From assembly GCA_903932685.1 (NCBI GenBank), contig CAIZGX010000084.1:1-64000 (forward strand): DNA of 64,000 bases, in the 5' to 3' direction. Origin of the DNA: an uncultured Bacteroidota bacterium. GTDB lineage: Bacteria; Bacteroidota; Bacteroidia; Flavobacteriales_D; Sanyastnellaceae. Positions 1 to 64,000 of this stretch are shown piece by piece. Position numbers and translations under genes: made by a program. The stretch's first letter is position 1, and each line of letters opens with the position of its first letter. The notes beneath the pieces are model-generated. The model worked only from the letters and a program-made list of their open reading frames with translations. It had not been told where the DNA came from and ran no database searches.

Positions 1-1
1 A

Positions 2-1318
2 TTAATATCTGTAAGCGTCGTTCTTAAATGGTCCAGCAACTTGAACTCCAAAGTAGTCTGATTGACTTTGAGACAATGATTCTAACTCAACACCAATCTT
101 AGCCAAGTGCAACATAGCCACTTTCTCATCAAGGTTCTTCGGTAGAACATATACTTTGTTCTCGTAGTTCTCTCGGTGCATCCACAATTCCAACTGCGCC
201 AAAACTTGGTTGGTAAATGAAGCACTCATTACAAAAGAAGGATGTCCAGTTGCACAACCTAAGTTCACCAAGCGGCCTTCAGCCAAAACAATAATATCTT
301 TTCCTTCCAAGGTATACTTGTCTACTTGCGGCTTAATGGTATCTTTTGATGCACCGTAGTTGCTGTTCAACCAAGCCATATCAATTTCATTGTCGAAGTG
401 TCCAATGTTACAAACCACTGCATTGTGCTTCATAGCCATGAAGTGCTTTCCAACAATAATCTGGTGGTTACCGGTTGCTGTAACAATAATGTCTGCCTCA
501 CCAATCGCAGTATCCATACGCTTAACCTCATATCCTTCCATTGCGGCTTGAAGCGCGCAAATCGGATCAATTTCAGTTACGATTACACGAACACCCGCGT
601 TACTTAAAGAATCAGCAGATCCTTTTCCAACATCGCCATATCCAGCTACAACAGCTACTTTACCAGCCATCATTAAGTCAGTAGCTCTGCGAATTGCATC
701 TACCAAAGACTCACGACATCCGTATTTGTTATCGAACTTACTCTTCGTAACAGAGTCATTGATGTTAATTGCAGGAAGAACAAGGGTTCCGTTTTTCTCA
801 CGCTCGTACAAACGAAGAACTCCTGTTGTCGTCTCTTCAGAGATACCGCGAATACCTGCAGCTAATTCTGGGAAGCGATCAAACACCATGTTCGTCAAAT
901 CACCACCGTCATCTAAAATCATATTCAATGGCTCACCGCCTTCGAAAGCGTGAAGCGTTTGTTCAATGCACCAATCGAATTCTTCTTCGTTCATTCCCTT
1001 CCATGCGAAAACAGGAATACCCGCAGCAGCAATTGCAGCAGCAGCATGATCTTGCGTTGAGAAGATATTACATGAGCTCCAAGAAACTTGAGCTCCCAAT
1101 TCAATAAGCGTTTCAATTAAAACTGCTGTTTGAATAGTCATGTGAAGACATCCCGCAACGCGAGCGCCTTGTAGAGGTTTGCTGGCTCCGAATTCAGCAC
1201 GCAAGGACATCAATCCTGGCATCTCTGCTTCCGCCAATAAAATTTCTTTACGTCCCCACTCTGCGAGAGACATATCTTTTACTTTGTAGTTCATTGTGCT
1301 GGTGAGTGTTTGGCTCAT
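2..1318 (-). CDS. ahcY: Adenosylhomocysteinase (S-adenosyl-L-homocysteine hydrolase)
   Basis: Cytosolic NAD-dependent enzyme that reversibly splits S-adenosylhomocysteine into adenosine and homocysteine, keeping the methyl cycle running. The 438-residue product shows the family hallmarks: an N-terminal substrate domain with [12 protein letters not shown], the [10 protein letters not shown] substrate/NAD stretch, the Rossmann loop [17 protein letters not shown], and the typical C-terminus ending in Y-R-Y. The frame stays open upstream to 1417, but that extension is low-complexity and overlaps the divergent gene, so the ATG at 1318 is chosen. The stop lies at positions 2-4, so the gene is complete. 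A TAnnTTTG promoter element sits 19 nt upstream of the start. Identification is very secure. Confidence 0.97.
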
Positions 1319-1337
1319 TTTTTCAATTATTAGTTTG

Positions 1338-1365
1338 CAAAGGTATAAACAGAACATTAAACAAA
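1338..1365 (-). promoter_or_regulatory. Bacteroidota-type promoter for ahcY
   Basis: On the minus strand, TTTG (1362-1365) is followed after 16 nt by TACCTTTG (1338-1345), matching the Bacteroidota -33/-7 pattern with a spacer a little shorter than usual. It would give an mRNA leader of roughly 12-15 nt before the ahcY ATG. Confidence 0.55.
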
Positions 1366-1394
1366 AGGTTGAATACATTAGCAAAAAAAAATTC

Positions 1395-1982
1395 ATGCCC
1401 CTTTGGCCCCAAAACATTCACCAAGACTTGCACCTCTGGAATTTGACAGAGAGCACTGATGCGTGGATAAATTTGGCAGAATCAAACGCTTACTCTTTCA
1501 ATAACAACCCTCCTAACCGCAGGGATATCGAGCGTTTCGCGACATTGTTGTTGTTGAAAGAAGCTAAACTTGAAGACCAACTTCAATACAATGAATTCGG
1601 AAAACCCATTCTGCGCGACAGTCGATTCATTAGCATTTCACACGACAAGAATCTTGTTGGAATAATTATTCAAAAGGAAGAAACTGGGCTCGACATTCAA
1701 ACCGTTGAAGAACGCATTCACCGCATTGCAAATAAATTCTGTAATGAATATGAATTGAACCAATTTCAATCCACCGAAGAACGAACTGCAATTTGGTGCA
1801 CCAAAGAAGCCATCTTCAAATACTTCGGAACCGATGTTCCTTTTGCGGAAAGCATAACGGTAACCACCATCAATTGGAATTCGGAAGAAATACTTGCTAA
1901 CTATAACGGTGTTCATGGCTCGCGTATTTTCACCTTGAAGCTCATGAACCTTAACAATACCTTTGTGGTATACACGCTGTAA
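1395..1982 (+). CDS. 4'-phosphopantetheinyl transferase superfamily protein
   Basis: Predicted to transfer the phosphopantetheine arm of coenzyme A to a Ser on a carrier protein (fatty acid, polyketide or peptide synthesis). In the 195-residue product the family motifs appear in order: GKP near residue 75, SISHD, the Mg-binding GLDIQ, and [12 protein letters not shown] (W-x2-KEA-x2-K). The size suits the Sfp/AcpT-like class rather than the short AcpS type. The start is the ATG at 1395; the open frame runs back to 1296 but would enter ahcY. It is divergent from ahcY and ends 1 nt before the next gene. Which carrier protein it serves cannot be told from sequence. Confidence 0.85.
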
Positions 1983-1983
1983 C

Positions 1984-3846
1984 ATGAGAAACTTTCTAAC
2001 CTTTACGCTGTTTCTTTTTTCTATTTATGTTGAAGGACAATTCCTGTCGGCTCCAGGAACATACATTCATGCGCGCAACGCTTCAAATACTTCAGATAGA
2101 GAGACCGTGATTTGGTCGGAAGATTTCGCCAACGGCATTCCTGCAACATGGAGCAATTCCGGAGCCCCTTCACTTGCAATTTGGGAATACCGCGGTCCTT
2201 CAACAAATCCAAACGAATTAGTCGGCTCGCGAGGTTCTTGTCTTCCCAATGGAAATGTGGGTGAAGCAATCACCAGCAGCACAGCCTCAAACGGATTTGT
2301 GATTTTCGATTCGAATTATTGGGACAACAATTTAAACCCATGCACCGTAGATAATTTCGGAACAGGTCAAGCCCCTGGTCCGCACCTCTCATACTTAACC
2401 ACCCCTTCCATTGACCTAACCGGATTTCCGAGTGCCGTATTGGAATTCGAACAATACATTCGCTATTATTTAGGAAATACACGTGTTGAAATTTCCATAG
2501 CCAACGGACCGTGGGAAGTTCTTTACACCAACGTTCTCGATCAAGGAATCACCACACAAAATACACAAACAATTCGCATGCCTTTACCTGCGACTGCAGG
2601 AAATCAAAGCAATGTGAAATTGCGATTTGTCTACGACGGCCTTTACTACTTCTGGCAAATAGATGACGTTCGCATTCTTCAAGGGTTTGAAAACGACCTG
2701 ATTATTGAAAATTCATCCTATGGCGATTTCGATTTAAACAATCCCAACCACAACACCGGATTCGAAATGATGGAGTACACGCAATACCCCAGTGCATTTG
2801 CCCCTCTCGTGCATTTGGAAAGCAACGTGTTCAATTTAGGGACGAATATTCAAACCAACGTAGCTTTGAACGGGCGCTTGATCAATGATAATTCTGGGGC
2901 ATTGATCTTCGAAAGTAATTCGCCAATTCTAGCCGATTTGGCTCCAGGCGCCGACTCCGTTCTTGTTGCAGGAGAATTTCAAATTGACCCTACGGTTTCG
3001 CACTATAGCGCCTATTTCAACAGTCTTCAAACAGAAACTGACGAGAATATTTTCAATCAAATCGAATGGCTTCAGTTCGATGTAACTCCTGTGACCTATG
3101 CTCGTGACGAAAACAACTTAGGATCTATGTTTCTGCCTTCCGAAGCATACGCCGATGCACCTTTCGAAATGGGGGCGGTATATTTACTTCCATCATCCGG
3201 ACAACAACTGCACAGCGTAAGTGTTGCTATTGGTGAAGGCACAACACTTCCATCTTCTGTATATGCCACTGTTTTCACTTTCTCGCTTTCATCGGGAATT
3301 GGAGCTGCCCTTGCAACCACGCCCGACTTCGCAATTACTGAGGCAGACATTAATCCTTTTGGTGGCGCAAGCATGAAAGTTCTTTCCTTCGACACGCCGG
3401 TTAATCTATCACAAGGACTCTATCTTGTTGCCGTGGGATCTCCGAACAGCGCGTTCGAAGCGGTAATTGGATTGTCTGGAAAATCGGAAGACTTGAGTGC
3501 ATGGGTGCGCTTCAACAATTCCAACACTGAACTATTCTACCTCACAAGAACACCCATGATTCGCATGAATTTCGGTCCAGTTTCAAACATAACCGAACAA
3601 TCATTCGGTCAAGTGTTTCAGATTTATCCTAATCCCGCTAACGAATCACTCTCCATACTTTTAAATGAAAAAGAATCAGCGCTAATTGAAATTTTCGACC
3701 AAACAGGAAGACGCGTACATTCTCAAAAAAGCAGCACTGAAGTATTAAATATTGAAATGAATGTTTCCGAATTTTCTGCTGGAATCTACACTGTTAAAGT
3801 AATTCAAGCGAATCACTCTTCGTCGCAAATTTTCATCAAAGAATAA
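1984..3846 (+). CDS. Secreted T9SS type A sorting-domain protein
   Basis: A 620-residue exported protein of unknown function. An N-terminal signal peptide (MRNFLTFTLFLFSIYVEGQ) is followed by a jelly-roll-like module (about residues 45-235) with IWSEDFANGIPATW and WQIDDVRI, resembling the MAM/choice-of-anchor modules of Bacteroidota surface proteins. The middle is low in recognisable motifs. The last ~80 residues are a type A T9SS sorting domain: YPNPANESLSI, IEIFDQTGRRV, FSAGIYTVKV. It should cross the outer membrane through the gliding/PorSS machinery and be surface-bound or released. ATG at 1984 is preferred over a start 7 codons earlier because it begins the signal peptide. No catalytic motif was seen. 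Confidence 0.85.
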   Translation: MRNFLTFTLFLFSIYVEGQFLSAPGTYIHARNASNTSDRETVIWSEDFANGIPATWSNSGAPSLAIWEYRGPSTNPNELVGSRGSCLPNGNVGEAITSSTASNGFVIFDSNYWDNNLNPCTVDNFGTGQAPGPHLSYLTTPSIDLTGFPSAVLEFEQYIRYYLGNTRVEISIANGPWEVLYTNVLDQGITTQNTQTIRMPLPATAGNQSNVKLRFVYDGLYYFWQIDDVRILQGFENDLIIENSSYGDFDLNNPNHNTGFEMMEYTQYPSAFAPLVHLESNVFNLGTNIQTNVALNGRLINDNSGALIFESNSPILADLAPGADSVLVAGEFQIDPTVSHYSAYFNSLQTETDENIFNQIEWLQFDVTPVTYARDENNLGSMFLPSEAYADAPFEMGAVYLLPSSGQQLHSVSVAIGEGTTLPSSVYATVFTFSLSSGIGAALATTPDFAITEADINPFGGASMKVLSFDTPVNLSQGLYLVAVGSPNSAFEAVIGLSGKSEDLSAWVRFNNSNTELFYLTRTPMIRMNFGPVSNITEQSFGQVFQIYPNPANESLSILLNEKESALIEIFDQTGRRVHSQKSSTEVLNIEMNVSEFSAGIYTVKVIQANHSSSQIFIKE

Positions 3847-3849
3847 GGT

Positions 3850-5346
3850 ATGTCAATCAAGTCTAGCGCCAGTCTTTGGCTCGGAAAACGCATTCGTAAA
3901 TCATTGTTGAATGAAAACGATCAGGCGCAAGCGTTGCAAAACGAAGTGCTGAAAAACCTTCTGCATACCTCCAGCAATACAGCTTTCGGAGCTGATCATA
4001 AATTCAACTCTGTTTCGAATCATGCTGAATGGACCGACGCTGTTCCTGTGCGCGATTACGAAGAGTTGGTTCCGTATATGGAACGCGCAAAGGCAGGTGA
4101 GCTTTCCGTTTTATGGCCGGGCATGCCGAAATATTTCTGTAAGACTTCGGGCACTACGAGCGGAACGAAATTTATTCCGCTTACACAAGCTTCCCTGCCA
4201 AACCACATCGGTTCGGCGCGGAATGCACTGTTGAACTACATTGGTGAAACAGGCAATGCGAAATTTGTAGATGGAAAAATGATCTTCCTTCAAGGAAGCC
4301 CTGAATTAAGCAGACTCGATTCAGGTATTCCATATGGAAGACTTTCAGGCATTGTAGCCAATCACGTTCCTGCCTATTTGCAAAAGAATCGCATGCCCTC
4401 ATACGCCACCAATTGCATTGAAGATTGGGAAACGAAGATCAATAGAATTGTTGAAGAAACCTGCAAGCAAGACATGCGTCTCATCTCTGGAATTCCAAGT
4501 TGGGTGCAGATGTACTTCGAATTGCTGCTTGAAAAAACAGGTAAGCAAACCATCAAAGAAATTTTCCCGAATTTCGAATTGTTCGTTTTCGGAGGAGTGA
4601 ATTTCGCTCCATATAAATCGCGATTTGCAGAACTCATTGGAGAGGAAATTCCAACCATAGAATTATATCCGGCAAGCGAAGGATTCCTTGCTTACCAGGA
4701 CAGTCAAGAGGCGGAAGGACTTCGTTTAAACATCAACAGCGGCATCTATTTCGAATTCATCAAAGCCGATGAATACTTCTCTGAAAATCCGAAGCGCTAT
4801 GCCTTACATGAAGTTGAATTGGGCGTGAACTACGCGCTCATTCTGAGCAACAATGCAGGACTTTGGGGGTATAGCATTGGAGATACTGTGAAGTTTGTTT
4901 CGCTCAATCCTTATCGCATTTTAGTCACTGGAAGAATTAAGCATTTCACCAGCGCCTTTGGTGAACATGTGATTGGCGAAGAGGTTGATCGCGCCATGAC
5001 ACACGCGCTATCGCAACTGAACTTCTCGGTGAACGAGTTTCATGTCGCTCCGCAGGTACAGCCTTCAGAAGGCCTTCCCTACCACGAATGGATCATCGAG
5101 TTCAACGGAGAGATTCCTGAATTGAATGCTCTTCAAGAATTGCTGGACAATAAAATGCAAGAACAAAATGTTTACTACAAAGACCTCATTGTGGGAAGCG
5201 TTTTGCAGAAGCTGAAAATTACTCCAGTGAAAAACGGAGCATTCAATGCCTATATGAAATCGGAAGGAAAACTAGGAGGTCAGAATAAAATTCCACGACT
5301 CGCGAACGATCGAAAATTGGCCGATGCATTACTTCAACATAAATAA
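3850..5346 (+). CDS. GH3-family acyl-adenylating/amidotransferase protein
   Basis: A 498-residue member of the GH3 superfamily, whose plant members adenylate jasmonate or auxin and join them to amino acids; bacterial substrates are unknown. The ATP-binding signature KTSGTTSGTKFIPLT (about residues 97-111) is clear, followed by FVFGGVNF, YPASEGF and the YSIGDTVKF/VTGRIKHFTSAFGEHV stretch of the ANL-like fold. No signal peptide, so cytosolic. It starts 3 nt after the T9SS gene and its last 23 nt overlap the next gene, so these are probably co-transcribed. The family call is firm; the acid and amine it uses cannot be inferred. Confidence 0.85.
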   Translation: MSIKSSASLWLGKRIRKSLLNENDQAQALQNEVLKNLLHTSSNTAFGADHKFNSVSNHAEWTDAVPVRDYEELVPYMERAKAGELSVLWPGMPKYFCKTSGTTSGTKFIPLTQASLPNHIGSARNALLNYIGETGNAKFVDGKMIFLQGSPELSRLDSGIPYGRLSGIVANHVPAYLQKNRMPSYATNCIEDWETKINRIVEETCKQDMRLISGIPSWVQMYFELLLEKTGKQTIKEIFPNFELFVFGGVNFAPYKSRFAELIGEEIPTIELYPASEGFLAYQDSQEAEGLRLNINSGIYFEFIKADEYFSENPKRYALHEVELGVNYALILSNNAGLWGYSIGDTVKFVSLNPYRILVTGRIKHFTSAFGEHVIGEEVDRAMTHALSQLNFSVNEFHVAPQVQPSEGLPYHEWIIEFNGEIPELNALQELLDNKMQEQNVYYKDLIVGSVLQKLKITPVKNGAFNAYMKSEGKLGGQNKIPRLANDRKLADALLQHK

Positions 5347-6652
5347 AATAATTTTTATTCTTGCAACATTCCTTTGCTTCGAAGCGAGTGGGCAATTGCG
5401 TTGGAGTGAACAAAGCGTGAACTACGGCGTATTCACGAAATACACCGAGCGCGTAACAGACATTGTTGTTTGGAATGAAGGTGCAAAAACAGACCATTTA
5501 CTTCGCGCCGACTTCTCTCCGAATTTTCAAGTATTGTATTCTACGAAAGACTTGCAGCCTGGAGACAGCTTGGTCATTCGAATTAAATTCAATCCGAGAA
5601 AAACAGGAAAATTCAAAGAAGTAGTTCCGGTCTTTTTCGCTTCACAAAGCGCTTCAATTCCGCTGAAGATAAGCGCTGAAGTTACTTACGTGAACTTAAC
5701 AGAAGACCTTCCTTGTCCGCACTTCAACGAAAAACCCACACAGTGCTGCGGCGAATTTTCGCTCGATATTTTAGTTCTTGACAAAGCCACTAAAAAACCC
5801 ATTCGCGATGCCGATGTTGAAGTGATAGAAGAACGCATTCTTCAACTCTCAAAAAAAACAAACAAAGACGGTGAAGTGAATGCTGAAATCCCCATTGGCT
5901 ATTACACCCTGTATGCAGGAAAAGAAGGTTACGCTGGAAAATCAATCACTACGCAAGTGAATCTTCACAACCACCGATTTGTTTTCGAACTAGAGAAAAA
6001 AGAAACTCCTCTTCCACCCGTAGTAACTGTTCCAATTGATTCCCTTCCTTCCGCAGTTGTAACGGCACCCATTCCGAATAAAACGTTCGACGAAAAAGAA
6101 TACGTTCCGAATAACATTTCTTTCTTGATAGACATTTCAGGGTCTATGGCGCAAGGAGAAAAATGGCCAATAACAAAACAAGCGCTTTCATCTTTATCTG
6201 GAGTTATGCGTGCAACAGATCAATTGTCTGTTATCACGTATTCCGAAAAAGCAAAAGTGCTTTTGAATACAACAAACGGAAATGAAGTAAGTGATCTTGG
6301 TTTGTTGCTAGAAGGAAAGAAGCCGAACGGACAGACCAGCGGAACAGCGGGATTCAATGCTGCATTCCGCATGTTGCGCAAATCGAAAATTGAAGCGGGA
6401 AACAATCAGCTCTATGTCATTACAGACGGTGCCTTCAAACCCGAAGATGAAAAGCAAATTGAGAAATTGGTTCGACTTGCGAATAAACGTAAAATACACA
6501 CGACAGTAATTGTGGTGAAAGGAAGTAAATTCGCGAAAGAAAATTTGGAAAAGATTTCTCAATTTGGGGAGGGGTCTTTTCTCTGCATTGAAAATGCAGA
6601 AGATGCTCAGTCTAAAATTTTCGAACTAATAAAGCAGCAATCGAAGAAATGA
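5324..6652 (+). CDS. Exported VWA protein with DUF1573-like and carboxypeptidase-regulatory-like domains
   Basis: A 442-residue exported protein. The start at 5324 overlaps the GH3 gene by 23 nt but gives a good signal peptide (FILATFLCFEASGQ). Residues ~25-125 look like the DUF1573/ASH-type Ig fold (YGVFTKYTERVTDIVVWNEG... LQPGDSLVIRIKFNPRKTGKF). Residues ~145-220 resemble a carboxypeptidase-regulatory domain (KATKKPIRDADVEV ... GYYTLYAGKEGY). Residues ~255-440 are a von Willebrand A domain with a complete MIDAS: DISGS, T in TSGTAG, and ITDG. It probably binds a protein or glycan partner at the cell envelope. It ends in an ATGA overlap with udk. The role is unknown. Confidence 0.8.
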   Translation: MHYFNINKIIFILATFLCFEASGQLRWSEQSVNYGVFTKYTERVTDIVVWNEGAKTDHLLRADFSPNFQVLYSTKDLQPGDSLVIRIKFNPRKTGKFKEVVPVFFASQSASIPLKISAEVTYVNLTEDLPCPHFNEKPTQCCGEFSLDILVLDKATKKPIRDADVEVIEERILQLSKKTNKDGEVNAEIPIGYYTLYAGKEGYAGKSITTQVNLHNHRFVFELEKKETPLPPVVTVPIDSLPSAVVTAPIPNKTFDEKEYVPNNISFLIDISGSMAQGEKWPITKQALSSLSGVMRATDQLSVITYSEKAKVLLNTTNGNEVSDLGLLLEGKKPNGQTSGTAGFNAAFRMLRKSKIEAGNNQLYVITDGAFKPEDEKQIEKLVRLANKRKIHTTVIVVKGSKFAKENLEKISQFGEGSFLCIENAEDAQSKIFELIKQQSKK

Positions 6653-7257
6653 GTCAAGTAAAAATTATAGGAATTTCGGGTGGAAGTGGATCGGGCAAGA
6701 CTACTTTTTTAAGTGGTCTGAAGGAACGAATTCCCGCTGAACACCTCGCCCTTGTCTCTCAGGACAACTACTACAAGCCGCAAATAGAGCAGCACAGAGA
6801 CGAGAACGGATGGGTGAACTATGATCTTCCAACAGGAATTGAAAAAGAAAGGCTCGTGCACGACATGAATCAATTGTTGAATGGAAATGCAATTGAGTTT
6901 TTGGAATACAACTTCAACAATCCAGCCTGGGAGCCACAGAAGATGATCATTCAGCCTGCACCTATTGTTGTGATGGAGGGATTGTTTGTTTTTCATTACA
7001 GCGAAATTTTCGAAATACTTCATCATAAAATTTACCTCGATGCTCCCGTTGATTTGCGTTTGGAAAGACGCATCAGTCGAGACCTAGGGCAACGCGGTTA
7101 TCCCGAACACGAGGTTCGTTATCAGTGGGACAACCATGTTCGTCCGGCGGAAATTCAATATCTCGAACCCTTCATCGATCGCTGCGATTTAATTATTGAC
7201 AGCACCAAGCCCATTGAAAGTGAGATTGATCGCTTGGTAAAACTCCTCGGCTACTAA
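6649..7257 (+). CDS. udk: Uridine kinase
   Basis: Phosphorylates uridine and cytidine to UMP and CMP in pyrimidine salvage. The 202-residue protein has the P-loop GGSGSGKT (residues 11-18), SQDNYYKP, the uridine-binding DLPTGIE stretch, and the DxRLxRRISRD lid motif; length fits bacterial Udk. The ATG overlaps the stop of the VWA gene (ATGA) and its own stop overlaps the rnhA start (TAATG), so translation is probably coupled through three unrelated functions. Small size and motif order separate it from phosphoribulokinase. Confidence 0.92.
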   Translation: MSQVKIIGISGGSGSGKTTFLSGLKERIPAEHLALVSQDNYYKPQIEQHRDENGWVNYDLPTGIEKERLVHDMNQLLNGNAIEFLEYNFNNPAWEPQKMIIQPAPIVVMEGLFVFHYSEIFEILHHKIYLDAPVDLRLERRISRDLGQRGYPEHEVRYQWDNHVRPAEIQYLEPFIDRCDLIIDSTKPIESEIDRLVKLLGY

Positions 7258-7721
7258 TGGAGATTACGATTTACACAGACGGCGCTGCGAAAGGCAATCC
7301 GGGTCCAGGCGGATATGGAGCCGTTCTTATGGCAGGGAAATTTCACAAAGAAATTTCTGAAGGCTTTCGCCTCACCACCAACAACCGCATGGAGCTCATG
7401 GCCGTTTGTGCTGCGTTGGAATTATTGAAATTCGATAACAGTCCGGTTACCATTTACAGCGATTCGAAATATGTTGTAGACTCCGTAGAAAAGAAATGGA
7501 TTGCCGGATGGGTAAAGCGCGGATGGAAAAATGTTAAGAATCCAGATCTATGGAAACGCTACATGGCTGTGGCTTCCAAGCACAACGTGAAATTCGTTTG
7601 GGTGAAGGGACACGCTGGAAATAAATACAATGAGATTTGCGATGAATTGGCTGTAGCAGCAAGTTCGGGAAGAAATCTTCCTGCCGATGATTGGTATGAG
7701 CGGAATGCTTCAGATAATTAA
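7257..7721 (+). CDS. rnhA: Ribonuclease HI
   Basis: Cleaves the RNA strand of RNA-DNA hybrids during replication and R-loop removal. The 154-residue protein has all four catalytic carboxylates of the family: D8 (YTDGA), E46 (NRMEL), D69 (YSDSKYVVD) and D129 (EICDELA), plus the flexible-loop H119 (KGHAGNKYNE). The basic-protrusion segment GWVKRGWKNVKNPDLW is present. It overlaps udk by 1 nt. No Shine-Dalgarno sequence is seen. Confidence 0.96.
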   Translation: MEITIYTDGAAKGNPGPGGYGAVLMAGKFHKEISEGFRLTTNNRMELMAVCAALELLKFDNSPVTIYSDSKYVVDSVEKKWIAGWVKRGWKNVKNPDLWKRYMAVASKHNVKFVWVKGHAGNKYNEICDELAVAASSGRNLPADDWYERNASDN

Positions 7722-7749
7722 TTGTTTTAGCTAATCACTACTATATTTG
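7722..7749 (+). promoter_or_regulatory. Promoter for the acyl-CoA dehydrogenase gene
   Basis: TTG at 7722-7724, a 17-nt spacer, then a perfect -7 element TATATTTG at 7742-7749. The ATG at 7767 follows after 17 nt. Confidence 0.65.
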
Positions 7750-7766
7750 CCCAAACTTTTGAAACC

Positions 7767-8945
7767 ATGCGCACAGACCAATACCAAGGACACGATTATT
7801 ATTTAATGGATGAGCTGCTTACCGACGAGCACAAATTGATTCGCGATGCAGCACGTGAGTGGGTAAAAAAAGAAGTTTCTCCAATTATTGAAGAGGCTGC
7901 AGAAAACTGTAAATTTCCTCAACACCTTATACCAGGCTTAGCCAGCATTGGTGCTTTCGGACCCTATATTCCTGAAGAATACGGCGGAGCCGGATTGGAT
8001 CAGATTGCTTACGGATTAATTATGCAAGAGTTGGAGCGCTGCGATAGCGGACTTCGCTCTACGGCATCGGTTCAATCTTCTTTGGTGATGTATCCGATTT
8101 GGAAATACGGTTCTGAAGAACAACGCATGAAGTTCTTACCGAAATTGGCTTCGGGCGAATGGATCGGTTGCTTCGGATTAACTGAACCAGACCACGGTTC
8201 AAACCCGGGTGGAATGACCACCAACTTCAAAGACATGGGCGACCACTATTTGTTGAACGGTGCGAAAATGTGGATCTCTAACGCGCCATTCGCCCAAGTA
8301 GCGGTTGTTTGGGCAAAGAACGAAGAAGGACGTATTCACGGAATTATTGTAGAAAGAGGAATGGAAGGATTTACAACTCCGACCATGCACGGCAAGTGGA
8401 GCCTTCGCGCAAGTGATACCGGTGAGTTGATTTTCGATAACGTAAAAGTTCCGAAAGAAAACTTGTTACCAGGACGTTCTGGATTAGGCGGACCACTTTC
8501 TTGTTTAGATAGCGCCCGTTACGGAATTGCTTGGGGTGCCATTGGTGCAGCATTAGATTGCTACGATGTTGCGCTTCGTTATTCTCAAGAACGTATGCAG
8601 TTCAATAAGCCAATCGGTGCATTCCAACTTCAACAAAAGAAATTGGCTGAAATGATTACTGAAATCACGAAAGCGCAATTGCTTACCCTTCGTCTAGGAC
8701 AGCTTCGCAACGAAGGACGTGCTACCAGCTCTATGATCTCTATGGCAAAACGTAACAACGTTGATATGGCGAAAACAGTTGCAAGCAACGCTCGTCAAAT
8801 GCTTGGTGGAATGGGCATTACTGGAGAGTACCCAATTATGCGTCACATGATGAACCTTGAATCTGTAATTACTTACGAAGGAACACACGACATTCACTTG
8901 TTAATTACAGGAATGGACGTTACTGGATTCGACGCGTTCAAATAA
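7767..8945 (+). CDS. gcdH: Acyl-CoA dehydrogenase, glutaryl-CoA dehydrogenase type
   Basis: A 392-residue FAD flavoenzyme of the acyl-CoA dehydrogenase family. Substrate and FAD motifs are CFGLTEPDHGSNPGGM and WISNAPFA; ARYGIAWGAIGAA and the C-terminal TYEGTHDIHLLI are typical of the glutaryl-CoA dehydrogenase branch, with the catalytic base Glu in TYEGT. Such enzymes oxidise and decarboxylate glutaryl-CoA to crotonyl-CoA in Lys/Trp breakdown. The hbd gene at 15455 would act just downstream of crotonyl-CoA hydration. It stands alone behind its own promoter. The subfamily call is from motif reading, not a tree. Confidence 0.85.
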   Translation: MRTDQYQGHDYYLMDELLTDEHKLIRDAAREWVKKEVSPIIEEAAENCKFPQHLIPGLASIGAFGPYIPEEYGGAGLDQIAYGLIMQELERCDSGLRSTASVQSSLVMYPIWKYGSEEQRMKFLPKLASGEWIGCFGLTEPDHGSNPGGMTTNFKDMGDHYLLNGAKMWISNAPFAQVAVVWAKNEEGRIHGIIVERGMEGFTTPTMHGKWSLRASDTGELIFDNVKVPKENLLPGRSGLGGPLSCLDSARYGIAWGAIGAALDCYDVALRYSQERMQFNKPIGAFQLQQKKLAEMITEITKAQLLTLRLGQLRNEGRATSSMISMAKRNNVDMAKTVASNARQMLGGMGITGEYPIMRHMMNLESVITYEGTHDIHLLITGMDVTGFDAFK

Positions 8946-9006
8946 TTCATAGGGACTTGGGTAACTTTTGTTAAGCTTACTCGTCTCAATGAAAACATCC
9001 TTTAAA

Positions 9007-10002
9007 ATGAAAAGTAAAATACTCGCATTCTTTTTAACCCTGGCTTCGGCTGGGGTTTTTGCTCAACAACCCGTTGGGCCTCATTATTTATTTACAACGT
9101 ATTCAAGTACATTCACTCCACTTGAAGAAGGTGTTTCTTTGGATGGAGGAATGATTTGGGATGATCCAACATGGACTGTTCCGCTTGGATTCACGTTCTA
9201 TACGGCTAACGATACGATTACTACCCTATATGTTGGTGAGCTAGGACCGACCGTCTATGGACTGCAAGATGATTCGCTCACTGACATGTTCCTGCCGTCT
9301 GTAGACGACATTGCAAACGCTGACAATGACACCTTGGTAAGTCCGGTGAGCTATGTGATAGAAGGTCCTCCTGGATTTCAAATCTGCAAGATTGAATGGC
9401 TGAATGTCGGATTCTATGAAGATTGGGCAGCCAATGGAACCTACACCAATACAACGTCCTTCCAATTGTGGTTGTATGAAAATTCAAACATTTTCGAATA
9501 CCACTGCGGGCCTAGCAATATTCCAAATCCAGAAATTGTGCATGCATTCGGCGGACCTGCCATGGTATTTATTGAGAATCTCAATCAGAACAGTGGATTT
9601 AATTGGGATGGCTTCTACAGCATAAGCGGAAATCCTGCTGACCCTACAATTTTGAATTTCACTCCAAACGAAATATTAATGTCGGAAGGACTTCCTTCCA
9701 ATGCACTTTTGAATGGCGAACCTGCTGAAGGCACTGTTTACCGCTTTGCGCCGACCTTCGTTGGCGTTGAAGAAAATAGCCTTGCTACTTTCGATGTGTA
9801 TCCGAATCCAACCAGCGGTTTGCTGAATGTATTCAATCCAACACAAGAAACCGTTGTTGCTCAAATCCTTTCCGCAGAAGGAAAAGTGATTCAAATTGAA
9901 ACGTTAACTTCGGGAAGAAATTCCATTCAAACCGAAAACCTATCAACCGGATATTACATTCTTCGCGCGAACGGAACGAGCACTTCTTTCCTTAAAAATT
10001 AA
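9007..10002 (+). CDS. Secreted T9SS type A sorting-domain protein
   Basis: A 331-residue exported protein of unknown function. ATG at 9007 gives a clean signal peptide (MKSKILAFFLTLASAGVFAQ); an in-frame ATG at 8989 would add six residues. The mature part is Asp/Thr/Gly-rich and beta-like with no motif that I recognise. The last ~75 residues form a type A T9SS sorting domain: FDVYPNPTSGLLNVF, SAEGKVIQIETL, NLSTGYYILRA. It is probably a surface or secreted protein. It ends 2 nt before the EamA gene. Confidence 0.8.
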   Translation: MKSKILAFFLTLASAGVFAQQPVGPHYLFTTYSSTFTPLEEGVSLDGGMIWDDPTWTVPLGFTFYTANDTITTLYVGELGPTVYGLQDDSLTDMFLPSVDDIANADNDTLVSPVSYVIEGPPGFQICKIEWLNVGFYEDWAANGTYTNTTSFQLWLYENSNIFEYHCGPSNIPNPEIVHAFGGPAMVFIENLNQNSGFNWDGFYSISGNPADPTILNFTPNEILMSEGLPSNALLNGEPAEGTVYRFAPTFVGVEENSLATFDVYPNPTSGLLNVFNPTQETVVAQILSAEGKVIQIETLTSGRNSIQTENLSTGYYILRANGTSTSFLKN

Positions 10003-10004
10003 AA

Positions 10005-10910
10005 ATGAAAGGCAATTGGCGTAGCCTTCCAGTTATTGTCATTTTGGCAATAATCTGGGGAAGTTCTTTCATCTTAATGAAGCGAGGCATGTTTGCCTTC
10101 GACGCCAACGGCATTCAGGTTCCTGTATTTTCTCCAAATCAAGTTGCGGCTTTACGATTAGGCATAGCATCATTGGTCATGCTTCCATTTGCATTTATTT
10201 TTAAAAGTTGGCTGAAGCGTGAATTAATCTGGTGGTATGTTGTAGTTGGACTATTGGGAAGCGGCATTCCTGCTTTCCTTTTCACGAATTCGCAGATGTT
10301 CTTGCATTCGAGTATGTCGGGCATCTTGAATGCGCTCACACCGCTCTTCACGCTCATTGTCGGATACTTCGTCTTCAAGAAATCGGTTCGGAAAATACAA
10401 ATTGTGGGAGTCACCCTCGGACTTGTTGGCGCGGTTTGCCTAATTAGCCTCCGCGGATTGGGCGATTCGAAGAACATGGCCTACAGCATGCTTATTGTGC
10501 TTGCCACCATAAGCTATGGCTTCAGCGTGAACACCATTCACAGCAAACTTCACGGCGTGCCATCATTTGCTATTTCTGCCTTTTCGTTATTGGTTGCGGG
10601 AATTCCATGTTGGATATTAATTGCGACTGACGGCACATTGGAAATTCTACAAAACAACACGTACGGTTGGCGCAGCCTTGGATTCATATCCACCTTGGCC
10701 ATTTTGGGCACCGCTCTAGGAAATATTCTATTCTTTCGATTTACCCAAAAGGTCGGAGCCCTTGCCGCCTCTTCCATTACTTACCTCATTCCAATAGTTG
10801 CTATCATGTGGGGAGTTTATGACGGAGAGCCGTTCACTTGGCTTCACGGTGCCTTCGCGGGGATTATTCTTACAGGGATTTATTTGGTGAATAAGCAGCC
10901 GAAGGCTTAA
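10005..10910 (+). CDS. EamA-family (DMT superfamily) permease
   Basis: A 301-residue inner-membrane protein with about ten hydrophobic segments arranged as two EamA repeats. The N-terminal signature VILAIIWGSSFILMKRGM is typical of the drug/metabolite transporter superfamily; the second repeat begins near YSMLIVLATISYGFSVN. Family members export amino acids or other small metabolites, but this substrate is unknown. It follows the T9SS gene by 2 nt. The stop codon directly touches a short-palindrome array that fills the gap to rplU. Confidence 0.85.
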   Translation: MKGNWRSLPVIVILAIIWGSSFILMKRGMFAFDANGIQVPVFSPNQVAALRLGIASLVMLPFAFIFKSWLKRELIWWYVVVGLLGSGIPAFLFTNSQMFLHSSMSGILNALTPLFTLIVGYFVFKKSVRKIQIVGVTLGLVGAVCLISLRGLGDSKNMAYSMLIVLATISYGFSVNTIHSKLHGVPSFAISAFSLLVAGIPCWILIATDGTLEILQNNTYGWRSLGFISTLAILGTALGNILFFRFTQKVGALAASSITYLIPIVAIMWGVYDGEPFTWLHGAFAGIILTGIYLVNKQPKA

Positions 10911-11002
10911 TCCCTACGGGATAAGTCCGCAAAGCGGATACATCCCGAAGGGATAAGTCCACGAAGTGGATTAGTCCGCAAAGCGGATACATCCCGAAGG
11001 GA
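10910..11002. repeat. Short-palindrome array 1: six 5-3-5 mini-hairpins, period 16 bp
   Basis: Six consecutive self-complementary 13-mers: ATCCC-TAC-GGGAT (10910), TCCGC-AAA-GCGGA (10926), ATCCC-GAA-GGGAT (10942), TCCAC-GAA-GTGGA (10958), TCCGC-AAA-GCGGA (10975) and ATCCC-GAA-GGGA (10991). Spacers are aag, tac, aag, ttag and tac, and centres lie 16-17 bp apart. A 30-bp stretch is directly repeated (10924-10953 and 10973-11002, 49 bp apart). The array begins at the EamA stop codon and ends 15 bp before the rplU -33 element. No U-tract follows, so simple termination is unlikely. Confidence 0.85.
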
Positions 11003-11017
11003 AACTAAAAAAAGTTA

Positions 11018-11047
11018 TTGTTTTCAAACAAAGAATGTGTATATTTG
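11018..11047 (+). promoter_or_regulatory. Promoter for rplU-rpmA
   Basis: TTG (11018-11020), exactly 19 nt spacer, then TATATTTG (11040-11047): the best match in the window to the Bacteroidota housekeeping sigma consensus, as expected for a ribosomal-protein operon. The leader to the ATG at 11087 is about 30-35 nt. Confidence 0.75.
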
Positions 11048-11086
11048 CACCCCTTAATCGGGAAAAACTAATTAAAAATTAACGTT

Positions 11087-11395
11087 ATGTACGCAATTGT
11101 TGAAATAGCAGGGCATCAGTACAAAGTACAAAAAGATCAGCAGATCTTCGTTAATCGTCTTCAAAACGAAGAAGGAACACAGGTTGAATTCAACCACGTT
11201 CTTTTGACTGATGATAACGGTTCGATCACTGTTGGCGCCCCAGCTGTAGAAGGTGTTAAGGTCACCGCACGCGTAGTGAATCACCTTAAAGGAGATAAAG
11301 TAATTATCTTCAAAAAGAAACGCCGTAAAGGCTATCAAAAGAAGAACGGTTTCCGTGCTTATTTGACAGAAATTGTAATTGAAAACATTGGTTAA
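11087..11395 (+). CDS. rplU: 50S ribosomal protein L21
   Basis: A 102-residue ribosomal protein that binds 23S rRNA. MYAIVEIAGHQYKVQKDQ and the KVIIFKKKRRKGYQKKNGFRA signature are unmistakable. It is followed after 19 nt by rpmA in the conserved bacterial L21-L27 pair, and is preceded by a near-perfect promoter. Confidence 0.98.
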   Translation: MYAIVEIAGHQYKVQKDQQIFVNRLQNEEGTQVEFNHVLLTDDNGSITVGAPAVEGVKVTARVVNHLKGDKVIIFKKKRRKGYQKKNGFRAYLTEIVIENIG

Positions 11396-11414
11396 TCCCT
11401 AATCCTAAAAGACA

Positions 11415-11675
11415 ATGGCTCACAAGAAAGGTGTCGGTTCGTCGAAAAACGGCCGTGATTCAGAAAGTAAACGCTTAGGTGTAAAATTATTTGGCGGACA
11501 AGTATGTGTTGCTGGTAATATTATCATTCGTCAGCGTGGTACTCGTCACAATGCAGGTTTAAACGTTGGGGTTGGAAAAGACCACACTTTATATGCATTA
11601 ACTGACGGAGTTGTAGAATTCCGCAAGAAGAAAGACAATAAGTCGTTCGTTTCGGTTGTTCCTGCACAGGCGTAA
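11415..11675 (+). CDS. rpmA: 50S ribosomal protein L27
   Basis: An 86-residue ribosomal protein near the peptidyl-transferase centre. It has the signature [29 protein letters not shown] and [10 protein letters not shown]. The N-terminus begins directly with AHKKG, with no cleavable extension of the Firmicutes type. It lies in an operon with rplU, followed by an intrinsic terminator at 11704. Confidence 0.98.
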
Positions 11676-11703
11676 TCGAGAGTTCGTCTCAACAATTTTC
11701 AAA

Positions 11704-11740
11704 AACTCTCGATCTTTTGGTCGGGAGTTTTTTATTTTAT
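11704..11740 (+). terminator. Intrinsic terminator after rpmA
   Basis: A 9-bp stem (AACTCTCGA, 11704-11712, with TCGGGAGTT, 11721-11729, one G-T pair), an 8-nt loop, and a T-rich tail. The left arm can also pair with CGAGAGTT upstream at about 11677-11684, an alternative fold. Confidence 0.8.
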
Positions 11741-11751
11741 CCAACATCAAG

Positions 11752-11759
11752 TAACTTCG
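11752..11759 (+). promoter_or_regulatory. Possible -7 element just upstream of serS
   Basis: TAACTTCG differs by one base from TAnnTTTG and ends 4 nt before the serS ATG, so a transcript would be leaderless or nearly so. No good -33 element was seen. Confidence 0.35.
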
Positions 11760-11763
11760 TCAC

Positions 11764-13032
11764 ATGCTTCAAGTACCCTATTTAAGAGAGAATACAGAGA
11801 AAGCGCTTAGCGGTTTAGCCAAGCGCAACAAAGATTTTTCAGCAACCGTTGAATCTATTATTTCAGTAGACGAATCGCGTCGCAAACTTCAAAACGAACT
11901 CGACAATCTTTTGGCCGAGTCGAACAAGATTTCGAAGATCATTGGTGACCTTTTCAAAGAAGGAAAAAGAGAAGAAGCCGATGGCATGAAGGTGCGCACC
12001 ACTGAGATTAAAGAAGAATGCAAAGGCATTGAAACGAACCTTTCTCAATTGGAAGAAGAGTTGAAGCAACTGCTCTACCTCGTTCCAAACGTTCCCCACG
12101 AAAGTGTAGTCTTTGGAAAAGGTGCTGAAGAAAACGAAGTGGTGTACTCTTCTGGAGATATCACAGCGTTGGGAGAAAGCAAATTACCTCACTGGGAATT
12201 GTGCGAAAAACACAAGCTCATCGACTTCGAATTAGGCGTTAAAATCACAGGCGCTGGTTTCCCGGTATACATCGGAAAAGGAGCACGTCTGCAAAGAGCA
12301 TTAATTAATTTCTTTTTGGAAGAAGCCATGAAGGCTGGTTACACCGAGCATCAGGTTCCTCATCTGGTTAACGAAGCCAGCGGATACGGCACAGGGCAGC
12401 TTCCAGACAAAGAAGGACAAATGTATCATGTGGGTGTGGATGACTTGTATTTGATTCCAACGGCTGAAGTTCCACTTACGAATTTGTACAGAGATGTTTT
12501 GTTGAAGGAAGAACAACTTCCAATTAAGCTAACCGGATATACGCCTTGCTTCCGCAGAGAGGCCGGCAGCTACGGAAAAGATGTTCGCGGTTTGAACCGC
12601 TTGCACCAATTCGACAAAGTAGAGATCGTGCAATTATCGAAACAAGAAGACAGTTACACTTTGTTGGAAGACATGGTGAACCATGTAAAAGGACTGTTGA
12701 ATAAATTGGAATTGCCTTTCCGTATTCTTCGTCTTTGTGGTGGAGATATGGGTTTCACTTCTTCGCTTACTTTCGACTTTGAAGTATACTCTGCGGCGCA
12801 AGAGCGTTGGTTAGAAGTAAGCTCTACTTCCAACTTTGAAACGTTTCAAGCTAATCGTTTGAAATGTCGTTACAAAGGCGCAGACGGCAAAACACAGCTT
12901 GTGCACACACTAAACGGCAGTGCGCTTGCGTTACCTCGCATAGTGGCTGCATTGTTAGAAAATCATCAAGATGAAAATGGCGTGAGAATACCCCAAGCTC
13001 TTGTACCTTACTGCGGATTTGAACGAATTTAA
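11764..13032 (+). CDS. serS: Seryl-tRNA synthetase
   Basis: Charges tRNA-Ser (and tRNA-Sec where present). The 422-residue class II enzyme has an N-terminal antiparallel coiled coil (about residues 25-100, rich in E, K and L), the motif 2 region TPCFRREAGSYGKDVRGLNRLHQFDKVE, and motif 3 LNGSALALPRIVAALLEN. Length is normal. It lies between the rpmA terminator and a lipoprotein gene 9 nt downstream, so it probably heads a three-gene unit with two envelope proteins. Confidence 0.97.
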   Translation: MLQVPYLRENTEKALSGLAKRNKDFSATVESIISVDESRRKLQNELDNLLAESNKISKIIGDLFKEGKREEADGMKVRTTEIKEECKGIETNLSQLEEELKQLLYLVPNVPHESVVFGKGAEENEVVYSSGDITALGESKLPHWELCEKHKLIDFELGVKITGAGFPVYIGKGARLQRALINFFLEEAMKAGYTEHQVPHLVNEASGYGTGQLPDKEGQMYHVGVDDLYLIPTAEVPLTNLYRDVLLKEEQLPIKLTGYTPCFRREAGSYGKDVRGLNRLHQFDKVEIVQLSKQEDSYTLLEDMVNHVKGLLNKLELPFRILRLCGGDMGFTSSLTFDFEVYSAAQERWLEVSSTSNFETFQANRLKCRYKGADGKTQLVHTLNGSALALPRIVAALLENHQDENGVRIPQALVPYCGFERI

Positions 13033-13041
13033 TTTTTGAGT

Positions 13042-13614
13042 ATGCGCATACTTTATTTCTTCATGGCATCTGCACTTCTGCTTTCCTTGCATTCGTGCAC
13101 CCCTCCGGATAGAACAGACTATGTAAAACAAATCGATTCCATTTCGAACGTATTAGAGAATGCAGCAGGGCCATACGAAAAGCTCAATCTCGATGAGCTT
13201 CAAGCTAAAGTAGACACGGTAAACAAACACCTCGATTTCATTCAGGACAACTACAAAGGCGACATGAAGAAGAGCATTGCGTTTGAATTGGGAACTTACC
13301 GTAGCATTCGTAAAATCATACCTGAATTCGGAAAACGCCGTGAGACTATTGCGAGCGGATTAACAGTTTCCAGAGAACAACTTGCCTCCTTAAAAAAAGC
13401 ATTGAGCGAAAATGCCACTCACGATGCTGTTGGAAATGAAATCAATGACGAGTATTTAAAAAAACAAATCCAACAAGAAAAAACCATCAATGCTTCATTG
13501 GTGAAAGAAATTGAATTCATTGTACAAAAATCGGATTCCATTGAAAATCGATTTGCTCGCCATTATAATCAAGCAAAATTCTGGTGTGACAGCATTGAAG
13601 CTTCTTCAAAATAA
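13042..13614 (+). CDS. Putative lipoprotein of unknown function
   Basis: A 190-residue protein with a lipoprotein signal: MRILYFFMASALLLSLHSC, lipidated Cys at 19. The mature part is charged and probably mostly helical or coiled-coil (QIDSISNVLENAAG, ELQAKVDTVNKHLDFIQDN, KKQIQQEKTINASLVKEIEF). No family was recognised. ATG at 13042 is chosen over an upstream TTG. It sits between serS and a TPR protein with 3-9 nt gaps, so it is co-transcribed and may work with the TPR protein in the envelope. Confidence 0.75.
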   Translation: MRILYFFMASALLLSLHSCTPPDRTDYVKQIDSISNVLENAAGPYEKLNLDELQAKVDTVNKHLDFIQDNYKGDMKKSIAFELGTYRSIRKIIPEFGKRRETIASGLTVSREQLASLKKALSENATHDAVGNEINDEYLKKQIQQEKTINASLVKEIEFIVQKSDSIENRFARHYNQAKFWCDSIEASSK

Positions 13615-13617
13615 AAT

Positions 13618-15423
13618 ATGAAAAAACTCTGGCTCATAGCACTTTTAATACTGGCTACCGAATGTTCGTTCGGGCAGCAGGATTATGAAATTGCAGAGCA
13701 GTACTTTCGCAACGGACAGTTCACAGAAGCGAAAATGTATTATGAGAAACTGAACAAAGAAGGATTCGAGAATGAAATTTTCGAAAATTACAAGTCAACC
13801 CTCATTCAACTCGATTTAGAAAAAGAGGCTGAAACGCTTATCAAACGTAAGCTTAAGCAAACTAAAGACTACACGTTATACGTTGATTTGGGAAATTTAT
13901 ATGCTCATTTCAAAGACGATAAAAGCGCAACTGAAGCTTACCAAACGGCCCTCGATAAAACAGCCGCTAGCCGCATGCCTATTCTTGAATTGGGACAGAA
14001 ATTTTTAGCCGTTAATCTGTATGCTTGGGCCTTGAAAACCTATGAAAAAGGGAAAACACTAGGCAAAGACGGCCAAACCTATTCCTTTGAAATAGCAGGC
14101 GTGCAGGGATCATTGGGTAATTTTCAAGGGATGTGCGAAGCTTATATGGACATTTTAAAGGAGCAGCCCTCGTATATCGGACAAGTGGAAACATCGCTCA
14201 TGCAACTCGTAGATTTTCAAGACGATGATGAGCGTTGTAACGATTTGAAAGCACTTGTTTTGAAGCGCATTCAAATTGAACCAAGCACCACAATTTATTC
14301 TGAATTTTTAGCCTGGTTCCTCATGCAACGTCGGGATTTCAACGGAGCTTTTATACAATTGAATGCACTCGACAAACGGAACAACGAAAACGGAAACCGC
14401 CTAATGAATCTGGCCATTCAGGCTGGAAACAACGAAGAGTACAGTGTTGCGAACAAGTGTTACAGCGCTGTGATTGCAAAAGGCAAATCGTCCATTTTCT
14501 TCCAACAAGCAAGCGTGAAAAAACTTCAAACATTAAGTCTTCTTCTGAAGCAAAATGAATTCGCAACGAACGAAGAATTCTTGGCGTTAGATACCGAATA
14601 CGCGACCATTCAAAACGAAATTGTTCTAGCGAACGAATTGGCCATTTTGAAAAAAGATTGGGCGCACTTAAAGACGTTTTTCTTAAATAATTCAAAAGAT
14701 GCGGAAGTTCTGCTGAAAGAAGCGTTAGACTTGGGAGGTGTGAACGGAATGGCCATCGCTGAAATCAAACTCGAATTGGGAGATGTGCTTTTGTTTCAGA
14801 ATAAAATTTGGGAAGCTTCCCTCCTATTTTCACAAATTGAGTTGGACTTTAAAGACGATGTGCTTGGACACGAAGCGAAATTTCGAAACGCTAAAATTTC
14901 ATTTTATACCGGCGACTTTGAATGGGCACAAGGACAACTCGACGTATTGAAAGCCTCTACTTCAAAACTTATTTCCAACAACGCATTGCAGCTCTCTTTG
15001 CTTATTACGGATAATTTCAATATGGATACGATTCCATTGCCTATGATGCAATACGCACGCGCTGAACTACTCGCCTATCAAAATCAGTTTGCGCTTGCTT
15101 TCCAAACACTCGACAGCATTACGACGGCCTTTCCTGGACATTCTCTTACCGACGAAATTCTTTTCACTAAAGCGAATATTTATAGGAAGCAAGGAGATTT
15201 CGAAAAGGCAGTTCTGTTATTTACCGAATTGGTGAACATTCACTTCGAAGGTATTTACGCAGACGACGCTCTTTTCGCTTTAGCCGAAATTGAAGAAAAG
15301 CATTTCAAAGATTTAGCAAAGGCTCAAACACACTACGAGCGACTGCTGAATGACTTCCCAGGAAGTTTGTTCGTCATAGACGCTCGTAAACGTTATCGCG
15401 CTTTAAAGGGCGAAGTGCAATAG
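13618..15423 (+). CDS. Exported tetratricopeptide-repeat protein
   Basis: A 601-residue protein with a signal peptide (MKKLWLIALLILATECSFGQ) followed by TPR-like helical repeats along its length, for example AEQYFRNGQFTEAKMYYEKL, KTYEKGKTL, KANIYRKQGDFEKAVLLF and FALAEIEEKHFKDLAKAQTH. The C-terminal repeats resemble those of outer-membrane assembly and cell-division TPR proteins (YfiO/CpoB-like). It is probably a periplasmic scaffold. It is separated from the lipoprotein by 3 nt; the partner is unknown. Confidence 0.8.
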   Translation: MKKLWLIALLILATECSFGQQDYEIAEQYFRNGQFTEAKMYYEKLNKEGFENEIFENYKSTLIQLDLEKEAETLIKRKLKQTKDYTLYVDLGNLYAHFKDDKSATEAYQTALDKTAASRMPILELGQKFLAVNLYAWALKTYEKGKTLGKDGQTYSFEIAGVQGSLGNFQGMCEAYMDILKEQPSYIGQVETSLMQLVDFQDDDERCNDLKALVLKRIQIEPSTTIYSEFLAWFLMQRRDFNGAFIQLNALDKRNNENGNRLMNLAIQAGNNEEYSVANKCYSAVIAKGKSSIFFQQASVKKLQTLSLLLKQNEFATNEEFLALDTEYATIQNEIVLANELAILKKDWAHLKTFFLNNSKDAEVLLKEALDLGGVNGMAIAEIKLELGDVLLFQNKIWEASLLFSQIELDFKDDVLGHEAKFRNAKISFYTGDFEWAQGQLDVLKASTSKLISNNALQLSLLITDNFNMDTIPLPMMQYARAELLAYQNQFALAFQTLDSITTAFPGHSLTDEILFTKANIYRKQGDFEKAVLLFTELVNIHFEGIYADDALFALAEIEEKHFKDLAKAQTHYERLLNDFPGSLFVIDARKRYRALKGEVQ

Positions 15424-15431
15424 CTAAATAC

Positions 15432-15439
15432 TATATTTG
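15432..15439 (+). promoter_or_regulatory. -7 promoter element for hbd
   Basis: Perfect TATATTTG, 15 nt before the ATG at 15455. The -33 region lies inside the end of the TPR gene and is weak. Confidence 0.55.
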
Positions 15440-15454
15440 CAAAAATTTGTTTCA

Positions 15455-16345
15455 ATGAAAAACATTGCAGTTATTGGTGCTGGCACCATGGGAAATGGAA
15501 TCGCGCACGTGTTCGCTCAGAACGGGTTTAACGTTCAATTGATCGATTTGAATGAAGCTCAGTTAGAAAAGGCTGTTGCTACGATTTCCAAGAACTTAGA
15601 TCGTCAGGTTGCAAAAGGTTCTTTAACCGAGGAACAAAAGGCCCAAACCCTCGCGAATCTTTCCACTTCAAACTCCATTGAAACAGGCGTTGCAAACGCG
15701 GAGCTTGTTGTTGAAGCTGCAACTGAAAACGTTGATTTAAAACTTAAGATATTTCAAACCCTCGATGCGAACGCTCCTGCAAACTGCATCTTGGCTTCCA
15801 ATACTTCTTCAATTAGCATTACCAAAATTGCTTCAGTGACCAATCGTCCTTCTCAAGTAATAGGTATGCACTTCATGAATCCAGTTCCTGTTATGAAGCT
15901 GGTTGAAGTGATTCGCGGCTACAGCACTTCGAACGAAGTGAACGAAAAGGTTTTTGAGATTTCAAAGCAATTAGGAAAAGTTCCGGTTGAAGTAAACGAT
16001 TACCCTGGCTTCGTAGCCAACCGCATTCTTATGCCCATGATCAACGAGGCCATCTACACACTTTACGAGGGTGTAGCTGGGGTTGAAGAAATTGATACAG
16101 TTATGAAACTGGGAATGGGACATCCAATGGGTCCACTTCGTTTAGCCGACTTTATTGGTTTAGACGTTTGCTTGGCTATTCTTCGTGTGATGCATGAAGG
16201 ATTCGGCAATCCGAAATACGCGCCATGTCCGCTTTTGGTGAACATGGTTGCGGCAAAAAAATTGGGCGATAAATCTGGAGAAGGATTTTATATTTTGAAT
16301 AGAGAAACAAAAGAAACAACCGTTTCTCCTTCGTTTTCAAAATAA
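15455..16345 (+). CDS. hbd: 3-hydroxybutyryl-CoA dehydrogenase (3-hydroxyacyl-CoA dehydrogenase)
   Basis: A 296-residue NAD(P)-dependent dehydrogenase that interconverts 3-hydroxyacyl-CoA and 3-oxoacyl-CoA. It has the Rossmann loop GAGTMG (8-13), ASNTSSISIT with Ser118, the catalytic His139 in GMHFMNPVPVMKLVE with Glu151, and NDYPGFVANRIL at the domain junction. It is the short form without a hydratase fusion. It probably serves short-chain CoA metabolism together with gcdH, or the phenylacetate pathway (as PaaH) given nearby paa genes; sequence alone cannot decide. ATG at 15455 directly starts the Rossmann strand. Confidence 0.9.
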   Translation: MKNIAVIGAGTMGNGIAHVFAQNGFNVQLIDLNEAQLEKAVATISKNLDRQVAKGSLTEEQKAQTLANLSTSNSIETGVANAELVVEAATENVDLKLKIFQTLDANAPANCILASNTSSISITKIASVTNRPSQVIGMHFMNPVPVMKLVEVIRGYSTSNEVNEKVFEISKQLGKVPVEVNDYPGFVANRILMPMINEAIYTLYEGVAGVEEIDTVMKLGMGHPMGPLRLADFIGLDVCLAILRVMHEGFGNPKYAPCPLLVNMVAAKKLGDKSGEGFYILNRETKETTVSPSFSK

Positions 16346-16351
16346 TTCAAG

Positions 16352-17272
16352 GTGAAGATTCATCACGACTTTTCTTCATTCAAGGAAGTTAAAAATCCTG
16401 TATTAACTATCGGCACGTTCGATGGTGTTCACTTGGGTCATCAGGCTTTGCTTTCGCGAATGAAAGAGCTGGCTCTTGAAGTAAACGGAGAAACCGTTGT
16501 GCTTACATTCTCGCCTCACCCACGAACTGTTCTCTTCCCGGAAGATCACGGCATTCAATTGCTTTCAGACGCCAACGAAAAAAGACAATTCCTCTCCGAT
16601 TGCGGGGTAAATCATCTGGTTGAATTTCCATTCACCATGGAATTCGCGAAAAAATCTTCTTTCGAATATGTGCGCGATTTATTGGTTGTTGGAATGAATG
16701 TGCACACCGCAATCGTTGGATACGACCATCGCTTTGGAAGAAACCGTGAAGGGGACTTTCAGAAATTGTTGGAGTATGCAGATATGTTTCAATTTCATGT
16801 TGAAGAAATTCCCGCGCAACTCGTGAACGAAAGCGAAGTGAGTTCAACGAAAATTCGGAATGCGATTTCAGTTGGAAAGGTAGAATTCGCGAAGGAAGCA
16901 ACTGGAAGAAACTACGTGCTTTCTGGAACTGTTGTGCACGGAAAAGGGAACGGAAAGAAAATCGGTTTTCCAACCGCAAACATAAAAATTTCCGATCCGC
17001 TGAAACTTATTCCCGCAAATGGAGTCTATGTAGTAGAAACGAACATCAACGGAATAAACTACCGCGGAGCCATGAACATTGGAACACGACCTACATTCGA
17101 ATTAAACGGAAGCCGCTCCCTGGAAGTGCATGTAATAGGGTTTCATAACAGCCTCTATGAACAGCCCTTGCAAGTAGAATTTATTCGGAAGCTTCGCGAC
17201 GAACAAAATTTTGGTTCAATTGATGCGTTGAAAGAACAACTTGCAAAAGACATTGCCAATGCCATTCGCTAA
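16352..17272 (+). CDS. ribF: Bifunctional riboflavin kinase/FAD synthetase
   Basis: Converts riboflavin to FMN and FMN to FAD. The 306-residue protein has the N-terminal nucleotidyltransferase domain with GTFDGVHLGHQAL (about 22-34), TFSPHPRTVLFP, GYDHRFGRNREGD, and the C-terminal flavokinase domain with GKGNGKKIGFPTANI and GVYVVETNINGINYRGAMNIGTRPT. It starts with GTG at 16352, 6 nt after hbd. Its 3' end overlaps the LRR gene by 14 nt. Confidence 0.96.
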   Translation: MKIHHDFSSFKEVKNPVLTIGTFDGVHLGHQALLSRMKELALEVNGETVVLTFSPHPRTVLFPEDHGIQLLSDANEKRQFLSDCGVNHLVEFPFTMEFAKKSSFEYVRDLLVVGMNVHTAIVGYDHRFGRNREGDFQKLLEYADMFQFHVEEIPAQLVNESEVSSTKIRNAISVGKVEFAKEATGRNYVLSGTVVHGKGNGKKIGFPTANIKISDPLKLIPANGVYVVETNINGINYRGAMNIGTRPTFELNGSRSLEVHVIGFHNSLYEQPLQVEFIRKLRDEQNFGSIDALKEQLAKDIANAIR

Positions 17273-17879
17273 AACAACGCTTTTCATTCTTCTTTTTTCA
17301 TTCAACTTCGTGGTTGATCTAAATGCGCAATTGGTGTCGTGGGACAAAATAGACACGTGTAAAATTTACACCGACCTCAACCTCGCTTTGAAAGAACCGG
17401 GCAAAGTTTATCGCCTTCACCTCAACAGAAAAAAATATACCGAGATTCCGCAAGAAATATTCTTGCTTTCAAACTTGAATGATCTTCAACTCGATCGCAA
17501 CAAGATAAAAACCCTTCCAACAAAAATTAACGAGCTTCCTTTTTTACAGCGATTAAGCATCAATGAAAATGTCATTGACTCTATGCCGCCTTCACTTTTC
17601 AATTTGAAAAATTTACGTGTTCTGGAGTTGGGCGACAACTACATCAGCACCCTTCCAGACGAAATAGAAAAACTGCAAGAGCTACGTATTTTGGCGCTTT
17701 GGGACAACCCTATTGACTATTATCCGAATTCAATAGGCTCTTTGAAGAACTTAACGCATCTCGATTTTCTGCACAACCAAATGAGTTATGGAACACAAGA
17801 TCGTATTCTTCAAATGATTGACCCGAAGAAAACCAAAGTGTACTTCTCTATGCCCTGTGCTTGCGAGGACGGGCATTAA
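17259..17879 (+). CDS. Exported leucine-rich-repeat protein
   Basis: A 206-residue protein with signal peptide (MPFAKTTLFILLFSFNFVVDLNAQ) and about five LRRs of the bacterial/SDS22-like type: LSNLNDLQLDRNKIKTLP, LPFLQRLSINENVIDSMP, LKNLRVLELGDNYISTLP, LQELRILALWDNPIDYYP and LKNLTHLDFLHNQ. A Cys pair (CACEDGH) lies near the C-terminus. It is probably a periplasmic or surface protein-binding module. It overlaps ribF by 14 nt; function unknown. Confidence 0.8.
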   Translation: MPFAKTTLFILLFSFNFVVDLNAQLVSWDKIDTCKIYTDLNLALKEPGKVYRLHLNRKKYTEIPQEIFLLSNLNDLQLDRNKIKTLPTKINELPFLQRLSINENVIDSMPPSLFNLKNLRVLELGDNYISTLPDEIEKLQELRILALWDNPIDYYPNSIGSLKNLTHLDFLHNQMSYGTQDRILQMIDPKKTKVYFSMPCACEDGH

Positions 17880-17882
17880 AAT

Positions 17883-18959
17883 TTATACTTTATCGAAGTC
17901 GATTACGACTGTATCTGAAACAGGTTCACATTGACAAGTCAACACGAATCCGGCATTCACCTCTCCGGGTTCTAATGCGTAGTTGAGTTTCATATCTACC
18001 TCTCCTTCTTTCACGTGAGCACGACATGTGCAGCACATACCGCCTTTGCATGAGAAAGGAATATCCAATCCCGCGCGCTGCGCAGCATCGAGTATCATTT
18101 CACCCGTCTTCGGCATTTTGAATTGCGTGTAATTTCCATCGAAAATAACGGTCACATCGGCTTGCCCTTCCAACACAACTTCCTTCTTCACAACAGGGGC
18201 CGCTTGTTTCGCTTGTCCTGGAGAGGCGAACAATTCGAAATGAACATTCTCTTCCGCCATTCCATTCGACAAATAAAAATCTTTCACCGCGCGAATCATG
18301 GGTTCTGGTCCGCAAACAAAAACTTCTGAAACAGTATCTATGGGAATGAAGCGTTGGGTATAACCTTCAATCTTTTCCGCATCTATTCTTCCATGAAAAA
18401 GAGCAATGTCATTCGGCTCGCCACTTAACACATGAAAAACACGGAAACGTCCGAGGAATATGTCTTTCATGTCTTCAATTAAATCGCGGAAGATAATTCC
18501 ACTGAAGTGTCTGTTCCCATAGATCAAACTCACTTCCGCCTCAGCGTTATTTTGAAGCAACGTGCGCGCAATCGAAAGCATAGGGGTAATTCCACTTCCA
18601 GCTGCATACAGCACCACGTGCGTCTTTCCGTCTATATTATTCGGGGTGAAGTGACCCATAGGGTTCATCACCTGCATTTCCATTCCTGCCTTCACCTCAG
18701 AGGTTGCCCATGTGGAAAATACTCCGCCATCTACGCGTTTAATTGCCACGCGCAATTCACCGTCGTTTGTTCCGCTGCAAATCGAATACGATCTGCGAAT
18801 ATCCTCTCCGTTTACACTCGCCCGAAGTGTCAGGTATTGCCCCGGTTTGAAGGCATAGCGCTCCATCAAATCTGAAGGAACGTTAAACGCAATAGAAACA
18901 CTATCGGCGGTTTCCTGACGAACATCGGAAACGGTTAATGCGGAAAAGGTTGGTCTCAT
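17883..18959 (-). CDS. paaE: Phenylacetyl-CoA epoxidase reductase subunit PaaE
   Basis: Electron-transfer subunit of the ring-1,2-epoxidase of aerobic phenylacetate breakdown. The 358-residue protein has an N-terminal FAD domain (RRSYSICSG), an NAD domain (AAGSGITPMLSI, VFVCGPEPMI) and a C-terminal plant-type 2Fe-2S ferredoxin domain with CKGGMCCTC and a later Cys in TCQCE. Start MRPTFSALTV at 18959 is chosen; the open frame extends further but crosses the divergent paaA promoter. It is divergent from paaA, with 105 nt between them. A phenol- or benzoate-type oxygenase reductase is the main alternative, but the paaA neighbour supports PaaE. Confidence 0.88.
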   Translation of the reverse strand: MRPTFSALTVSDVRQETADSVSIAFNVPSDLMERYAFKPGQYLTLRASVNGEDIRRSYSICSGTNDGELRVAIKRVDGGVFSTWATSEVKAGMEMQVMNPMGHFTPNNIDGKTHVVLYAAGSGITPMLSIARTLLQNNAEAEVSLIYGNRHFSGIIFRDLIEDMKDIFLGRFRVFHVLSGEPNDIALFHGRIDAEKIEGYTQRFIPIDTVSEVFVCGPEPMIRAVKDFYLSNGMAEENVHFELFASPGQAKQAAPVVKKEVVLEGQADVTVIFDGNYTQFKMPKTGEMILDAAQRAGLDIPFSCKGGMCCTCRAHVKEGEVDMKLNYALEPGEVNAGFVLTCQCEPVSDTVVIDFDKV

Positions 18960-18972
18960 AAGTTTGAAAAGG

Positions 18973-18980
18973 CAAAAATA
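18973..18980 (-). promoter_or_regulatory. -7 promoter element for paaE
   Basis: Minus strand TATTTTTG (plus strand CAAAAATA), 13 nt upstream of the paaE ATG. The -33 match is poor. Confidence 0.45.
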
Positions 18981-19051
18981 CGCCAACGCTGTTCTGAATA
19001 AGAATTTTTCACAGCTGATATTTGCAATGATTTTGTTTAAGGTGAATGAAC

Positions 19052-19059
19052 TAAATTTG
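19052..19059 (+). promoter_or_regulatory. -7 promoter element for paaA
   Basis: TAAATTTG ends 5 nt before the paaA ATG, implying a leaderless or near-leaderless transcript. TTTG at 19032-19035 could serve as -33, though the 16-nt spacer is short. Confidence 0.45.
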
Positions 19060-19064
19060 TTCTT

Positions 19065-20012
19065 ATGGAAATGGAAATCGCTCTTCAAAAATTTCAGCAA
19101 TACATAGATGCTGAAAATAAAATCGAAGCAAAAGATTGGATGCCCGAAGGCTACCGCAAGACGCTTATTCGTCAGATTGGGCAGCACGCGCACAGCGAAA
19201 TCATTGGGATGCTTCCTGAAGGAAATTGGATTACCCGCGCCCCATCGCTTCGTCGTAAAGCCATTTTGTTAGCGAAAGTTCAAGACGAAGCCGGTCACGG
19301 TTTATACTTGTATTGCGCTGCAGAAACCATGGGGGTTGATAGAGATACCATGACGGAAGAAATGCTTTCAGGCAAAGCGAAGTACTCTTCCATTTTCAAT
19401 TACCCAACTACTTCATGGGCCGACATTGGCGCTATTGGATGGTTGGTAGACGGTGCTGCTATTGTGAATCAAGTATCTCTGCAACGCACGAGTTACGGAC
19501 CTTACAGCAGAGCGCTCATTCGCATTTGCAAAGAAGAAAGTTTTCATCAACGTCAAGGATATGAAATTTGCATTGCACTTTCGAAAGGAACTGCAGAGCA
19601 AAAGAAAATGTTGCAAGATGCCTTCAATCGTTTCTGGTGGCCGGCGTTAATGATGTTTGGTCCGTCTGACAAAGACTCTGCGCACAGCAGTCAGAATATG
19701 ATTTGGAAAATCAAGCGTCATTCGAACGACGACATGCGTCAGAAGTTTGTAGATATGACGGTTGCTCAAGCTGAATACTTAGGTCTTACCCTACCTGATC
19801 CAGATTTAAAATGGAATGAAGAAACGGGGCATTACGAATTCGGTGAAATCGATTGGACTGAATTCAACGAAGTGGTGAAAGGAAATGGACCGTGTAACAA
19901 AGAGCGTATTGCTGCGAAGCAGAAAGCATGGAGCGAAGGCGCCTGGGTGCGTGAAGCGGCCGTTGCGTATGCTGAAAAGCAAAAAGAAAAAGCCGCACAG
20001 AGTGCAGCTTAA
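19065..20012 (+). CDS. paaA: Phenylacetyl-CoA 1,2-epoxidase catalytic subunit PaaA
   Basis: Di-iron oxygenase subunit that epoxidises the ring of phenylacetyl-CoA. The 315-residue product shows the ferritin-like iron ligands in [13 protein letters not shown] and [35 protein letters not shown] at the N-terminus, and [16 protein letters not shown]. Normally paaB, paaC and paaD follow directly, but here the next gene is convergent and unrelated, with a 10-nt gap. PaaA requires PaaC for stability and activity in studied systems, so those genes must lie elsewhere if the complex works. Divergent from paaE. Confidence 0.93.
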
Positions 20013-20022
20013 TTCTTAATTA

Positions 20023-23000
20023 TCATTTAGAAATTTTCTGAAAATATCCAGATCCTTCGATCTGCTGATTGTTATCGCCCTGAACATTGTAAATGATGTA
20101 ATAGGTTCCATCGGCAGCTTCGTTTCCATTTACAAACCCATCCCACACCGAATTCGGCGCATTCAATTCAGCAACTACTTCTCCCCATCGATTGAATATC
20201 TGCGCTTCTTGGGTTACTGCATTTTCAGAGAAGATGGTAAAGGCATCGTTCAAGCCGTCAGTACCGAACGTGAAAATAGTTGGAACTAACACATTCAAAG
20301 GCTGCGAAGTAAGGGCTGTAATTAAAAGGGTAAACGCATCCGGACAATTTCCGTTTGAGTTCACCGTGACCGTGTACACTCCTGCATTTGAATAAAGACT
20401 TGAAGTAGACTCGTTCCCTGCGCTTGTGGCATTGAGTCCATTTCCAAAATCCCATGTGTAGTTGAAAGTAGGGTTTGACTGATTTACAAAATTCACTTGA
20501 AACGGTATAAAGCCTTGCAGAGGATTTGCAGAAATATTCCAATTCAAATTTTCAACCACTACATCTATACTGGAACTCACTGAGCATCCGTTAATGTCTG
20601 TAGCAACAACAGTATATGTTGTGCTAACGGCGGGACTTTCAGTAATGGAAGTTCCTACAGAACCGTTTGACCAAACGTAGGTGATTGGGTCTATTAAATT
20701 CAATGAAGAAGCAAGTAATTGCGTTGACTCTCCCGGACATAACAGCGTATCGCCTGTTATGGAGACAGAGGGTTCGGATATGACTACGTTTAAACTCGCT
20801 TCACAGTTGTTTGCATCTAACGCGGAAACCACATAGCTTCCACCTACTAATCCAGTTGCGGTAAGCGCATTGCCACCAATGGGAGACCAAGAGATCGTAG
20901 GAGTTCCACTTCCACCCGTAACAGAAACTGTAGCACTTCCGCTGCTGCTGCTGCAACCAGCGGGCACACTGCTCACCAATAAAAGTTCAAACATAGGTGG
21001 TGAATCTAAGGTAACCGCTAAGGTGTCTGTGCACCCATTGGCATCGGTGCTTATTACAGTGTAATTTCCCGAAGGAATATTGCTCCAGGTATCTCCAACA
21101 TGTTGCCCTTGCTGCCAATTGTATACATACGGATCTTGTCCGCCAGAAGATTGCACCGAAAGACTTCCCGATGATTCTCCGTAACACGCAATAGGCGTTG
21201 AGGTGGTAACCACCGTTATTATTTCTGGACAAGGAAGAACAATGACACAATCAGTCAGCTGAGCTGCACTTGAAATCAAAAAGGATTGTCCAGTTGCATC
21301 AACCACTTGCACGGGAAAAGCAACAGGTGCTGAAATAGATGCATTTGAAGAAAACGTGCTCCACGAAGTAATATTCACCGCGCACCCTGGAGGTATAGAA
21401 CAAGGTTCTACGAATGGCGGGAACCCCGGGAAACATGCACTGCAATCTTGCGTTGTAATTTGCGATTGCCAATTGTACGGTGCTACACCGCCAGAGGCCT
21501 GCCAATTTCCATTTTCGTCTATACACACATCAAGTCCTGAGCAAGGCGAAACATTTACCTGCACCGATTCCGAACCACAGGCCAACGCGTAGATTATTGT
21601 GAATGTGCCGGGTCCTGCAGCAGACGGTGTAAACACACCTGTTGAAGAAACACCAGGTCCCGACCATGTTCCTCCGGCAGTTGCTGCGGTAAGGGTTACA
21701 GCGCTATCGGTAATACAAAAATCAGCCGGATGACAAATGGAGGCATCACAACACGCAACAGGAATGGCAGCGCAAGCTCCGGCAGAAATGACTTGAACAC
21801 TGCCCGAACGCGAAGTGCTGTTATAAGTTCCAGTGCTTCCGCATGCAACAATATCTCCGTTCAAACCAATGTGCACGTCGTATACTTTGAAAGTTGTTGG
21901 ATAGGATGCTAGCTGATTCAAATTCGCATCGAATTTCACAACCGCGTTGGTTGAACCCACGTATACATTTCCGCAATCATCTATAGCCAGTCCACTGTTA
22001 CTTACGACAAAATCACCGAAAGCTGTGGTAGCATTTCCTGCGGGAATATTCGCGGTATTCAAGACTGCTCCAGATGTCAAACTTCTTTTTTGAACTTGCG
22101 TTCCATTCTGCGTGTAAACAAAGCTATCGGTAGCTCGAATGGCCATGATTCCGGTGTTGTTCACACGAAAATCTTCACACTTATAGCCGAGATTATATCC
22201 CGAAGACACCTTGTACAATAGGCTGTTGTTATTTCCACACAAATCGAAATTCTGATGAATGACACCTAATGTGTCTTGAGTTAGCCAGAAATATTTCCCA
22301 TTCGGATTGGCGGTTATTGAGCGCACTTCTTGAATGGTAGGCGGAAAGCTGAAGGCGTTTCCGCTTGCAACAGTTTGTGTATTCAAAACGTTTCCAGTTG
22401 TCACATCTATTTCGAAAATAGCTGCTAAGAGATTTGTTGCAAATCCGGTTGTTCCGCCTAAAACCAATTTCGATTGATCGCAATTGAAACTGATGTTCCA
22501 AAATTCATCGCTTGAAAATAACCCACCCGGATTGGGATTGTTCCAAACTAAACCTCCAGAAGTATTTACTTTTTGAATAGCCGCTGTTGAACCAGCTGTA
22601 ATATAAGAATTTCCAAGATTGTCTGTTGCGAAAGTTCCAAGCCAAACGTTAGAAGTATCGTAAGGCGTGTTGTAGGTCCATTGCAAAACTCCAGCATTGC
22701 TGTACTTCAGCAATTGCATGGGCATTACGCCGCCAATGGCATACACATTTCCAGCTGCATCGGTTTCGCATTCCCACACACAGTCCCAATTCGAAGCAAA
22801 GGTGGGAGTTTGAACCCACGGGTCTATGGTTATTGGAACCTTTTCATTGTAGTTTGAAATTTGAAATCCAATTTTATTCGAAGATTTCTGAATAAAGCGT
22901 GAAGAAATAAATTTCTTCGATTGTGTTTCGAAGGAATACGGCTCATGATCAATGATGTCTCCAAATTCGGTTGGAATATGAACAGCTCCGTCGATTAGAT

Positions 23001-23595
23001 TCACATCATTCGAGTACGTCATTTCTATTCGTTCAGACTTACTTCCATTGCGCAACTCGAAAGCGTATTTGATGCCGCTTTCCGGATGAACAGTGAACAC
23101 TACATCAACACCCGGCCAAGCGTTTTCAATTCGAAGTTTTTCGTAACACTTTGCACCCTGAATGCCTTTGCAAACACCTTCTGATTCGACAGAATAATTG
23201 CCGTAAAAGGTACATAATTCGGACGGCACATAGTTGCAATTTCCTTCTCCAATATCTACAATTACAAAATCATTTCGAAAAGAAAACTTTGCATCTTCTC
23301 TTTCCGATTCTTTGTATTCCGAAATGGTTTGAATGGATTTTTTCTCGGAATGCTTCTCGTTTTTTTCAACCTCTAAAAACGAATAAACCCATCCATGAGG
23401 CGTAAAGAAGATTCGGGTACTGCCCCAGTCTGCGGCATAAAGAATTTTTTCTCCGATTACTTTTTCCTCTTTGGAAAACTGACCTTTATTTTCGACAAAC
23501 ACTCGCTCTCGCTCATATTTCCTTTCCCACTTGTTCTGAGCATTGGCTGAAAAAACAAAAGCAAATAATAAGATTGCAGTTTGAAGTATTTTCAT
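20023..23595 (-). CDS. Large secreted T9SS type B (gliding-motility C-terminal domain) protein
   Basis: A 1190-residue exported protein. A signal peptide (MKILQTAILLFAFVFSANAQ) precedes a domain with ENKGQF...ILYAADWGSTRIFFTPHGWVYSF and INAWPGVD-like sequence (SBBP/DUF7948 type), then a long region of beta-propeller-like segments with VYAIGGV, SYITAGST and VYVGSTNAV repeats (about 280-600), Cys-rich segments, SprB-type repeats (SGGQDPYVYNWQ, VTGGSGTPTISWSP), a PKD-like domain near WDFGNG (about 1060), and a C-terminal type B sorting domain (IFNRWGEVV, WDGFVNG, DGTYY). It is probably surface-displayed or released through T9SS. Convergent with paaA. Confidence 0.88.
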   Translation of the reverse strand: MKILQTAILLFAFVFSANAQNKWERKYERERVFVENKGQFSKEEKVIGEKILYAADWGSTRIFFTPHGWVYSFLEVEKNEKHSEKKSIQTISEYKESEREDAKFSFRNDFVIVDIGEGNCNYVPSELCTFYGNYSVESEGVCKGIQGAKCYEKLRIENAWPGVDVVFTVHPESGIKYAFELRNGSKSERIEMTYSNDVNLIDGAVHIPTEFGDIIDHEPYSFETQSKKFISSRFIQKSSNKIGFQISNYNEKVPITIDPWVQTPTFASNWDCVWECETDAAGNVYAIGGVMPMQLLKYSNAGVLQWTYNTPYDTSNVWLGTFATDNLGNSYITAGSTAAIQKVNTSGGLVWNNPNPGGLFSSDEFWNISFNCDQSKLVLGGTTGFATNLLAAIFEIDVTTGNVLNTQTVASGNAFSFPPTIQEVRSITANPNGKYFWLTQDTLGVIHQNFDLCGNNNSLLYKVSSGYNLGYKCEDFRVNNTGIMAIRATDSFVYTQNGTQVQKRSLTSGAVLNTANIPAGNATTAFGDFVVSNSGLAIDDCGNVYVGSTNAVVKFDANLNQLASYPTTFKVYDVHIGLNGDIVACGSTGTYNSTSRSGSVQVISAGACAAIPVACCDASICHPADFCITDSAVTLTAATAGGTWSGPGVSSTGVFTPSAAGPGTFTIIYALACGSESVQVNVSPCSGLDVCIDENGNWQASGGVAPYNWQSQITTQDCSACFPGFPPFVEPCSIPPGCAVNITSWSTFSSNASISAPVAFPVQVVDATGQSFLISSAAQLTDCVIVLPCPEIITVVTTSTPIACYGESSGSLSVQSSGGQDPYVYNWQQGQHVGDTWSNIPSGNYTVISTDANGCTDTLAVTLDSPPMFELLLVSSVPAGCSSSSGSATVSVTGGSGTPTISWSPIGGNALTATGLVGGSYVVSALDANNCEASLNVVISEPSVSITGDTLLCPGESTQLLASSLNLIDPITYVWSNGSVGTSITESPAVSTTYTVVATDINGCSVSSSIDVVVENLNWNISANPLQGFIPFQVNFVNQSNPTFNYTWDFGNGLNATSAGNESTSSLYSNAGVYTVTVNSNGNCPDAFTLLITALTSQPLNVLVPTIFTFGTDGLNDAFTIFSENAVTQEAQIFNRWGEVVAELNAPNSVWDGFVNGNEAADGTYYIIYNVQGDNNQQIEGSGYFQKISK

Positions 23596-23610
23596 ACTGC
23601 AATATAACCA

Positions 23611-23910
23611 CTATTTATATTTTCCCAATAGTGCTACTAGATCAGCTTTTTCTTTCACCCCTGCCTCTTTCCACAACACTTCTCCGTTTTTGAAAATCAT
23701 TAAAGTTGGAACAGAGCGCACGTTGTATTTCGCAGCCACAGCTTGATTTCGATCGATGTCGATTTTAATAATGCGGGCCTCATCGCCAATGGCAGTTGCC
23801 AATTCTTCTAGGATTGGACCCTGGTATTTGCAAGGGCCACACCATGTTGCGAAGAAGTCTACTAACACGGGCTTATCGCCTTGTATAATGTCGTTGAAAC
23901 TTCCTTTCAT
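23611..23910 (-). CDS. trxA: Thioredoxin
   Basis: A 99-residue cytosolic thioredoxin with active site WCGPC (Cys24, Cys27) and the cis-Pro loop [10 protein letters not shown]. No signal peptide. It is the last gene of a three-gene unit: its ATG overlaps the end of the second rhodanese by 4 nt. The context suggests that it reduces persulfide or sulfenate intermediates made by the rhodaneses. It can be reduced by the TrxB encoded at 49008. Confidence 0.93.
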
Positions 23911-24221
23911 TTTTGTTGAATTAGCGATTGCATTTTATTCCAGCTACCAGCATTGTGAACATTGGTGAATCCCATTTGCTTCAATTGTGAAACGGCCGCA
24001 CCGCTTCTCATACCGCTTCTGCAGCAGAGAATAATGGCTTCGTCCTTTTTCCAAGCTTTTGCTTTCGAAGGTATTTCTGGAAGTGGAACATTGCTTGTTC
24101 CTTTCGCGTGTCCTTCAGAATATTCGCCTTTGGTTCTCACGTCAACCAGCTTTGCACCCTCGCGCATCAGCTGCACCAAATCGGTCTTTGGTTTTCCTTT
24201 TAAGAATGAAAATAGTCCCAT
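23907..24221 (-). CDS. Rhodanese-like domain protein (second of pair)
   Basis: A 104-residue single-domain rhodanese (sulfurtransferase). [24 protein letters not shown] is the N-terminal signature and the active-site loop is CCRSGMRSG, with Cys as sulfur carrier. Start ATG at 24221, overlapping the stop of the upstream rhodanese by 1 nt; the upstream extension of the frame is rejected. It lacks a membrane anchor, though it begins with a hydrophobic MGLFSFL. Tight coupling with a second rhodanese and thioredoxin suggests a sulfane-sulfur relay. Confidence 0.88.
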
Positions 24222-24496
24222 TATACCAGTGCGTTTACTTCCATCCAACCACCGCCGTTATAAACCTCTTCTACACCTTGTTGTTGAAGGTATCCGGTCG
24301 CTTGACCGCTTCTTCCGCCTGAAAGGCAGCACAGCACCAATGGCTTCGGCATGTTCTTGAATTCTTCCACTTTCGTAGGCACTTCTTGTAACGGAATATT
24401 TATTGAACCCGCCACATGTCCACTTTGAAATTCTTCTCTTGAACGAACATCAACGATTGTTGCCGTTCCATTTTTTAAAGCTGCTAATACATCCAT
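24221..24496 (-). CDS. Rhodanese-like domain protein (first of pair)
   Basis: A 91-residue single-domain rhodanese with IVDVRSREEFQSGHVAGSINIPLQEVP and active-site loop CCLSGGRSG. It shares the domain pattern with its downstream neighbour (IPLQEVPTK versus VPLPEIPSK), so the pair probably arose by tandem duplication. First gene of the rhodanese-rhodanese-thioredoxin operon. Upstream is a possible -7 element and then palindrome array 2. Confidence 0.88.
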   Translation of the reverse strand: MDVLAALKNGTATIVDVRSREEFQSGHVAGSINIPLQEVPTKVEEFKNMPKPLVLCCLSGGRSGQATGYLQQQGVEEVYNGGGWMEVNALV

Positions 24497-24512
24497 TGTT
24501 TTGAATTTTTAG

Positions 24513-24520
24513 CGAAGGTA
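24513..24520 (-). promoter_or_regulatory. Possible -7 element for the rhodanese operon
   Basis: Minus strand TACCTTCG, one mismatch from TAnnTTTG, 16 nt upstream of the first rhodanese ATG. No clear -33. Confidence 0.35.
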
Positions 24521-24561
24521 GAATAGGAAATTGAAAGGTGTTGTGAGGAGAGTCACATTAC

Positions 24562-24718
24562 TCACCTGCGGTGATCAATTCTTCGAATCAATCTTTCAGA
24601 TCAATCGCTTGGCGATCAAACCTTCGGTGAAATCTTTCAGATTGATCACGTAGTGATTGATTGCGTAGCAATTGATCTGACAGAATCAGATTGATCACTT
24701 CGTGATTGATCCGAAGGA
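24562..24718. repeat. Short-palindrome array 2: eleven mini-hairpins
   Basis: Consecutive palindromes about every 13-17 bp: TCACC-TGC-GGTGA (24562), ATTC-TTC-GAAT (24578), ATCT-TTC-AGAT (24591), ATCGC-TTG-GCGAT (24604), ACC-TTC-GGT (24620, decayed), AATCT-TTC-AGATT (24631), ATCAC-GTA-GTGAT (24645), ATTGC-GTA-GCAAT (24660), ATCTGA-CAGAA-TCAGAT (24675), ATCAC-TTC-GTGAT (24694) and TCC-GAA-GGA (24710). In the left part units are joined by CA, in the right part by TG, so the linker reverses its strand sense near 24637. It fills the space between the rhodanese promoter and aroK and runs into the aroK 3' end. Confidence 0.85.
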
Positions 24719-25150
24719 GTAAAACCTTTCCCTTTCCGCTAAAAGCACCTTCAATTTAAAAAGCAAATCCCCTTCACTCAAAAGCGGACGCTTCGCACGT
24801 TCGGCTGGTGTATTAAGTCTATTGAACAACTCGTCAATAGACACTTCCAAATACCACACTTCAAAATGATTCAATGAAAATTCAACCTTCTCCTCAGTGG
24901 TGAAAAACCCTGCTCCCGCAGAAATGATTCCCACCGGTTCGTTCACAATCGATTTCACCATGGAAAATTCTTCCTCGCGAAATTTCTCCCACCCTTGCTC
25001 TTCCACAAATTCAGCAATACTCCTTCCCCATTTCAATTCTAACATTTCATCTACTTCATAACACGACACACCACGCTCCACAGCCAACTGCCTTGCCATC
25101 GTCGTCTTCCCACTTCCGGGCATTCCTACTAATAAAATGTGTCTCTCCAT
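24695..25150 (-). CDS. aroK: Shikimate kinase, C-terminally shortened
   Basis: Phosphorylates shikimate at the 3-hydroxyl in the chorismate pathway. The 151-residue protein has P-loop GMPGSGKT (9-16), D34 in EVDEM, R58 in the WEKFREEEF motif and R121 in the lid (AKRPLL). The shikimate-binding Gly triplet, usually GGG, reads GAG (79-81). It is 10-20 residues shorter than usual: after ERERFY the sequence runs into palindrome array 2, which encodes the last residues SFGSITK and the stop. Start ATG at 25150. aroA lies 8 kb away. Probably functional, since the lost part is normally a variable helix. Confidence 0.82.
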   Translation of the reverse strand: MERHILLVGMPGSGKTTMARQLAVERGVSCYEVDEMLELKWGRSIAEFVEEQGWEKFREEEFSMVKSIVNEPVGIISAGAGFFTTEEKVEFSLNHFEVWYLEVSIDELFNRLNTPAERAKRPLLSEGDLLFKLKVLLAERERFYSFGSITK

Positions 25151-25176
25151 ACTTATCTCATATTTCTCATCCCCAT

Positions 25177-25233
25177 CCGCGCCGCGGTCATCGCGAAGCG
25201 TCATCCACAAAGTGGTCATCACAACGTGTTGTG
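25177..25233. repeat. Short-palindrome array 3: four mini-hairpins joined by TCAT
   Basis: CCGC-GCC-GCGG (25177-25187), CGC-GAA-GCG (25192-25200), CCAC-AAA-GTGG (25205-25215) and CACAAC-GT-GTTGTG (25220-25233), each joined to the next by the same TCAT. The second unit contains GCGAAGC, a known very stable DNA mini-hairpin. It lies between divergent aroK and the phosphatase gene, so aroK has an array on each side. Confidence 0.8.
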
Positions 25234-25260
25234 TCCCGTAAAAGTAAATTAATTCAGAGG

Positions 25261-25268
25261 TACATTTG
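25261..25268 (+). promoter_or_regulatory. -7 promoter element for the PafA-like phosphatase
   Basis: TACATTTG, ending 4 nt before the ATG at 25273; no strong -33. It implies a very short or absent mRNA leader. Confidence 0.45.
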
Positions 25269-25272
25269 TACC

Positions 25273-26931
25273 ATGAGCAGATTTACTTCATTATTACTCG
25301 TACTCATTAGCTTCTCAGCTTTCGGACAGAAAAAAATAACTTCTCCTTCCGACCAACCGCTTCCACCTATCGTAATTGGAATTACCGTTGATCAAATGCG
25401 CAACGACTACATCGATCGCTTCTGGAACGACTACAGCGAAGGCGGATTCAAACGCTTAGTGCGCAATGGATCCTACGCACGTAACCTGCAATACAACTAC
25501 ATGCCAACGTACACAGGTCCTGGACACGCTGCAATTTTCACAGGCACAACGCCAGCACACAACGGCATTGTGGCGAACGATTGGTTCGAAAGAAAATACA
25601 ACCGAATGACCTACTGCTCGGCAGATTCAATGGTAAATAGCGTAGGTACCTCTTCAGCTGCTGGAAAGATGTCGCCACACTACCTAAAGTCTAGCACCAT
25701 TGGCGACGAACTAAAAATCTTCACCGCAGGAAAATCGAAAGTCATTGGCATCTCTCTTAAAGACCGAGGGGCTATTCTTCCCGCTGGAAGAACCGCTAAT
25801 GCTGCGTATTGGTTCGTAGGTGGAGAAGAAGGCGTGTGGGCCTCAAGCTCATGGTACATGCGCGAACTTCCAAAGTGGGTGCAAGACTTCAACGCTAACG
25901 GAAAGGCAAAGGAATACGCCGCTTCAACGTGGAACTTACTTCTTCCTGAAGAGAATTACACCGAAAGCATGGAAGACAACAACGCTTATGAAATGCCTTT
26001 CAAACCGCTACTTCGTCCAGTTTTCCCTTACAACATAGACACGCTAAAGAAATACAACGGTGGATATGAAATTCTAAAAGGAGTGCCTGTGGGAAATTCG
26101 CTTACACTCGATTTCGCTCTTGCTGCAATAGACGGAGAACAACTCGGAAAGAATAACACAACCGACATGTTGTGCCTGAGTTTTTCTTCTACCGATTACG
26201 TTGGACATCAATTCGGAATTCATTCAAAAGAATTGCAAGACGCCTACATTCGTCTCGATCGTGAATTGGAAAGACTTCTAAATGATCTAGATAAACGTTT
26301 CGGAAAAGACAACTATCTCATCTTCTTAAGCTCAGATCACGGCGGCGCGCCGACTCCGAGCCTTGTGCAAAAGTCAAATGCCGCTGCCGGATATTGGTCG
26401 TCCGATAATTTCGAAGAGCAAGCAGAGCTTTTCATGAATTCAAAATACGGACAAGGCAACTGGATTCTAAATGAGAGCAACTTGAATTTATTCATTAACC
26501 GAACGCTCGTTCGGGAGAAGAATATGAAGTTAGACGACATGCAACGCACCCTTTCAAAATGGGCTGAAGAACAAGAGCACGTTACTAAAGCTTTTGCTAG
26601 CTGCGACCTGACCGCAGAAAATTACACTTCAGAATTGGGACAAAAAGTACAACTTGGATTTCTTCCTGCACTTTCTGGAGACGTAATCTATGTGCTTGAA
26701 CCCGGATTCATGGAATACTCGAGACAAGGCACCACGCATGGCTCGCCGTACACCTACGACTCTCAAGTTCCTTTCATTTTATACGGAAAGAATGTTCCGG
26801 CTTCTACCAATTACGCAGCACATTCCATTACCGACATTGCTCCAACAGTATGCAGTTATTTGCGTATTGGGTTCCCTAATGCATGCACCGGAAACCCAAT
26901 CATTAGCTTCCTCAGACCTGCCAAAAAATGA
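25273..26931 (+). CDS. pafA: PafA-like alkaline phosphatase (phosphomonoesterase)
   Basis: Exported alkaline phosphatase superfamily enzyme that releases phosphate from monoesters. The 552-residue product has a signal peptide (SLLLVLISFSAFGQ), metal ligand D40 (GITVDQMRND), nucleophile T81 in YTGPGHAAIFTG, N102 in ANDW, K163 and R165 in SLKDRGAI (the pair that marks phosphate-irrepressible PafA monoesterases), and further metal ligands in SSTDYVGHQFG and SSDHGG. ATG at 25273 gives the signal peptide; the open frame further upstream crosses array 3. Translationally coupled (ATGA) to the M61 peptidase. Symbol by similarity to the Flavobacteriia enzyme. Confidence 0.88.
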   Translation: MSRFTSLLLVLISFSAFGQKKITSPSDQPLPPIVIGITVDQMRNDYIDRFWNDYSEGGFKRLVRNGSYARNLQYNYMPTYTGPGHAAIFTGTTPAHNGIVANDWFERKYNRMTYCSADSMVNSVGTSSAAGKMSPHYLKSSTIGDELKIFTAGKSKVIGISLKDRGAILPAGRTANAAYWFVGGEEGVWASSSWYMRELPKWVQDFNANGKAKEYAASTWNLLLPEENYTESMEDNNAYEMPFKPLLRPVFPYNIDTLKKYNGGYEILKGVPVGNSLTLDFALAAIDGEQLGKNNTTDMLCLSFSSTDYVGHQFGIHSKELQDAYIRLDRELERLLNDLDKRFGKDNYLIFLSSDHGGAPTPSLVQKSNAAAGYWSSDNFEEQAELFMNSKYGQGNWILNESNLNLFINRTLVREKNMKLDDMQRTLSKWAEEQEHVTKAFASCDLTAENYTSELGQKVQLGFLPALSGDVIYVLEPGFMEYSRQGTTHGSPYTYDSQVPFILYGKNVPASTNYAAHSITDIAPTVCSYLRIGFPNACTGNPIISFLRPAKK

Positions 26932-28631
26932 TTCATATTTCATTAAGCACACCGCACATACACCGAAAAATGGTGAAGGTGCGCGTGTCATTCAGCCACT
27001 CTGAAGAAAATCAAATCGTTCAACTCTCCTCGTGGAGACCGGGACGATATGAGATGGGAAACTTCGCGAAAAACATTTCACACGTACAGGCTTTCGATTC
27101 ATCGAATGAGAACATTGAGTTAAGAAAGATTGAAAAAGACAAATGGCGCATCGCTTGCAATTCCAATGAGCAAATAACCTTTGAATACTTCTATTGCGCA
27201 GCAGAGCTTAACGCAGGAAGCACCTACGTGAACAGCCAAATGCTTTATGTGAATCCGGTCAATTGCATTCCTTTTTTACCGGGAAGAACAGATGAAAAAT
27301 ACACCGTTGAAATTCTCGATTCATACGCACATCTTTCCTGCGGACTTCCGCACGAAGGAAATAAACTATTTGCGCAGAATTTCGACGAATTAGCAGATTC
27401 CCCGTTTGTAGCCTCACGAAACATTGAAGTCTTATCTCAGGAGGTAAACGGAGTGACCTTCTTGGCAAATATCTTCGGAATTACCAATTTGAATTTCGAA
27501 CGATTCTGGAACGATGTGCGCATTTACACGCAACTTCAACTGAATATTTTCGGAGAGTTTCCTGTTTCAAAATACCGCTACTTGCTGCACTTCACACCGT
27601 ATTTCATGCATCACGGAGTAGAGCACAATACTAGCACTGTCATAGTCATGGGTGACGGAGAAAACTTCGACCGTGAAGACAAATACAACGAAATGCTAGC
27701 TATCTGCAGCCACGAACTCTTTCACACGTGGAACGTCAAAACCTTGCGTCCTGTTGAAATGATGCCCTACGATTTCACGAAAGAAAATTACACGCAACTC
27801 GGATATGTTGATGAAGGAGTGACTACCTATTACGGTGATCTATGCTTACGCCGTAGCGGCATCTGGAACAACGACCTTTGGAAAACATCATTGGAAAAAT
27901 GGCTGAATACCCACCACAGAAACTACGGAAGATTCTCATACAGTGTTGCAGATAGCAGCATAGACACTTGGTTAGATGGATATACCCCAGGTGTTCCATG
28001 GAGAAAAGTTTCCATCTACAACGAAGGCGCTCTACTCTCTATGATTCTCGATATTGAATTGATTGCGGCAACAAATGGACAAAAATCCATGGACGATGTC
28101 ATGCATCAGATGTACCAGCAATTCGCGAAAAACAAGATTGGATACTCCGTTAACGACTATTGGAAAACCCTTGAAGAAAAAGGCCTTCCAAACGCACAAG
28201 AATTTAGAAAGAACATTGCTGAAAAGGCTGTTGATTATTCAGAATATCTGCAAAATGCTTTCAATAAAATGGGAGTTGAACTCATTTGGTCGCCCTCAGC
28301 CATTGCTACCGAACGTTTGTTCGGTTTCAGTGTAGACATTCAAATGGGAAAGTCGAAAGTAACCTCGGTATGCATGAATTCTGCAGCAGATATGGGTGGT
28401 CTGTGGTATGGCGATGAAATTTTAGAAGTAGACGGCATCACCGTTGACAAAAACGTAAATTTTCTCATAGAAGCTACAACAACAACACAATTGCTTATTC
28501 TTCGAAATGGTGTGCAGTTTGAACTAACCCTTCATTCGAAACCTGAGTTACCTTTAATTCAGCAATCGCACATTGCATTTCCCCAGAGCAATGCACTCTT
28601 CGATTATTGGTTAGGCAAACGCAACGCATAA
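26928..28631 (+). CDS. M61-family glycyl aminopeptidase with PDZ domain
   Basis: A 567-residue metallopeptidase. An N-terminal beta-domain (SSWRPGRYEMGNFAKNI) is followed by a thermolysin-like catalytic domain with zinc motif HELFH (His262, Glu263, His266) in SHELFHTWNVKTLRP, the Glu in YVDEGVTTYYGDL as probable third ligand, and a C-terminal PDZ domain (GFSVDIQMGKSKVTSV, GDEILEVDGITVDKN). Members remove N-terminal Gly or Ala. No signal peptide is visible, so it is probably cytosolic, unlike its coupled neighbour. A bidirectional terminator follows at once. Confidence 0.9.
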   Translation: MIHISLSTPHIHRKMVKVRVSFSHSEENQIVQLSSWRPGRYEMGNFAKNISHVQAFDSSNENIELRKIEKDKWRIACNSNEQITFEYFYCAAELNAGSTYVNSQMLYVNPVNCIPFLPGRTDEKYTVEILDSYAHLSCGLPHEGNKLFAQNFDELADSPFVASRNIEVLSQEVNGVTFLANIFGITNLNFERFWNDVRIYTQLQLNIFGEFPVSKYRYLLHFTPYFMHHGVEHNTSTVIVMGDGENFDREDKYNEMLAICSHELFHTWNVKTLRPVEMMPYDFTKENYTQLGYVDEGVTTYYGDLCLRRSGIWNNDLWKTSLEKWLNTHHRNYGRFSYSVADSSIDTWLDGYTPGVPWRKVSIYNEGALLSMILDIELIAATNGQKSMDDVMHQMYQQFAKNKIGYSVNDYWKTLEEKGLPNAQEFRKNIAEKAVDYSEYLQNAFNKMGVELIWSPSAIATERLFGFSVDIQMGKSKVTSVCMNSAADMGGLWYGDEILEVDGITVDKNVNFLIEATTTTQLLILRNGVQFELTLHSKPELPLIQQSHIAFPQSNALFDYWLGKRNA

Positions 28632-28661
28632 AAAAGGGCCTTGAAATTCAAGGCCCTTTTT
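28631..28661. terminator. Bidirectional intrinsic terminator between the M61 gene and dnaK
   Basis: A perfect inverted repeat, AAAAAGGGCCTTGAA (28631-28645) against TTCAAGGCCCTTTTT (28647-28661). Either strand ends in a T-run, so it serves the convergent M61 peptidase (+) and dnaK (-) genes. Confidence 0.93.
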
Positions 28662-28679
28662 ATTTTCTTCGATTCAGAA

Positions 28680-30584
28680 TTACTTCTTCTCGTCTTTTAC
28701 TTCTTCAAAGTCAACATCGGTTACTTCACCGTCGTTGCTTCCTGCTTGTTGCTCTCCAGCACCTGCATCTGCAGCTCCGCCAGCGTTATTGTACATTTCA
28801 GCACTTGCCGCTTGGAACACTGCATTCAATTTATCCATAGACGCTTTAATGGTGTCTAGGTTCTTTTCAGCGTGAGCCTTCTTCAACTCTTCCAAAGACG
28901 CTTCAATCTCTGCTTTCTTATCTGCAGGCAGTTTATCTCCGAACTCTTTCAATTGCTTCTCCACTTGGAAAATCAATGAATCGGCTTGGTTCACAACGTC
29001 TGCTTCTTCTTTCGCCTTGCGATCTGAGTCTGCATTCAACTCTGCTTCCTTCTTCATCTTCTCAATGTCTTCTTTGCTTAATCCGCTAGAAGCTTCGATT
29101 CTGATGCTTTGCAATTTGTTGGTTGCTTTGTCAAGTGCAGATACGTTAATGATACCGTTCGCATCAATGTCGAAGATAACTTCTACTTGTGGAACCCCTC
29201 TTGGTGCTGGTGGCAAACCATCTAAGTGGAATCTTCCAATGGTACGGTTGTCCTTCGCCATGGCACGCTCACCTTGTAACACGTGAATCTCTACGCTTGG
29301 TTGGTTATCGCTGGCCGTTGAAAACACTTCAGACTTCTTTGTTGGAATCGTAGTGTTCGCATCAATCAACTTCGTGAATACACCACCCATGGTTTCAATT
29401 CCCAATGAAAGAGGCGTAACGTCTAACAACAACACATCTTTCACTTCTCCGGTTAATACACCGCCTTGAATGGCTGCTCCGATAGCGACTACTTCGTCAG
29501 GATTCACTCCTTTGCTTGGATCTTTTCCGAAGAACTTCTTCACCGCGTCTTGAATCGCAGGAATACGTGTTGAACCACCTACCAAAATAATTTCATCGAT
29601 ATCGTTTACTGACAATCCAGCGTTCTTCAATGCGCTTTCGCAAGGAGCAATGGTTCTGCGAATCAACGAATCTGCTAACTGCTCGAACTTCGCACGTGTT
29701 AACGACTTCACCAAGTGTTTTGGTATTCCGTCAACAGGCATGATGTAAGGCAAGTTAATTTCAGTTGTTGTAGAACTAGACAATTCAATCTTCGCTTTCT
29801 CTGCCCCTTCCTTCAAACGTTGAAGAGCCATTGGATCTTTAGAAAGATCTAAATTTCCATTTTCATTTTTGAATTCTTGAACCAACCAATCAATGATTAC
29901 TTGGTCGAAGTCATCTCCACCCAAGTGCGTGTCTCCGTCGGTAGACAATACTTCAAATACGCCGTCACCTAACTCAAGACAAGACACGTCATGCGTTCCA
30001 CCACCACAGTCGAACACGACAATCTTCATTTCTTGAGACTTCTTGTCAAGACCATAAGCCAATGCCGCTGCAGTTGGCTCATTAATGATACGCTTCACGG
30101 TTAGTCCAGCGATTTCACCGGCTTCTTTCGTTGCCTGACGCTGCGCATCGTTAAAGTATGCAGGAACGGTAATAACCGCCTCAGTTACCTCTTGACCCAA
30201 ATAATCTTCAGCCGTCTTCTTCATCTTTTGAAGAATCATTGCTGAAATTTCTTGTGGGGTATACGTACGATCGTCGATTTTCACGCGAGGCGTGTTGTTG
30301 TCGCCCTTCACTACCGTGTAAGGCATGCGGGTTGCTTCTTTCTCCGTTTCTGCGAATGATGATCCCATGAAACGTTTGATACTTGAAATGGTTTTTGTTG
30401 GATTCGTAATGGCTTGACGCTTTGCAGGATCTCCTACCTTACGCTCACCACCTTCAATGAAAGCAACAATAGAAGGCGTGGTGCGCTTTCCTTCGCTGTT
30501 CGCGATTACCACGGGCTCGTTTCCTTCCATCACAGATACACACGAATTCGTGGTACCGAGGTCAATGCCTATTATTTTACTCAT
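28680..30584 (-). CDS. dnaK: Chaperone protein DnaK (Hsp70)
   Basis: ATP-dependent folding chaperone. The 634-residue protein begins [21 protein letters not shown] and shows [22 protein letters not shown], the [11 protein letters not shown] phosphate loop, [11 protein letters not shown], the interdomain linker [15 protein letters not shown], a substrate-binding domain and a lid ending in the acidic [15 protein letters not shown] (EEVD-like). The loop reads GGGTHDVS where DnaK often has GGGTFDVS. It is monocistronic. Upstream (30656-30682) lie overlapping TGTCAG/CTGACA inverted repeats also found before grpE, a candidate stress operator. Confidence 0.98.
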
Positions 30585-30655
30585 GTTCTTAAATTTTCAA
30601 TTTGTTTCACCCCGCATTTCAACCAATATGCCATTGAGAAATTCGGGACGAAATA

Positions 30656-30682
30656 TGACAGAACTGTCAGCATTTTCTGACA
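30656..30682. promoter_or_regulatory. Overlapping TGACAG/CTGTCA inverted repeats upstream of dnaK
   Basis: TGACAG-aa-CTGTCA (30656-30669) overlaps TGTCAG-catttt-CTGACA (30665-30682): three half-sites in alternating orientation, 72-98 nt upstream of the dnaK ATG. A related site precedes grpE at 41518. The repeat differs from CIRCE. Its role as a heat-shock operator is inferred. Confidence 0.5.
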
Positions 30683-30705
30683 CGTCTCTTGAACCGCCCG
30701 ACAAT

Positions 30706-31479
30706 TCAGCGTGGTAGGTACAAACTGAAGTGTTCCTTCCGCATTCTTCCATTCAGAAAAATGACGCCGAACCAATAGAAATCGAGGCTCAATTCTATGC
30801 GTGCATCGGCGCAGATTTTTTTCCAAGCGCTCATCATTCCTTTGCTCCAATAGATATCGTCGAAGACAATGCACGTGATATTTTTATATTGAAGTAGAAT
30901 TTCGAAATAGCGAAGCGTTGCCTCTTCCGTATGATTTCCATCTAAATAAACAAATTCCATTTCAGGAAATGCATTTAATGTAGTTGGAAGAGTGTCGTTG
31001 AAATTTCCTTCAACCACCTCTATATTTTTTTTTTGGAAGGAATGAAAAAGAGTTCGCGCTTGGGACGCATGCGTGGGATCTCCCTCAAGGGTAATTATTT
31101 TTTTTGAGGAATGAAGGGCCTCTGATAAATAGAGTGTGCCTATTCCGAAATGAGTCCCTATTTCCAAAAGCCCGGAAGGCTGCAAATGTTCCACCAACAA
31201 ATGAAGAGCTTCTCCCTTTTTCTTCGGCATGGCGCTAGAAGCCACAGATCGCGCATAAGTCCGAGTAGTCTGAAGGCCCTTACTTCCCGCTCCGAAGTCC
31301 TTCACCACATAAGCTGTATCGTTCGAAAGCAATTTTCCACGAGCGTCTTCAATCGGTTTCCAAGCCTCCACTCGTTGCTGTTTCAGCACATCGGTAATGA
31401 GTTTGAAAACAAACGGTGAATGAACCCCGTGAGGTCCTTTAGCGAAAAATAAATGTTTGAGATAAGGAAGCAATAACAT
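30706..31479 (-). CDS. Class I SAM-dependent methyltransferase
   Basis: A 257-residue predicted methyltransferase. The SAM-binding motif GLLEIGTHFGIGTLYLSEAL (about 108-127), the acidic end of strand 2 (IITLEGD), and the FVYLDGNHTEE and CIVFDDIYWSKGMMSAW segments resemble the O-methyltransferase family 3/24 fold. The N-terminus is HGVHSPFVFKLI, seen in Bacteroidota homologues. Its ATG overlaps the lpxD stop (TAATG), so translation is coupled. The substrate is unknown; a small phenolic or lipid-linked acceptor is possible. Confidence 0.8.
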   Translation of the reverse strand: MLLLPYLKHLFFAKGPHGVHSPFVFKLITDVLKQQRVEAWKPIEDARGKLLSNDTAYVVKDFGAGSKGLQTTRTYARSVASSAMPKKKGEALHLLVEHLQPSGLLEIGTHFGIGTLYLSEALHSSKKIITLEGDPTHASQARTLFHSFQKKNIEVVEGNFNDTLPTTLNAFPEMEFVYLDGNHTEEATLRYFEILLQYKNITCIVFDDIYWSKGMMSAWKKICADARIELSLDFYWFGVIFLNGRMRKEHFSLYLPR

Positions 31480-32507
31480 TACTTCTGTCCTTTTTCAAGT
31501 CGCTCTATGCGCTCGAGCAATTGCGGTAAGCGGCGGTGAATGATATACGATTTTTTGAAGTCCATCGTGCTAACAGCCGGTGTACCTTGCATAACAACAT
31601 CTTCTTTCAGCACAGAAGCGCTGATACCCGTTTGAGCTGCAATCTTCACTCCGTTGGCAATGGTCAGGTGTCCTGCAATTCCTACTTGTCCGCCTATCAT
31701 AACATTCTCACCAATCTTCGTGCTGCCAGCAATTCCAGTTAGCGCAGCAATAACTGTGTTCTTTCCAATTTCAACGTTGTGCGCAATCTGAATGAGGTTA
31801 TCGAGCTTCACACCTTCACGAATAATTGTTGATCCCAAAGTTGCTCTGTCAATGGCCGTATTCGCGCCTATTTCAACACGATCTTCAATTACGACATTTC
31901 CAATCTGAGGAACCTTCGCGTAACGATTATCTGCTTGTGGTGCAAAACCAAATCCATCCGCACCAATGATTACTCCCGCGTGCAACGTACAATTCGCACC
32001 GATGACACATTCACTATACACCTTTACCCCAGGATGAATAGTTGTAAAATCTCCAATCTTCACATGCTCGCCTAAATAAGACTGAGCCATAATTACAGCG
32101 TTGTTTCCAATGGAAACACCCGGTTCGAGAACCACTCCAGCGCCTATGTGAACGTTCTCTCCAATAACCACCGTTGAATCTATAACAGCAGAAGGGTGAA
32201 TACCCGGACGCGGTCTTTTAAATTGGCTATACGCCTCTAATAATTTTGCGAAACTTCCATAAGCATCTGCAACACGAATAAGAGTAAGCGTTTCAGGTAA
32301 GGCTTGCTCGGCAACGAAATCGTTGGAGACAATAGCAATACTTGCGCCTGTAGAATAAATATGAGAAATGTATTTCGGATTGGCCAGAAACGTAAGTGTT
32401 CCAGCTTTGCCTTCTTCAATTTTAGAAAGCCCTGAAACTTCTGCTGAAGAATTACCTTCAACCGTTCCTTCCAACATACCGGCTATTTGCTCTGCCGTAA
32501 ATTTCAT
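31479..32507 (-). CDS. lpxD: UDP-3-O-acylglucosamine N-acyltransferase
   Basis: Third step of lipid A synthesis: adds a 3-hydroxyacyl chain to the 2-amino group. The 342-residue protein has the N-terminal uridine-binding domain (TLTFLANPKYISHIYST) and a long left-handed beta-helix of hexapeptide repeats (IGENVHIGAGVVLEPGVSIG and so on); the catalytic His is probably in IQIAHNVEIG. The C-terminal helix interacts with the acyl carrier protein. Downstream of aroA by 45 nt on the same strand. Confidence 0.95.
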   Translation of the reverse strand: MKFTAEQIAGMLEGTVEGNSSAEVSGLSKIEEGKAGTLTFLANPKYISHIYSTGASIAIVSNDFVAEQALPETLTLIRVADAYGSFAKLLEAYSQFKRPRPGIHPSAVIDSTVVIGENVHIGAGVVLEPGVSIGNNAVIMAQSYLGEHVKIGDFTTIHPGVKVYSECVIGANCTLHAGVIIGADGFGFAPQADNRYAKVPQIGNVVIEDRVEIGANTAIDRATLGSTIIREGVKLDNLIQIAHNVEIGKNTVIAALTGIAGSTKIGENVMIGGQVGIAGHLTIANGVKIAAQTGISASVLKEDVVMQGTPAVSTMDFKKSYIIHRRLPQLLERIERLEKGQK

Positions 32508-32552
32508 ACGAAATAGATTTGAATGCGAATATACTTCTCATTTGGCAAAGAC

Positions 32553-33827
32553 TTATTTCATCTTCGCACCAATCGATTGAATGTCTTTGAAAAAGTCGGG
32601 ATATGACTTCGAAATCACCTCTGGATTTTGAAGAACTGTCTTCGCACCAGCAATACCGAAAAGCGCACCAGCCATGACCATACGGTGATCTCTGTGAACA
32701 TTCCAAACAGCAGGACGCGCATGTCCCGGGTAGATCATCATTTCGTCTCCTCGTACAATAACACGAATTCCAGATTTCGCAAATTCTTCAACAATGGCCG
32801 TTGCTCGGTTACTTTCTTTTACGTGCAGACGCTTTGCTCCTTTCAACGTTGTGACACCATTACCGAATGAAGCCAATACGGCAAGACAAGGAAACAAATC
32901 TGGACAATGCGTGGCATCGAAATCAAATGCTTGAATGGTGCTCGCGAAAACTTTTACACTGTTTTCGTTTTGCGTATACTTCACTTTCGCTAAATCGAAC
33001 ACTTCCAAAATGGCTTGATCTGCTTGCGGCAAACGTGTATTTAAATTCTTCACCAACAAACCTTCTGTGGCCGTTAAAGCACCTGCTATTAAAAGCGGAA
33101 CAGCTCCACTCCAATCACCATCTACAGAGACATCTTGCGGCTTGTACTTTTGTGAACCTTTTATAAAATAAGTTCCGACTTCTTCTTTCACAGTAACACC
33201 AAACATTTTCATTACCGCTAAGGTGAGATCAATGTAGGGCTTGCTATTCAATTCTGTAACGACTACCTCTGAATCGCCTGTGCAGCGTGGCAAAGCCATA
33301 AGCACTCCGGAAAGAAACTGAGATGAATTTGCCGCAGACAACTCCGCCTTTCCTGATGTTAATTGTCCAGAAAAGGTAAGTGGAAGTTTTCCTTCATTAG
33401 TAGCAACATGAACACCAAATGGATTCAGATAAGGCTCAAAATCGAGGAAGGGTCTATTTAGTAAAGTGCCTGTTCCATTCAAAACTTTTTCACTGTTGTG
33501 AAGGGCTGCAATAGGAACGAACAATCGTGAAGCGAATCCGGACTCTCCAGCAAAAAGATTTTTTTGTGGGGAACGAATTCCATGAATTTCATTGGCCGGA
33601 AATCCGCCTTTTTTTATTGTTAATGTGTTTTTTGAAAGTTGAACAATTGCACCGAGCGACTCAGCCAATTTACGCGCATGAAAGGGATCTTCGGAATTAG
33701 GATAATGACGAATAGTTGTTTCCCCGGCTGCAAGTAAAGCAGCGGCTACGTAACGTTGCGCAATGCTCTTCGAGGCAGGAGCCGAAACGGTTCCACTAAT
33801 TTCCGACGGAAGAATTTCTATTTTCAC
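32553..33827 (-). CDS. aroA: 3-phosphoshikimate 1-carboxyvinyltransferase (EPSP synthase)
   Basis: Joins PEP to shikimate-3-phosphate. The 424-residue product has SAPASKSIAQRY, the GESGFASRLFVPIAAL stretch (equivalent to GNAGTAMRPL), NSSQFLSGVLMALP, and KESNRATAIVEEFAKSG with the DHRMVMAGALFGIAG motif near the C-terminus. The PEP-site Gly of the sensitive class I enzyme (LGNAGT) is replaced by a divergent ESGFAS, so glyphosate response may differ; this is inference. Overlaps menG by 4 nt. Confidence 0.93.
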   Translation of the reverse strand: MKIEILPSEISGTVSAPASKSIAQRYVAAALLAAGETTIRHYPNSEDPFHARKLAESLGAIVQLSKNTLTIKKGGFPANEIHGIRSPQKNLFAGESGFASRLFVPIAALHNSEKVLNGTGTLLNRPFLDFEPYLNPFGVHVATNEGKLPLTFSGQLTSGKAELSAANSSQFLSGVLMALPRCTGDSEVVVTELNSKPYIDLTLAVMKMFGVTVKEEVGTYFIKGSQKYKPQDVSVDGDWSGAVPLLIAGALTATEGLLVKNLNTRLPQADQAILEVFDLAKVKYTQNENSVKVFASTIQAFDFDATHCPDLFPCLAVLASFGNGVTTLKGAKRLHVKESNRATAIVEEFAKSGIRVIVRGDEMMIYPGHARPAVWNVHRDHRMVMAGALFGIAGAKTVLQNPEVISKSYPDFFKDIQSIGAKMK

Positions 33828-34549
33828 TTTTCACCAATGTAAATACTTGCAATACCCCCACTTAATGGAATGCAGCGCACACGTTTGTATCCTACTTTCT
33901 CCATAACGGACAAGAAATCTTTTCCGGAAGGAAATTGAGCGACTGACTCTGGAAGATAAGCATAAGCCCGACTGTCTTTCGAAACCCATTTACCCAATGT
34001 TGGCATAATGAATTTGAAATAAAATCCGAATAATTGTTTTATCGGAAAATGTTTTGGCTGAGAGAATTCTAAAACCACGCCTACACCATTCGGACGCAAT
34101 ACACGCAACATTTCGCGCATCCCTTGTTCCAAATTTTCGAAATTTCTTACACCAAAAGCAACGGTATAGGCATCGAAACAGTGATCTTCAAAAGGAAGGT
34201 TTTCTGAATCTCCTCTTCGCAATTCAATAATTTGTTCGAAGCCTCTTTCCTTTACTTTCTTTCTTCCCACTTCCAACATGCCTTCAGAAATATCTACTCC
34301 AACGATTGAAGAGGCATTCAGTTTCGATTTCACCGCCTGAAGCGCGAAATCAGCCGTGCCTGTCGCCACATCGAGTACTTTCTTCGGATGATATTTTTTT
34401 AGAATGCGAATGGCACGCTTGCGCCAGATGATATCAATTCCCAACGAAAAGAAATGATTCAAAAAATCATAGCTGTGCGCAATTTGATCGAACATTTGCT
34501 CAACCTCTTCCTTCTTTCCACCTTGATTATACGGCTTAACTGTTTCCAT
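33824..34549 (-). CDS. menG: Demethylmenaquinone methyltransferase
   Basis: SAM-dependent C-methyltransferase (UbiE/MenG family) for the last step of menaquinone synthesis. The 241-residue protein shows VEQMFDQIAHSYDFLNHFFSLGIDIIWR, the SAM motif VLDVATGTADFAL, SEGMLEVGRKKV, FDAYTVAFGVRNFEN and EFSQPKHFPIKQLF. The ATG at 34549 is chosen; an in-frame TTG at 34585 that overlaps hldA is possible. Called MenG because Bacteroidota use menaquinone. Confidence 0.93.
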   Translation of the reverse strand: METVKPYNQGGKKEEVEQMFDQIAHSYDFLNHFFSLGIDIIWRKRAIRILKKYHPKKVLDVATGTADFALQAVKSKLNASSIVGVDISEGMLEVGRKKVKERGFEQIIELRRGDSENLPFEDHCFDAYTVAFGVRNFENLEQGMREMLRVLRPNGVGVVLEFSQPKHFPIKQLFGFYFKFIMPTLGKWVSKDSRAYAYLPESVAQFPSGKDFLSVMEKVGYKRVRCIPLSGGIASIYIGEK

Positions 34550-34581
34550 ACTTACATGAATTCGATTTACATCGATTTTGT

Positions 34582-35583
34582 TCAAACTGAAACAGCGATT
34601 CGCTCTGCTTCCAACTTTAATAATTCTTTATCGATTGGAACTACACCCACTTTCTCACACACCAGTCCACCGGCAAGATTTGCAATCTCGGCTATGTCAG
34701 ACAAATTCCAATTGGAAGCTAATGCCAAGGTTGCAACAGCAATCACCGTATCTCCTGCTCCTGACACATCAACAATTTCACGTTTGTGCGCTGAGTGAGT
34801 AGAGAAATTCTCTCCATCGAAAGAGGTTACTCCGTGCTCCGAACGTGTAACCATAACACCTTCGGCATTCAGTTCATTTCGCAAATTCACTAACGATTGT
34901 TCAATTGCAGTTGTATTGTCTGCCATGAATTCAACCTTCATCCCTTCCTTCAATTCTTTAAAATTCGGTTTGAAAAGTGAACAGCCAATGTAGTTCTTGA
35001 AATTTTTCAATTTTGGATCTACGCTCACTGGAATATTCAAAGCCTTCGCTTTCTCTATGACCTGGGCAATTACTTTTTCAGTCAAAACTCCTTTGTCGTA
35101 GTCTTCAAAGACAATTGCATCTACTTTTTGTTTGCTTAAAATTTGATCTATGCAATCGAGTAAATTCCTTTCATCCGTTGCCGAAAGCGGCCAAGTAATT
35201 TCATCGTCGATACGGACAATATGATGTCCGCCAGAAATGACACGCGTTTTCACGGTTGTCATTCGTTCGGTAGAATCAATAATTCCTTCGGTACTAAAAC
35301 CTAAGTCCTTCGCTGTCTTTCGGAATATATCTCCCTTCGATCCGTCTCCAACCACAGAACACATAATGGCTTTCGCACCCAAACTATTTACATTCAATGC
35401 CACGTTTGCGGCGCCGCCTAAACGATTTTCTTTTTTCTGAATGTGAACAATAGGAACGGGAGCTTCTGGAGAAATGCGTTCAACTTTCCCCCACAAATAG
35501 GCGTCTATCATAACATCTCCGACCACCAAAATGGTTTTATCGGACAATGAGTTGAAGAACGACTGTACGGATTCTTTATTCAA
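34582..35583 (-). CDS. hldA: D-glycero-beta-D-manno-heptose-7-phosphate kinase
   Basis: PfkB/ribokinase-family sugar kinase for the ADP-heptose pathway of LPS core. The 333-residue protein matches the kinase half of HldE (RfaE): VVGDVMIDAYLWGKVERISPEAPVPIV, LGGAANVALNVNSLGA, FEDYDKGVLT, VDPKLKNF, FKPNFKELKEG, and the catalytic DVSGAGDTVIAVATLALA with Asp as base. The adenylyltransferase half is absent, so a separate hldC-type gene must exist. Separated by 1 nt from the aminotransferase gene upstream. Confidence 0.92.
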   Translation of the reverse strand: MNKESVQSFFNSLSDKTILVVGDVMIDAYLWGKVERISPEAPVPIVHIQKKENRLGGAANVALNVNSLGAKAIMCSVVGDGSKGDIFRKTAKDLGFSTEGIIDSTERMTTVKTRVISGGHHIVRIDDEITWPLSATDERNLLDCIDQILSKQKVDAIVFEDYDKGVLTEKVIAQVIEKAKALNIPVSVDPKLKNFKNYIGCSLFKPNFKELKEGMKVEFMADNTTAIEQSLVNLRNELNAEGVMVTRSEHGVTSFDGENFSTHSAHKREIVDVSGAGDTVIAVATLALASNWNLSDIAEIANLAGGLVCEKVGVVPIDKELLKLEAERIAVSV

Positions 35584-35584
35584 T

Positions 35585-36802
35585 TTATATCGGTTTTAAT
35601 TCTGATAAAGCTTGGGCCATTCTGGAAACGGCTTGATCTAAATTCTCTTCGGAAGTCGCGTATGAAATTCGAATGCAATTCGAATCGCCAAAAGCATCTC
35701 CGGCAACAGTTGCAACATAAACCTTGCGCAACAAATACATGGCCATGTCTTCAGAACTCTTCACAACGGTTTCACCGTCGGTTGTATTGAAAAAGGCAGT
35801 CACGTCTATGTAAAAATAAAACGCTGCTTCCGGTAAATTAATTTTCAATCCAGGGATTTTAGAAAGCCCCTCAAAAACTCGGTCTCTGCGCGTTTTGAAT
35901 ACGGCGATCATTTCGTTCACAACTGACGGATCTGCTTCCAACGCCGCTTTCGCAGCCATTTGCGCTATGGTGTTCGCACCGCTAGTAATTTGTCCTTGCA
36001 TTTTATTGCAAGCCTGCGCAATCCAAATTGGAGCGCCAATGTATCCCAATCTCCATCCGGTCATAGCGAATGCTTTCGATACACCGTTAACCGTAATGGT
36101 GCGGTCTAACATGCCTTCGCAAGCACCAATGGAATGGGTCTTTCCAACAAAATTAATAAGCTCATAAATTTCATCGCTGATCACATAAACACCTTCATGC
36201 TGAAGGATCACTTTACTCAATGCTTCCAATTCTTCTTTGCTGTATACTGAACCCGTTGGGTTACACGGAGAACTGTAAATAATCAACTTTGTTTTATCGT
36301 TAATTGCGTTACTTAATTCTTCTGGAGTAATCTTGAAATTACTTTCAATACCGGCGTGAAGTTCAACAACAGTTCCACCTGCCATCTTTACCATTTCAGA
36401 ATAGCTTACCCAATATGGACTTGGCATAATTACCTCGTCGCCTGGATTCACTAATGCTAAAATGGCATTTGCTAAACTCTGCTTTGCTCCGGTGCTCACC
36501 ACTACTTGTTCTGGTGAATAGGTAAGTCCGTTATCGCGTTTGAATTTGTTTGAAATAGCTTGACGCAATTCTAGGAATCCGTTTACAGGCGGGTAATGCG
36601 TTACGTTCGCGTGAATAGCTGCAATAGCAGCTTCCTTAATAAAATCAGGTGTATTGAAGTCGGGTTCACCAATAGAAAGGTTCACTACAGGCTTCCCCTC
36701 TGCAGCCAATTCACGACTCATACGAGACATGGCCAACGTTGCAGATTCAGTCAGTTTTTCTAACAGGTGGGAAACCTTGCCCACGCGCGTATTTTCTTGC
36801 AT
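35585..36802 (-). CDS. aspC: Pyridoxal-phosphate aspartate/aromatic aminotransferase (class I)
   Basis: A 405-residue class I aminotransferase. PLP-binding elements: Y130 (MPSPYW), N181 in CNPTG, D210, Schiff-base K243 in GVSKAFAMTGWRLGY, and R251. Closest in appearance to the Ib subgroup aspartate aminotransferases with broad use of Asp, Phe or Tyr. Promoter TAAATTTG lies 4 nt upstream of the ATG, and the hldA, menG, aroA and lpxD genes follow closely on the same strand. The symbol is functional, not orthology-proven. Confidence 0.9.
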   Translation of the reverse strand: MQENTRVGKVSHLLEKLTESATLAMSRMSRELAAEGKPVVNLSIGEPDFNTPDFIKEAAIAAIHANVTHYPPVNGFLELRQAISNKFKRDNGLTYSPEQVVVSTGAKQSLANAILALVNPGDEVIMPSPYWVSYSEMVKMAGGTVVELHAGIESNFKITPEELSNAINDKTKLIIYSSPCNPTGSVYSKEELEALSKVILQHEGVYVISDEIYELINFVGKTHSIGACEGMLDRTITVNGVSKAFAMTGWRLGYIGAPIWIAQACNKMQGQITSGANTIAQMAAKAALEADPSVVNEMIAVFKTRRDRVFEGLSKIPGLKINLPEAAFYFYIDVTAFFNTTDGETVVKSSEDMAMYLLRKVYVATVAGDAFGDSNCIRISYATSEENLDQAVSRMAQALSELKPI

Positions 36803-36806
36803 GGTG

Positions 36807-36814
36807 CAAATTTA
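36807..36814 (-). promoter_or_regulatory. -7 promoter element for aspC
   Basis: Minus strand TAAATTTG, ending 4 nt before the ATG: predicted leaderless mRNA. The -33 element is not clear. Confidence 0.5.
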
Positions 36815-36841
36815 CGATTTAAGAAAGAAAGTCCTTGAAAA

Positions 36842-37258
36842 TTATGCGATTTCCCAAGATTTTTCAGACCTGTGAACGGTGCCCTTGAAAAAGGCCACAG
36901 CTTCGTTGTTTTGATTGAATACCGTTATGTGATAAACACCAATTCGGTTCGACAAACTCTTCTCTTCAACAACAGTTGTTAGCACATCTTCTTGCGCAAC
37001 CATCTTCACATGAGAAATAGAAGTCTCCACCGAATAACATTTCAATCCGTGCGCATTGCTTGCAAAGGCCAAAGCCGTGTCGGCAAGTGAATACGAAATT
37101 CCACCGTGAGCAATTGCGAATCCATTTAACATTTCACTTCGAACTGTCATACGCAGATCGCAAATTCCGGGAGCAACGCGCAAACGCTCAATGCCTAACC
37201 ATTGGCTAAACGCATCGTTGGTGAACATCAGATCTACAATCTTTTCTGCAGTGGTCAT
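36842..37258 (-). CDS. paaI: PaaI-type acyl-CoA thioesterase
   Basis: A 138-residue hotdog-fold thioesterase. MLNGFAIAHGGISYSLADTALAFASNAHG is the PaaI signature (active-site Gly-Gly and Asp), and the C-terminal VAFFKGTVHR fits. PaaI hydrolyses ring-hydroxylated phenylacetyl-CoA that stalls the paa pathway, freeing CoA; it therefore relates to paaE and paaA 18 kb upstream. Its ATG overlaps the ABC-transporter stop by 1 nt. A 4-hydroxybenzoyl-CoA thioesterase role is less likely given the motif. Confidence 0.88.
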   Translation of the reverse strand: MTTAEKIVDLMFTNDAFSQWLGIERLRVAPGICDLRMTVRSEMLNGFAIAHGGISYSLADTALAFASNAHGLKCYSVETSISHVKMVAQEDVLTTVVEEKSLSNRIGVYHITVFNQNNEAVAFFKGTVHRSEKSWEIA

Positions 37259-39000
37259 TATTTCTTGTATTGAAGTTCCACTAAGTTACGGTAATGGCCG
37301 CTCAATGTCATCAAATCTGAATGACTTCCTTGTTCAATGATCTCTCCTTTTTCTAATACAAAAATCACGTCTGCCTGTTGAATGGTTGAAAGTCTATGTG
37401 CAATAACAATCGATGTTCTATCCTTTGTGAGAAGCTCAGTAGCTCGCTGAATCAGTAATTCAGATTCGGTGTCGATGCTCGAAGTCGCTTCGTCGAGAAT
37501 AACAATTTTCGGATCTTGAAGGAAGACGCGAACGAAGGCCAAAAGCTGACGTTGTCCTGTGCTCAACAATGTTCCTCTTTCCTTCACATCGAAATCATAT
37601 CCGCCCGGAAGTGCTACAATGAATTCGTGCGCACCCACCATCTTGGCTGCAGCAATCATTCGCTCATCTGAAATTTCCGTATTGTATAAGGTTAGATTGT
37701 TTCGAATGGAATCACTGAAAAGAAAAACATCTTGAAGAACAACTCCAATTGTTTTCCGAAGGGTAATCAAGGGTAGCTTCGATAGCTCTACATCGTCAAT
37801 AAAAATTTCACCGCCGCTTATTTCGTAGAACCGATTCAACAAAGAAATCAAAGTCGATTTTCCGGAACCCGTAGAACCTACAATAGCCGCGTTCTTTCCC
37901 GCTTCAATCGTCATGTTGAAATGGGTTAGTACCGGTTGATTTTCCACATACTGAAAACTCACATCGCGGAATTCAATTCTTCCATTAACACTGTGCATCT
38001 CCTGATGAAGGGCATCTTCTTCAGAATGATCTTCGTCCATTAATTTGAACACACGTTCGGCATTCACCACCCCCATTTGAAGCACGTTGAAGTTGTCTGC
38101 CATTTGACGAATAGGTCTGTACATCATGGCAATGAACGTGCTGAATTCAAGAATTAATCCTGGAGACATTTCCAAATTCAAACTCGACTTCACGCCCCAC
38201 CAAAGCAGCAAGGAGACAGAGAGTGCGGAAAGGATTTCAACAACAGGAAAGAACACTGAATACGCCCAGATACCTCGAATGTGCGCATCTCGCTGTTGTG
38301 CATTGATCTCTACAAACTTCTCGTTTTCAATTTTCTGACGGTTGAAGAATTGAACAATGTTCATTCCCGTGACATGCTCTTGCACGAAGACATTCATGCG
38401 CGCTACTTCGTTTCGAACATCTTGAAACGACTTCTTCACGGCTTGTTGAAACAAGCGTGTCGCCCAAAGTAAAATAGGAATTGGAAGCATCACAATCAAC
38501 GTCAACTTCCAATCTAGAAAAAACATGAAACCCACGATCACCAACAACTTCAGCGTATCGCGAATAATATCTAACAATCCGACACTGAACACTTCCGCAA
38601 TACCATCAATGTCTCCAATGTGACGCGTTACCAATTGTCCGACAGGAGTCTTATCGAAGTAATTCAATTTGTAGCGAATCACTTGGGCATAAACCTTCTC
38701 GCGCATGTCAAGCGTAATGCTTTGCGCCACGCTATTCGCAGCAAGTGTTTGAATGTATTGAAGCGCAATTTCAATAGCCAGGACAACAAAAAACCAAATG
38801 GCCACATTCAAGATTTGCATGGAATCTCCACCTGGAACCGCTACATCTAACATGTTCCGCATTTGTTCAGGACGCACCACTGTAAGACCTGAAAGCACCA
38901 GAACCAAAATCAGTGTAACAGCGAAGCCCCCACGATAGGGTTTGCTGTATTGATACAGTCTTGCAAATATTTTCCAATCAAACGCCTTCCCTGATGCCAT
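37258..39000 (-). CDS. ABC transporter, ATP-binding and permease fused (MsbA-like)
   Basis: A 580-residue half-transporter with six membrane segments (about 25-310) and one nucleotide-binding domain: Walker A GSTGSGKS (375-382), signature LSTGQ (479-483, where LSGGQ is usual), Walker B with D503-E504, and the switch His in IAHRLSTIQQ. The type IV exporter fold dimerises to export lipids, lipid A or hydrophobic drugs. Between truA (3 nt) and paaI (1-nt overlap). MsbA is plausible because lpxD is near, but not proven. Confidence 0.9.
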   Translation of the reverse strand: MASGKAFDWKIFARLYQYSKPYRGGFAVTLILVLVLSGLTVVRPEQMRNMLDVAVPGGDSMQILNVAIWFFVVLAIEIALQYIQTLAANSVAQSITLDMREKVYAQVIRYKLNYFDKTPVGQLVTRHIGDIDGIAEVFSVGLLDIIRDTLKLLVIVGFMFFLDWKLTLIVMLPIPILLWATRLFQQAVKKSFQDVRNEVARMNVFVQEHVTGMNIVQFFNRQKIENEKFVEINAQQRDAHIRGIWAYSVFFPVVEILSALSVSLLLWWGVKSSLNLEMSPGLILEFSTFIAMMYRPIRQMADNFNVLQMGVVNAERVFKLMDEDHSEEDALHQEMHSVNGRIEFRDVSFQYVENQPVLTHFNMTIEAGKNAAIVGSTGSGKSTLISLLNRFYEISGGEIFIDDVELSKLPLITLRKTIGVVLQDVFLFSDSIRNNLTLYNTEISDERMIAAAKMVGAHEFIVALPGGYDFDVKERGTLLSTGQRQLLAFVRVFLQDPKIVILDEATSSIDTESELLIQRATELLTKDRTSIVIAHRLSTIQQADVIFVLEKGEIIEQGSHSDLMTLSGHYRNLVELQYKK

Positions 39001-39003
39001 ATT

Positions 39004-39789
39004 CTAATTTGTACGGAAGGTAGATTCCGGATAAATAACTCGAGTTAAAAACAGTCCATTTGGACGAACACTTTCACCTGCCTCGTTTCTTGATTTGCTA
39101 TTCAACACTTCTTGAAATTCTTCCAAATTCATTTCCCCTCTTCCCACTTGTAAAAGTGTTCCCACCACTGCCCGAACCATGTTTCGAAGAAATCGATCCG
39201 CTGTAATGTGAAAAATCAAAAGATCTTCCTTCTCTTCCCATCTTGCGTCACGCACATCGCACACGGTGGTCATCTGACCTCCGCCCGACTTACAGAAACA
39301 AGCGAAATCATGACTACCTAACATTAAACGCGCGGCGTTGTTCATGCTCTCAACGTTTAATTCCTTTCCATAGAAATAAGTGTAATTGCGTTGGAAGGGA
39401 TCTTTCTTTTTCGCAATGCGATATTCGTAAGAGCGTTCATTCGCATCGAAGCGAGCATGTGCCCGATTGTTTACCTTGAAAAGTCTATAGGCTGCAATGT
39501 CCTTTGGCAAAACTTGCTGCAATCGAAACAGCGTTTCCTCTTCATTCAAATCTTGAACTTCCGGAACGAAATGAAGATAAAAATCGCTCGCATGCACTCC
39601 CGTATCTGTGCGGCCGCATCCGAGCGTAACCACCTTCGGCAAACGCAATATTTTGCATAACGCTTTTTCTAATTCTTCTTGAACCGAATGAGCATTCGGT
39701 TGACGTTGCCAACCGTGATAGTTCGTTCCATCGTAGGCTATTTGCAGGAAGTAGCGCGCAAATTCTGTCTTTTCTTCTTCCTGCTCCAT
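39004..39789 (-). CDS. truA: tRNA pseudouridine synthase A
   Basis: Makes pseudouridine at positions 38-40 of tRNA anticodon arms. The 261-residue protein shows QIAYDGTNYHGWQRQP, the catalytic Asp62 in LGCGRTDTGVHA, FDANERSYEYRI, and FLRNMVRAVVGTLLQVGRGE. Normal length. It lies 7 nt downstream of dnaJ on the same strand. Confidence 0.96.
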   Translation of the reverse strand: MEQEEEKTEFARYFLQIAYDGTNYHGWQRQPNAHSVQEELEKALCKILRLPKVVTLGCGRTDTGVHASDFYLHFVPEVQDLNEEETLFRLQQVLPKDIAAYRLFKVNNRAHARFDANERSYEYRIAKKKDPFQRNYTYFYGKELNVESMNNAARLMLGSHDFACFCKSGGGQMTTVCDVRDARWEEKEDLLIFHITADRFLRNMVRAVVGTLLQVGRGEMNLEEFQEVLNSKSRNEAGESVRPNGLFLTRVIYPESTFRTN

Positions 39790-39796
39790 TGCCTAA

Positions 39797-40906
39797 TTAC
39801 TGAAACATTTCTTTTACACGTTGGAAAAAGCTCTTGTCTTTAGCTGAAGGATTCGGTTTGAAATTTTCAGACTCGCGAAGTTTCATCAAGATTTCCTTTT
39901 CTTCCGTTGAAAGTTTCTGGGGTGTCCACACATTGATGTTGACCATCAAATCCCCAGAACCGTATCCGTTTACATCTGGTATTCCTTTTCCTTTCAAACG
40001 TAGTATTTTTCCAGCTTGAGTTCCCGGTTCTATTTTTATTTGAGCCTTGCCCTTCACCAGAGGAATTTCAATGCTTGCACCCATAGCGGCGTCAACGAAA
40101 TTCAAATACAAATCGTAATACAAGTGAACGCCATCGCGCTTCAACTCAGTGTGTTCTTCTTCTTCAATTTGAACAAGTAAATCTCCCGGCACTCCTCCAA
40201 ACGGACCCGCATTTCCTTTTCCTGAGACATTCAACGTCATTCCTTCACCCACACCCGCTGGAATTTTAATCTCCACCGTTTCTTCCTTGCGAACCTGTCC
40301 ATATGCATCGGCATCCTTCGGCCTGTCCTTAACAGACTTCCCTGCACCGTTACAAACATGACAAGTACTGGCCGTTTGCATAGCACCCAAAATGGTTTGT
40401 TGCACACGACGAATCTGACCAGATCCTCCGCAAGTAGAACACGTATCGTAGGTAACGCCATCGGCGTTTGCCATTTTGAAAACCTTAATTTTCTTGGTGG
40501 TTCCAAAAGCAATTTCTTCCAAATTCAATTTCACACGAATGCGAAGATTACTGCCCTTCACTCTTCTTGAACTTGATCTACTTCCTCCTCCTCCGCCAAA
40601 TCCTCCAAAAATATCTCCAAATTGAGAGAAGATATCGTCCATATTCATTCCACTGCCATAGCCTTGCCCACCGCCGCCACCGCCCATTCCGGCGTGACCG
40701 AATTGATCATAGCGCTGACGTTTTTGATTATCACTCAACACCTCGTATGCCTCTGCAGCTTCCTTGAATTTCTCTTCAGCCGAACTGTCGTCAGGGTTTT
40801 TATCGGGGTGGAACTGAATAGCCAATTTGCGATAGGCCTTTTTAATATCGGCCTCGTTCGCACTTCGTGCAATACCCAATACGTCGTAATAATCTCTCTT
40901 AGCCAT
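39797..40906 (-). CDS. dnaJ: Chaperone protein DnaJ (Hsp40) with one zinc site
   Basis: Cochaperone that delivers substrates to DnaK. The 369-residue protein has the J domain ([17 protein letters not shown] in [11 protein letters not shown]), a Gly-rich region (about 75-110), and C-terminal beta domains. The zinc domain keeps only two CxxCxGxG modules (CSTCGGSG and CHVCNGAG) where four are standard, so a single Zn site remains; this reduced form is, to my knowledge, usual in Flavobacteriia. Lies 2 nt after grpE. Confidence 0.95.
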
Positions 40907-40908
40907 AA

Positions 40909-41460
40909 TTATTTTCCTACCACTACTTTGGCGTAGCGTATTACATTATCGTTTAACAAATAGCCCTTTTCCATGGTGTCTATTACTGTGTTCTTTTGCT
41001 CTTCTGTAGGAGCAGGAAACTCTGTAATTGCCTCATGAAAATCTACGTTGAAAGGAAGACCATTGCTTTCCATTGGCTTCAATCCTTTCTTCTCCAATTC
41101 ACCAACAAGCTTTCCGTAGATTAATGCAAAACCTTCCTTAACTGCAGTCATATCCTCGCTCGTCTCATTCGCCTTCATGGCCAATTCGAACACATCTAAA
41201 ACCGGAAGCAAGCCGCTGATCACATCGCGTGAAGCATTGCTTAACAATTCAATTCGTTCACGATTCTTCTGTTTTCTGAAATTATCAAAATCAGCAGTTA
41301 GGCGCAGGTATTTGTCTTTCCATTCTGCCGTTACTTGCTCTGCTGTTGGTTCAGCCGGACTCTCCGGGGTTGCCTCTGCCGCAGTCTCCTCAAAAGGAGT
41401 CTCGTTCACTTCGTTATTTTCCAATTCTTGTGACTGATTGTCATTCAATTCTTCTGTCAT
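40909..41460 (-). CDS. grpE: Nucleotide exchange factor GrpE
   Basis: Releases ADP from DnaK. The 183-residue protein has an acidic, Glu/Pro/Ala-rich N-terminus (1-45), a coiled-coil ending in [26 protein letters not shown], and a C-terminal beta domain with [12 protein letters not shown] and [18 protein letters not shown]. Starts an operon with dnaJ. A CTGACAG/CTGTC inverted repeat like that before dnaK lies about 60-70 nt upstream. Confidence 0.96.
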
Positions 41461-41517
41461 ATCTCAAAATTTAATATAAAACCCATTTGACAATCGTTGA
41501 GCCAAGCCAAAAAGAGC

Positions 41518-41530
41518 GACAGGCTGTCAG
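41518..41530. promoter_or_regulatory. GACAG-g-CTGTC inverted repeat upstream of grpE-dnaJ
   Basis: Plus strand GACAG-g-CTGTCAG at 41518-41530, 58-70 nt upstream of the grpE ATG and adjoining the tail of the terminator at 41531. The dnaK site is GACAG-aa-CTGTCAG: same half-sites, spacer one base longer. Shared regulation is inferred. Confidence 0.5.
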
Positions 41531-41562
41531 AAAACAAAACGGGCCGAATGTGATTCGGCCCG
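41531..41562 (-). terminator. Intrinsic terminator of the TlpA-like gene
   Basis: Perfect 10-bp stem CGGGCCGAAT/ATTCGGCCCG with a 3-nt loop (41540-41562), followed on the minus strand by TTTTGTTTT. It ends the thioredoxin-like gene that stops at 41586. Confidence 0.9.
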
Positions 41563-41585
41563 CAAAGATAACTTATATCGTTAGA

Positions 41586-42143
41586 TCAATTGAACGAAGA
41601 AACGTACTTGTCCAATTCCATGTCTAAAGCTGGTCCGCGAAGGTTTTTCGCGACAATAATTCCATTTTCATCAATCAATACACTTGATGGAATACTCGAG
41701 ATTCCATAAAGCTGTCCGGCAGCATTCGCCCAACCTTTCATATCACATACGTGATTCTTCCACAACAACCCGTCTTTTGCAATAGCCTCTTCCCAAGCTT
41801 TCTTATTTTGATCGAAGCTTACAGAGAAGATTTCAAATCCTTTTGCTGTTTTGAATTTTGCCTTGCTGTATTTGTTGTAGGCAGCGACAACATTCGGATT
41901 TTCTCTGCGGCAAGGTCCACACCAGGAAGCCCAGAAATCAATTAAAACCAATTTTCCTCTTAGAGATGAAAGCTTTAAGTCTTTTCCATCGACACCTTTC
42001 ATTACAATGTTTGGCGCTTCGTCGCCGATTTCCAAGCCGATTTTCGCAGTTGTTGGAACTGCATTTTTATCACTTACCGAAGTAAAACTGAACATCACTG
42101 CTACAACTAGAAGCAAAGTGAATGGGATAAGATTTTTTTTCAT
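41586..42143 (-). CDS. Periplasmic TlpA/ResA-like thioredoxin-family protein
   Basis: A 185-residue exported disulfide reductase. A hydrophobic N-terminus (about 5-22) serves as signal peptide or anchor; the thioredoxin domain follows with WCGPC (Cys75, Cys78), the AhpC/TSA-like GDEAPNIVMKGVDGKDLKLSS, an insertion around 95-130, and cis-Pro in ISSIPSSVLID. Such proteins keep envelope Cys reduced, for example for cytochrome c maturation. Flanked by its own promoter and terminator, so monocistronic. Confidence 0.88.
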   Translation of the reverse strand: MKKNLIPFTLLLVVAVMFSFTSVSDKNAVPTTAKIGLEIGDEAPNIVMKGVDGKDLKLSSLRGKLVLIDFWASWCGPCRRENPNVVAAYNKYSKAKFKTAKGFEIFSVSFDQNKKAWEEAIAKDGLLWKNHVCDMKGWANAAGQLYGISSIPSSVLIDENGIIVAKNLRGPALDMELDKYVSSFN

Positions 42144-42159
42144 AGTTATTAATTCATTT

Positions 42160-42192
42160 CAAATATAAAACAGTATGTCACACCTAGCCAAA
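42160..42192 (-). promoter_or_regulatory. Promoter for the TlpA-like gene
   Basis: Minus strand TTTG (42189-42192), 21-nt spacer, TATATTTG (42160-42167), 16 nt before the ATG. Confidence 0.6.
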
Positions 42193-42211
42193 GTTCTTGC
42201 CAAAGAGTTTT

Positions 42212-43519
42212 TTACACTCTTCTGATGTCGGCTCCCAAGGCTTGCAAGCGCGCTTCAATGTCTTGATAACCGCGATCGATCTGCTCAATATTCTGAATAG
42301 TAGATTTTCCTTTCGCACTCAACGCTGCTATTAACAAGGAAACCCCGGCACGAATATCTGGAGAGGACATGGTTACGCCTTTCAATGACGACTTGCGGTC
42401 TAAACCAATAACAGTAGCTCTGTGGGGATCGCACAAAATAATCTGCGCCCCCATATCTATCAACTTGTCCACGAAGAACAAGCGGCTTTCAAACATTTTC
42501 TGATGAACAAGGACCGAACCTCTTGCCTGAGTAGCTGTTACCAGAGCTATAGATATCAAATCAGGAGTGAATCCAGGCCATGGCGCATCGCTAATGGTCA
42601 TAATTGAACCATCGATGAACGTATCAATTTCATAAGAGTCTTGGGCTGGAATATGAAGATCATCTCCATTCACCAGATCAACTTGAATTCCCATGCGACG
42701 AAACATTTCAGGTATAATTCCCAAATCGTTGTATGAAACGTCTTTAATCAAAATATCTCCCTTCGTCATGGCAGCCATTCCAATGAAAGAACCAATTTCA
42801 ATCATATCTGGAAGACACTTGTGCTCGGTTCCACCTAATTTTTCAACCCCTTCAATAATGAGTAAATTCGAACCAATGCCCGAAATTTTTCCTCCCATGC
42901 GATTGATCATCTTGCACAACTGCTGCAAATAAGGTTCGCAGGCGGCGTTGTAAATAGAAGTTGTTCCTTCAGCAAGCGCCGCAGCCATAACAATGTTCGC
43001 AGTTCCTGTTACTGAAGCTTCATCGAGCAGCATATATGCACCCTTTAATCTGTTTGAGGTCACACTGTAAAAGTGATTCACCGCATCATAATTGAAAGTG
43101 GCGCCCAAATTCTGGAATCCTGTAAAGTGCGTATCTAAGCGACGTCTTCCAATTTTATCTCCACCTGGTTTCGGTATATAGCCTTGCCCAAATCTTCCAA
43201 GCATAGGACCTACTAACATGATCGATCCGCGCAAAGCAGCTGCCTTTTTCTTGTAATCCTCTGTTTTCAGATACTCCAGATTTACATCATCAGCAATGAA
43301 CTTGTATTCTCCCTTAGCTAACTTCTCTACTTTAACTCCAATGTCTTGAAGCAAGTCAATCAACTTCAACACATCAATAATCTCAGGGATGTTGCGAATA
43401 ATAATGGGCTCCGCAGTAAGCAGAACAGCAGATATTATCTGTAAAGCCTCGTTCTTCGCGCCTTGCGGAATGACCGTTCCTTTTAGGGCATTGCCCCCAA
43501 CAATTTCAAAAGCCGACAT
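42212..43519 (-). CDS. murA: UDP-N-acetylglucosamine 1-carboxyvinyltransferase
   Basis: First committed step of peptidoglycan synthesis: adds enolpyruvate from PEP to UDP-GlcNAc. The 435-residue protein has QGAKNEALQI at the N-terminus, ALRGSIMLVGPMLGRFG, PKPGGDKIGRRRLDTHF and DIRAGVSLLIAAL. The residue at the catalytic loop position of E. coli Cys115 is Asp121 (PGGD), the natural Cys-to-Asp change known to give fosfomycin resistance in other bacteria. Monocistronic by position. An 18-bp perfect palindrome lies 8 nt upstream of the ATG. Confidence 0.96.
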   Translation of the reverse strand: MSAFEIVGGNALKGTVIPQGAKNEALQIISAVLLTAEPIIIRNIPEIIDVLKLIDLLQDIGVKVEKLAKGEYKFIADDVNLEYLKTEDYKKKAAALRGSIMLVGPMLGRFGQGYIPKPGGDKIGRRRLDTHFTGFQNLGATFNYDAVNHFYSVTSNRLKGAYMLLDEASVTGTANIVMAAALAEGTTSIYNAACEPYLQQLCKMINRMGGKISGIGSNLLIIEGVEKLGGTEHKCLPDMIEIGSFIGMAAMTKGDILIKDVSYNDLGIIPEMFRRMGIQVDLVNGDDLHIPAQDSYEIDTFIDGSIMTISDAPWPGFTPDLISIALVTATQARGSVLVHQKMFESRLFFVDKLIDMGAQIILCDPHRATVIGLDRKSSLKGVTMSSPDIRAGVSLLIAALSAKGKSTIQNIEQIDRGYQDIEARLQALGADIRRV

Positions 43520-43527
43520 ATCTCTTA

Positions 43528-43545
43528 ATTTTCTTCGAAGAAAAT
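43528..43545. promoter_or_regulatory. 18-bp perfect palindrome upstream of murA
   Basis: ATTTTCTTCGAAGAAAAT is fully self-complementary, 8 nt upstream of the murA ATG in the divergent gap with the SGNH hydrolase gene. It could bind a dimeric regulator or fold in the murA mRNA leader. No T-tail follows, so it is not a terminator. Confidence 0.4.
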
Positions 43546-43619
43546 GCGAAACTTCCTTGTCCCGAACTCAGAAATTCAAAATTATCAACGTAGGACAATG
43601 GATTACGCAAAGTGTGGTC

Positions 43620-43627
43620 TATTTTTG
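43620..43627 (+). promoter_or_regulatory. -7 promoter element for the SGNH hydrolase gene
   Basis: TATTTTTG, 9 nt before the ATG at 43637. The -33 match is weak. Confidence 0.4.
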
Positions 43628-43636
43628 AAATGACTT

Positions 43637-44335
43637 ATGATTAGACGAATTTTCGCCATTTACATGCTGATGGCCCTTCATCAACAGACTAACGCTCAAG
43701 ACTGGGCCAATCTGAACTATTATAGAAATGCCAATACATTGCTTGAAAACCCCGCAGAAAATGAAGATCGCGTGGTGTTCATGGGGAATTCCATTACTGA
43801 GTTTTGGAAAGATGTGCACCCCGAATTTTTTGTTGGAAAAACCTACGTCAATAGAGGCATCGGTGGACAGACCACTTCTCAAATGCTTCTTCGTTTCCGT
43901 GCCGATGTGGTGAACCTTCACCCGAAAGTTGTTGTATTTCTTGGTGGCACCAACGATATTGCCGGAAATACGGGCGATGTGTCACTCGACATGATTGAAG
44001 ACAACATCTTTTCCATGATTGAATTGGCCACGTCGAATGGCATTTCAGTTGTCTTGTGCTCTGTACTTCCTGTTTTCGATTACCCGTGGAGCCCAGGAAA
44101 AGAACCCGCTGAAAAAATTATTGAGTTGAACGAAGCGCTTCGTTTCTATGCAGAAACACATGGGATTCCTTTCGTAGATTTCCATACCCTTATGAAAGAC
44201 GAGCGGAACGGATTGCGATTGGAATTCGGTGAAGACGGTGTTCACCCCAATGTTGATGGGTACCTCATAATGGAGCCCCTCGTAGAAAAAGCCATTGCCT
44301 TAGAACTGCAAAAAATTAAAAGCAACGAGAATTAG
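43637..44335 (+). CDS. Exported SGNH/GDSL-type hydrolase
   Basis: A 232-residue esterase-family protein with signal peptide (IFAIYMLMALHQQTNA). Catalytic blocks: Ser52 in FMGNSITEFW, Gly in NRGIGGQTT, Asn106 in LGGTNDI, and Asp200/His203 in DGVHPN. This pattern matches SGNH hydrolases that deacetylate or de-esterify carbohydrates (sialate- or xylan-esterase like); the substrate is unknown. Next to a CotH-type T9SS protein 12 nt downstream, possibly one transcription unit. Confidence 0.87.
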   Translation: MIRRIFAIYMLMALHQQTNAQDWANLNYYRNANTLLENPAENEDRVVFMGNSITEFWKDVHPEFFVGKTYVNRGIGGQTTSQMLLRFRADVVNLHPKVVVFLGGTNDIAGNTGDVSLDMIEDNIFSMIELATSNGISVVLCSVLPVFDYPWSPGKEPAEKIIELNEALRFYAETHGIPFVDFHTLMKDERNGLRLEFGEDGVHPNVDGYLIMEPLVEKAIALELQKIKSNEN

Positions 44336-44343
44336 TATCTTTA
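44336..44343 (+). promoter_or_regulatory. Possible -7 element before the CotH-kinase gene
   Basis: TATCTTTA matches TAnnTTTG at 7 of 8 positions and ends 4 nt before the ATG; it overlaps the end of the SGNH gene. Confidence 0.3.
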
Positions 44344-44347
44344 TAAA

Positions 44348-47338
44348 ATGAAAAAATTAGTTTTACTTTTCACTGCATTCTTGATTTCGAATTTAACTTG
44401 GTCGCAGATAGTCATCAATGAAGGCAGCAACAAAAACTATCAAACCATTGCCGATGAGGACGGTGAATACGAAGATTGGATTGAATTGTATAACGCCGGA
44501 ACAACAGCAGTTGATTTGTTCGGATATTCCCTAACAGATAATTCAACCACCCCAACAGAATGGACTTTCCCTCATTACACAATTAATCCCGGAGAATTCC
44601 TTGTTGTTTTTTGCAGTGAAAAAAACAGGTTTGCAACCAATCCCTTTACCACAACCATCAATACCGGTTCGTTCACCCCAGTTGTCGGTTGGAACACCCA
44701 CAACTTTACGACGCCTTTTCAATGGGACGGTGTTTCGAGCATCGCAGTAAACGTATGCTCTTATAGCAACACGGGATACATTACCAATTCCATTTTCAGA
44801 CAGTCTGCTACATCATACGGATCAACAACTTATGCATTTAACGATGGAAGCGAGGCCTCCTGCTCCACAAACCTAGGAACTGTGGTGAACCAGCGTCCCA
44901 ACATGAAATTGAATGGTGAAACAATTGGAACTGGGAATATTCAAAATGGTAATACCGATTACCCAGCTCCCTATGGAAACTGGTATTGGAGTGCCCGCAA
45001 TCAAATGCTCATACCCGCAGCAGAACTCACAGCAGCAGGACTTTCAGCAGGACCTGTTAATTCACTTGGATTCAATATAGCTGCCACGGATCCTGTGAAT
45101 TATACGTACATCGAAATTGCCATGAAGAATACTCCTCAGGCTTCAATGACTAACGAGTTCCTTCCAAATTCGGGAACACAATTTCACACGACTTTTAAAA
45201 TTTCTGGAGGTGGTGACACGCTGTTCCTTTTCAATCCATCTCAAGTTTTGGAAAATAGTTTAATTGTCAAATGCCAAGCAGTGGATATAAGCGTTGGACG
45301 TTATCCGAACGGATCGAATTCAAATTCAATTTTCGCAACACCCACTCCGCATGCAAGCAATAGCGGAGCGCCTGCCTTAGGTTATGCGATTGCCCCTTTG
45401 TTCGACCATAACCCAGGTGTATACACAACTCCCTTCAGTGTTTCTATTCTAGACTTAAACACGGCACCTTCAACCATTCGTTATACAACAGATGGAAGCG
45501 ATCCCGATTTTAACTCACCTATTTACGACGGAACTCCTATCTTTTTCTTCCAATCGAAGATATTACTTGCACGTTCTTTCAAGCCAAACCATATTCCTAG
45601 CAATGTAACATCGGCTTCTTTCCTATTCAATATTAGTCACTCCACACCTATACTTTCAATTACAACTGACAATGCTAATTTGTATGGAGACCAAGGGATT
45701 TTTGATCACTGGGACCAAGACTGGTTGCGAAATGCTCACATCGATTATTTCGATTCTATTCCCGGACACCCGTTGGTATTTACCCAAAATACGGGAATGC
45801 AAATAGACGGTGGTGCAGGCGGAAGTCGCTCTCAACCCCAGCACTCTTTCCGACTGGAACTAGCGCACAGCGTTCTTGGTGAAAATTCAGTAAATCAAGT
45901 TATTATTCCAGGAAGACCAAATAGAAATAAGTACTCTGAATTTTATCTTCGGAATGGAAGTAATCAATATTTGGCTCTTCCATACAAAGAAGCTTGTCAA
46001 GCTGAACTTATGTGTCGTGGCGCAAATGCATACTACAGCGCATATAGACCAGCAACAGTCTATATAAACGGACAATACTTCGGACTTTACGAGCTACGCG
46101 AAAAATACAACGCAGAAATGTTCAAGGAAAACGAAGGCGCGAACAAAGACTCTGTTGAAATAATGTCATTGAGTTATTGGTACGGCGGAATGCTTCGGGC
46201 GGTGGAAGGCTCTACAGATAATTTTTGGAATTCCTACAACGCCTTCAATGCGTTGAACGAAGGCAGTCCGAACTATTGGAACGACGCGGATCAACATATT
46301 GACATGACCTACTATACCGATTATATTATCTCAGAATCGTGGATGGGTAACGTAGATTGGCCGGGGAACAACATAAAAATCTACCGTTCAAATGTGACAA
46401 ATAACAGGTGGCGATTCGCAACCATTGATTTGGAATTGGCTCTGAATCCGAATGCTTGGACCGATTGCTATTTCAACCACATCGACTATATGTCTGGACA
46501 AAGCACAGACAATCCGTATATCAACATTTGGTTGCAAAGCATTCAAAACACGCAATACAAACACTATTTCATTAATCGATTCGCCGACTTAATGAACACG
46601 AACTACCGTCCAGAAAGACTCATTGCTGTAGAGAATCGTTACTTCAATTTAACTGCACCCGAAATGCCGAATGAATATCAACGCTGGGGAGACGCAGGGA
46701 ATGTACCCGGACAAATGGATTATTTCTACAACAACCATTTGACCTTCCAATCTGAATTGTTGTGCAGAACAGAGCAGGTTCGCGATCACATTCAAAACAG
46801 ATTTGTATTACCACAACAAGTAGATGTAACGTTAGACGTTTTGCCGGCTGGGTCTGGTAAAATTCACATCAGCACCATTCAACCAACGGAGTACCCATGG
46901 ACAGGAGTTTACTTCGACGGAGTTCCTGTGAAAATAGAAGCCATTGCGAATCCGGGCTATGAATTCGCTTATTGGGATAACAGCAGTTTGATCAATGATA
47001 TTTTAGATTCTGTTTGGGAAGGTAATATCTCATTAAACACAGCACAATTCACAGCGCATTTCCAATCGAATGTGAACGTTACGGAACAAGAGGAGTCTGT
47101 CTTCCGCATTTATCCTTCGCCTGCTCAAGACTACATTCAGGTTGTTGCTGAAAATCAATTCCGAGGACTTTCCTATTCTATCTTCGACATTCAAGGAAAA
47201 TTAATACACATTGGAAATATGCAAAACCAAGGTTCTACTCGAATTGATGTTTCGCAATTCAGCACAGGCATGTATGCCATTCAAATTTCAGACAGCCTGA
47301 AAGGAATTGTCGCGAAAAAAATATTTGTAAAGGAATAA
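44348..47338 (+). CDS. CotH-kinase family protein with lamin-tail and T9SS type A sorting domains
   Basis: A 996-residue exported multidomain protein. Signal peptide (1-19); lamin-tail domain (about 20-125, DWIELYNAGTTAVDLFGYSLTDN); chitobiase-like Fn3 module (about 360-425, IRYTTDGSDPDFNSPIYDG); a CotH-type atypical kinase domain (about 480-800) with RPATVYINGQYFGLYELREKYN and WRFATIDLELAL containing the metal-binding Asp; and a type A T9SS sorting domain (IYPSPAQDYIQVV, FDIQGKLI, FSTGMYAIQI). CotH kinases phosphorylate secreted proteins in other bacteria; here the target may be a surface protein. Activity is inferred. Confidence 0.87.
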   Translation: MKKLVLLFTAFLISNLTWSQIVINEGSNKNYQTIADEDGEYEDWIELYNAGTTAVDLFGYSLTDNSTTPTEWTFPHYTINPGEFLVVFCSEKNRFATNPFTTTINTGSFTPVVGWNTHNFTTPFQWDGVSSIAVNVCSYSNTGYITNSIFRQSATSYGSTTYAFNDGSEASCSTNLGTVVNQRPNMKLNGETIGTGNIQNGNTDYPAPYGNWYWSARNQMLIPAAELTAAGLSAGPVNSLGFNIAATDPVNYTYIEIAMKNTPQASMTNEFLPNSGTQFHTTFKISGGGDTLFLFNPSQVLENSLIVKCQAVDISVGRYPNGSNSNSIFATPTPHASNSGAPALGYAIAPLFDHNPGVYTTPFSVSILDLNTAPSTIRYTTDGSDPDFNSPIYDGTPIFFFQSKILLARSFKPNHIPSNVTSASFLFNISHSTPILSITTDNANLYGDQGIFDHWDQDWLRNAHIDYFDSIPGHPLVFTQNTGMQIDGGAGGSRSQPQHSFRLELAHSVLGENSVNQVIIPGRPNRNKYSEFYLRNGSNQYLALPYKEACQAELMCRGANAYYSAYRPATVYINGQYFGLYELREKYNAEMFKENEGANKDSVEIMSLSYWYGGMLRAVEGSTDNFWNSYNAFNALNEGSPNYWNDADQHIDMTYYTDYIISESWMGNVDWPGNNIKIYRSNVTNNRWRFATIDLELALNPNAWTDCYFNHIDYMSGQSTDNPYINIWLQSIQNTQYKHYFINRFADLMNTNYRPERLIAVENRYFNLTAPEMPNEYQRWGDAGNVPGQMDYFYNNHLTFQSELLCRTEQVRDHIQNRFVLPQQVDVTLDVLPAGSGKIHISTIQPTEYPWTGVYFDGVPVKIEAIANPGYEFAYWDNSSLINDILDSVWEGNISLNTAQFTAHFQSNVNVTEQEESVFRIYPSPAQDYIQVVAENQFRGLSYSIFDIQGKLIHIGNMQNQGSTRIDVSQFSTGMYAIQISDSLKGIVAKKIFVKE

Positions 47339-47369
47339 TCCGCACTTTTGCCGCTCTAATAAATAAACC

Positions 47370-48185
47370 ATGTCAGTAAACAAAGTAATTCGCAGAGTCA
47401 CCACCCATACCCTTCAAGAAATGAAGACCAAGGGCGAGAAGATTGCTATGCTAACCGCATATGACTATTCTATGGCTCTCATTGTAGACCAGTCTGGAAT
47501 TGATGTCATTCTTGTGGGTGATTCGGCTTCGAATGTAATGGCGGGACATGAAACCACACTGCCTATTACATTGGACCAAATGATCTATCACGCGGCCAGT
47601 GTGGTTCGCGCTTGCAATCGCTCACTTGTTGTTGTTGACATGCCCTTTGGATCTTACCAAGGGAATTCGAAAGAGGCTTTGAACTCTGCCATTCGAATAA
47701 TGAAGGAAACAGGTGGACATGCAGTAAAGCTTGAAGGCGGAGAAGAAATTGTTGAAAGTGTAAAACGAATTTTAACCGCGGGTATTCCTGTAATGGGACA
47801 CCTTGGGTTAACTCCTCAGAGTATTTATAAATTCGGAACGTACCAAGTCCGCGCGAAGGAAGAAGTTGAGGCCGATCGTTTGATTCACGATGCGAAACTT
47901 TTAGCCGAGAGTGGTTGTTTTGCTATTGTCTTAGAAAAAATTCCAGCAGCACTTGCGAAGCGCGTTGCTCAAGAAGTGCATGTTCCAATTATTGGAATTG
48001 GCGCTGGTGGCGATGTAGATGGACAAGTATTGGTATTGCACGATATGTTGGGAATTACCGAAGGATTCACTCCGCGTTTTTTAAGAAAGTACTTAAACAT
48101 GGGAGAACAAATGCGCGGTGCGTTAGAACAATATGTGAGCGATGTAAGAAGCGCAGATTTCCCGAACAACAAAGAGCAGTATTAA
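47370..48185 (+). CDS. panB: 3-methyl-2-oxobutanoate hydroxymethyltransferase
   Basis: First step of pantothenate synthesis: adds a hydroxymethyl group to ketoisovalerate. The 271-residue TIM-barrel protein has [34 protein letters not shown] (Mg ligand Asp in VGDS), [26 protein letters not shown], and [22 protein letters not shown]. Normal length. The TAATG overlap links it to the pseudouridine synthase gene. It provides CoA, the donor used by the PPTase at 1395. Confidence 0.96.
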
Positions 48186-48937
48186 TGAAAAAACACGCGC
48201 CCAAAGTTTGGGACCGAGCACCAAAAAAACCGCTTGAAGTAACAACACTCGAAAACCTTCGCATTCTATACGAAGACAATCACATCATTGCCGTTAACAA
48301 ACGTAATTCCGATATTGTACAAGGCGATAAAACAGGAGATGTGGTTCTAAGCGACATCATTAAACAATACCTTAAGGCAACCTACAACAAGCCCGGAGAA
48401 GTTTTTTGCGGAACCGTTCATCGCATAGATCGACCGGTAAGCGGCGTTGTGGTGTTCGCTAAAACAAGTAAGGCTCTTTCGAGACTAACTGTTGACTTTA
48501 AAACTCGCGATGTCTTCAAAACCTATTGGGCTGTTGTACAAGATGCTCCGCCAAAGATGGAGGGCCATGTAATTAATTACTTGTGGAAAGATGAAAAGCA
48601 AAACAAATCTTTCTTTTACAACGAACCGGCTGCCGACAGAAAAGAATCTGAACTCACCTACAAAGTGCTCGGAAAAGGTGACCATTATACGTTTGTGGAA
48701 GTATATCCGAAAACGGGAAGACACCATCAAATCCGAGCAACACTTTCGCAATTGGGCTGTCCCATTAAAGGTGACATTAAATATGGAAGTAAACGCACCA
48801 ACGACAACGCAAGTATTCATCTTCATGCAAGAAAAATTGAATTTACACATCCAGTAAAAAAGACTCCTGTCGTAATCTCGGCGCCACCACCGGAAGATCC
48901 CCTTTGGGATGCATTCTTGATTCAAGCCTTTGAATAA
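48185..48937 (+). CDS. RluA-family RNA pseudouridine synthase
   Basis: A 250-residue pseudouridine synthase. RILYEDNHIIAVNKR begins the catalytic domain, catalytic Asp82 lies in HRIDRPVSGVVVFAK, followed by FKTYWAVV and the TGRHHQIRATLSQLGCPIKGDIKYG motif. No S4 domain, so it resembles the short RluA/TruC type; the rRNA or tRNA target position cannot be assigned. ATG at 48185 overlaps the panB stop by 1 nt; a longer upstream frame is a shadow of panB. Confidence 0.9.
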   Translation: MKKHAPKVWDRAPKKPLEVTTLENLRILYEDNHIIAVNKRNSDIVQGDKTGDVVLSDIIKQYLKATYNKPGEVFCGTVHRIDRPVSGVVVFAKTSKALSRLTVDFKTRDVFKTYWAVVQDAPPKMEGHVINYLWKDEKQNKSFFYNEPAADRKESELTYKVLGKGDHYTFVEVYPKTGRHHQIRATLSQLGCPIKGDIKYGSKRTNDNASIHLHARKIEFTHPVKKTPVVISAPPPEDPLWDAFLIQAFE

Positions 48938-48957
48938 CATGTGCGTAAAATCACATA

Positions 48958-48985
48958 TTGTATAGCATCACTCACACTATATTTG
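48958..48985 (+). promoter_or_regulatory. Promoter for trxB
   Basis: TTG (48958-48960), 17-nt spacer, TATATTTG (48978-48985); the ATG at 49008 follows 22 nt later. Confidence 0.65.
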
Positions 48986-49007
48986 TGCTCTCAAAAATTA
49001 GAATAAA

Positions 49008-49958
49008 ATGGAAGCGAACGAACACATTAAATGTCTCATCCTCGGCAGTGGACCAGCAGGATATACAGCGGCGATCTACGCTGCACGTGCAGACATGAAG
49101 CCTGTTATCTATCAAGGACAGCAGCCTGGGGGACAACTAATGGACACCACTGAAGTAGACAATTTCCCAGGTTACCCATCAGGAGTTCGTGGCCCAGAAA
49201 TGATGGCCGATATGGAAAATCAAGCCAAACGTTTTGGAACAGACATTCGCAATGGATGGGTGACTAAAGTAGATTTTTCAGGAAGCAAACATATCATTGA
49301 AATAGACAACGGAAAACACATTGTAAGTGCAGATTCTGTAATTATTGCAACAGGTGCTTCAGCCAAGTGGTTGGGTCTTGACAACGAAATTCGTCTTCGC
49401 AACATAGGCGGAGGAGTGAGTGCTTGCGCGGTGTGCGATGGTTTTTTCTACCGCAATCAAGATGTAGCTATTGTTGGAGCAGGCGATACCGCTGCTGAAG
49501 AAGCAACATATTTAGCCAAGCTTTGCAAAAAAGTATATATGATAGTGCGAAGCGATAAAATGCGCGCTTCTAGAGCCATGCAAAATCGTGTTTTGGAAAC
49601 TCCAAACATTGAAATTCTTTGGAACTCAACCACGGAAGATATTTTAGGAAAAGACGGCGTTGAAGGAGCAATCTTCAAAAACTCTGCTACGGGTGAAAGT
49701 CGCACCGTTGACATTACTGGATTCTTCGTGGCAATCGGACACAATCCGAACACAGGCGTATTCAAAGAATTCATAAACACAGATGAAACCGGCTATATCA
49801 TTAACACTCCAGGATCTTCCAAGACCAATGTTGAAGGGGTCTTTGTTGCAGGAGATGCAGCAGACAAAAATTACCGTCAAGCCGTAACAGCGGCTGGAAC
49901 GGGCTGTATGGCAGCGTTAGATGCTGAACGTTATTTGGCTTCAAAAGGAATTCACTAA
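49008..49958 (+). CDS. trxB: Thioredoxin reductase
   Basis: NADPH- and FAD-dependent reductase of thioredoxin. The 316-residue protein has the FAD loop GSGPAGYTAAIYAARA, redox pair CAVC (Cys140, Cys143), NADPH loop VGAGDTAAEEA, and the C-terminal FVAGDAADKNYRQAVTAAGTG. Stand-alone gene with its own promoter and terminator. It can serve TrxA (23611). Confidence 0.97.
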   Translation: MEANEHIKCLILGSGPAGYTAAIYAARADMKPVIYQGQQPGGQLMDTTEVDNFPGYPSGVRGPEMMADMENQAKRFGTDIRNGWVTKVDFSGSKHIIEIDNGKHIVSADSVIIATGASAKWLGLDNEIRLRNIGGGVSACAVCDGFFYRNQDVAIVGAGDTAAEEATYLAKLCKKVYMIVRSDKMRASRAMQNRVLETPNIEILWNSTTEDILGKDGVEGAIFKNSATGESRTVDITGFFVAIGHNPNTGVFKEFINTDETGYIINTPGSSKTNVEGVFVAGDAADKNYRQAVTAAGTGCMAALDAERYLASKGIH

Positions 49959-49974
49959 GGGAACTTATTCCAAG

Positions 49975-50008
49975 AAAAAAGGTCGACGATGTCGACCTTT
50001 TCTTTTTC
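49975..50008. terminator. Bidirectional terminator between trxB and tRNA-His
   Basis: GGTCGAC-GAT-GTCGACC (49981-49997) flanked by an A-run and a T-rich stretch, so both the trxB transcript (+) and the tRNA-His transcript (-) end here. Confidence 0.9.
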
Positions 50009-50011
50009 TAG

Positions 50012-50089
50012 TGGGGTGGCTTATGGGATTCGAACCCACGACCCTCAGAACCACAAACTGATGCTCTAACCAACTGAGCTAAAACCACC
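50012..50089 (-). tRNA. tRNA-His (anticodon GTG), CCA encoded
   Basis: Folds into a full cloverleaf: an 8-bp acceptor stem (GGTGGTTT with AAGCCACC) including the extra G-1:C73 pair that identifies tRNA-His, D arm AGCTCAGTTGGTTAGAGC, anticodon stem TCAGT/TCTGA-like with anticodon GTG at 50052-50054, and T arm GTGGG-TTCGAAT-CCCAT. The 3' CCA is encoded (50012-50014). Confidence 0.96.
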
Positions 50090-50102
50090 GTCTAAGAGGG
50101 CG

Positions 50103-50135
50103 CAAAGATAAACACATTCATTCTATTTGAACAAA
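50103..50135 (-). promoter_or_regulatory. Promoter for tRNA-His
   Basis: Minus strand TTTG (50132-50135), 21-nt spacer, TATCTTTG (50103-50110), 13 nt before the tRNA 5' end. The -33 box lies in a near-palindrome CTATTTG-aa-CAAATAG (50123-50138), which gives a TTTG box to each strand, so a divergent promoter for the glycosyltransferase gene is possible. Confidence 0.6.
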
Positions 50136-50173
50136 TAGACCCTAGTATTTTTTTGAATTTGTATCTTGCAACG

Positions 50174-51310
50174 GTGAAAAAACAATTTCATGTCCTCTTT
50201 CTTAGCAGCTGGTTTCCCAGTAAAACTCATCCAACGCTTGGCAACTTCGTTCAACGCCACGCCGAGGCTGTAGCGCTATTCTCAAAGGTGACAGTATTGT
50301 ATCTCTCAAAAAACAACTCCATTGATAATCTTCAGATTGAAGAAAGAGAAGAGCGTAATGTGAGAATAGTCAGCGTCTACTACAACGCCAATGGGTTTCT
50401 TTTTCGCAATAGAATTCTCGCATTAAAAAAAGGTATTGCTCACATCAATTTCAATTTAAACAAACCAGACATCGTGCAGTTGAACATGGTATGGCCGGAA
50501 GGATGGCAGGCCCTTTTCATTCAACAAAAATGGAAAATACCTTTTGTCATTTCAGACAACTGGACAGGCTACCACCCGAATGAACGTTCGCCTCTTCCCT
50601 TCCATATAAAAAGTTACATGCGTTTCATTGCGAACAGATCGAAACTTCTGTTTCCTGTCACGTTTCAACTCGAAAAAGCCATGCGCACTTTTGGATTCAA
50701 CAGACCTGCGGTAATTGTTCCAAACGTTGTAAACACAGCATATTTCAAGAATGAAAAGAAGGGTGTGGTACATAAGTATATGCATCTTTCACATCTCGAC
50801 AACAACCATAAAAACATTGAAGGAATTCTTAGCGCTTGGAAGATATTCTCTGACCAAACGGAAGACGTTATCTTAGAACTCGGCGGCGACGGTGATATTC
50901 AACATTGGAAAAAAAGAAGTTTAGAAATAGGTATCCGCTCAGGCAGTATCGACTTTTTCGGAACGTTGAATCAAGAGGAAGTTGCGGAAAAAATGAACGC
51001 TTCGCACACCTTTGTCCTTTTCAGCAACTACGAAAATTTGCCTTTGGTTTTGATTGAAGCTATGGCTAGTGGAATGAATGTTATTGCAACACGTGTTGGA
51101 GGAATTGCAGAGCACATGGGCTTTTGTAAATGGAACAAACTCATTGATGCTAAAAATGAACAGCAACTTTTAAATGCGTTGAGTGAATCTCACAGCGAAA
51201 TGAATGAGATTAACCGCGAAGAAATTTCTGCTTACGCAACGAATCATTTTTCATACGAATCGATTGGAAAGCAATTCATGAATGCCTACGATCAAGCACT
51301 GCACATATGA
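50174..51310 (+). CDS. Glycosyltransferase family 4 protein
   Basis: A 378-residue GT-B fold transferase. The N-terminal acceptor half begins with KKQFHVLFLSSWFPSKTHPTLGNFVQRHAEA, typical of family 4; the C-terminal half has FFGTLNQEEVAEKMNASHTFVLFSNYENLPLVLIEAMASGMNVIAT with the E-x7-E motif (ENLPLVLIE) that binds the sugar nucleotide. Start is taken as the GTG at 50174; an in-frame TTG lies 21 nt earlier. ATGA overlap with the flippase gene suggests a surface-polysaccharide role. Confidence 0.87.
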   Translation: MKKQFHVLFLSSWFPSKTHPTLGNFVQRHAEAVALFSKVTVLYLSKNNSIDNLQIEEREERNVRIVSVYYNANGFLFRNRILALKKGIAHINFNLNKPDIVQLNMVWPEGWQALFIQQKWKIPFVISDNWTGYHPNERSPLPFHIKSYMRFIANRSKLLFPVTFQLEKAMRTFGFNRPAVIVPNVVNTAYFKNEKKGVVHKYMHLSHLDNNHKNIEGILSAWKIFSDQTEDVILELGGDGDIQHWKKRSLEIGIRSGSIDFFGTLNQEEVAEKMNASHTFVLFSNYENLPLVLIEAMASGMNVIATRVGGIAEHMGFCKWNKLIDAKNEQQLLNALSESHSEMNEINREEISAYATNHFSYESIGKQFMNAYDQALHI

Positions 51311-52503
51311 AGAAAGTAGAATTTCTTTCCATATTGAATCGCGCATTTGGAATGATTTCAGCACTGCTCTTAGTGCTTATGAATTTGCATTTCGTTCATG
51401 TTGAAGGACAAGGTACTATTGCGTTAATCAATTTCGGAATTCTTATCGTCGCGACTCTAAGTCAGTTTATAGGCGGAGGAGCGCTTATCTATTTAATCCC
51501 GCGAATTGGTGAAAATAAAATTGCATTGCCGTCTATTATTTGGATCGTTATTAGCGCAAGTATAACCTTTGTTTTATTGCTCGCCTTAGGTGCTCCTTTC
51601 ATTGGATTTACTATACTTCTTGGGACTTTGCAATCCCTATTTGTATTGCAACAAATGATCTTACTTGGAAAAGAGAAAATAGGATCTTATCAAATTCTAC
51701 TTTTCACTCAATCTATTTCTTCGCTGTTCTTCGTGGGGTCTTTTTATTTCATTACAGACTGGGGAATAATGGCCTTCATTTCAGGACAACTTCTTTCGTT
51801 TATTGTTACAGCCTCGGTGGGATTTTATCATACTCACCATGCTTGGAAAAAGATGCGATTCGATTTATCGAAAAATGATTTACAGCAAACTGCAAAGCTC
51901 GGTGGCTATGCGCAATTGGGAAATATTTTCCATCTAGGAAATCAAAGGTCTTACTTGTATTTTCTAGAAAATCTCGGGGCTGAAGGGAAAATTTTCACAG
52001 GTGTTTTTTCCATTCTAATGTATGTAGCTGAGGCACTATGGTCTGTTGTGAAAAGCCTATCTTCAATTCTTGCATCTCGTGTTGCGCAATCCTCAGATTT
52101 CCGTGAACACCTCTTGCTAACCAAACGCTATTTAATCCTTGGCATAACAACAACTGTCTTCGGTGCACTCTGCTTTTTTATTGTTCCAAACAGCTGGCTA
52201 GCTCCATTCGTTGACTTCGACATTGCGTTTATTAAGGAAGGTTTTTTCTTTCTAGCACCCGGAATTATTGCGAACACTATTACTGTTTCCTTTGCGCATT
52301 TATTTTCTGGAAGAGGCCTTCATCAATACAACTTTTACTCTGCATTAATAGGATTCACTGTGGCAATAATTTGTTCATCCATGCTCATTCCAACGGATCA
52401 TTTAAACGGCGCTTGCATAGCGGCATCGGCTGCTTTTCTATCTCAGAGCCTTGTGCAGATTTTACTTTTTTTCAGATTGAAGAAAAAAGAATTCTCAGTC
52501 TAG
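51307..52503 (+). CDS. Polysaccharide flippase-like membrane protein
   Basis: A 398-residue hydrophobic protein with about 11-12 membrane spans and the overall pattern of Wzx/MATE-like polysaccharide flippases (LNRAFGMISALLLVLMNLHFV, ENLGAEGKIFTGVFSILMYVAEALWSV). It probably moves a lipid-linked sugar made by the coupled glycosyltransferase. Only two genes form this unit, so the polymer locus is elsewhere or very small. The stop lies 9 nt inside the convergent bshB1 gene. Confidence 0.78.
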   Translation: MKKVEFLSILNRAFGMISALLLVLMNLHFVHVEGQGTIALINFGILIVATLSQFIGGGALIYLIPRIGENKIALPSIIWIVISASITFVLLLALGAPFIGFTILLGTLQSLFVLQQMILLGKEKIGSYQILLFTQSISSLFFVGSFYFITDWGIMAFISGQLLSFIVTASVGFYHTHHAWKKMRFDLSKNDLQQTAKLGGYAQLGNIFHLGNQRSYLYFLENLGAEGKIFTGVFSILMYVAEALWSVVKSLSSILASRVAQSSDFREHLLLTKRYLILGITTTVFGALCFFIVPNSWLAPFVDFDIAFIKEGFFFLAPGIIANTITVSFAHLFSGRGLHQYNFYSALIGFTVAIICSSMLIPTDHLNGACIAASAAFLSQSLVQILLFFRLKKKEFSV

Positions 52504-53199
52504 GTTGAAAACATCGCGCATTCCCATGGGTCGCGCTGCAACAAATCCTTCACCGTATTGATATCCGGCAAAACGACCAAAATCCATTCCTCTGCCTTTT
52601 ATGAAATCGAAGAACTCCTTTCCTGAAATTGGAGTTTTGGGCTCTTCCGAATTTGGATTGAAAAACTGACTTGAAAAAGCCTTGAGAGTTTCGATTTTCT
52701 GATCCATGTGTTCCGTTATGTCAATCACGAAATCAGGCGTGTTGTAATAATCCTGATTAAAATGATACAATGCACGTGGACGCCACGCCTCATAGTTCGT
52801 TACAATTTTCGGGAGTCCTGCATAAAAACAACAATCCGCTACTAATTTGGCTGCTCGCGCATGATCCGGGTGACGATCGCGAAGTGCATTAGTGAAAACT
52901 ATTTCAGGTCGGTACTTACGAATCGCGTCTATTACGCGTGTTTTATTTTCAGGAGTGTCCGTGAAAAAGCAATCCGCCATTTCCAAATTTTCTCTAAAAT
53001 GAGTTCCCATAATTCGAGAAGCATTCTCTGCTTCAACCACACGTAACTCCGCACTTCCTCTTGTGCCAAGCTCACCTTGGGTAAGATCTACCAACGCCAC
53101 TTTCTTCCCTTCCTTAACCGATTTAATAATGGTCCCAGCCGCACTAATTTCAGCGTCGTCTGGATGTGCCGAAATGACAAGTAAATCAACTTTATTCAT
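52495..53199 (-). CDS. bshB1: Bacillithiol biosynthesis deacetylase BshB1
   Basis: Zn-dependent LmbE-family deacetylase that removes acetyl from GlcNAc-malate in bacillithiol synthesis. The 234-residue protein has the AHPDD zinc motif (11-15), DLTQGELGTRGS (a BshB1 signature), NALRDRHPDHARAA, and the C-terminal GFVAARPMGMRD. Bacillithiol is used by many Bacteroidota instead of glutathione, which fits the other thiol genes here. Convergent with the flippase, 9 nt overlap at the 3' ends. Confidence 0.92.
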   Translation of the reverse strand: MNKVDLLVISAHPDDAEISAAGTIIKSVKEGKKVALVDLTQGELGTRGSAELRVVEAENASRIMGTHFRENLEMADCFFTDTPENKTRVIDAIRKYRPEIVFTNALRDRHPDHARAAKLVADCCFYAGLPKIVTNYEAWRPRALYHFNQDYYNTPDFVIDITEHMDQKIETLKAFSSQFFNPNSEEPKTPISGKEFFDFIKGRGMDFGRFAGYQYGEGFVAARPMGMRDVFNLD

Positions 53200-53249
53200 T
53201 GTGCAAATCTCCGAAAATTTATTCCAAATCGAGTTAAGAAATTAATCCT

Positions 53250-53257
53250 TATTTTTG
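53250..53257 (+). promoter_or_regulatory. -7 promoter element for the M23 peptidase gene
   Basis: TATTTTTG, ending 6 nt before the ATG at 53264; predicted near-leaderless transcript. -33 not clear. Confidence 0.4.
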
Positions 53258-53263
53258 TCACTG

Positions 53264-54229
53264 ATGTTTAGGAGACTTTTTTTCACATTAAGCGTTGTGC
53301 TACTCGGCACCACTTCCTATGCCCAACCATCGGGGTATTTAGAATCTGCCCTTGAGATGATGGCCGACACGACTTCATGGTTGAACGCTTTAGAATACAT
53401 GAAGTCCAAAAAAGTCACCATATACCCCACTCCGAATTTACCGAACATTAACCTCGATCTAAAAGGACTTTCAGATTCACTATCCACTATTCCGAGTTAT
53501 GCAAATTACCAAAATTGGGACATTCAAAACATTTGGCACAAGAAGCGGAATGTGAACTTCCAAAACGATTCAGCGCTCATTTTTCAGCTCATAGTTGATT
53601 CGTGTGACTTCGTATTTCCAACGGACATAGGAAGACAGACATCGCCATTCGGGCCAAGATGGGGTCGACTTCACGCGGGTTTGGATTTGGATTTAGACAC
53701 GGGCGATCCTGTTTATAGCATGTTTGAGGGACTCGTCCGCATTTCTCAGTTTAGCGACACCTATGGCAATGTTGTAGTTGTGCGTCACCCGAACGGCCTA
53801 GAAACATTGTATGCCCACATGTCTGCAAGAATGGTAGTGCCGGGACAGTACGTTCAGGCAGGGAATATGCTTGGTTTGGGAGGAAACACCGGCAGGTCAT
53901 ACGGGGCTCATCTTCACTTTGAAACGCGCTACCTAGGAAATCCCTTTGACCCCGCGTATTTGATTACCCCGAATCAAAAGGCCTTGAAATCTAATGTATT
54001 CGAACTTACAAAAAAGAAACTCAGCGCTCCGACAAACCCACCTGCTGCGCCAACAACAAACAACAACTCGAAAGGAAATTCAGGAAACAAATATCACACT
54101 GTCAAGCGCGGCGACACCCTTTCCTCTATTGCCGCTAAGAACCGAACTACGGTGTCTAAGCTCTGTAAACTGAACAAAATTAAGGCTACGACGAATTTAA
54201 AAATCGGGCAAAAAATTAAAGTCCGATAG
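53264..54229 (+). CDS. Exported M23 peptidase with C-terminal LysM
   Basis: A 321-residue cell-wall endopeptidase-like protein. Signal peptide (MFRRLFFTLSVVLLGTTSYAQ); M23/LytM domain (about 115-240) with TSPFGPRWGRLHAGLDLDLDTGD (Zn ligands His and Asp), YAHMSAR, and GAHLHFETR (HxH), all catalytic residues present; an Asn/Pro-rich linker; then LysM (YHTVKRGDTLSSIAAKN, LKIGQKIKV) for peptidoglycan binding. It probably cuts cross-links during growth or division. ATG at 53264 chosen over a TTG 9 nt earlier. Confidence 0.92.
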   Translation: MFRRLFFTLSVVLLGTTSYAQPSGYLESALEMMADTTSWLNALEYMKSKKVTIYPTPNLPNINLDLKGLSDSLSTIPSYANYQNWDIQNIWHKKRNVNFQNDSALIFQLIVDSCDFVFPTDIGRQTSPFGPRWGRLHAGLDLDLDTGDPVYSMFEGLVRISQFSDTYGNVVVVRHPNGLETLYAHMSARMVVPGQYVQAGNMLGLGGNTGRSYGAHLHFETRYLGNPFDPAYLITPNQKALKSNVFELTKKKLSAPTNPPAAPTTNNNSKGNSGNKYHTVKRGDTLSSIAAKNRTTVSKLCKLNKIKATTNLKIGQKIKVR

Positions 54230-54309
54230 ATCTTCGACTTATCTTTACCCTTGACACTTCTATTTCCGTTTAACCAAGAACAAAAAGTAGACTTTGATGT
54301 TTTGTAATT

Positions 54310-55785
54310 ATGAGTAAACGAGTTGCCGTCATAGGTGCTGGATTCGCTGGATTATCCGCTGCATGTAGATTGGCTCAACTGGGCTTCGAGACACATGTGT
54401 TTGAGAAACATTCAACACCTGGCGGAAGATGTAGGGTTTTTGAAAAAGAAGGATTCACCTTCGATATGGGGCCAAGCTGGTATTGGATGCCCGAGATTTT
54501 CGATCAGTTTTTTGAGCAATACGGTGAAAAAAGAAGCGATTATTACACATTAGAGAGATTAGACCCTTCTTATCGCGTGTATTTTTCAAACAAGATCCTG
54601 GATATCCCAGCCTCAGCCGATGAGCTCGGAGAGAAACTTGAAGCAATAGAACCCGGCAGTAAAGAAAATCTCAAGAAGTTTCTTGCTGAAGCCAAATACA
54701 AATACGATACAGGCATGGGCGAGTTCGTTTGGAAGCCGTCCCTTTCTGCCAAAGAATTTTTAGACCTAAAGCTTCTCAAAGCCGCCGTGCGCATTCATCT
54801 CTTCAATTCAATTTCATCACACATCCGGAAATACTTCAAGCATCCAGAAATTATTCAATTGCTAGAATTTCCAGTTCTTTTCCTAGGAGCTAAACCAGAC
54901 AAAACCCCAGCTCTCTATAGCTTAATGAACTACGCCGATATTGAATTGGGCACTTGGTATCCCCAGAAGGGAATGGGAGAAATTCCCAAAGCCATGGAAA
55001 AAGTGGCGAAAAAACTGGGCGTAACATTTCACTACAACAATACTGTCACACAGATTGAATCGCTCCACGGTAAGGCCAAGCGACTGATTACTTCATCTGG
55101 AAATTTCGAAATTGATGCAATCATTGCAGGGGCAGATTACCACCACGTGGAAACCAAAATGCTGGAGCCAAACGACCGTTCTCACTCCGACGATTATTGG
55201 AATTCTAGAACAATGTCTCCATCTTCGTTATTGTTCTACCTTGGTGTGAACAAGCGTGTGAAGAATCTCCTTCATCACAATTTGTTTTTCGACGAGCCTT
55301 TCGATCAACATGCCAAAGAAATTTACGACAACCCCCAATGGCCTACTCAACCGCTCTTCTATGCATGCGTTCCTTCGATAACTGACAAGACCGTCGCTCC
55401 TGAAAACTGTGAAAACATTTTTTTATTGGTTCCCGTTGCTCCTGATTTGACTAGTGATGAAACATTGCGAGACAAGTACCTTCAAAACATGCTGGACCGT
55501 CTTGAAAAAAGAACGGGTGAGTCCATTCGCGAAAATATTATTTACAAAAGAAGCTTTGCTCACGAAGAGTTTATTTCTGAATACAACAGTTTCAAAGGCA
55601 ATGCCTATGGATTAGCTAATACCTTAAAACAAACGGCTATCTTGAAACCTTCCATGAGAAGTAAAAAATTAAGCAACTTGTTTTATGCCGGACAATTAAC
55701 TGTTCCAGGTCCCGGAATGCCTCCAAGTATCATTAGTGGACAACTTGCTGCCGAGACCATGAATAAACTTCTTTTTCAATCATAA
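54310..55785 (+). CDS. crtI: Phytoene desaturase
   Basis: FAD-dependent enzyme that makes lycopene from phytoene by four desaturations. The 491-residue protein has the dinucleotide loop VIGAGFAGLSAACRLAQLG (6-24), HSTPGGRCRVFEKEGFTFDMGPSW, and the C-terminal bacterial phytoene desaturase signature NLFYAGQLTVPGPGMPPSIISGQLAAE. First gene of the carotenoid operon; crtB begins 4 nt after its stop. Confidence 0.95.
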   Translation: MSKRVAVIGAGFAGLSAACRLAQLGFETHVFEKHSTPGGRCRVFEKEGFTFDMGPSWYWMPEIFDQFFEQYGEKRSDYYTLERLDPSYRVYFSNKILDIPASADELGEKLEAIEPGSKENLKKFLAEAKYKYDTGMGEFVWKPSLSAKEFLDLKLLKAAVRIHLFNSISSHIRKYFKHPEIIQLLEFPVLFLGAKPDKTPALYSLMNYADIELGTWYPQKGMGEIPKAMEKVAKKLGVTFHYNNTVTQIESLHGKAKRLITSSGNFEIDAIIAGADYHHVETKMLEPNDRSHSDDYWNSRTMSPSSLLFYLGVNKRVKNLLHHNLFFDEPFDQHAKEIYDNPQWPTQPLFYACVPSITDKTVAPENCENIFLLVPVAPDLTSDETLRDKYLQNMLDRLEKRTGESIRENIIYKRSFAHEEFISEYNSFKGNAYGLANTLKQTAILKPSMRSKKLSNLFYAGQLTVPGPGMPPSIISGQLAAETMNKLLFQS

Positions 55786-55789
55786 TATC

Positions 55790-56632
55790 ATGACAGGAAA
55801 ACCACTATTCGACAGCGTTTCCTTCGATTGCAGTAAGCTAACCACCCATGCTTACAGCACCAGCTTCAGCCTTGGCATTCGAACCCTTGGAAAAGAAATC
55901 AGAAATCCCATTTATGCTATATACGGCTTCGTGCGTTTCGCTGATGAAATTGTAGATACTTTTCACGAATATGAAAAGCACGAACTCATGGAACGCTTCC
56001 GCAAAGACACTGTGCTTGCAATTGAAGAGCGTATTTCTTTGAACCCTATTTTGAATGCCTTTCAACACACGTATCACAAGTTTAATTTGGAATGGGAACT
56101 TGTAGATACTTTTTTGAAGAGTATGGAAATGGATCTTCACCAAATGGAACATGACCGTGATTCATACGAAACATACATTCTTGGTTCTGCGGAAGTGGTT
56201 GGACTCATGTGTTTGCATGTTTTTGTGAATGGAAATCAATCGGAATATGAAAAGTTAAAACCCTCTGCCATGAAGCTTGGTGCTGCATTCCAGAAGATAA
56301 ACTTCCTACGCGATTTACATGCAGATTATAACGCCTTAGGTAGAGTCTATTTTCCTAATGTAGACATGACGCATTTCGATGAACCCACGAAAAAAGCTAT
56401 TGAAAAAGAAATTAAAGAAGATTTTAGACTTGCCTACATCGGGGTTCTTCAACTTCCGAAGGAAGCCAGATTCGGTGTACTCATTGCATTCAAATATTAT
56501 TACAAATTGTTTCTTAAAATACAAGCACTTCCCTGCGAAAGAATTTTAAAAGAGCGCATTCGGGTAGCGAATCCAAAGAAAATTGCACTGCTTGCGAAAA
56601 CCTATCTACAGCACAACTTAAATTTACTCTAA
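55790..56632 (+). CDS. crtB: Phytoene synthase
   Basis: Condenses two geranylgeranyl diphosphates to phytoene. The 280-residue protein has the two Asp-rich motifs of trans-isoprenyl head-to-head synthases: GFVRFADEIVDTFHEYE and LRDLHADYNALGRVYFP, plus YEKHELMERF and the Cys-Val motif VVGLMCLHVF. Overlaps the next gene by 1 nt (TAATG). Confidence 0.95.
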   Translation: MTGKPLFDSVSFDCSKLTTHAYSTSFSLGIRTLGKEIRNPIYAIYGFVRFADEIVDTFHEYEKHELMERFRKDTVLAIEERISLNPILNAFQHTYHKFNLEWELVDTFLKSMEMDLHQMEHDRDSYETYILGSAEVVGLMCLHVFVNGNQSEYEKLKPSAMKLGAAFQKINFLRDLHADYNALGRVYFPNVDMTHFDEPTKKAIEKEIKEDFRLAYIGVLQLPKEARFGVLIAFKYYYKLFLKIQALPCERILKERIRVANPKKIALLAKTYLQHNLNLL

Positions 56633-57147
56633 TGAAATTGGTGGTTGGAAAGTCATTCGCAGTGATTCTATTTCTTTGTATTTACCAAACAACACTTGGA
56701 CAAGAAATTCAATGTCAGAAATTATTTATTGCTGCGCAAAATGAACCTGCTAAACAAGAGTTCTACAATTACTGCGCAAACCTATCAAATAGAAATAATA
56801 CACAACAAGCATATTTCGGAGTAGCCACAGCCATGTACGCTGAACTTGTTTCAAACCCCGCAGATAAACTCAGTTACTTCAGTCGTGGAAAAGATCTGTT
56901 AGAAAAAGCGATAGCCAATGATTATTGGAATGAAGAATTACGCTTTCTACGATATTCTGTTCAAGACAAGGCGCCTTGGATGTTGCAATACCATGATAAA
57001 TTAGACGAAGATTCTTATTACATTTTTCAGTCGCTTTCTTCCGGGAAAATGAATAAGAGCAAAGCATTTTGGAAGATCGTGATTCAGTTCATGATTCACA
57101 GTGAAAACATTAGTGCAGACCTAAAAGCTAAATACAGCCAATTGTGA
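56632..57147 (+). CDS. Exported protein of unknown function in the carotenoid operon
   Basis: A 171-residue protein with a probable signal peptide (SFAVILFLCIYQTTLGQ) and a mature part with helical, TPR-like content (QQAYFGVATAMYAELVSNPADKLSYFSRGKDLLEKAI). It has no recognised catalytic motif. Overlaps crtB by 1 nt and idi by 4 nt, so it is translated within the operon. Homologues in this spot are, to my recollection, found in other Bacteroidota crt clusters. Role in pigment assembly or membrane placement is speculative. Confidence 0.7.
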   Translation: MKLVVGKSFAVILFLCIYQTTLGQEIQCQKLFIAAQNEPAKQEFYNYCANLSNRNNTQQAYFGVATAMYAELVSNPADKLSYFSRGKDLLEKAIANDYWNEELRFLRYSVQDKAPWMLQYHDKLDEDSYYIFQSLSSGKMNKSKAFWKIVIQFMIHSENISADLKAKYSQL

Positions 57148-57665
57148 TAGAATTTGTAGTCCTTGTAGACGAGCAAGACAACGCCATTGGAAAAATGGAA
57201 AAACAACAAGCCCACGTTGAAGGAGTCTTGCATAGAGCTTTTTCAATTTTCATTTTCAATTCAGACAAAGAGTTGCTTCTTCAAAAAAGAGCCTCGTCGA
57301 AATATCATTGCGGAGGACTCTGGACCAACACTTGTTGCTCGCACCCGAGAGAAAACGAAAATGTTTTAGAAGCCGCAAATAGAAGATTAAAAGAAGAGAT
57401 GGGAATGCAGAGTTTGCTAATGCCTATCTTCACATTTGTATACAAGGCAGAATTTGCAAACGGCTTAACAGAGCACGAGTTCGATCATGTTTTTTTCGGC
57501 GTATCGAATCAATTGCCTTCCATCAATCTTGAGGAAGTTGAAGATTATCGATTTGTTGGGATGGAAGAACTTCAGCTCGAAATAAAAAAATCGCCGCAGA
57601 ACTTCACTCCGTGGTTCCTCATTGCACTAGACCGAGTAAATGAATTTAATGCACTTCAATCATGA
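57144..57665 (+). CDS. idi: Isopentenyl-diphosphate delta-isomerase (type 1, Nudix)
   Basis: Interconverts IPP and DMAPP. The 173-residue protein has HRAFSIFIFNSDKELLLQKRA, the catalytic Cys and metal His in NTCCSHPRENE, Nudix-like RLKEEMG, and the YKAEFANGLTEHEFDHVF stretch with acidic metal ligands. Starts with GTG (GTGA overlap with the preceding stop). Supplies C5 units to the crt enzymes; partner of ispH at the window edge. Confidence 0.94.
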   Translation: MIEFVVLVDEQDNAIGKMEKQQAHVEGVLHRAFSIFIFNSDKELLLQKRASSKYHCGGLWTNTCCSHPRENENVLEAANRRLKEEMGMQSLLMPIFTFVYKAEFANGLTEHEFDHVFFGVSNQLPSINLEEVEDYRFVGMEELQLEIKKSPQNFTPWFLIALDRVNEFNALQS

Positions 57666-58135
57666 CACTAAACATTGCCCTAGTAGTTATCACGTTTCTT
57701 GTTATGGAAGGAATGGCATGGCTTACGCACAAATTCGTGATGCACGGATTCATGTGGTATTTCCACGAAGATCACCACCAACCCACGCCCGGGTTTTTTG
57801 AAAAGAACGATGTTTTCTTTCTCATCTACGCTATTCCAAGTTGGCTGTTAATCATGTTCGGCATGATGAATGGCAATGACTTCCGCACATTCATTGGTTT
57901 CGGAATTCTAGCCTACGGTATTGGATATTTCTTGGTGCACGAAGTGCTCATTCACCGCAGATTTCATTGGTTCGACAAAACCGACAACCTCTACTTTCGA
58001 GCCATTCGCAAAGCGCACAAGGTTCATCACAAGAATCAATTCAAAGAAGAAGCAGAATGTTTCGGAATGCTTATCGTTCCATTCAAATATTTCAAAGCTG
58101 AACTGAAATTCAAACAAGCAAAGGCTTCCAAATGA
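57662..58135 (+). CDS. crtZ: Beta-carotene 3-hydroxylase
   Basis: Di-iron membrane hydroxylase that turns beta-carotene into zeaxanthin. The 157-residue protein has four His clusters, LTHKFVMH, FHEDHHQP, HEVLIHRRFH and HKVHHKN, and about four hydrophobic spans. ATGA overlaps with both idi and the cyclase gene. Predicted product of the operon is zeaxanthin because no ketolase gene is seen. Confidence 0.94.
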   Translation: MTLNIALVVITFLVMEGMAWLTHKFVMHGFMWYFHEDHHQPTPGFFEKNDVFFLIYAIPSWLLIMFGMMNGNDFRTFIGFGILAYGIGYFLVHEVLIHRRFHWFDKTDNLYFRAIRKAHKVHHKNQFKEEAECFGMLIVPFKYFKAELKFKQAKASK

Positions 58136-58881
58136 ATCCGAAATACGCTTACCTTTTAGTTGATCTCTTCTGCCTCTCTGGCCCATTCTTTCTTAGCTTT
58201 CACAAGAGCGTTGCCTTTTACAAAAACTTCAAAGCACTTTTCGTTGGTCTTCTTTTCATGTGTGCGGTTTATCTCCCTTGGGACATACTCTTCACGTATT
58301 GGGGAATCTGGAATTTCAATTCGAATTATACACTAACTCCAAGATGGTTCCTATTACCAATTGAAGAATGGCTATTCTTCATTGCTGTTCCCTTTGCATG
58401 TGTATTCACTTTCGAATGCGTTCGATACTTTAAAAAATCGGCTCCATCAAAAAGATTCACTTCAGTTATCGGAACATCCATTGCGCTTGTCGCAGCATGC
58501 CTCTGCGTCTATGCCGGTATAGAAGAACTTTGGTATACGTTCGGTGCAACACTTCTTTGCGCAGGTTTATTGCTTTTCCACCTGCAACGAAAATCAGAAT
58601 TTCTATCATATTTTCTCTACGCTTGGCTCATTCTCTTGATTCCGTTTTTCATTTCGAATGGAGTACTTACCGGATTACATTTTTATAAATACGATCTAAT
58701 TAACACTTCCAAAGTAGAAATTTCCGAAGCTATTGTGCGATACAACAATCAATTCAATTTAGGCATTCGCATTTGGAGTGTACCTATGGAAGATTTCTTT
58801 TATGGATTAGCAATGGTACTTTTGACACTCACACCATACGAGCATTTCCGTTTGAAGTGGAAATCTAAAACTTCACTATAA
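58132..58881 (+). CDS. crtYcd: Lycopene cyclase, fused CrtYc-CrtYd type
   Basis: Cyclises lycopene to beta-carotene. A 249-residue membrane protein with about seven spans. Two related halves are visible: PWDILFTYWGIWNF and LPIEEWLFFIAVPF in the first; the second repeats the NGVLTG and PMEDFFYGLAMVLL pattern. This is the heterodimer-type cyclase in single-chain form, unrelated to flavoprotein CrtY. Last gene of the operon, overlapping the end of the convergent EEP gene by 17 nt. Confidence 0.88.
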   Translation: MNPKYAYLLVDLFCLSGPFFLSFHKSVAFYKNFKALFVGLLFMCAVYLPWDILFTYWGIWNFNSNYTLTPRWFLLPIEEWLFFIAVPFACVFTFECVRYFKKSAPSKRFTSVIGTSIALVAACLCVYAGIEELWYTFGATLLCAGLLLFHLQRKSEFLSYFLYAWLILLIPFFISNGVLTGLHFYKYDLINTSKVEISEAIVRYNNQFNLGIRIWSVPMEDFFYGLAMVLLTLTPYEHFRLKWKSKTSL

Positions 58882-59986
58882 CAGGTCTGTGATCTGAGGC
58901 GCCGGCTTCGCTGGTTGCGTATGAGTTTGCTCGCAGCCCTTTGCTATGCAATACATAATCGATGCGCAATCCCAAGAGCGGCCCCCTATAGGTACTGCCA
59001 ATTCCTTTTCCAGCATCTTGAAAACTATCTTCTAGACTTCTCGTCAGCCGATTGTAGGTATACGAAATGGGGGGGTCATTAAAGTCACCAGCAACAATGA
59101 CCTTATACTTGCACGACTCTATGTGCGCCGCAAGCACATTAACCTGTTGCGAGCGTTTCAAAGATGATCGATACAATTGAATAAACAGAGGTTTACTCTC
59201 ATTTTGAATTTCATTCATGTCAATATTCTCATCGAATAATTGCAGCGATTTCTTCTTTAATCGAAAACTTTGAAGATGTGCGTTGTATACGCGAACAGTA
59301 TCACTTCCAGCGAGAACATCCATGTAAATACAAAAATTATTTACTTCATTTTCGAATGGAACTTGACCTTGACTTACAACAGGATAATTGGAAAAAATTA
59401 CTAATCCAAATCTTCCTCCATCGGAAAGCACATGTGTCGTTCTTTCATGAACGGCGTATCCCGAAAGAATTTCGTTTCGCGATTGCTCCGACAAAAAATC
59501 ACCCCCGTTGGTATTCCAATAACACTCTTGCAAACAAAGAATGTTCGGTTTTACATTTTGAATTTCATTCAGTATACCATCTCTATTTCTTTTCGCATTC
59601 TCACCGTCGTAATAACCCATAAGGTGAGTGTTGTGGGTCATTAAAGTCATTCCCAATTCCTTCGATTGATCGTTTCCGCTTGAACTGAAATTAAAAAAAG
59701 AGAGTAAATCTGGAAGTGAAAAGAAAAAACAAGCTCCAATTGCAATCAGCCATTTCCATTCTTTTCGAAAAGCCATAACTACTGCTGCAAATAAAAACAG
59801 AAGTAACAAGGGCCAAAAGAACAAACCCAACACACTAAAGAACATAAACACACTTGGAGTAAAATGCGCCGAGGTATAAGACAACAAATAAAATGAAATG
59901 ACAACAAGACTATACAAGCGAAATGCAAAACGCACGAACTTGCCCCAATGGCTCAACTTCTTTATTTCTTTCGCTGGGGACTCCAT
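58865..59986 (-). CDS. Membrane-anchored endonuclease/exonuclease/phosphatase-family protein
   Basis: A 373-residue protein. Three hydrophobic segments fill residues 20-110; the EEP catalytic domain follows: MTHNTHLMGYY, CLQECYWN (metal Glu), YNAHLQSFR, VAGDFNDPP (catalytic Asp and Asn) and the final ASDHRPVIV (catalytic Asp-His). The membrane location suggests that it acts at the periplasmic face on DNA, sugar or lipid phosphates; the substrate is unknown. Its start overlaps the stop of the rhomboid gene by 1 nt. Confidence 0.85.
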   Translation of the reverse strand: MESPAKEIKKLSHWGKFVRFAFRLYSLVVISFYLLSYTSAHFTPSVFMFFSVLGLFFWPLLLLFLFAAVVMAFRKEWKWLIAIGACFFFSLPDLLSFFNFSSSGNDQSKELGMTLMTHNTHLMGYYDGENAKRNRDGILNEIQNVKPNILCLQECYWNTNGGDFLSEQSRNEILSGYAVHERTTHVLSDGGRFGLVIFSNYPVVSQGQVPFENEVNNFCIYMDVLAGSDTVRVYNAHLQSFRLKKKSLQLFDENIDMNEIQNESKPLFIQLYRSSLKRSQQVNVLAAHIESCKYKVIVAGDFNDPPISYTYNRLTRSLEDSFQDAGKGIGSTYRGPLLGLRIDYVLHSKGLRANSYATSEAGASDHRPVIVKF

Positions 59987-60828
59987 TATTTTTCTTTTTG
60001 CTGCTCTAAAAATGTTTTTTCTTTCGATGAAAGACTTTCAAATCCTGAACGAGAAATTTTATCTAAAATTGAGTTCAAATAATCTTCCTTCAATTTACGT
60101 TCTGCGTTAAACTCATCATCTGTCTGAAACCGTTTATTGCTGCGCTTAACCGTAAGTTTCGGCATTGGCCTAAACCACAAAAATATTTTTTGAATCCAAT
60201 TCATTTCAACCCAATTATATTTTTCAGACACTGCCACTAAAGCTCCGCCAAGCGCTCCGCCAATATGTGCAAATAGCGATAAGTTCTGAACTTCGTAATT
60301 CGCAATGTCAATGATTTCCAAAAATAAAAAGACAACGCATCCTAACCAAAAAGACAAACCTCTTTCTCCATTCTTTCCAAATTCGAAAAATAACCAACCC
60401 ACCCAAAGGGCGGTTATTCCCGAAGAAGCTCCAATGAGCGACACCTCCTTTTCAATGCATAAAAGAAAAGCTAGTCCGCACGCAGCGCCTGCTATCCAAT
60501 ATTTCAAAGCATTAAATCCGGCAAACCGCTCCTTCGACCAAAAAATTAAGAGCAACAACAAGAGATAATTCCAAATGAAATGACTAACTTGTGCATGAAA
60601 AAAGCTATAGGTCAACCAGGTCCAAAACCAAGTCAACGATTCACTTTTTGTAGAAAAACAAACATAAGAATCAAAAGCTGCAACATCGACAGCGCCGTCG
60701 GAATTAACAGAAAGTAGAACAACAACTAAGCGCACAATAAAACCAAATGCCAACAACGCGCATAATAATTTCAGTCCAATAGAAGTCCCACGAAAACGAT
60801 CTACCATACTTTCGAATTTTTCTGCCAA
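59986..60828 (-). CDS. Rhomboid-family intramembrane serine protease (second copy)
   Basis: A 280-residue protein with about six membrane spans. The catalytic Ser lies in LIGASSGITALWVGWL and the His in LSLFAHIGGALGGAL, both in proper order; the WxR-type loop 1 region is present in a divergent form. A charged C-terminal tail of about 60 residues (KLTVKRSNKRFQTDDEFN) is cytosolic or periplasmic. It overlaps the first rhomboid gene by 28 nt. Cuts membrane proteins within or near the bilayer; target unknown. Confidence 0.87.
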   Translation of the reverse strand: MAEKFESMVDRFRGTSIGLKLLCALLAFGFIVRLVVVLLSVNSDGAVDVAAFDSYVCFSTKSESLTWFWTWLTYSFFHAQVSHFIWNYLLLLLLIFWSKERFAGFNALKYWIAGAACGLAFLLCIEKEVSLIGASSGITALWVGWLFFEFGKNGERGLSFWLGCVVFLFLEIIDIANYEVQNLSLFAHIGGALGGALVAVSEKYNWVEMNWIQKIFLWFRPMPKLTVKRSNKRFQTDDEFNAERKLKEDYLNSILDKISRSGFESLSSKEKTFLEQQKEK

Positions 60829-61505
60829 TACTTAAGCAGAAGATAACCGAAAAGCATACCCCCCAAATGCGCATAATGCGCTACGTTGTCGCCTGTAGTT
60901 TGACGCATAGCCAAATAGAATTCAATGGCTCCATAAATCATGACGAAATATTTCGCCTTGAGTGGAATAGGTGGAAACAACAACATTAATTCTGTGTTCG
61001 GGAACAACATTCCAAATCCCAATAAAACTCCGAATACAGCACCTGACGCACCTACGACGCCAGTGTTTATTGCAGAATACAATTCAACCATTTGAACTTT
61101 GTAAGCCTTACCTTCTTCCAGCCCCGTGATCATTACCTGATAAACTTCTTTATCAGAAAGGACTTGCATCATCTTCTGAATTTCAAAATAACCAACGCCC
61201 ATGTGTAAGAAAAAAGCTCCCACTCCGCAGGTCATATAATAGATAACAAATTTCTTTGTCCCCCAATAATTCTCCAATGCCGTTCCAAATAAATACAGCG
61301 CATACATATTGAAAAATATGTGCGTGAAATCATGCTGCGAATGCATGAACATGTGCGTAACGATCTGCCATGGACGGAAATTCGGACTCGCAAAATAGTA
61401 GCCTGTTAAAGTGTCGTTTAATCCAGGGACAACGAAGCAGGCTAAATAAATGAGAACATTAATAATTATTATGTTCTTAACCGCCGGAGTAAGATTCATT
61501 CTCAT
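60801..61505 (-). CDS. Rhomboid-family intramembrane serine protease (first copy)
   Basis: A 234-residue protein with six spans. HSQHDFTHIFFNMYALYLFG is the His/Asn segment, catalytic Ser in GVVGASGAVFGVLLGFG, and catalytic His in HYAHLGGMLFGYLLLKY. A second ATG two codons later is possible. Tandem with a second rhomboid, suggesting an old duplication; the two differ in loop and tail. Lies 6 nt after mutL. Confidence 0.88.
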   Translation of the reverse strand: MRMNLTPAVKNIIIINVLIYLACFVVPGLNDTLTGYYFASPNFRPWQIVTHMFMHSQHDFTHIFFNMYALYLFGTALENYWGTKKFVIYYMTCGVGAFFLHMGVGYFEIQKMMQVLSDKEVYQVMITGLEEGKAYKVQMVELYSAINTGVVGASGAVFGVLLGFGMLFPNTELMLLFPPIPLKAKYFVMIYGAIEFYLAMRQTTGDNVAHYAHLGGMLFGYLLLKYWQKNSKVW

Positions 61506-61511
61506 AGTGCT

Positions 61512-63293
61512 TTACTTTCCTAATTGATCTTCTAAGTAATCTATTCCAAAGGTCAAGGCAATGGATTTTCCATCAGGCGCGAAATTTTTATTCTCACATG
61601 AACTCCAGCGAACCAACATATCTATCATCTCTGGCAACGTTAACATTTGACCTTTCCTCACAGACAATCTGCGCGTATAATCCTTCAATAAATTCATTCG
61701 CAAATCAGGTCCTTCAACGCCCATTCTTAAACTCTCCAAAACCAATTCAATAAAATTCAAAGCCGCTTGCTCATCAAGGCTTTCTGGAGCCGCAATAATC
61801 TCTGGTTCCCCTTCCAAATTCAATTCAAATCCGAACGAGGCCAACAACACATCGTGAGTTTGAAGCAAGGATATGTCCTTTGGCTGCACATGCAATTGAA
61901 TGGGGAATAACAACTGCTGAGCCACAAATGAATGACTATTCTGATTCGAATGCTCTTCAAACAACACTTGCCAATGCAGGCGGGTTTGATGAAACATCTT
62001 CAATTCGGAATTTATTTCGCAGCCAATAATAACTCTTCCAATCTGAAACGGCACACCACCTTCCCAATCGTCTGAATCGAATTCGATTTGCTCTTGCTGA
62101 ACTTCCTTTTCCTTTTCGAATCCAAATCCAGCTTGCGCAAATTGCTCCATCCAATTGCGTGACTTCTGTTGCCACGAATCCGTTTTTTGAAACGGGTTGA
62201 AATCGTGATTCACATCTACCTGAGGAATGCGCACAGACCCCGGACTCGCTTGTGTCAATGGAATATTTTCTTGCTCGAAATCGAGCGAAGGTGCAACCTG
62301 ATTTTTTCCCAAGCCCCTTCTAACAGCAGCATGCAACAAAGCATGAATACTACGTTCATCTTGAAACTTAATCTCCGTCTTCGTCGGATGAATATTAATA
62401 TCTATCGATGAGGGAGGAACATCCAAAGCAATTAAATAGAAAGGGAAACTTCCTGAAGGAAGAATTTGATCGTAAGCCTGCTGAACCGCATGATTCAAAA
62501 AAGGACTTTTAATGAAGCGCTGATTTACAAAAAAATATTGATCTCCTCGCGTTCGCTTAGCTATCTCGGGTCTTCCGACGAAACCAGAAATACGAACAAT
62601 CTCTGTGTCTTCATCTAACTGAATAAGCTGGTCGTTGTATTTGCTTCCAAACACATGAACCAATCGTTGTTTCAAATTTGATTTAGGCAAATCGAAAACA
62701 ACATTTCCATTGTGCGTAAGAACGAAATGGACATCGGGATGCGTCAGAGCTACGCGTTCAAATTCATCAATAATATGTCGAAACTCAATCGCATCGGTTT
62801 TCAAAAAATATCGTCGCGCGGGTATATTGAAGAATAAATTTCGAACTGAAAAAACGGACCCTTTTGTAGCTTCAACAGATTCATTGGTCAATAACTTTCC
62901 TCCATCAATTTCAATACGCACACCTTTCTCATCCTCTTCGCGCTTGGTAATCAACTCAACCTGCGCCACAGAAGCAATACTGGCCAAGGCCTCGCCACGA
63001 AATCCCTTGGTAGTAATATTAAAAAGATCTTCTGCCTTGCGAATTTTTGAAGTTGCATGACGCTCAAAACAAAGCTGCGCATCTACTTCGCTCATTCCTT
63101 TTCCATCATCAACCACTTGAATGAGCGTCTTTCCGGAATCTTTAATTACAACACGCACTTGAGTAGCTTCAGCGTCTACCGCATTCTCCACCAATTCTTT
63201 CACTACAGAAGAGGGACGTTGAACCACTTCTCCAGCAGCAATTTGATTGGAAACCTGGTCAGACAGTAATTGTATAACACCTGAACTATTCAT
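61512..63293 (-). CDS. mutL: DNA mismatch repair protein MutL
   Basis: ATPase that couples mismatch detection to repair. The 593-residue protein has a well-kept GHKL ATPase half: QIAAGEVVQRPSSVVKELVENAVDA, DDGKGM, ATSKIRKAEDL, KGFRGEALASI and FFNIPARRYFLK. The C-terminal dimer domain is present, but the endonuclease motif DQHA-x2-E-x4-E is replaced by a degenerate HQTRLHWQVLFEE, and the CPHGRP zinc motif by APDGKS. It may therefore be a non-nicking MutL. Co-directional with the rhomboids downstream. Confidence 0.93.
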   Translation of the reverse strand: MNSSGVIQLLSDQVSNQIAAGEVVQRPSSVVKELVENAVDAEATQVRVVIKDSGKTLIQVVDDGKGMSEVDAQLCFERHATSKIRKAEDLFNITTKGFRGEALASIASVAQVELITKREEDEKGVRIEIDGGKLLTNESVEATKGSVFSVRNLFFNIPARRYFLKTDAIEFRHIIDEFERVALTHPDVHFVLTHNGNVVFDLPKSNLKQRLVHVFGSKYNDQLIQLDEDTEIVRISGFVGRPEIAKRTRGDQYFFVNQRFIKSPFLNHAVQQAYDQILPSGSFPFYLIALDVPPSSIDINIHPTKTEIKFQDERSIHALLHAAVRRGLGKNQVAPSLDFEQENIPLTQASPGSVRIPQVDVNHDFNPFQKTDSWQQKSRNWMEQFAQAGFGFEKEKEVQQEQIEFDSDDWEGGVPFQIGRVIIGCEINSELKMFHQTRLHWQVLFEEHSNQNSHSFVAQQLLFPIQLHVQPKDISLLQTHDVLLASFGFELNLEGEPEIIAAPESLDEQAALNFIELVLESLRMGVEGPDLRMNLLKDYTRRLSVRKGQMLTLPEMIDMLVRWSSCENKNFAPDGKSIALTFGIDYLEDQLGK

Positions 63294-63344
63294 CTTTCAA
63301 ATTTACAACAGAACCCACCGATTGAGTGTTTACAATTATTCACT

Positions 63345-64000
63345 TTATATGCGCCCTTCCAAGACAGATTCTATAGATTCAGATTCCCCTCGCCAATCGA
63401 CAATTTTTTGAATAACAAGATCAACAGTTCTGTCTGGACAAGACGCGCCGCTCGTTACGATTAGCCTCAAATTTTCTTCAAAAAGAAGGGAAGGAACTAT
63501 CTCTTCTTCTTTATAGGTTGAACAATTGAAAACGATTGCTTTCTGGTTCGAAATAAGATCATCGGCATTTCGCACAAAATAAACCGGCATCTTCTCCCCT
63601 AAAATTGTAGCTATCTGAATCGTGTTTGACGAATTGAAACCGCCGACCACTAGTGCCAACTGCGCTCCACTATCCAATACGCCCAATGTCGCATTTTGAT
63701 TGTCGTTAGTGGCATAACACAGGGTGTCGCGCGTATCAGTGGTGGCTTCTTCACCATACATTTTTACAACAACATCTCTTAAATATGCCGCAATTTCTTG
63801 TGTTTCAGTTGCTAGCATAGTGGTCTGATTTACCACTCCAATTTTTTGCAAATCCTTTGAAATTGAAAAGCCTCTTGAATATTTCTTCGCGAAGTCTATT
63901 TCAAACTGCTCTTCGCTCAATTCTTTCCGAATGTACTTGGCAAGCAATTCAGCTTCTTTCCTGTCTCGAACAACAACAACAGGACCTGTTTCTGCCGCAT
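63345..64000 (-). CDS. ispH: 4-hydroxy-3-methylbut-2-enyl diphosphate reductase, partial (5' end outside window)
   Basis: Last step of the MEP pathway, making IPP and DMAPP with a 4Fe-4S cluster. The frame is open to the window edge (AAETGPVVVVRDRKEAELLAKYI), so the N-terminus is missing; the TTG at 63947 is not a real start. Two of three cluster Cys are seen, in DTLCYATNDNQNA and TSGASCPDRTVDLVI, plus VVGGFNSSNT for diphosphate binding. Feeds idi and the crt operon. Confidence 0.93.
   Translation of the reverse strand, partial: AAETGPVVVVRDRKEAELLAKYIRKELSEEQFEIDFAKKYSRGFSISKDLQKIGVVNQTTMLATETQEIAAYLRDVVVKMYGEEATTDTRDTLCYATNDNQNATLGVLDSGAQLALVVGGFNSSNTIQIATILGEKMPVYFVRNADDLISNQKAIVFNCSTYKEEEIVPSLLFEENLRLIVTSGASCPDRTVDLVIQKIVDWRGESESIESVLEGRI

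Follow-up and report, generated by a model that had tools for sequence, protein, structure and literature searches.

Palindromes that recur in bacterial genomes are as a rule identified through their conserved sequence. For one kind of them, the REPs, a role at the 3′ ends of transcripts has been proposed. Each REP family has a conserved palindrome and carries GTAG/GTGG or CGTC tags (PMC2817692, PMC3733652). In Bacteroidetes, the TnpAY1 genes of subclass 2.6 adjoin atypical hairpins that lack GT[AG]G and have copies elsewhere in the genome (PMC6006769).

In the window, by which we mean the whole stretch of 64,000 nucleotides analysed, six palindromes run head to tail between the stop codon of a transporter gene and the promoter of a ribosomal protein gene. 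Both their existence and this position had been claimed in the first-pass annotation and are confirmed from the sequence. The features, with genes called as open reading frames, are as follows.

10005–10910, + strand: EamA-family transporter gene (eamA), upstream of the array; ORF, Pfam EamA, E = 2e-35
10910–11002, + strand: mini-hairpin array of the TCC family (F1), six units; the strand with G..T feet is +
10910–10922, + strand: unit 1, ATCCC-TAC-GGGAT (5-3-5)
10926–10938, + strand: unit 2, TCCGC-AAA-GCGGA (5-3-5)
10942–10954, + strand: unit 3, ATCCC-GAA-GGGAT (5-3-5)
10958–10970, + strand: unit 4, TCCAC-GAA-GTGGA (5-3-5)
10975–10987, + strand: unit 5, TCCGC-AAA-GCGGA (5-3-5)
10992–11002, + strand: unit 6, TCCC-GAA-GGGA (4-3-4; A..A at the fifth position)
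11018–11047, + strand: promoter-like TTG-N19-TATATTTG of rplU, read from the sequence
11087–11395, + strand: rplU, ribosomal protein L21; Pfam Ribosomal_L21p, E = 1.5e-36
24563–24719, no single strand: second array of the window, of family F6, its two halves in opposite orientation; AT..AT feet, CA/TG linkers

The eamA stop codon, TAA, ends at 10910 and its last A is the first base of palindrome 1. The rplU promoter-like sequence, of the Bacteroidota type, begins 15 bp past the last unit. Six 5-3-5 units with a 16-bp period and four arm sequences had been described; five units have this form, at centre-to-centre spacings of 16, 16, 16, 17 and 16 bp along the array, whilst the sixth is 4-3-4, and we find three arm sequences (ATCCC, TCCGC and TCCAC). 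The loops are indeed only TAC, AAA or GAA. The reported duplication at a 49-bp offset is also present (10919–10953 against 10968–11002, 97% over 35 nt), and we judge the proposal that the array grows by tandem copying to be right. Shuffled controls had been expected to lack such runs. Dinucleotide-shuffling the window 100 times produced a single run of at least three 5-3-5 palindromes and none of at least four, against the run of five strict ones in the array. The fold z-scores of the array are −8.4 as RNA and −6.9 as DNA. A search for a hairpin followed by a T-run found no such terminator at the array, and an intrinsic terminator was rejected as its identity on that account. With Rfam 15 at the gathering score the sole match in the window was a tRNA-His, so that the array matches no curated RNA family. 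The second array, at 24563–24719, adjoins the end of a minus-strand kinase-like ORF (24695–25222).

The array is one of many. In the genus, which is represented by Flavobacteriales MAGs of lake or unspecified origin and which we read as freshwater from their sample names, there are at least six parallel families of array, each with its own fixed linker of 2–4 nt and its own foot.

F1: TCC stems, G..T or A..T feet; window genome and sister species
F2: linker AGA; sister species
F3: linker CCTC-CTTC/GAGG; window genome
F4: linker TCAT/ATGA; window genome
F5: linker ATTC/GAAT; window genome
F6: CA/TG linkers between AT..AT feet; window genome

Over all families the linkers are TCAT, ATTC, CCTC/CTTC, CA/TG, AGA and TNNR. 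Each unit consists of a linker and foot that are fixed and then a perfect stem of ~3–7 bp, closed by a loop of ~3 nt; the arms differ from unit to unit. A 409-kb sample, made up of the window and stretches of the same genome chosen regardless of arrays, contained 13 chains in which four or more perfect hairpins follow one another (0 in shuffles); 11 of the 13 lie outside called ORFs and most fall into the linker-defined families. Arrays of F4, F5 and F6 mix many different perfect arms. One F4 array between divergent genes (L163:10069–10216, G000:C64) has nine hairpins on an ATGA/ATAA linker, with seven different perfect palindromes. The arms covary, random re-pairing yielding far fewer perfect units than are observed; for F5, 28 of 38 are perfect compared with a mean of 4.3 and a maximum of 10 after re-pairing. 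In the orientation set by the tag, TTC loops are far commoner than GAA, which gives the units a polarity.

Covariation of the arms is clearer in these other families than in F1. About 11 F1 arrays are found in the 2.37-Mb genome of the window (50 pattern matches, 3 for the reversed control), and 6 of the 8 sister species have them too. The roughly 265 parsed units draw on essentially four stems, TCCAC, TCCGC, TCCC and TCCT, and the variation of arms within one TCC array is therefore mostly a shuffling of units and not the outcome of many compensatory events. The feet are G..T (148) or A..T (65) and rarely A..C (6), with a single orientation within most arrays. Units with one mismatch, counted on the foot-defined strand, have G.T in five cases and A.C and A.G in one each; this count is restricted to F1, chance tag matches having contaminated F2–F6.

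Arrays of the two families that were probed, F1 and F5, were found only in this genus in the samples tested. The F5 probe matched 8 of the 9 genus genomes and 0 of 105 from elsewhere in the family. With the F1 probe, 394 further genomes from the phylum gave 5 lone matches, all outside constant-linker chains, so that these strays were rejected as arrays. The probes were single stems, which arrays elsewhere with other stems would escape. An origin from phage or plasmid was rejected, there being no blastn matches; pattern matches in viral contigs were one per contig, outside any constant-linker chain, and for the first pattern near a rough estimate of chance.

How do these arrays compare with what has been described? 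With REP/BIME elements and their RAYTs they share short intergenic palindromes that are tagged at the foot, cluster, show strand polarity and form several families in one genome, and their copies are likewise dispersed and mostly intergenic. They differ in having no conserved palindrome within a family (many arms in F4, F5 and F6, four stems in F1), neither GTAG/GTGG nor CGTC as the foot tetranucleotide, stems of only ~3–7 bp set in head-to-tail rows, and no cognate RAYT that we could find. The structures beside subclass 2.6 TnpAY1 genes resemble them, by description only, in belonging to Bacteroidetes and in being hairpins without GT[AG]G that have copies elsewhere; those enzymes have the motif Y---NP, whereas the Y1 genes found here carry the subclass 1.2 motif Y---Q--HH. 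The palindromes of Volvox carteri organelles (PMC2670323) are also intergenic, with loops of 3–5 nt (plastid motif TCCCCTTTAGGGA), but belong to eukaryotic organelles, average ~50 nt, are nested and more than 50% identical, have mostly TAAA/TTTA loops and are not described as having fixed linkers. The TAACTGA heptamer repeats (PMC4679880) are similarly short intergenic tandem repeats of patchy distribution, a few Bacteroidetes being amongst their hosts; they are plain direct repeats that lack hairpins and for the most part lie immediately upstream of start codons, and they were rejected as the identity of the arrays. In CRISPR, too, constant and variable parts alternate regularly, but the anatomy here is reversed, with constant linkers of 2–4 nt and variable palindromes in place of near-identical repeats and unique spacers.

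The first-pass annotation recognised no named class of element that fits, and we have found none. The main texts of the open-licence literature yielded no description of hairpin arrays with constant linkers and variable arms, which is weak evidence of absence. Searches by sequence similarity would not pick up such arrays, in which a very short linker is constant from unit to unit and the palindromes are not. It is possible, and we hold it tentatively at somewhat less than an even chance, that they are REP-like tandem arrays of mini-hairpins at gene ends, which duplicate by whole units and whose stems are kept by selection. That they instead form a repeat class of their own, linker-coded hairpin arrays of several families per genus with differing perfect arms, produced by an enzyme that copies arms or exchanges units and selected for single-strand structure, we think unlikely.

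Comparison of orthologous sites shows both turnover and constancy. The eamA–rplU gap holds F1 in G000 (the window genome) and G005, F2 in four sisters and no array in G007. The accC–lepA gap has two facing F6 arrays of differing lengths in five species, F4 in G002, a single hairpin in G005 and nothing in G007. No given array can thus be essential, as a sister species may carry another family, one hairpin or nothing at the same site. Such differing families at the same gene junction provide a natural experiment on how palindromic repeats originate, switch and are kept. Downstream of accC in one species only (L204, G006:C12), a three-unit F6 block with ATCC, ATCAC and ATTAC stems is greatly expanded. 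A public MAG record titled Chryseobacterium gleum (CAMCVP010000001.1) has the eamA of this genus at 94% identity and looks mislabelled.

Hairpin formation had been put forward as the thing preserved, on the ground that arms vary with pairing kept. The conclusion appears right, whilst the reasoning from arm variation is weaker than had been thought. Better evidence comes from a locus between convergent genes at which five species carry F1 arrays; in four of these species the initial five units can be aligned without gaps. The perfect stems are identical in this alignment, loops and linkers have diverged, and the gene upstream shows about 33–53% difference at four-fold sites; pairing has been retained in orthologous arrays, as had been anticipated. 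Counted over two F1 loci picked for gap-free alignment, with one species pair per locus, 0 of 134 stem sites have changed compared with 13 of 45 loop sites (Fisher p = 4e-9), at a four-fold divergence of 0.53 in the neighbouring gene of the first pair and of 0.34 in accC between the species of the second. Since stems stay constant between species whilst loops and linkers change, the hairpins probably serve a purpose, most likely at the ends of mRNAs; that the loops are free and the stems are not points to selection on the hairpin, in RNA or in single-stranded DNA. With stems frozen and the adjacent loops drifting, the old question of whether repeats of the REP kind have a function or are selfish can be tested directly.

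The sequence of the stem is itself conserved, which pairing alone would not demand. This tells against selected REP-like arrays at gene ends, as do the missing T-run terminator at the window array, the turnover of arrays between sister species and the inconstant orientation of most families. Two other explanations also have to be weighed. The arrays could be a mutational by-product, in which a chance hairpin seeds slippage and template switching and the arms remain complementary without a selected function, convergent gaps tolerating the growth best. Template switching is able to make and mend perfect stems (PMC8794818), units and multi-unit blocks do duplicate, arrays come and go at orthologous sites, and convergent gaps are without promoters. 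Mending, however, keeps pairing and not sequence, yet the stem sequence is constant where loops and four-fold sites have diverged, and fixed linkers at unrelated loci and restriction to one genus are left unexplained; we consider a by-product rather unlikely. The conserved stem sequence and the regular spacing of F1 would also suit double-stranded sites on the palindromes or linkers for a regulatory or nucleoid protein, with a geometry set by the 16-bp spacing. Against a single sequence-reading protein are the differing arms of adjacent units and the differing linkers between families; unit length varies within an array, so that helical phase is not kept, and G.T feet are not palindromic in duplex DNA. 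Protein sites of this kind are very unlikely.

The position of the arrays in the genome points to gene ends. In the 409-kb sample, arrays occur in 6 of 25 convergent gaps compared with 6 of 200 other gaps (p = 6e-4). Convergent gaps account for 12% of the intergenic bases and for 7 of the 13 arrays that could be classified (p = 3e-4). At five sites, amongst them the two facing arrays between accC and lepA, an F6 array touches a stop codon, and each time its orientation relative to that gene is the same. F1, F3, F4 and F5 have no constant orientation to neighbouring genes and some of their arrays lie between divergent genes; orientation in the RNA sense, being true of F6 alone, was rejected as a general rule. 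The enrichment in convergent gaps and the orientation of F6 together favour a role at the 3′ ends of transcripts. For REP-like arrays at gene ends we would envisage growth and loss by whole units, either one at a time or as blocks of several (49 bp in the window array), with the identical linkers giving the register for slippage or recombination. Transcribed at the end of a gene, an array would form several short hairpins in series, or one larger foldback, and the folded 3′ end could impede read-through and 3′-exonucleases. Selection on single-strand structure, in preference to biased repair, would keep the stems as the loops and part of the linkers drift; repair by template switching, which could make and mend arms, may help.

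The association with a REP-associated Y1 transposase proposed by the first-pass annotation finds slight support. IS200-like Y1 genes are present in 4 of the 9 genus genomes, and arrays lie close upstream of several of them, with differing linkers beside differing Y1 types. No Y1 match was found in G002, G003 and G005, incomplete MAGs that have arrays, TCC arrays amongst them, and constant-linker arrays are absent beside ~14 Y1 loci elsewhere in the order. The Y1 proteins have DHVH, WQ and YIKNQKNHH-like motifs, the signature of class 1.2 (Y---Q--HH) and not the Y---NP of class 2 RAYTs, and subclass 1.2 is described as lacking REPs (PMC6006769). For these reasons a RAYT origin was mostly rejected. 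IS elements are reported to use REPs as targets (PMC1525189), and this could explain the proximity of arrays to Y1 genes.

A broader form of the idea is that the arrays are mobile REP-like units, single-stranded DNA substrates cut and joined at the linker by an HUH (Y1) enzyme, one for each linker family, and are footprints without host function. Y1 enzymes recognise a fixed tag at the foot of a hairpin (PMC6006769), and the polarity of the units with its excess of TTC loops, the arrays near Y1 genes and the switching of families at orthologous sites are all in keeping with it. At most two Y1 genes per genome, though, would have to serve at least six linker families, and one Y1 gene has other hairpins at both its sides; these facts, the array-bearing genomes and the Y1 loci that lack the partner, the Y1 subclass and the conservation of stems at old loci make mobile units somewhat unlikely. 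The Y1 gene in question (L138, G004:C1) is flanked by CCCCCAGCTTCACTGGGGGCAATACCCATGCC hairpins, unlike array units, that are possibly its true ends. At five places (L067, L088, L096, L097 and L098) the F1 arrays have a common left flank of ~230 bp, ending in TACGTCGAAAGACGTAGGAACGAAGTTCC at several of them, and these copies are parts of a larger dispersed mosaic repeat.
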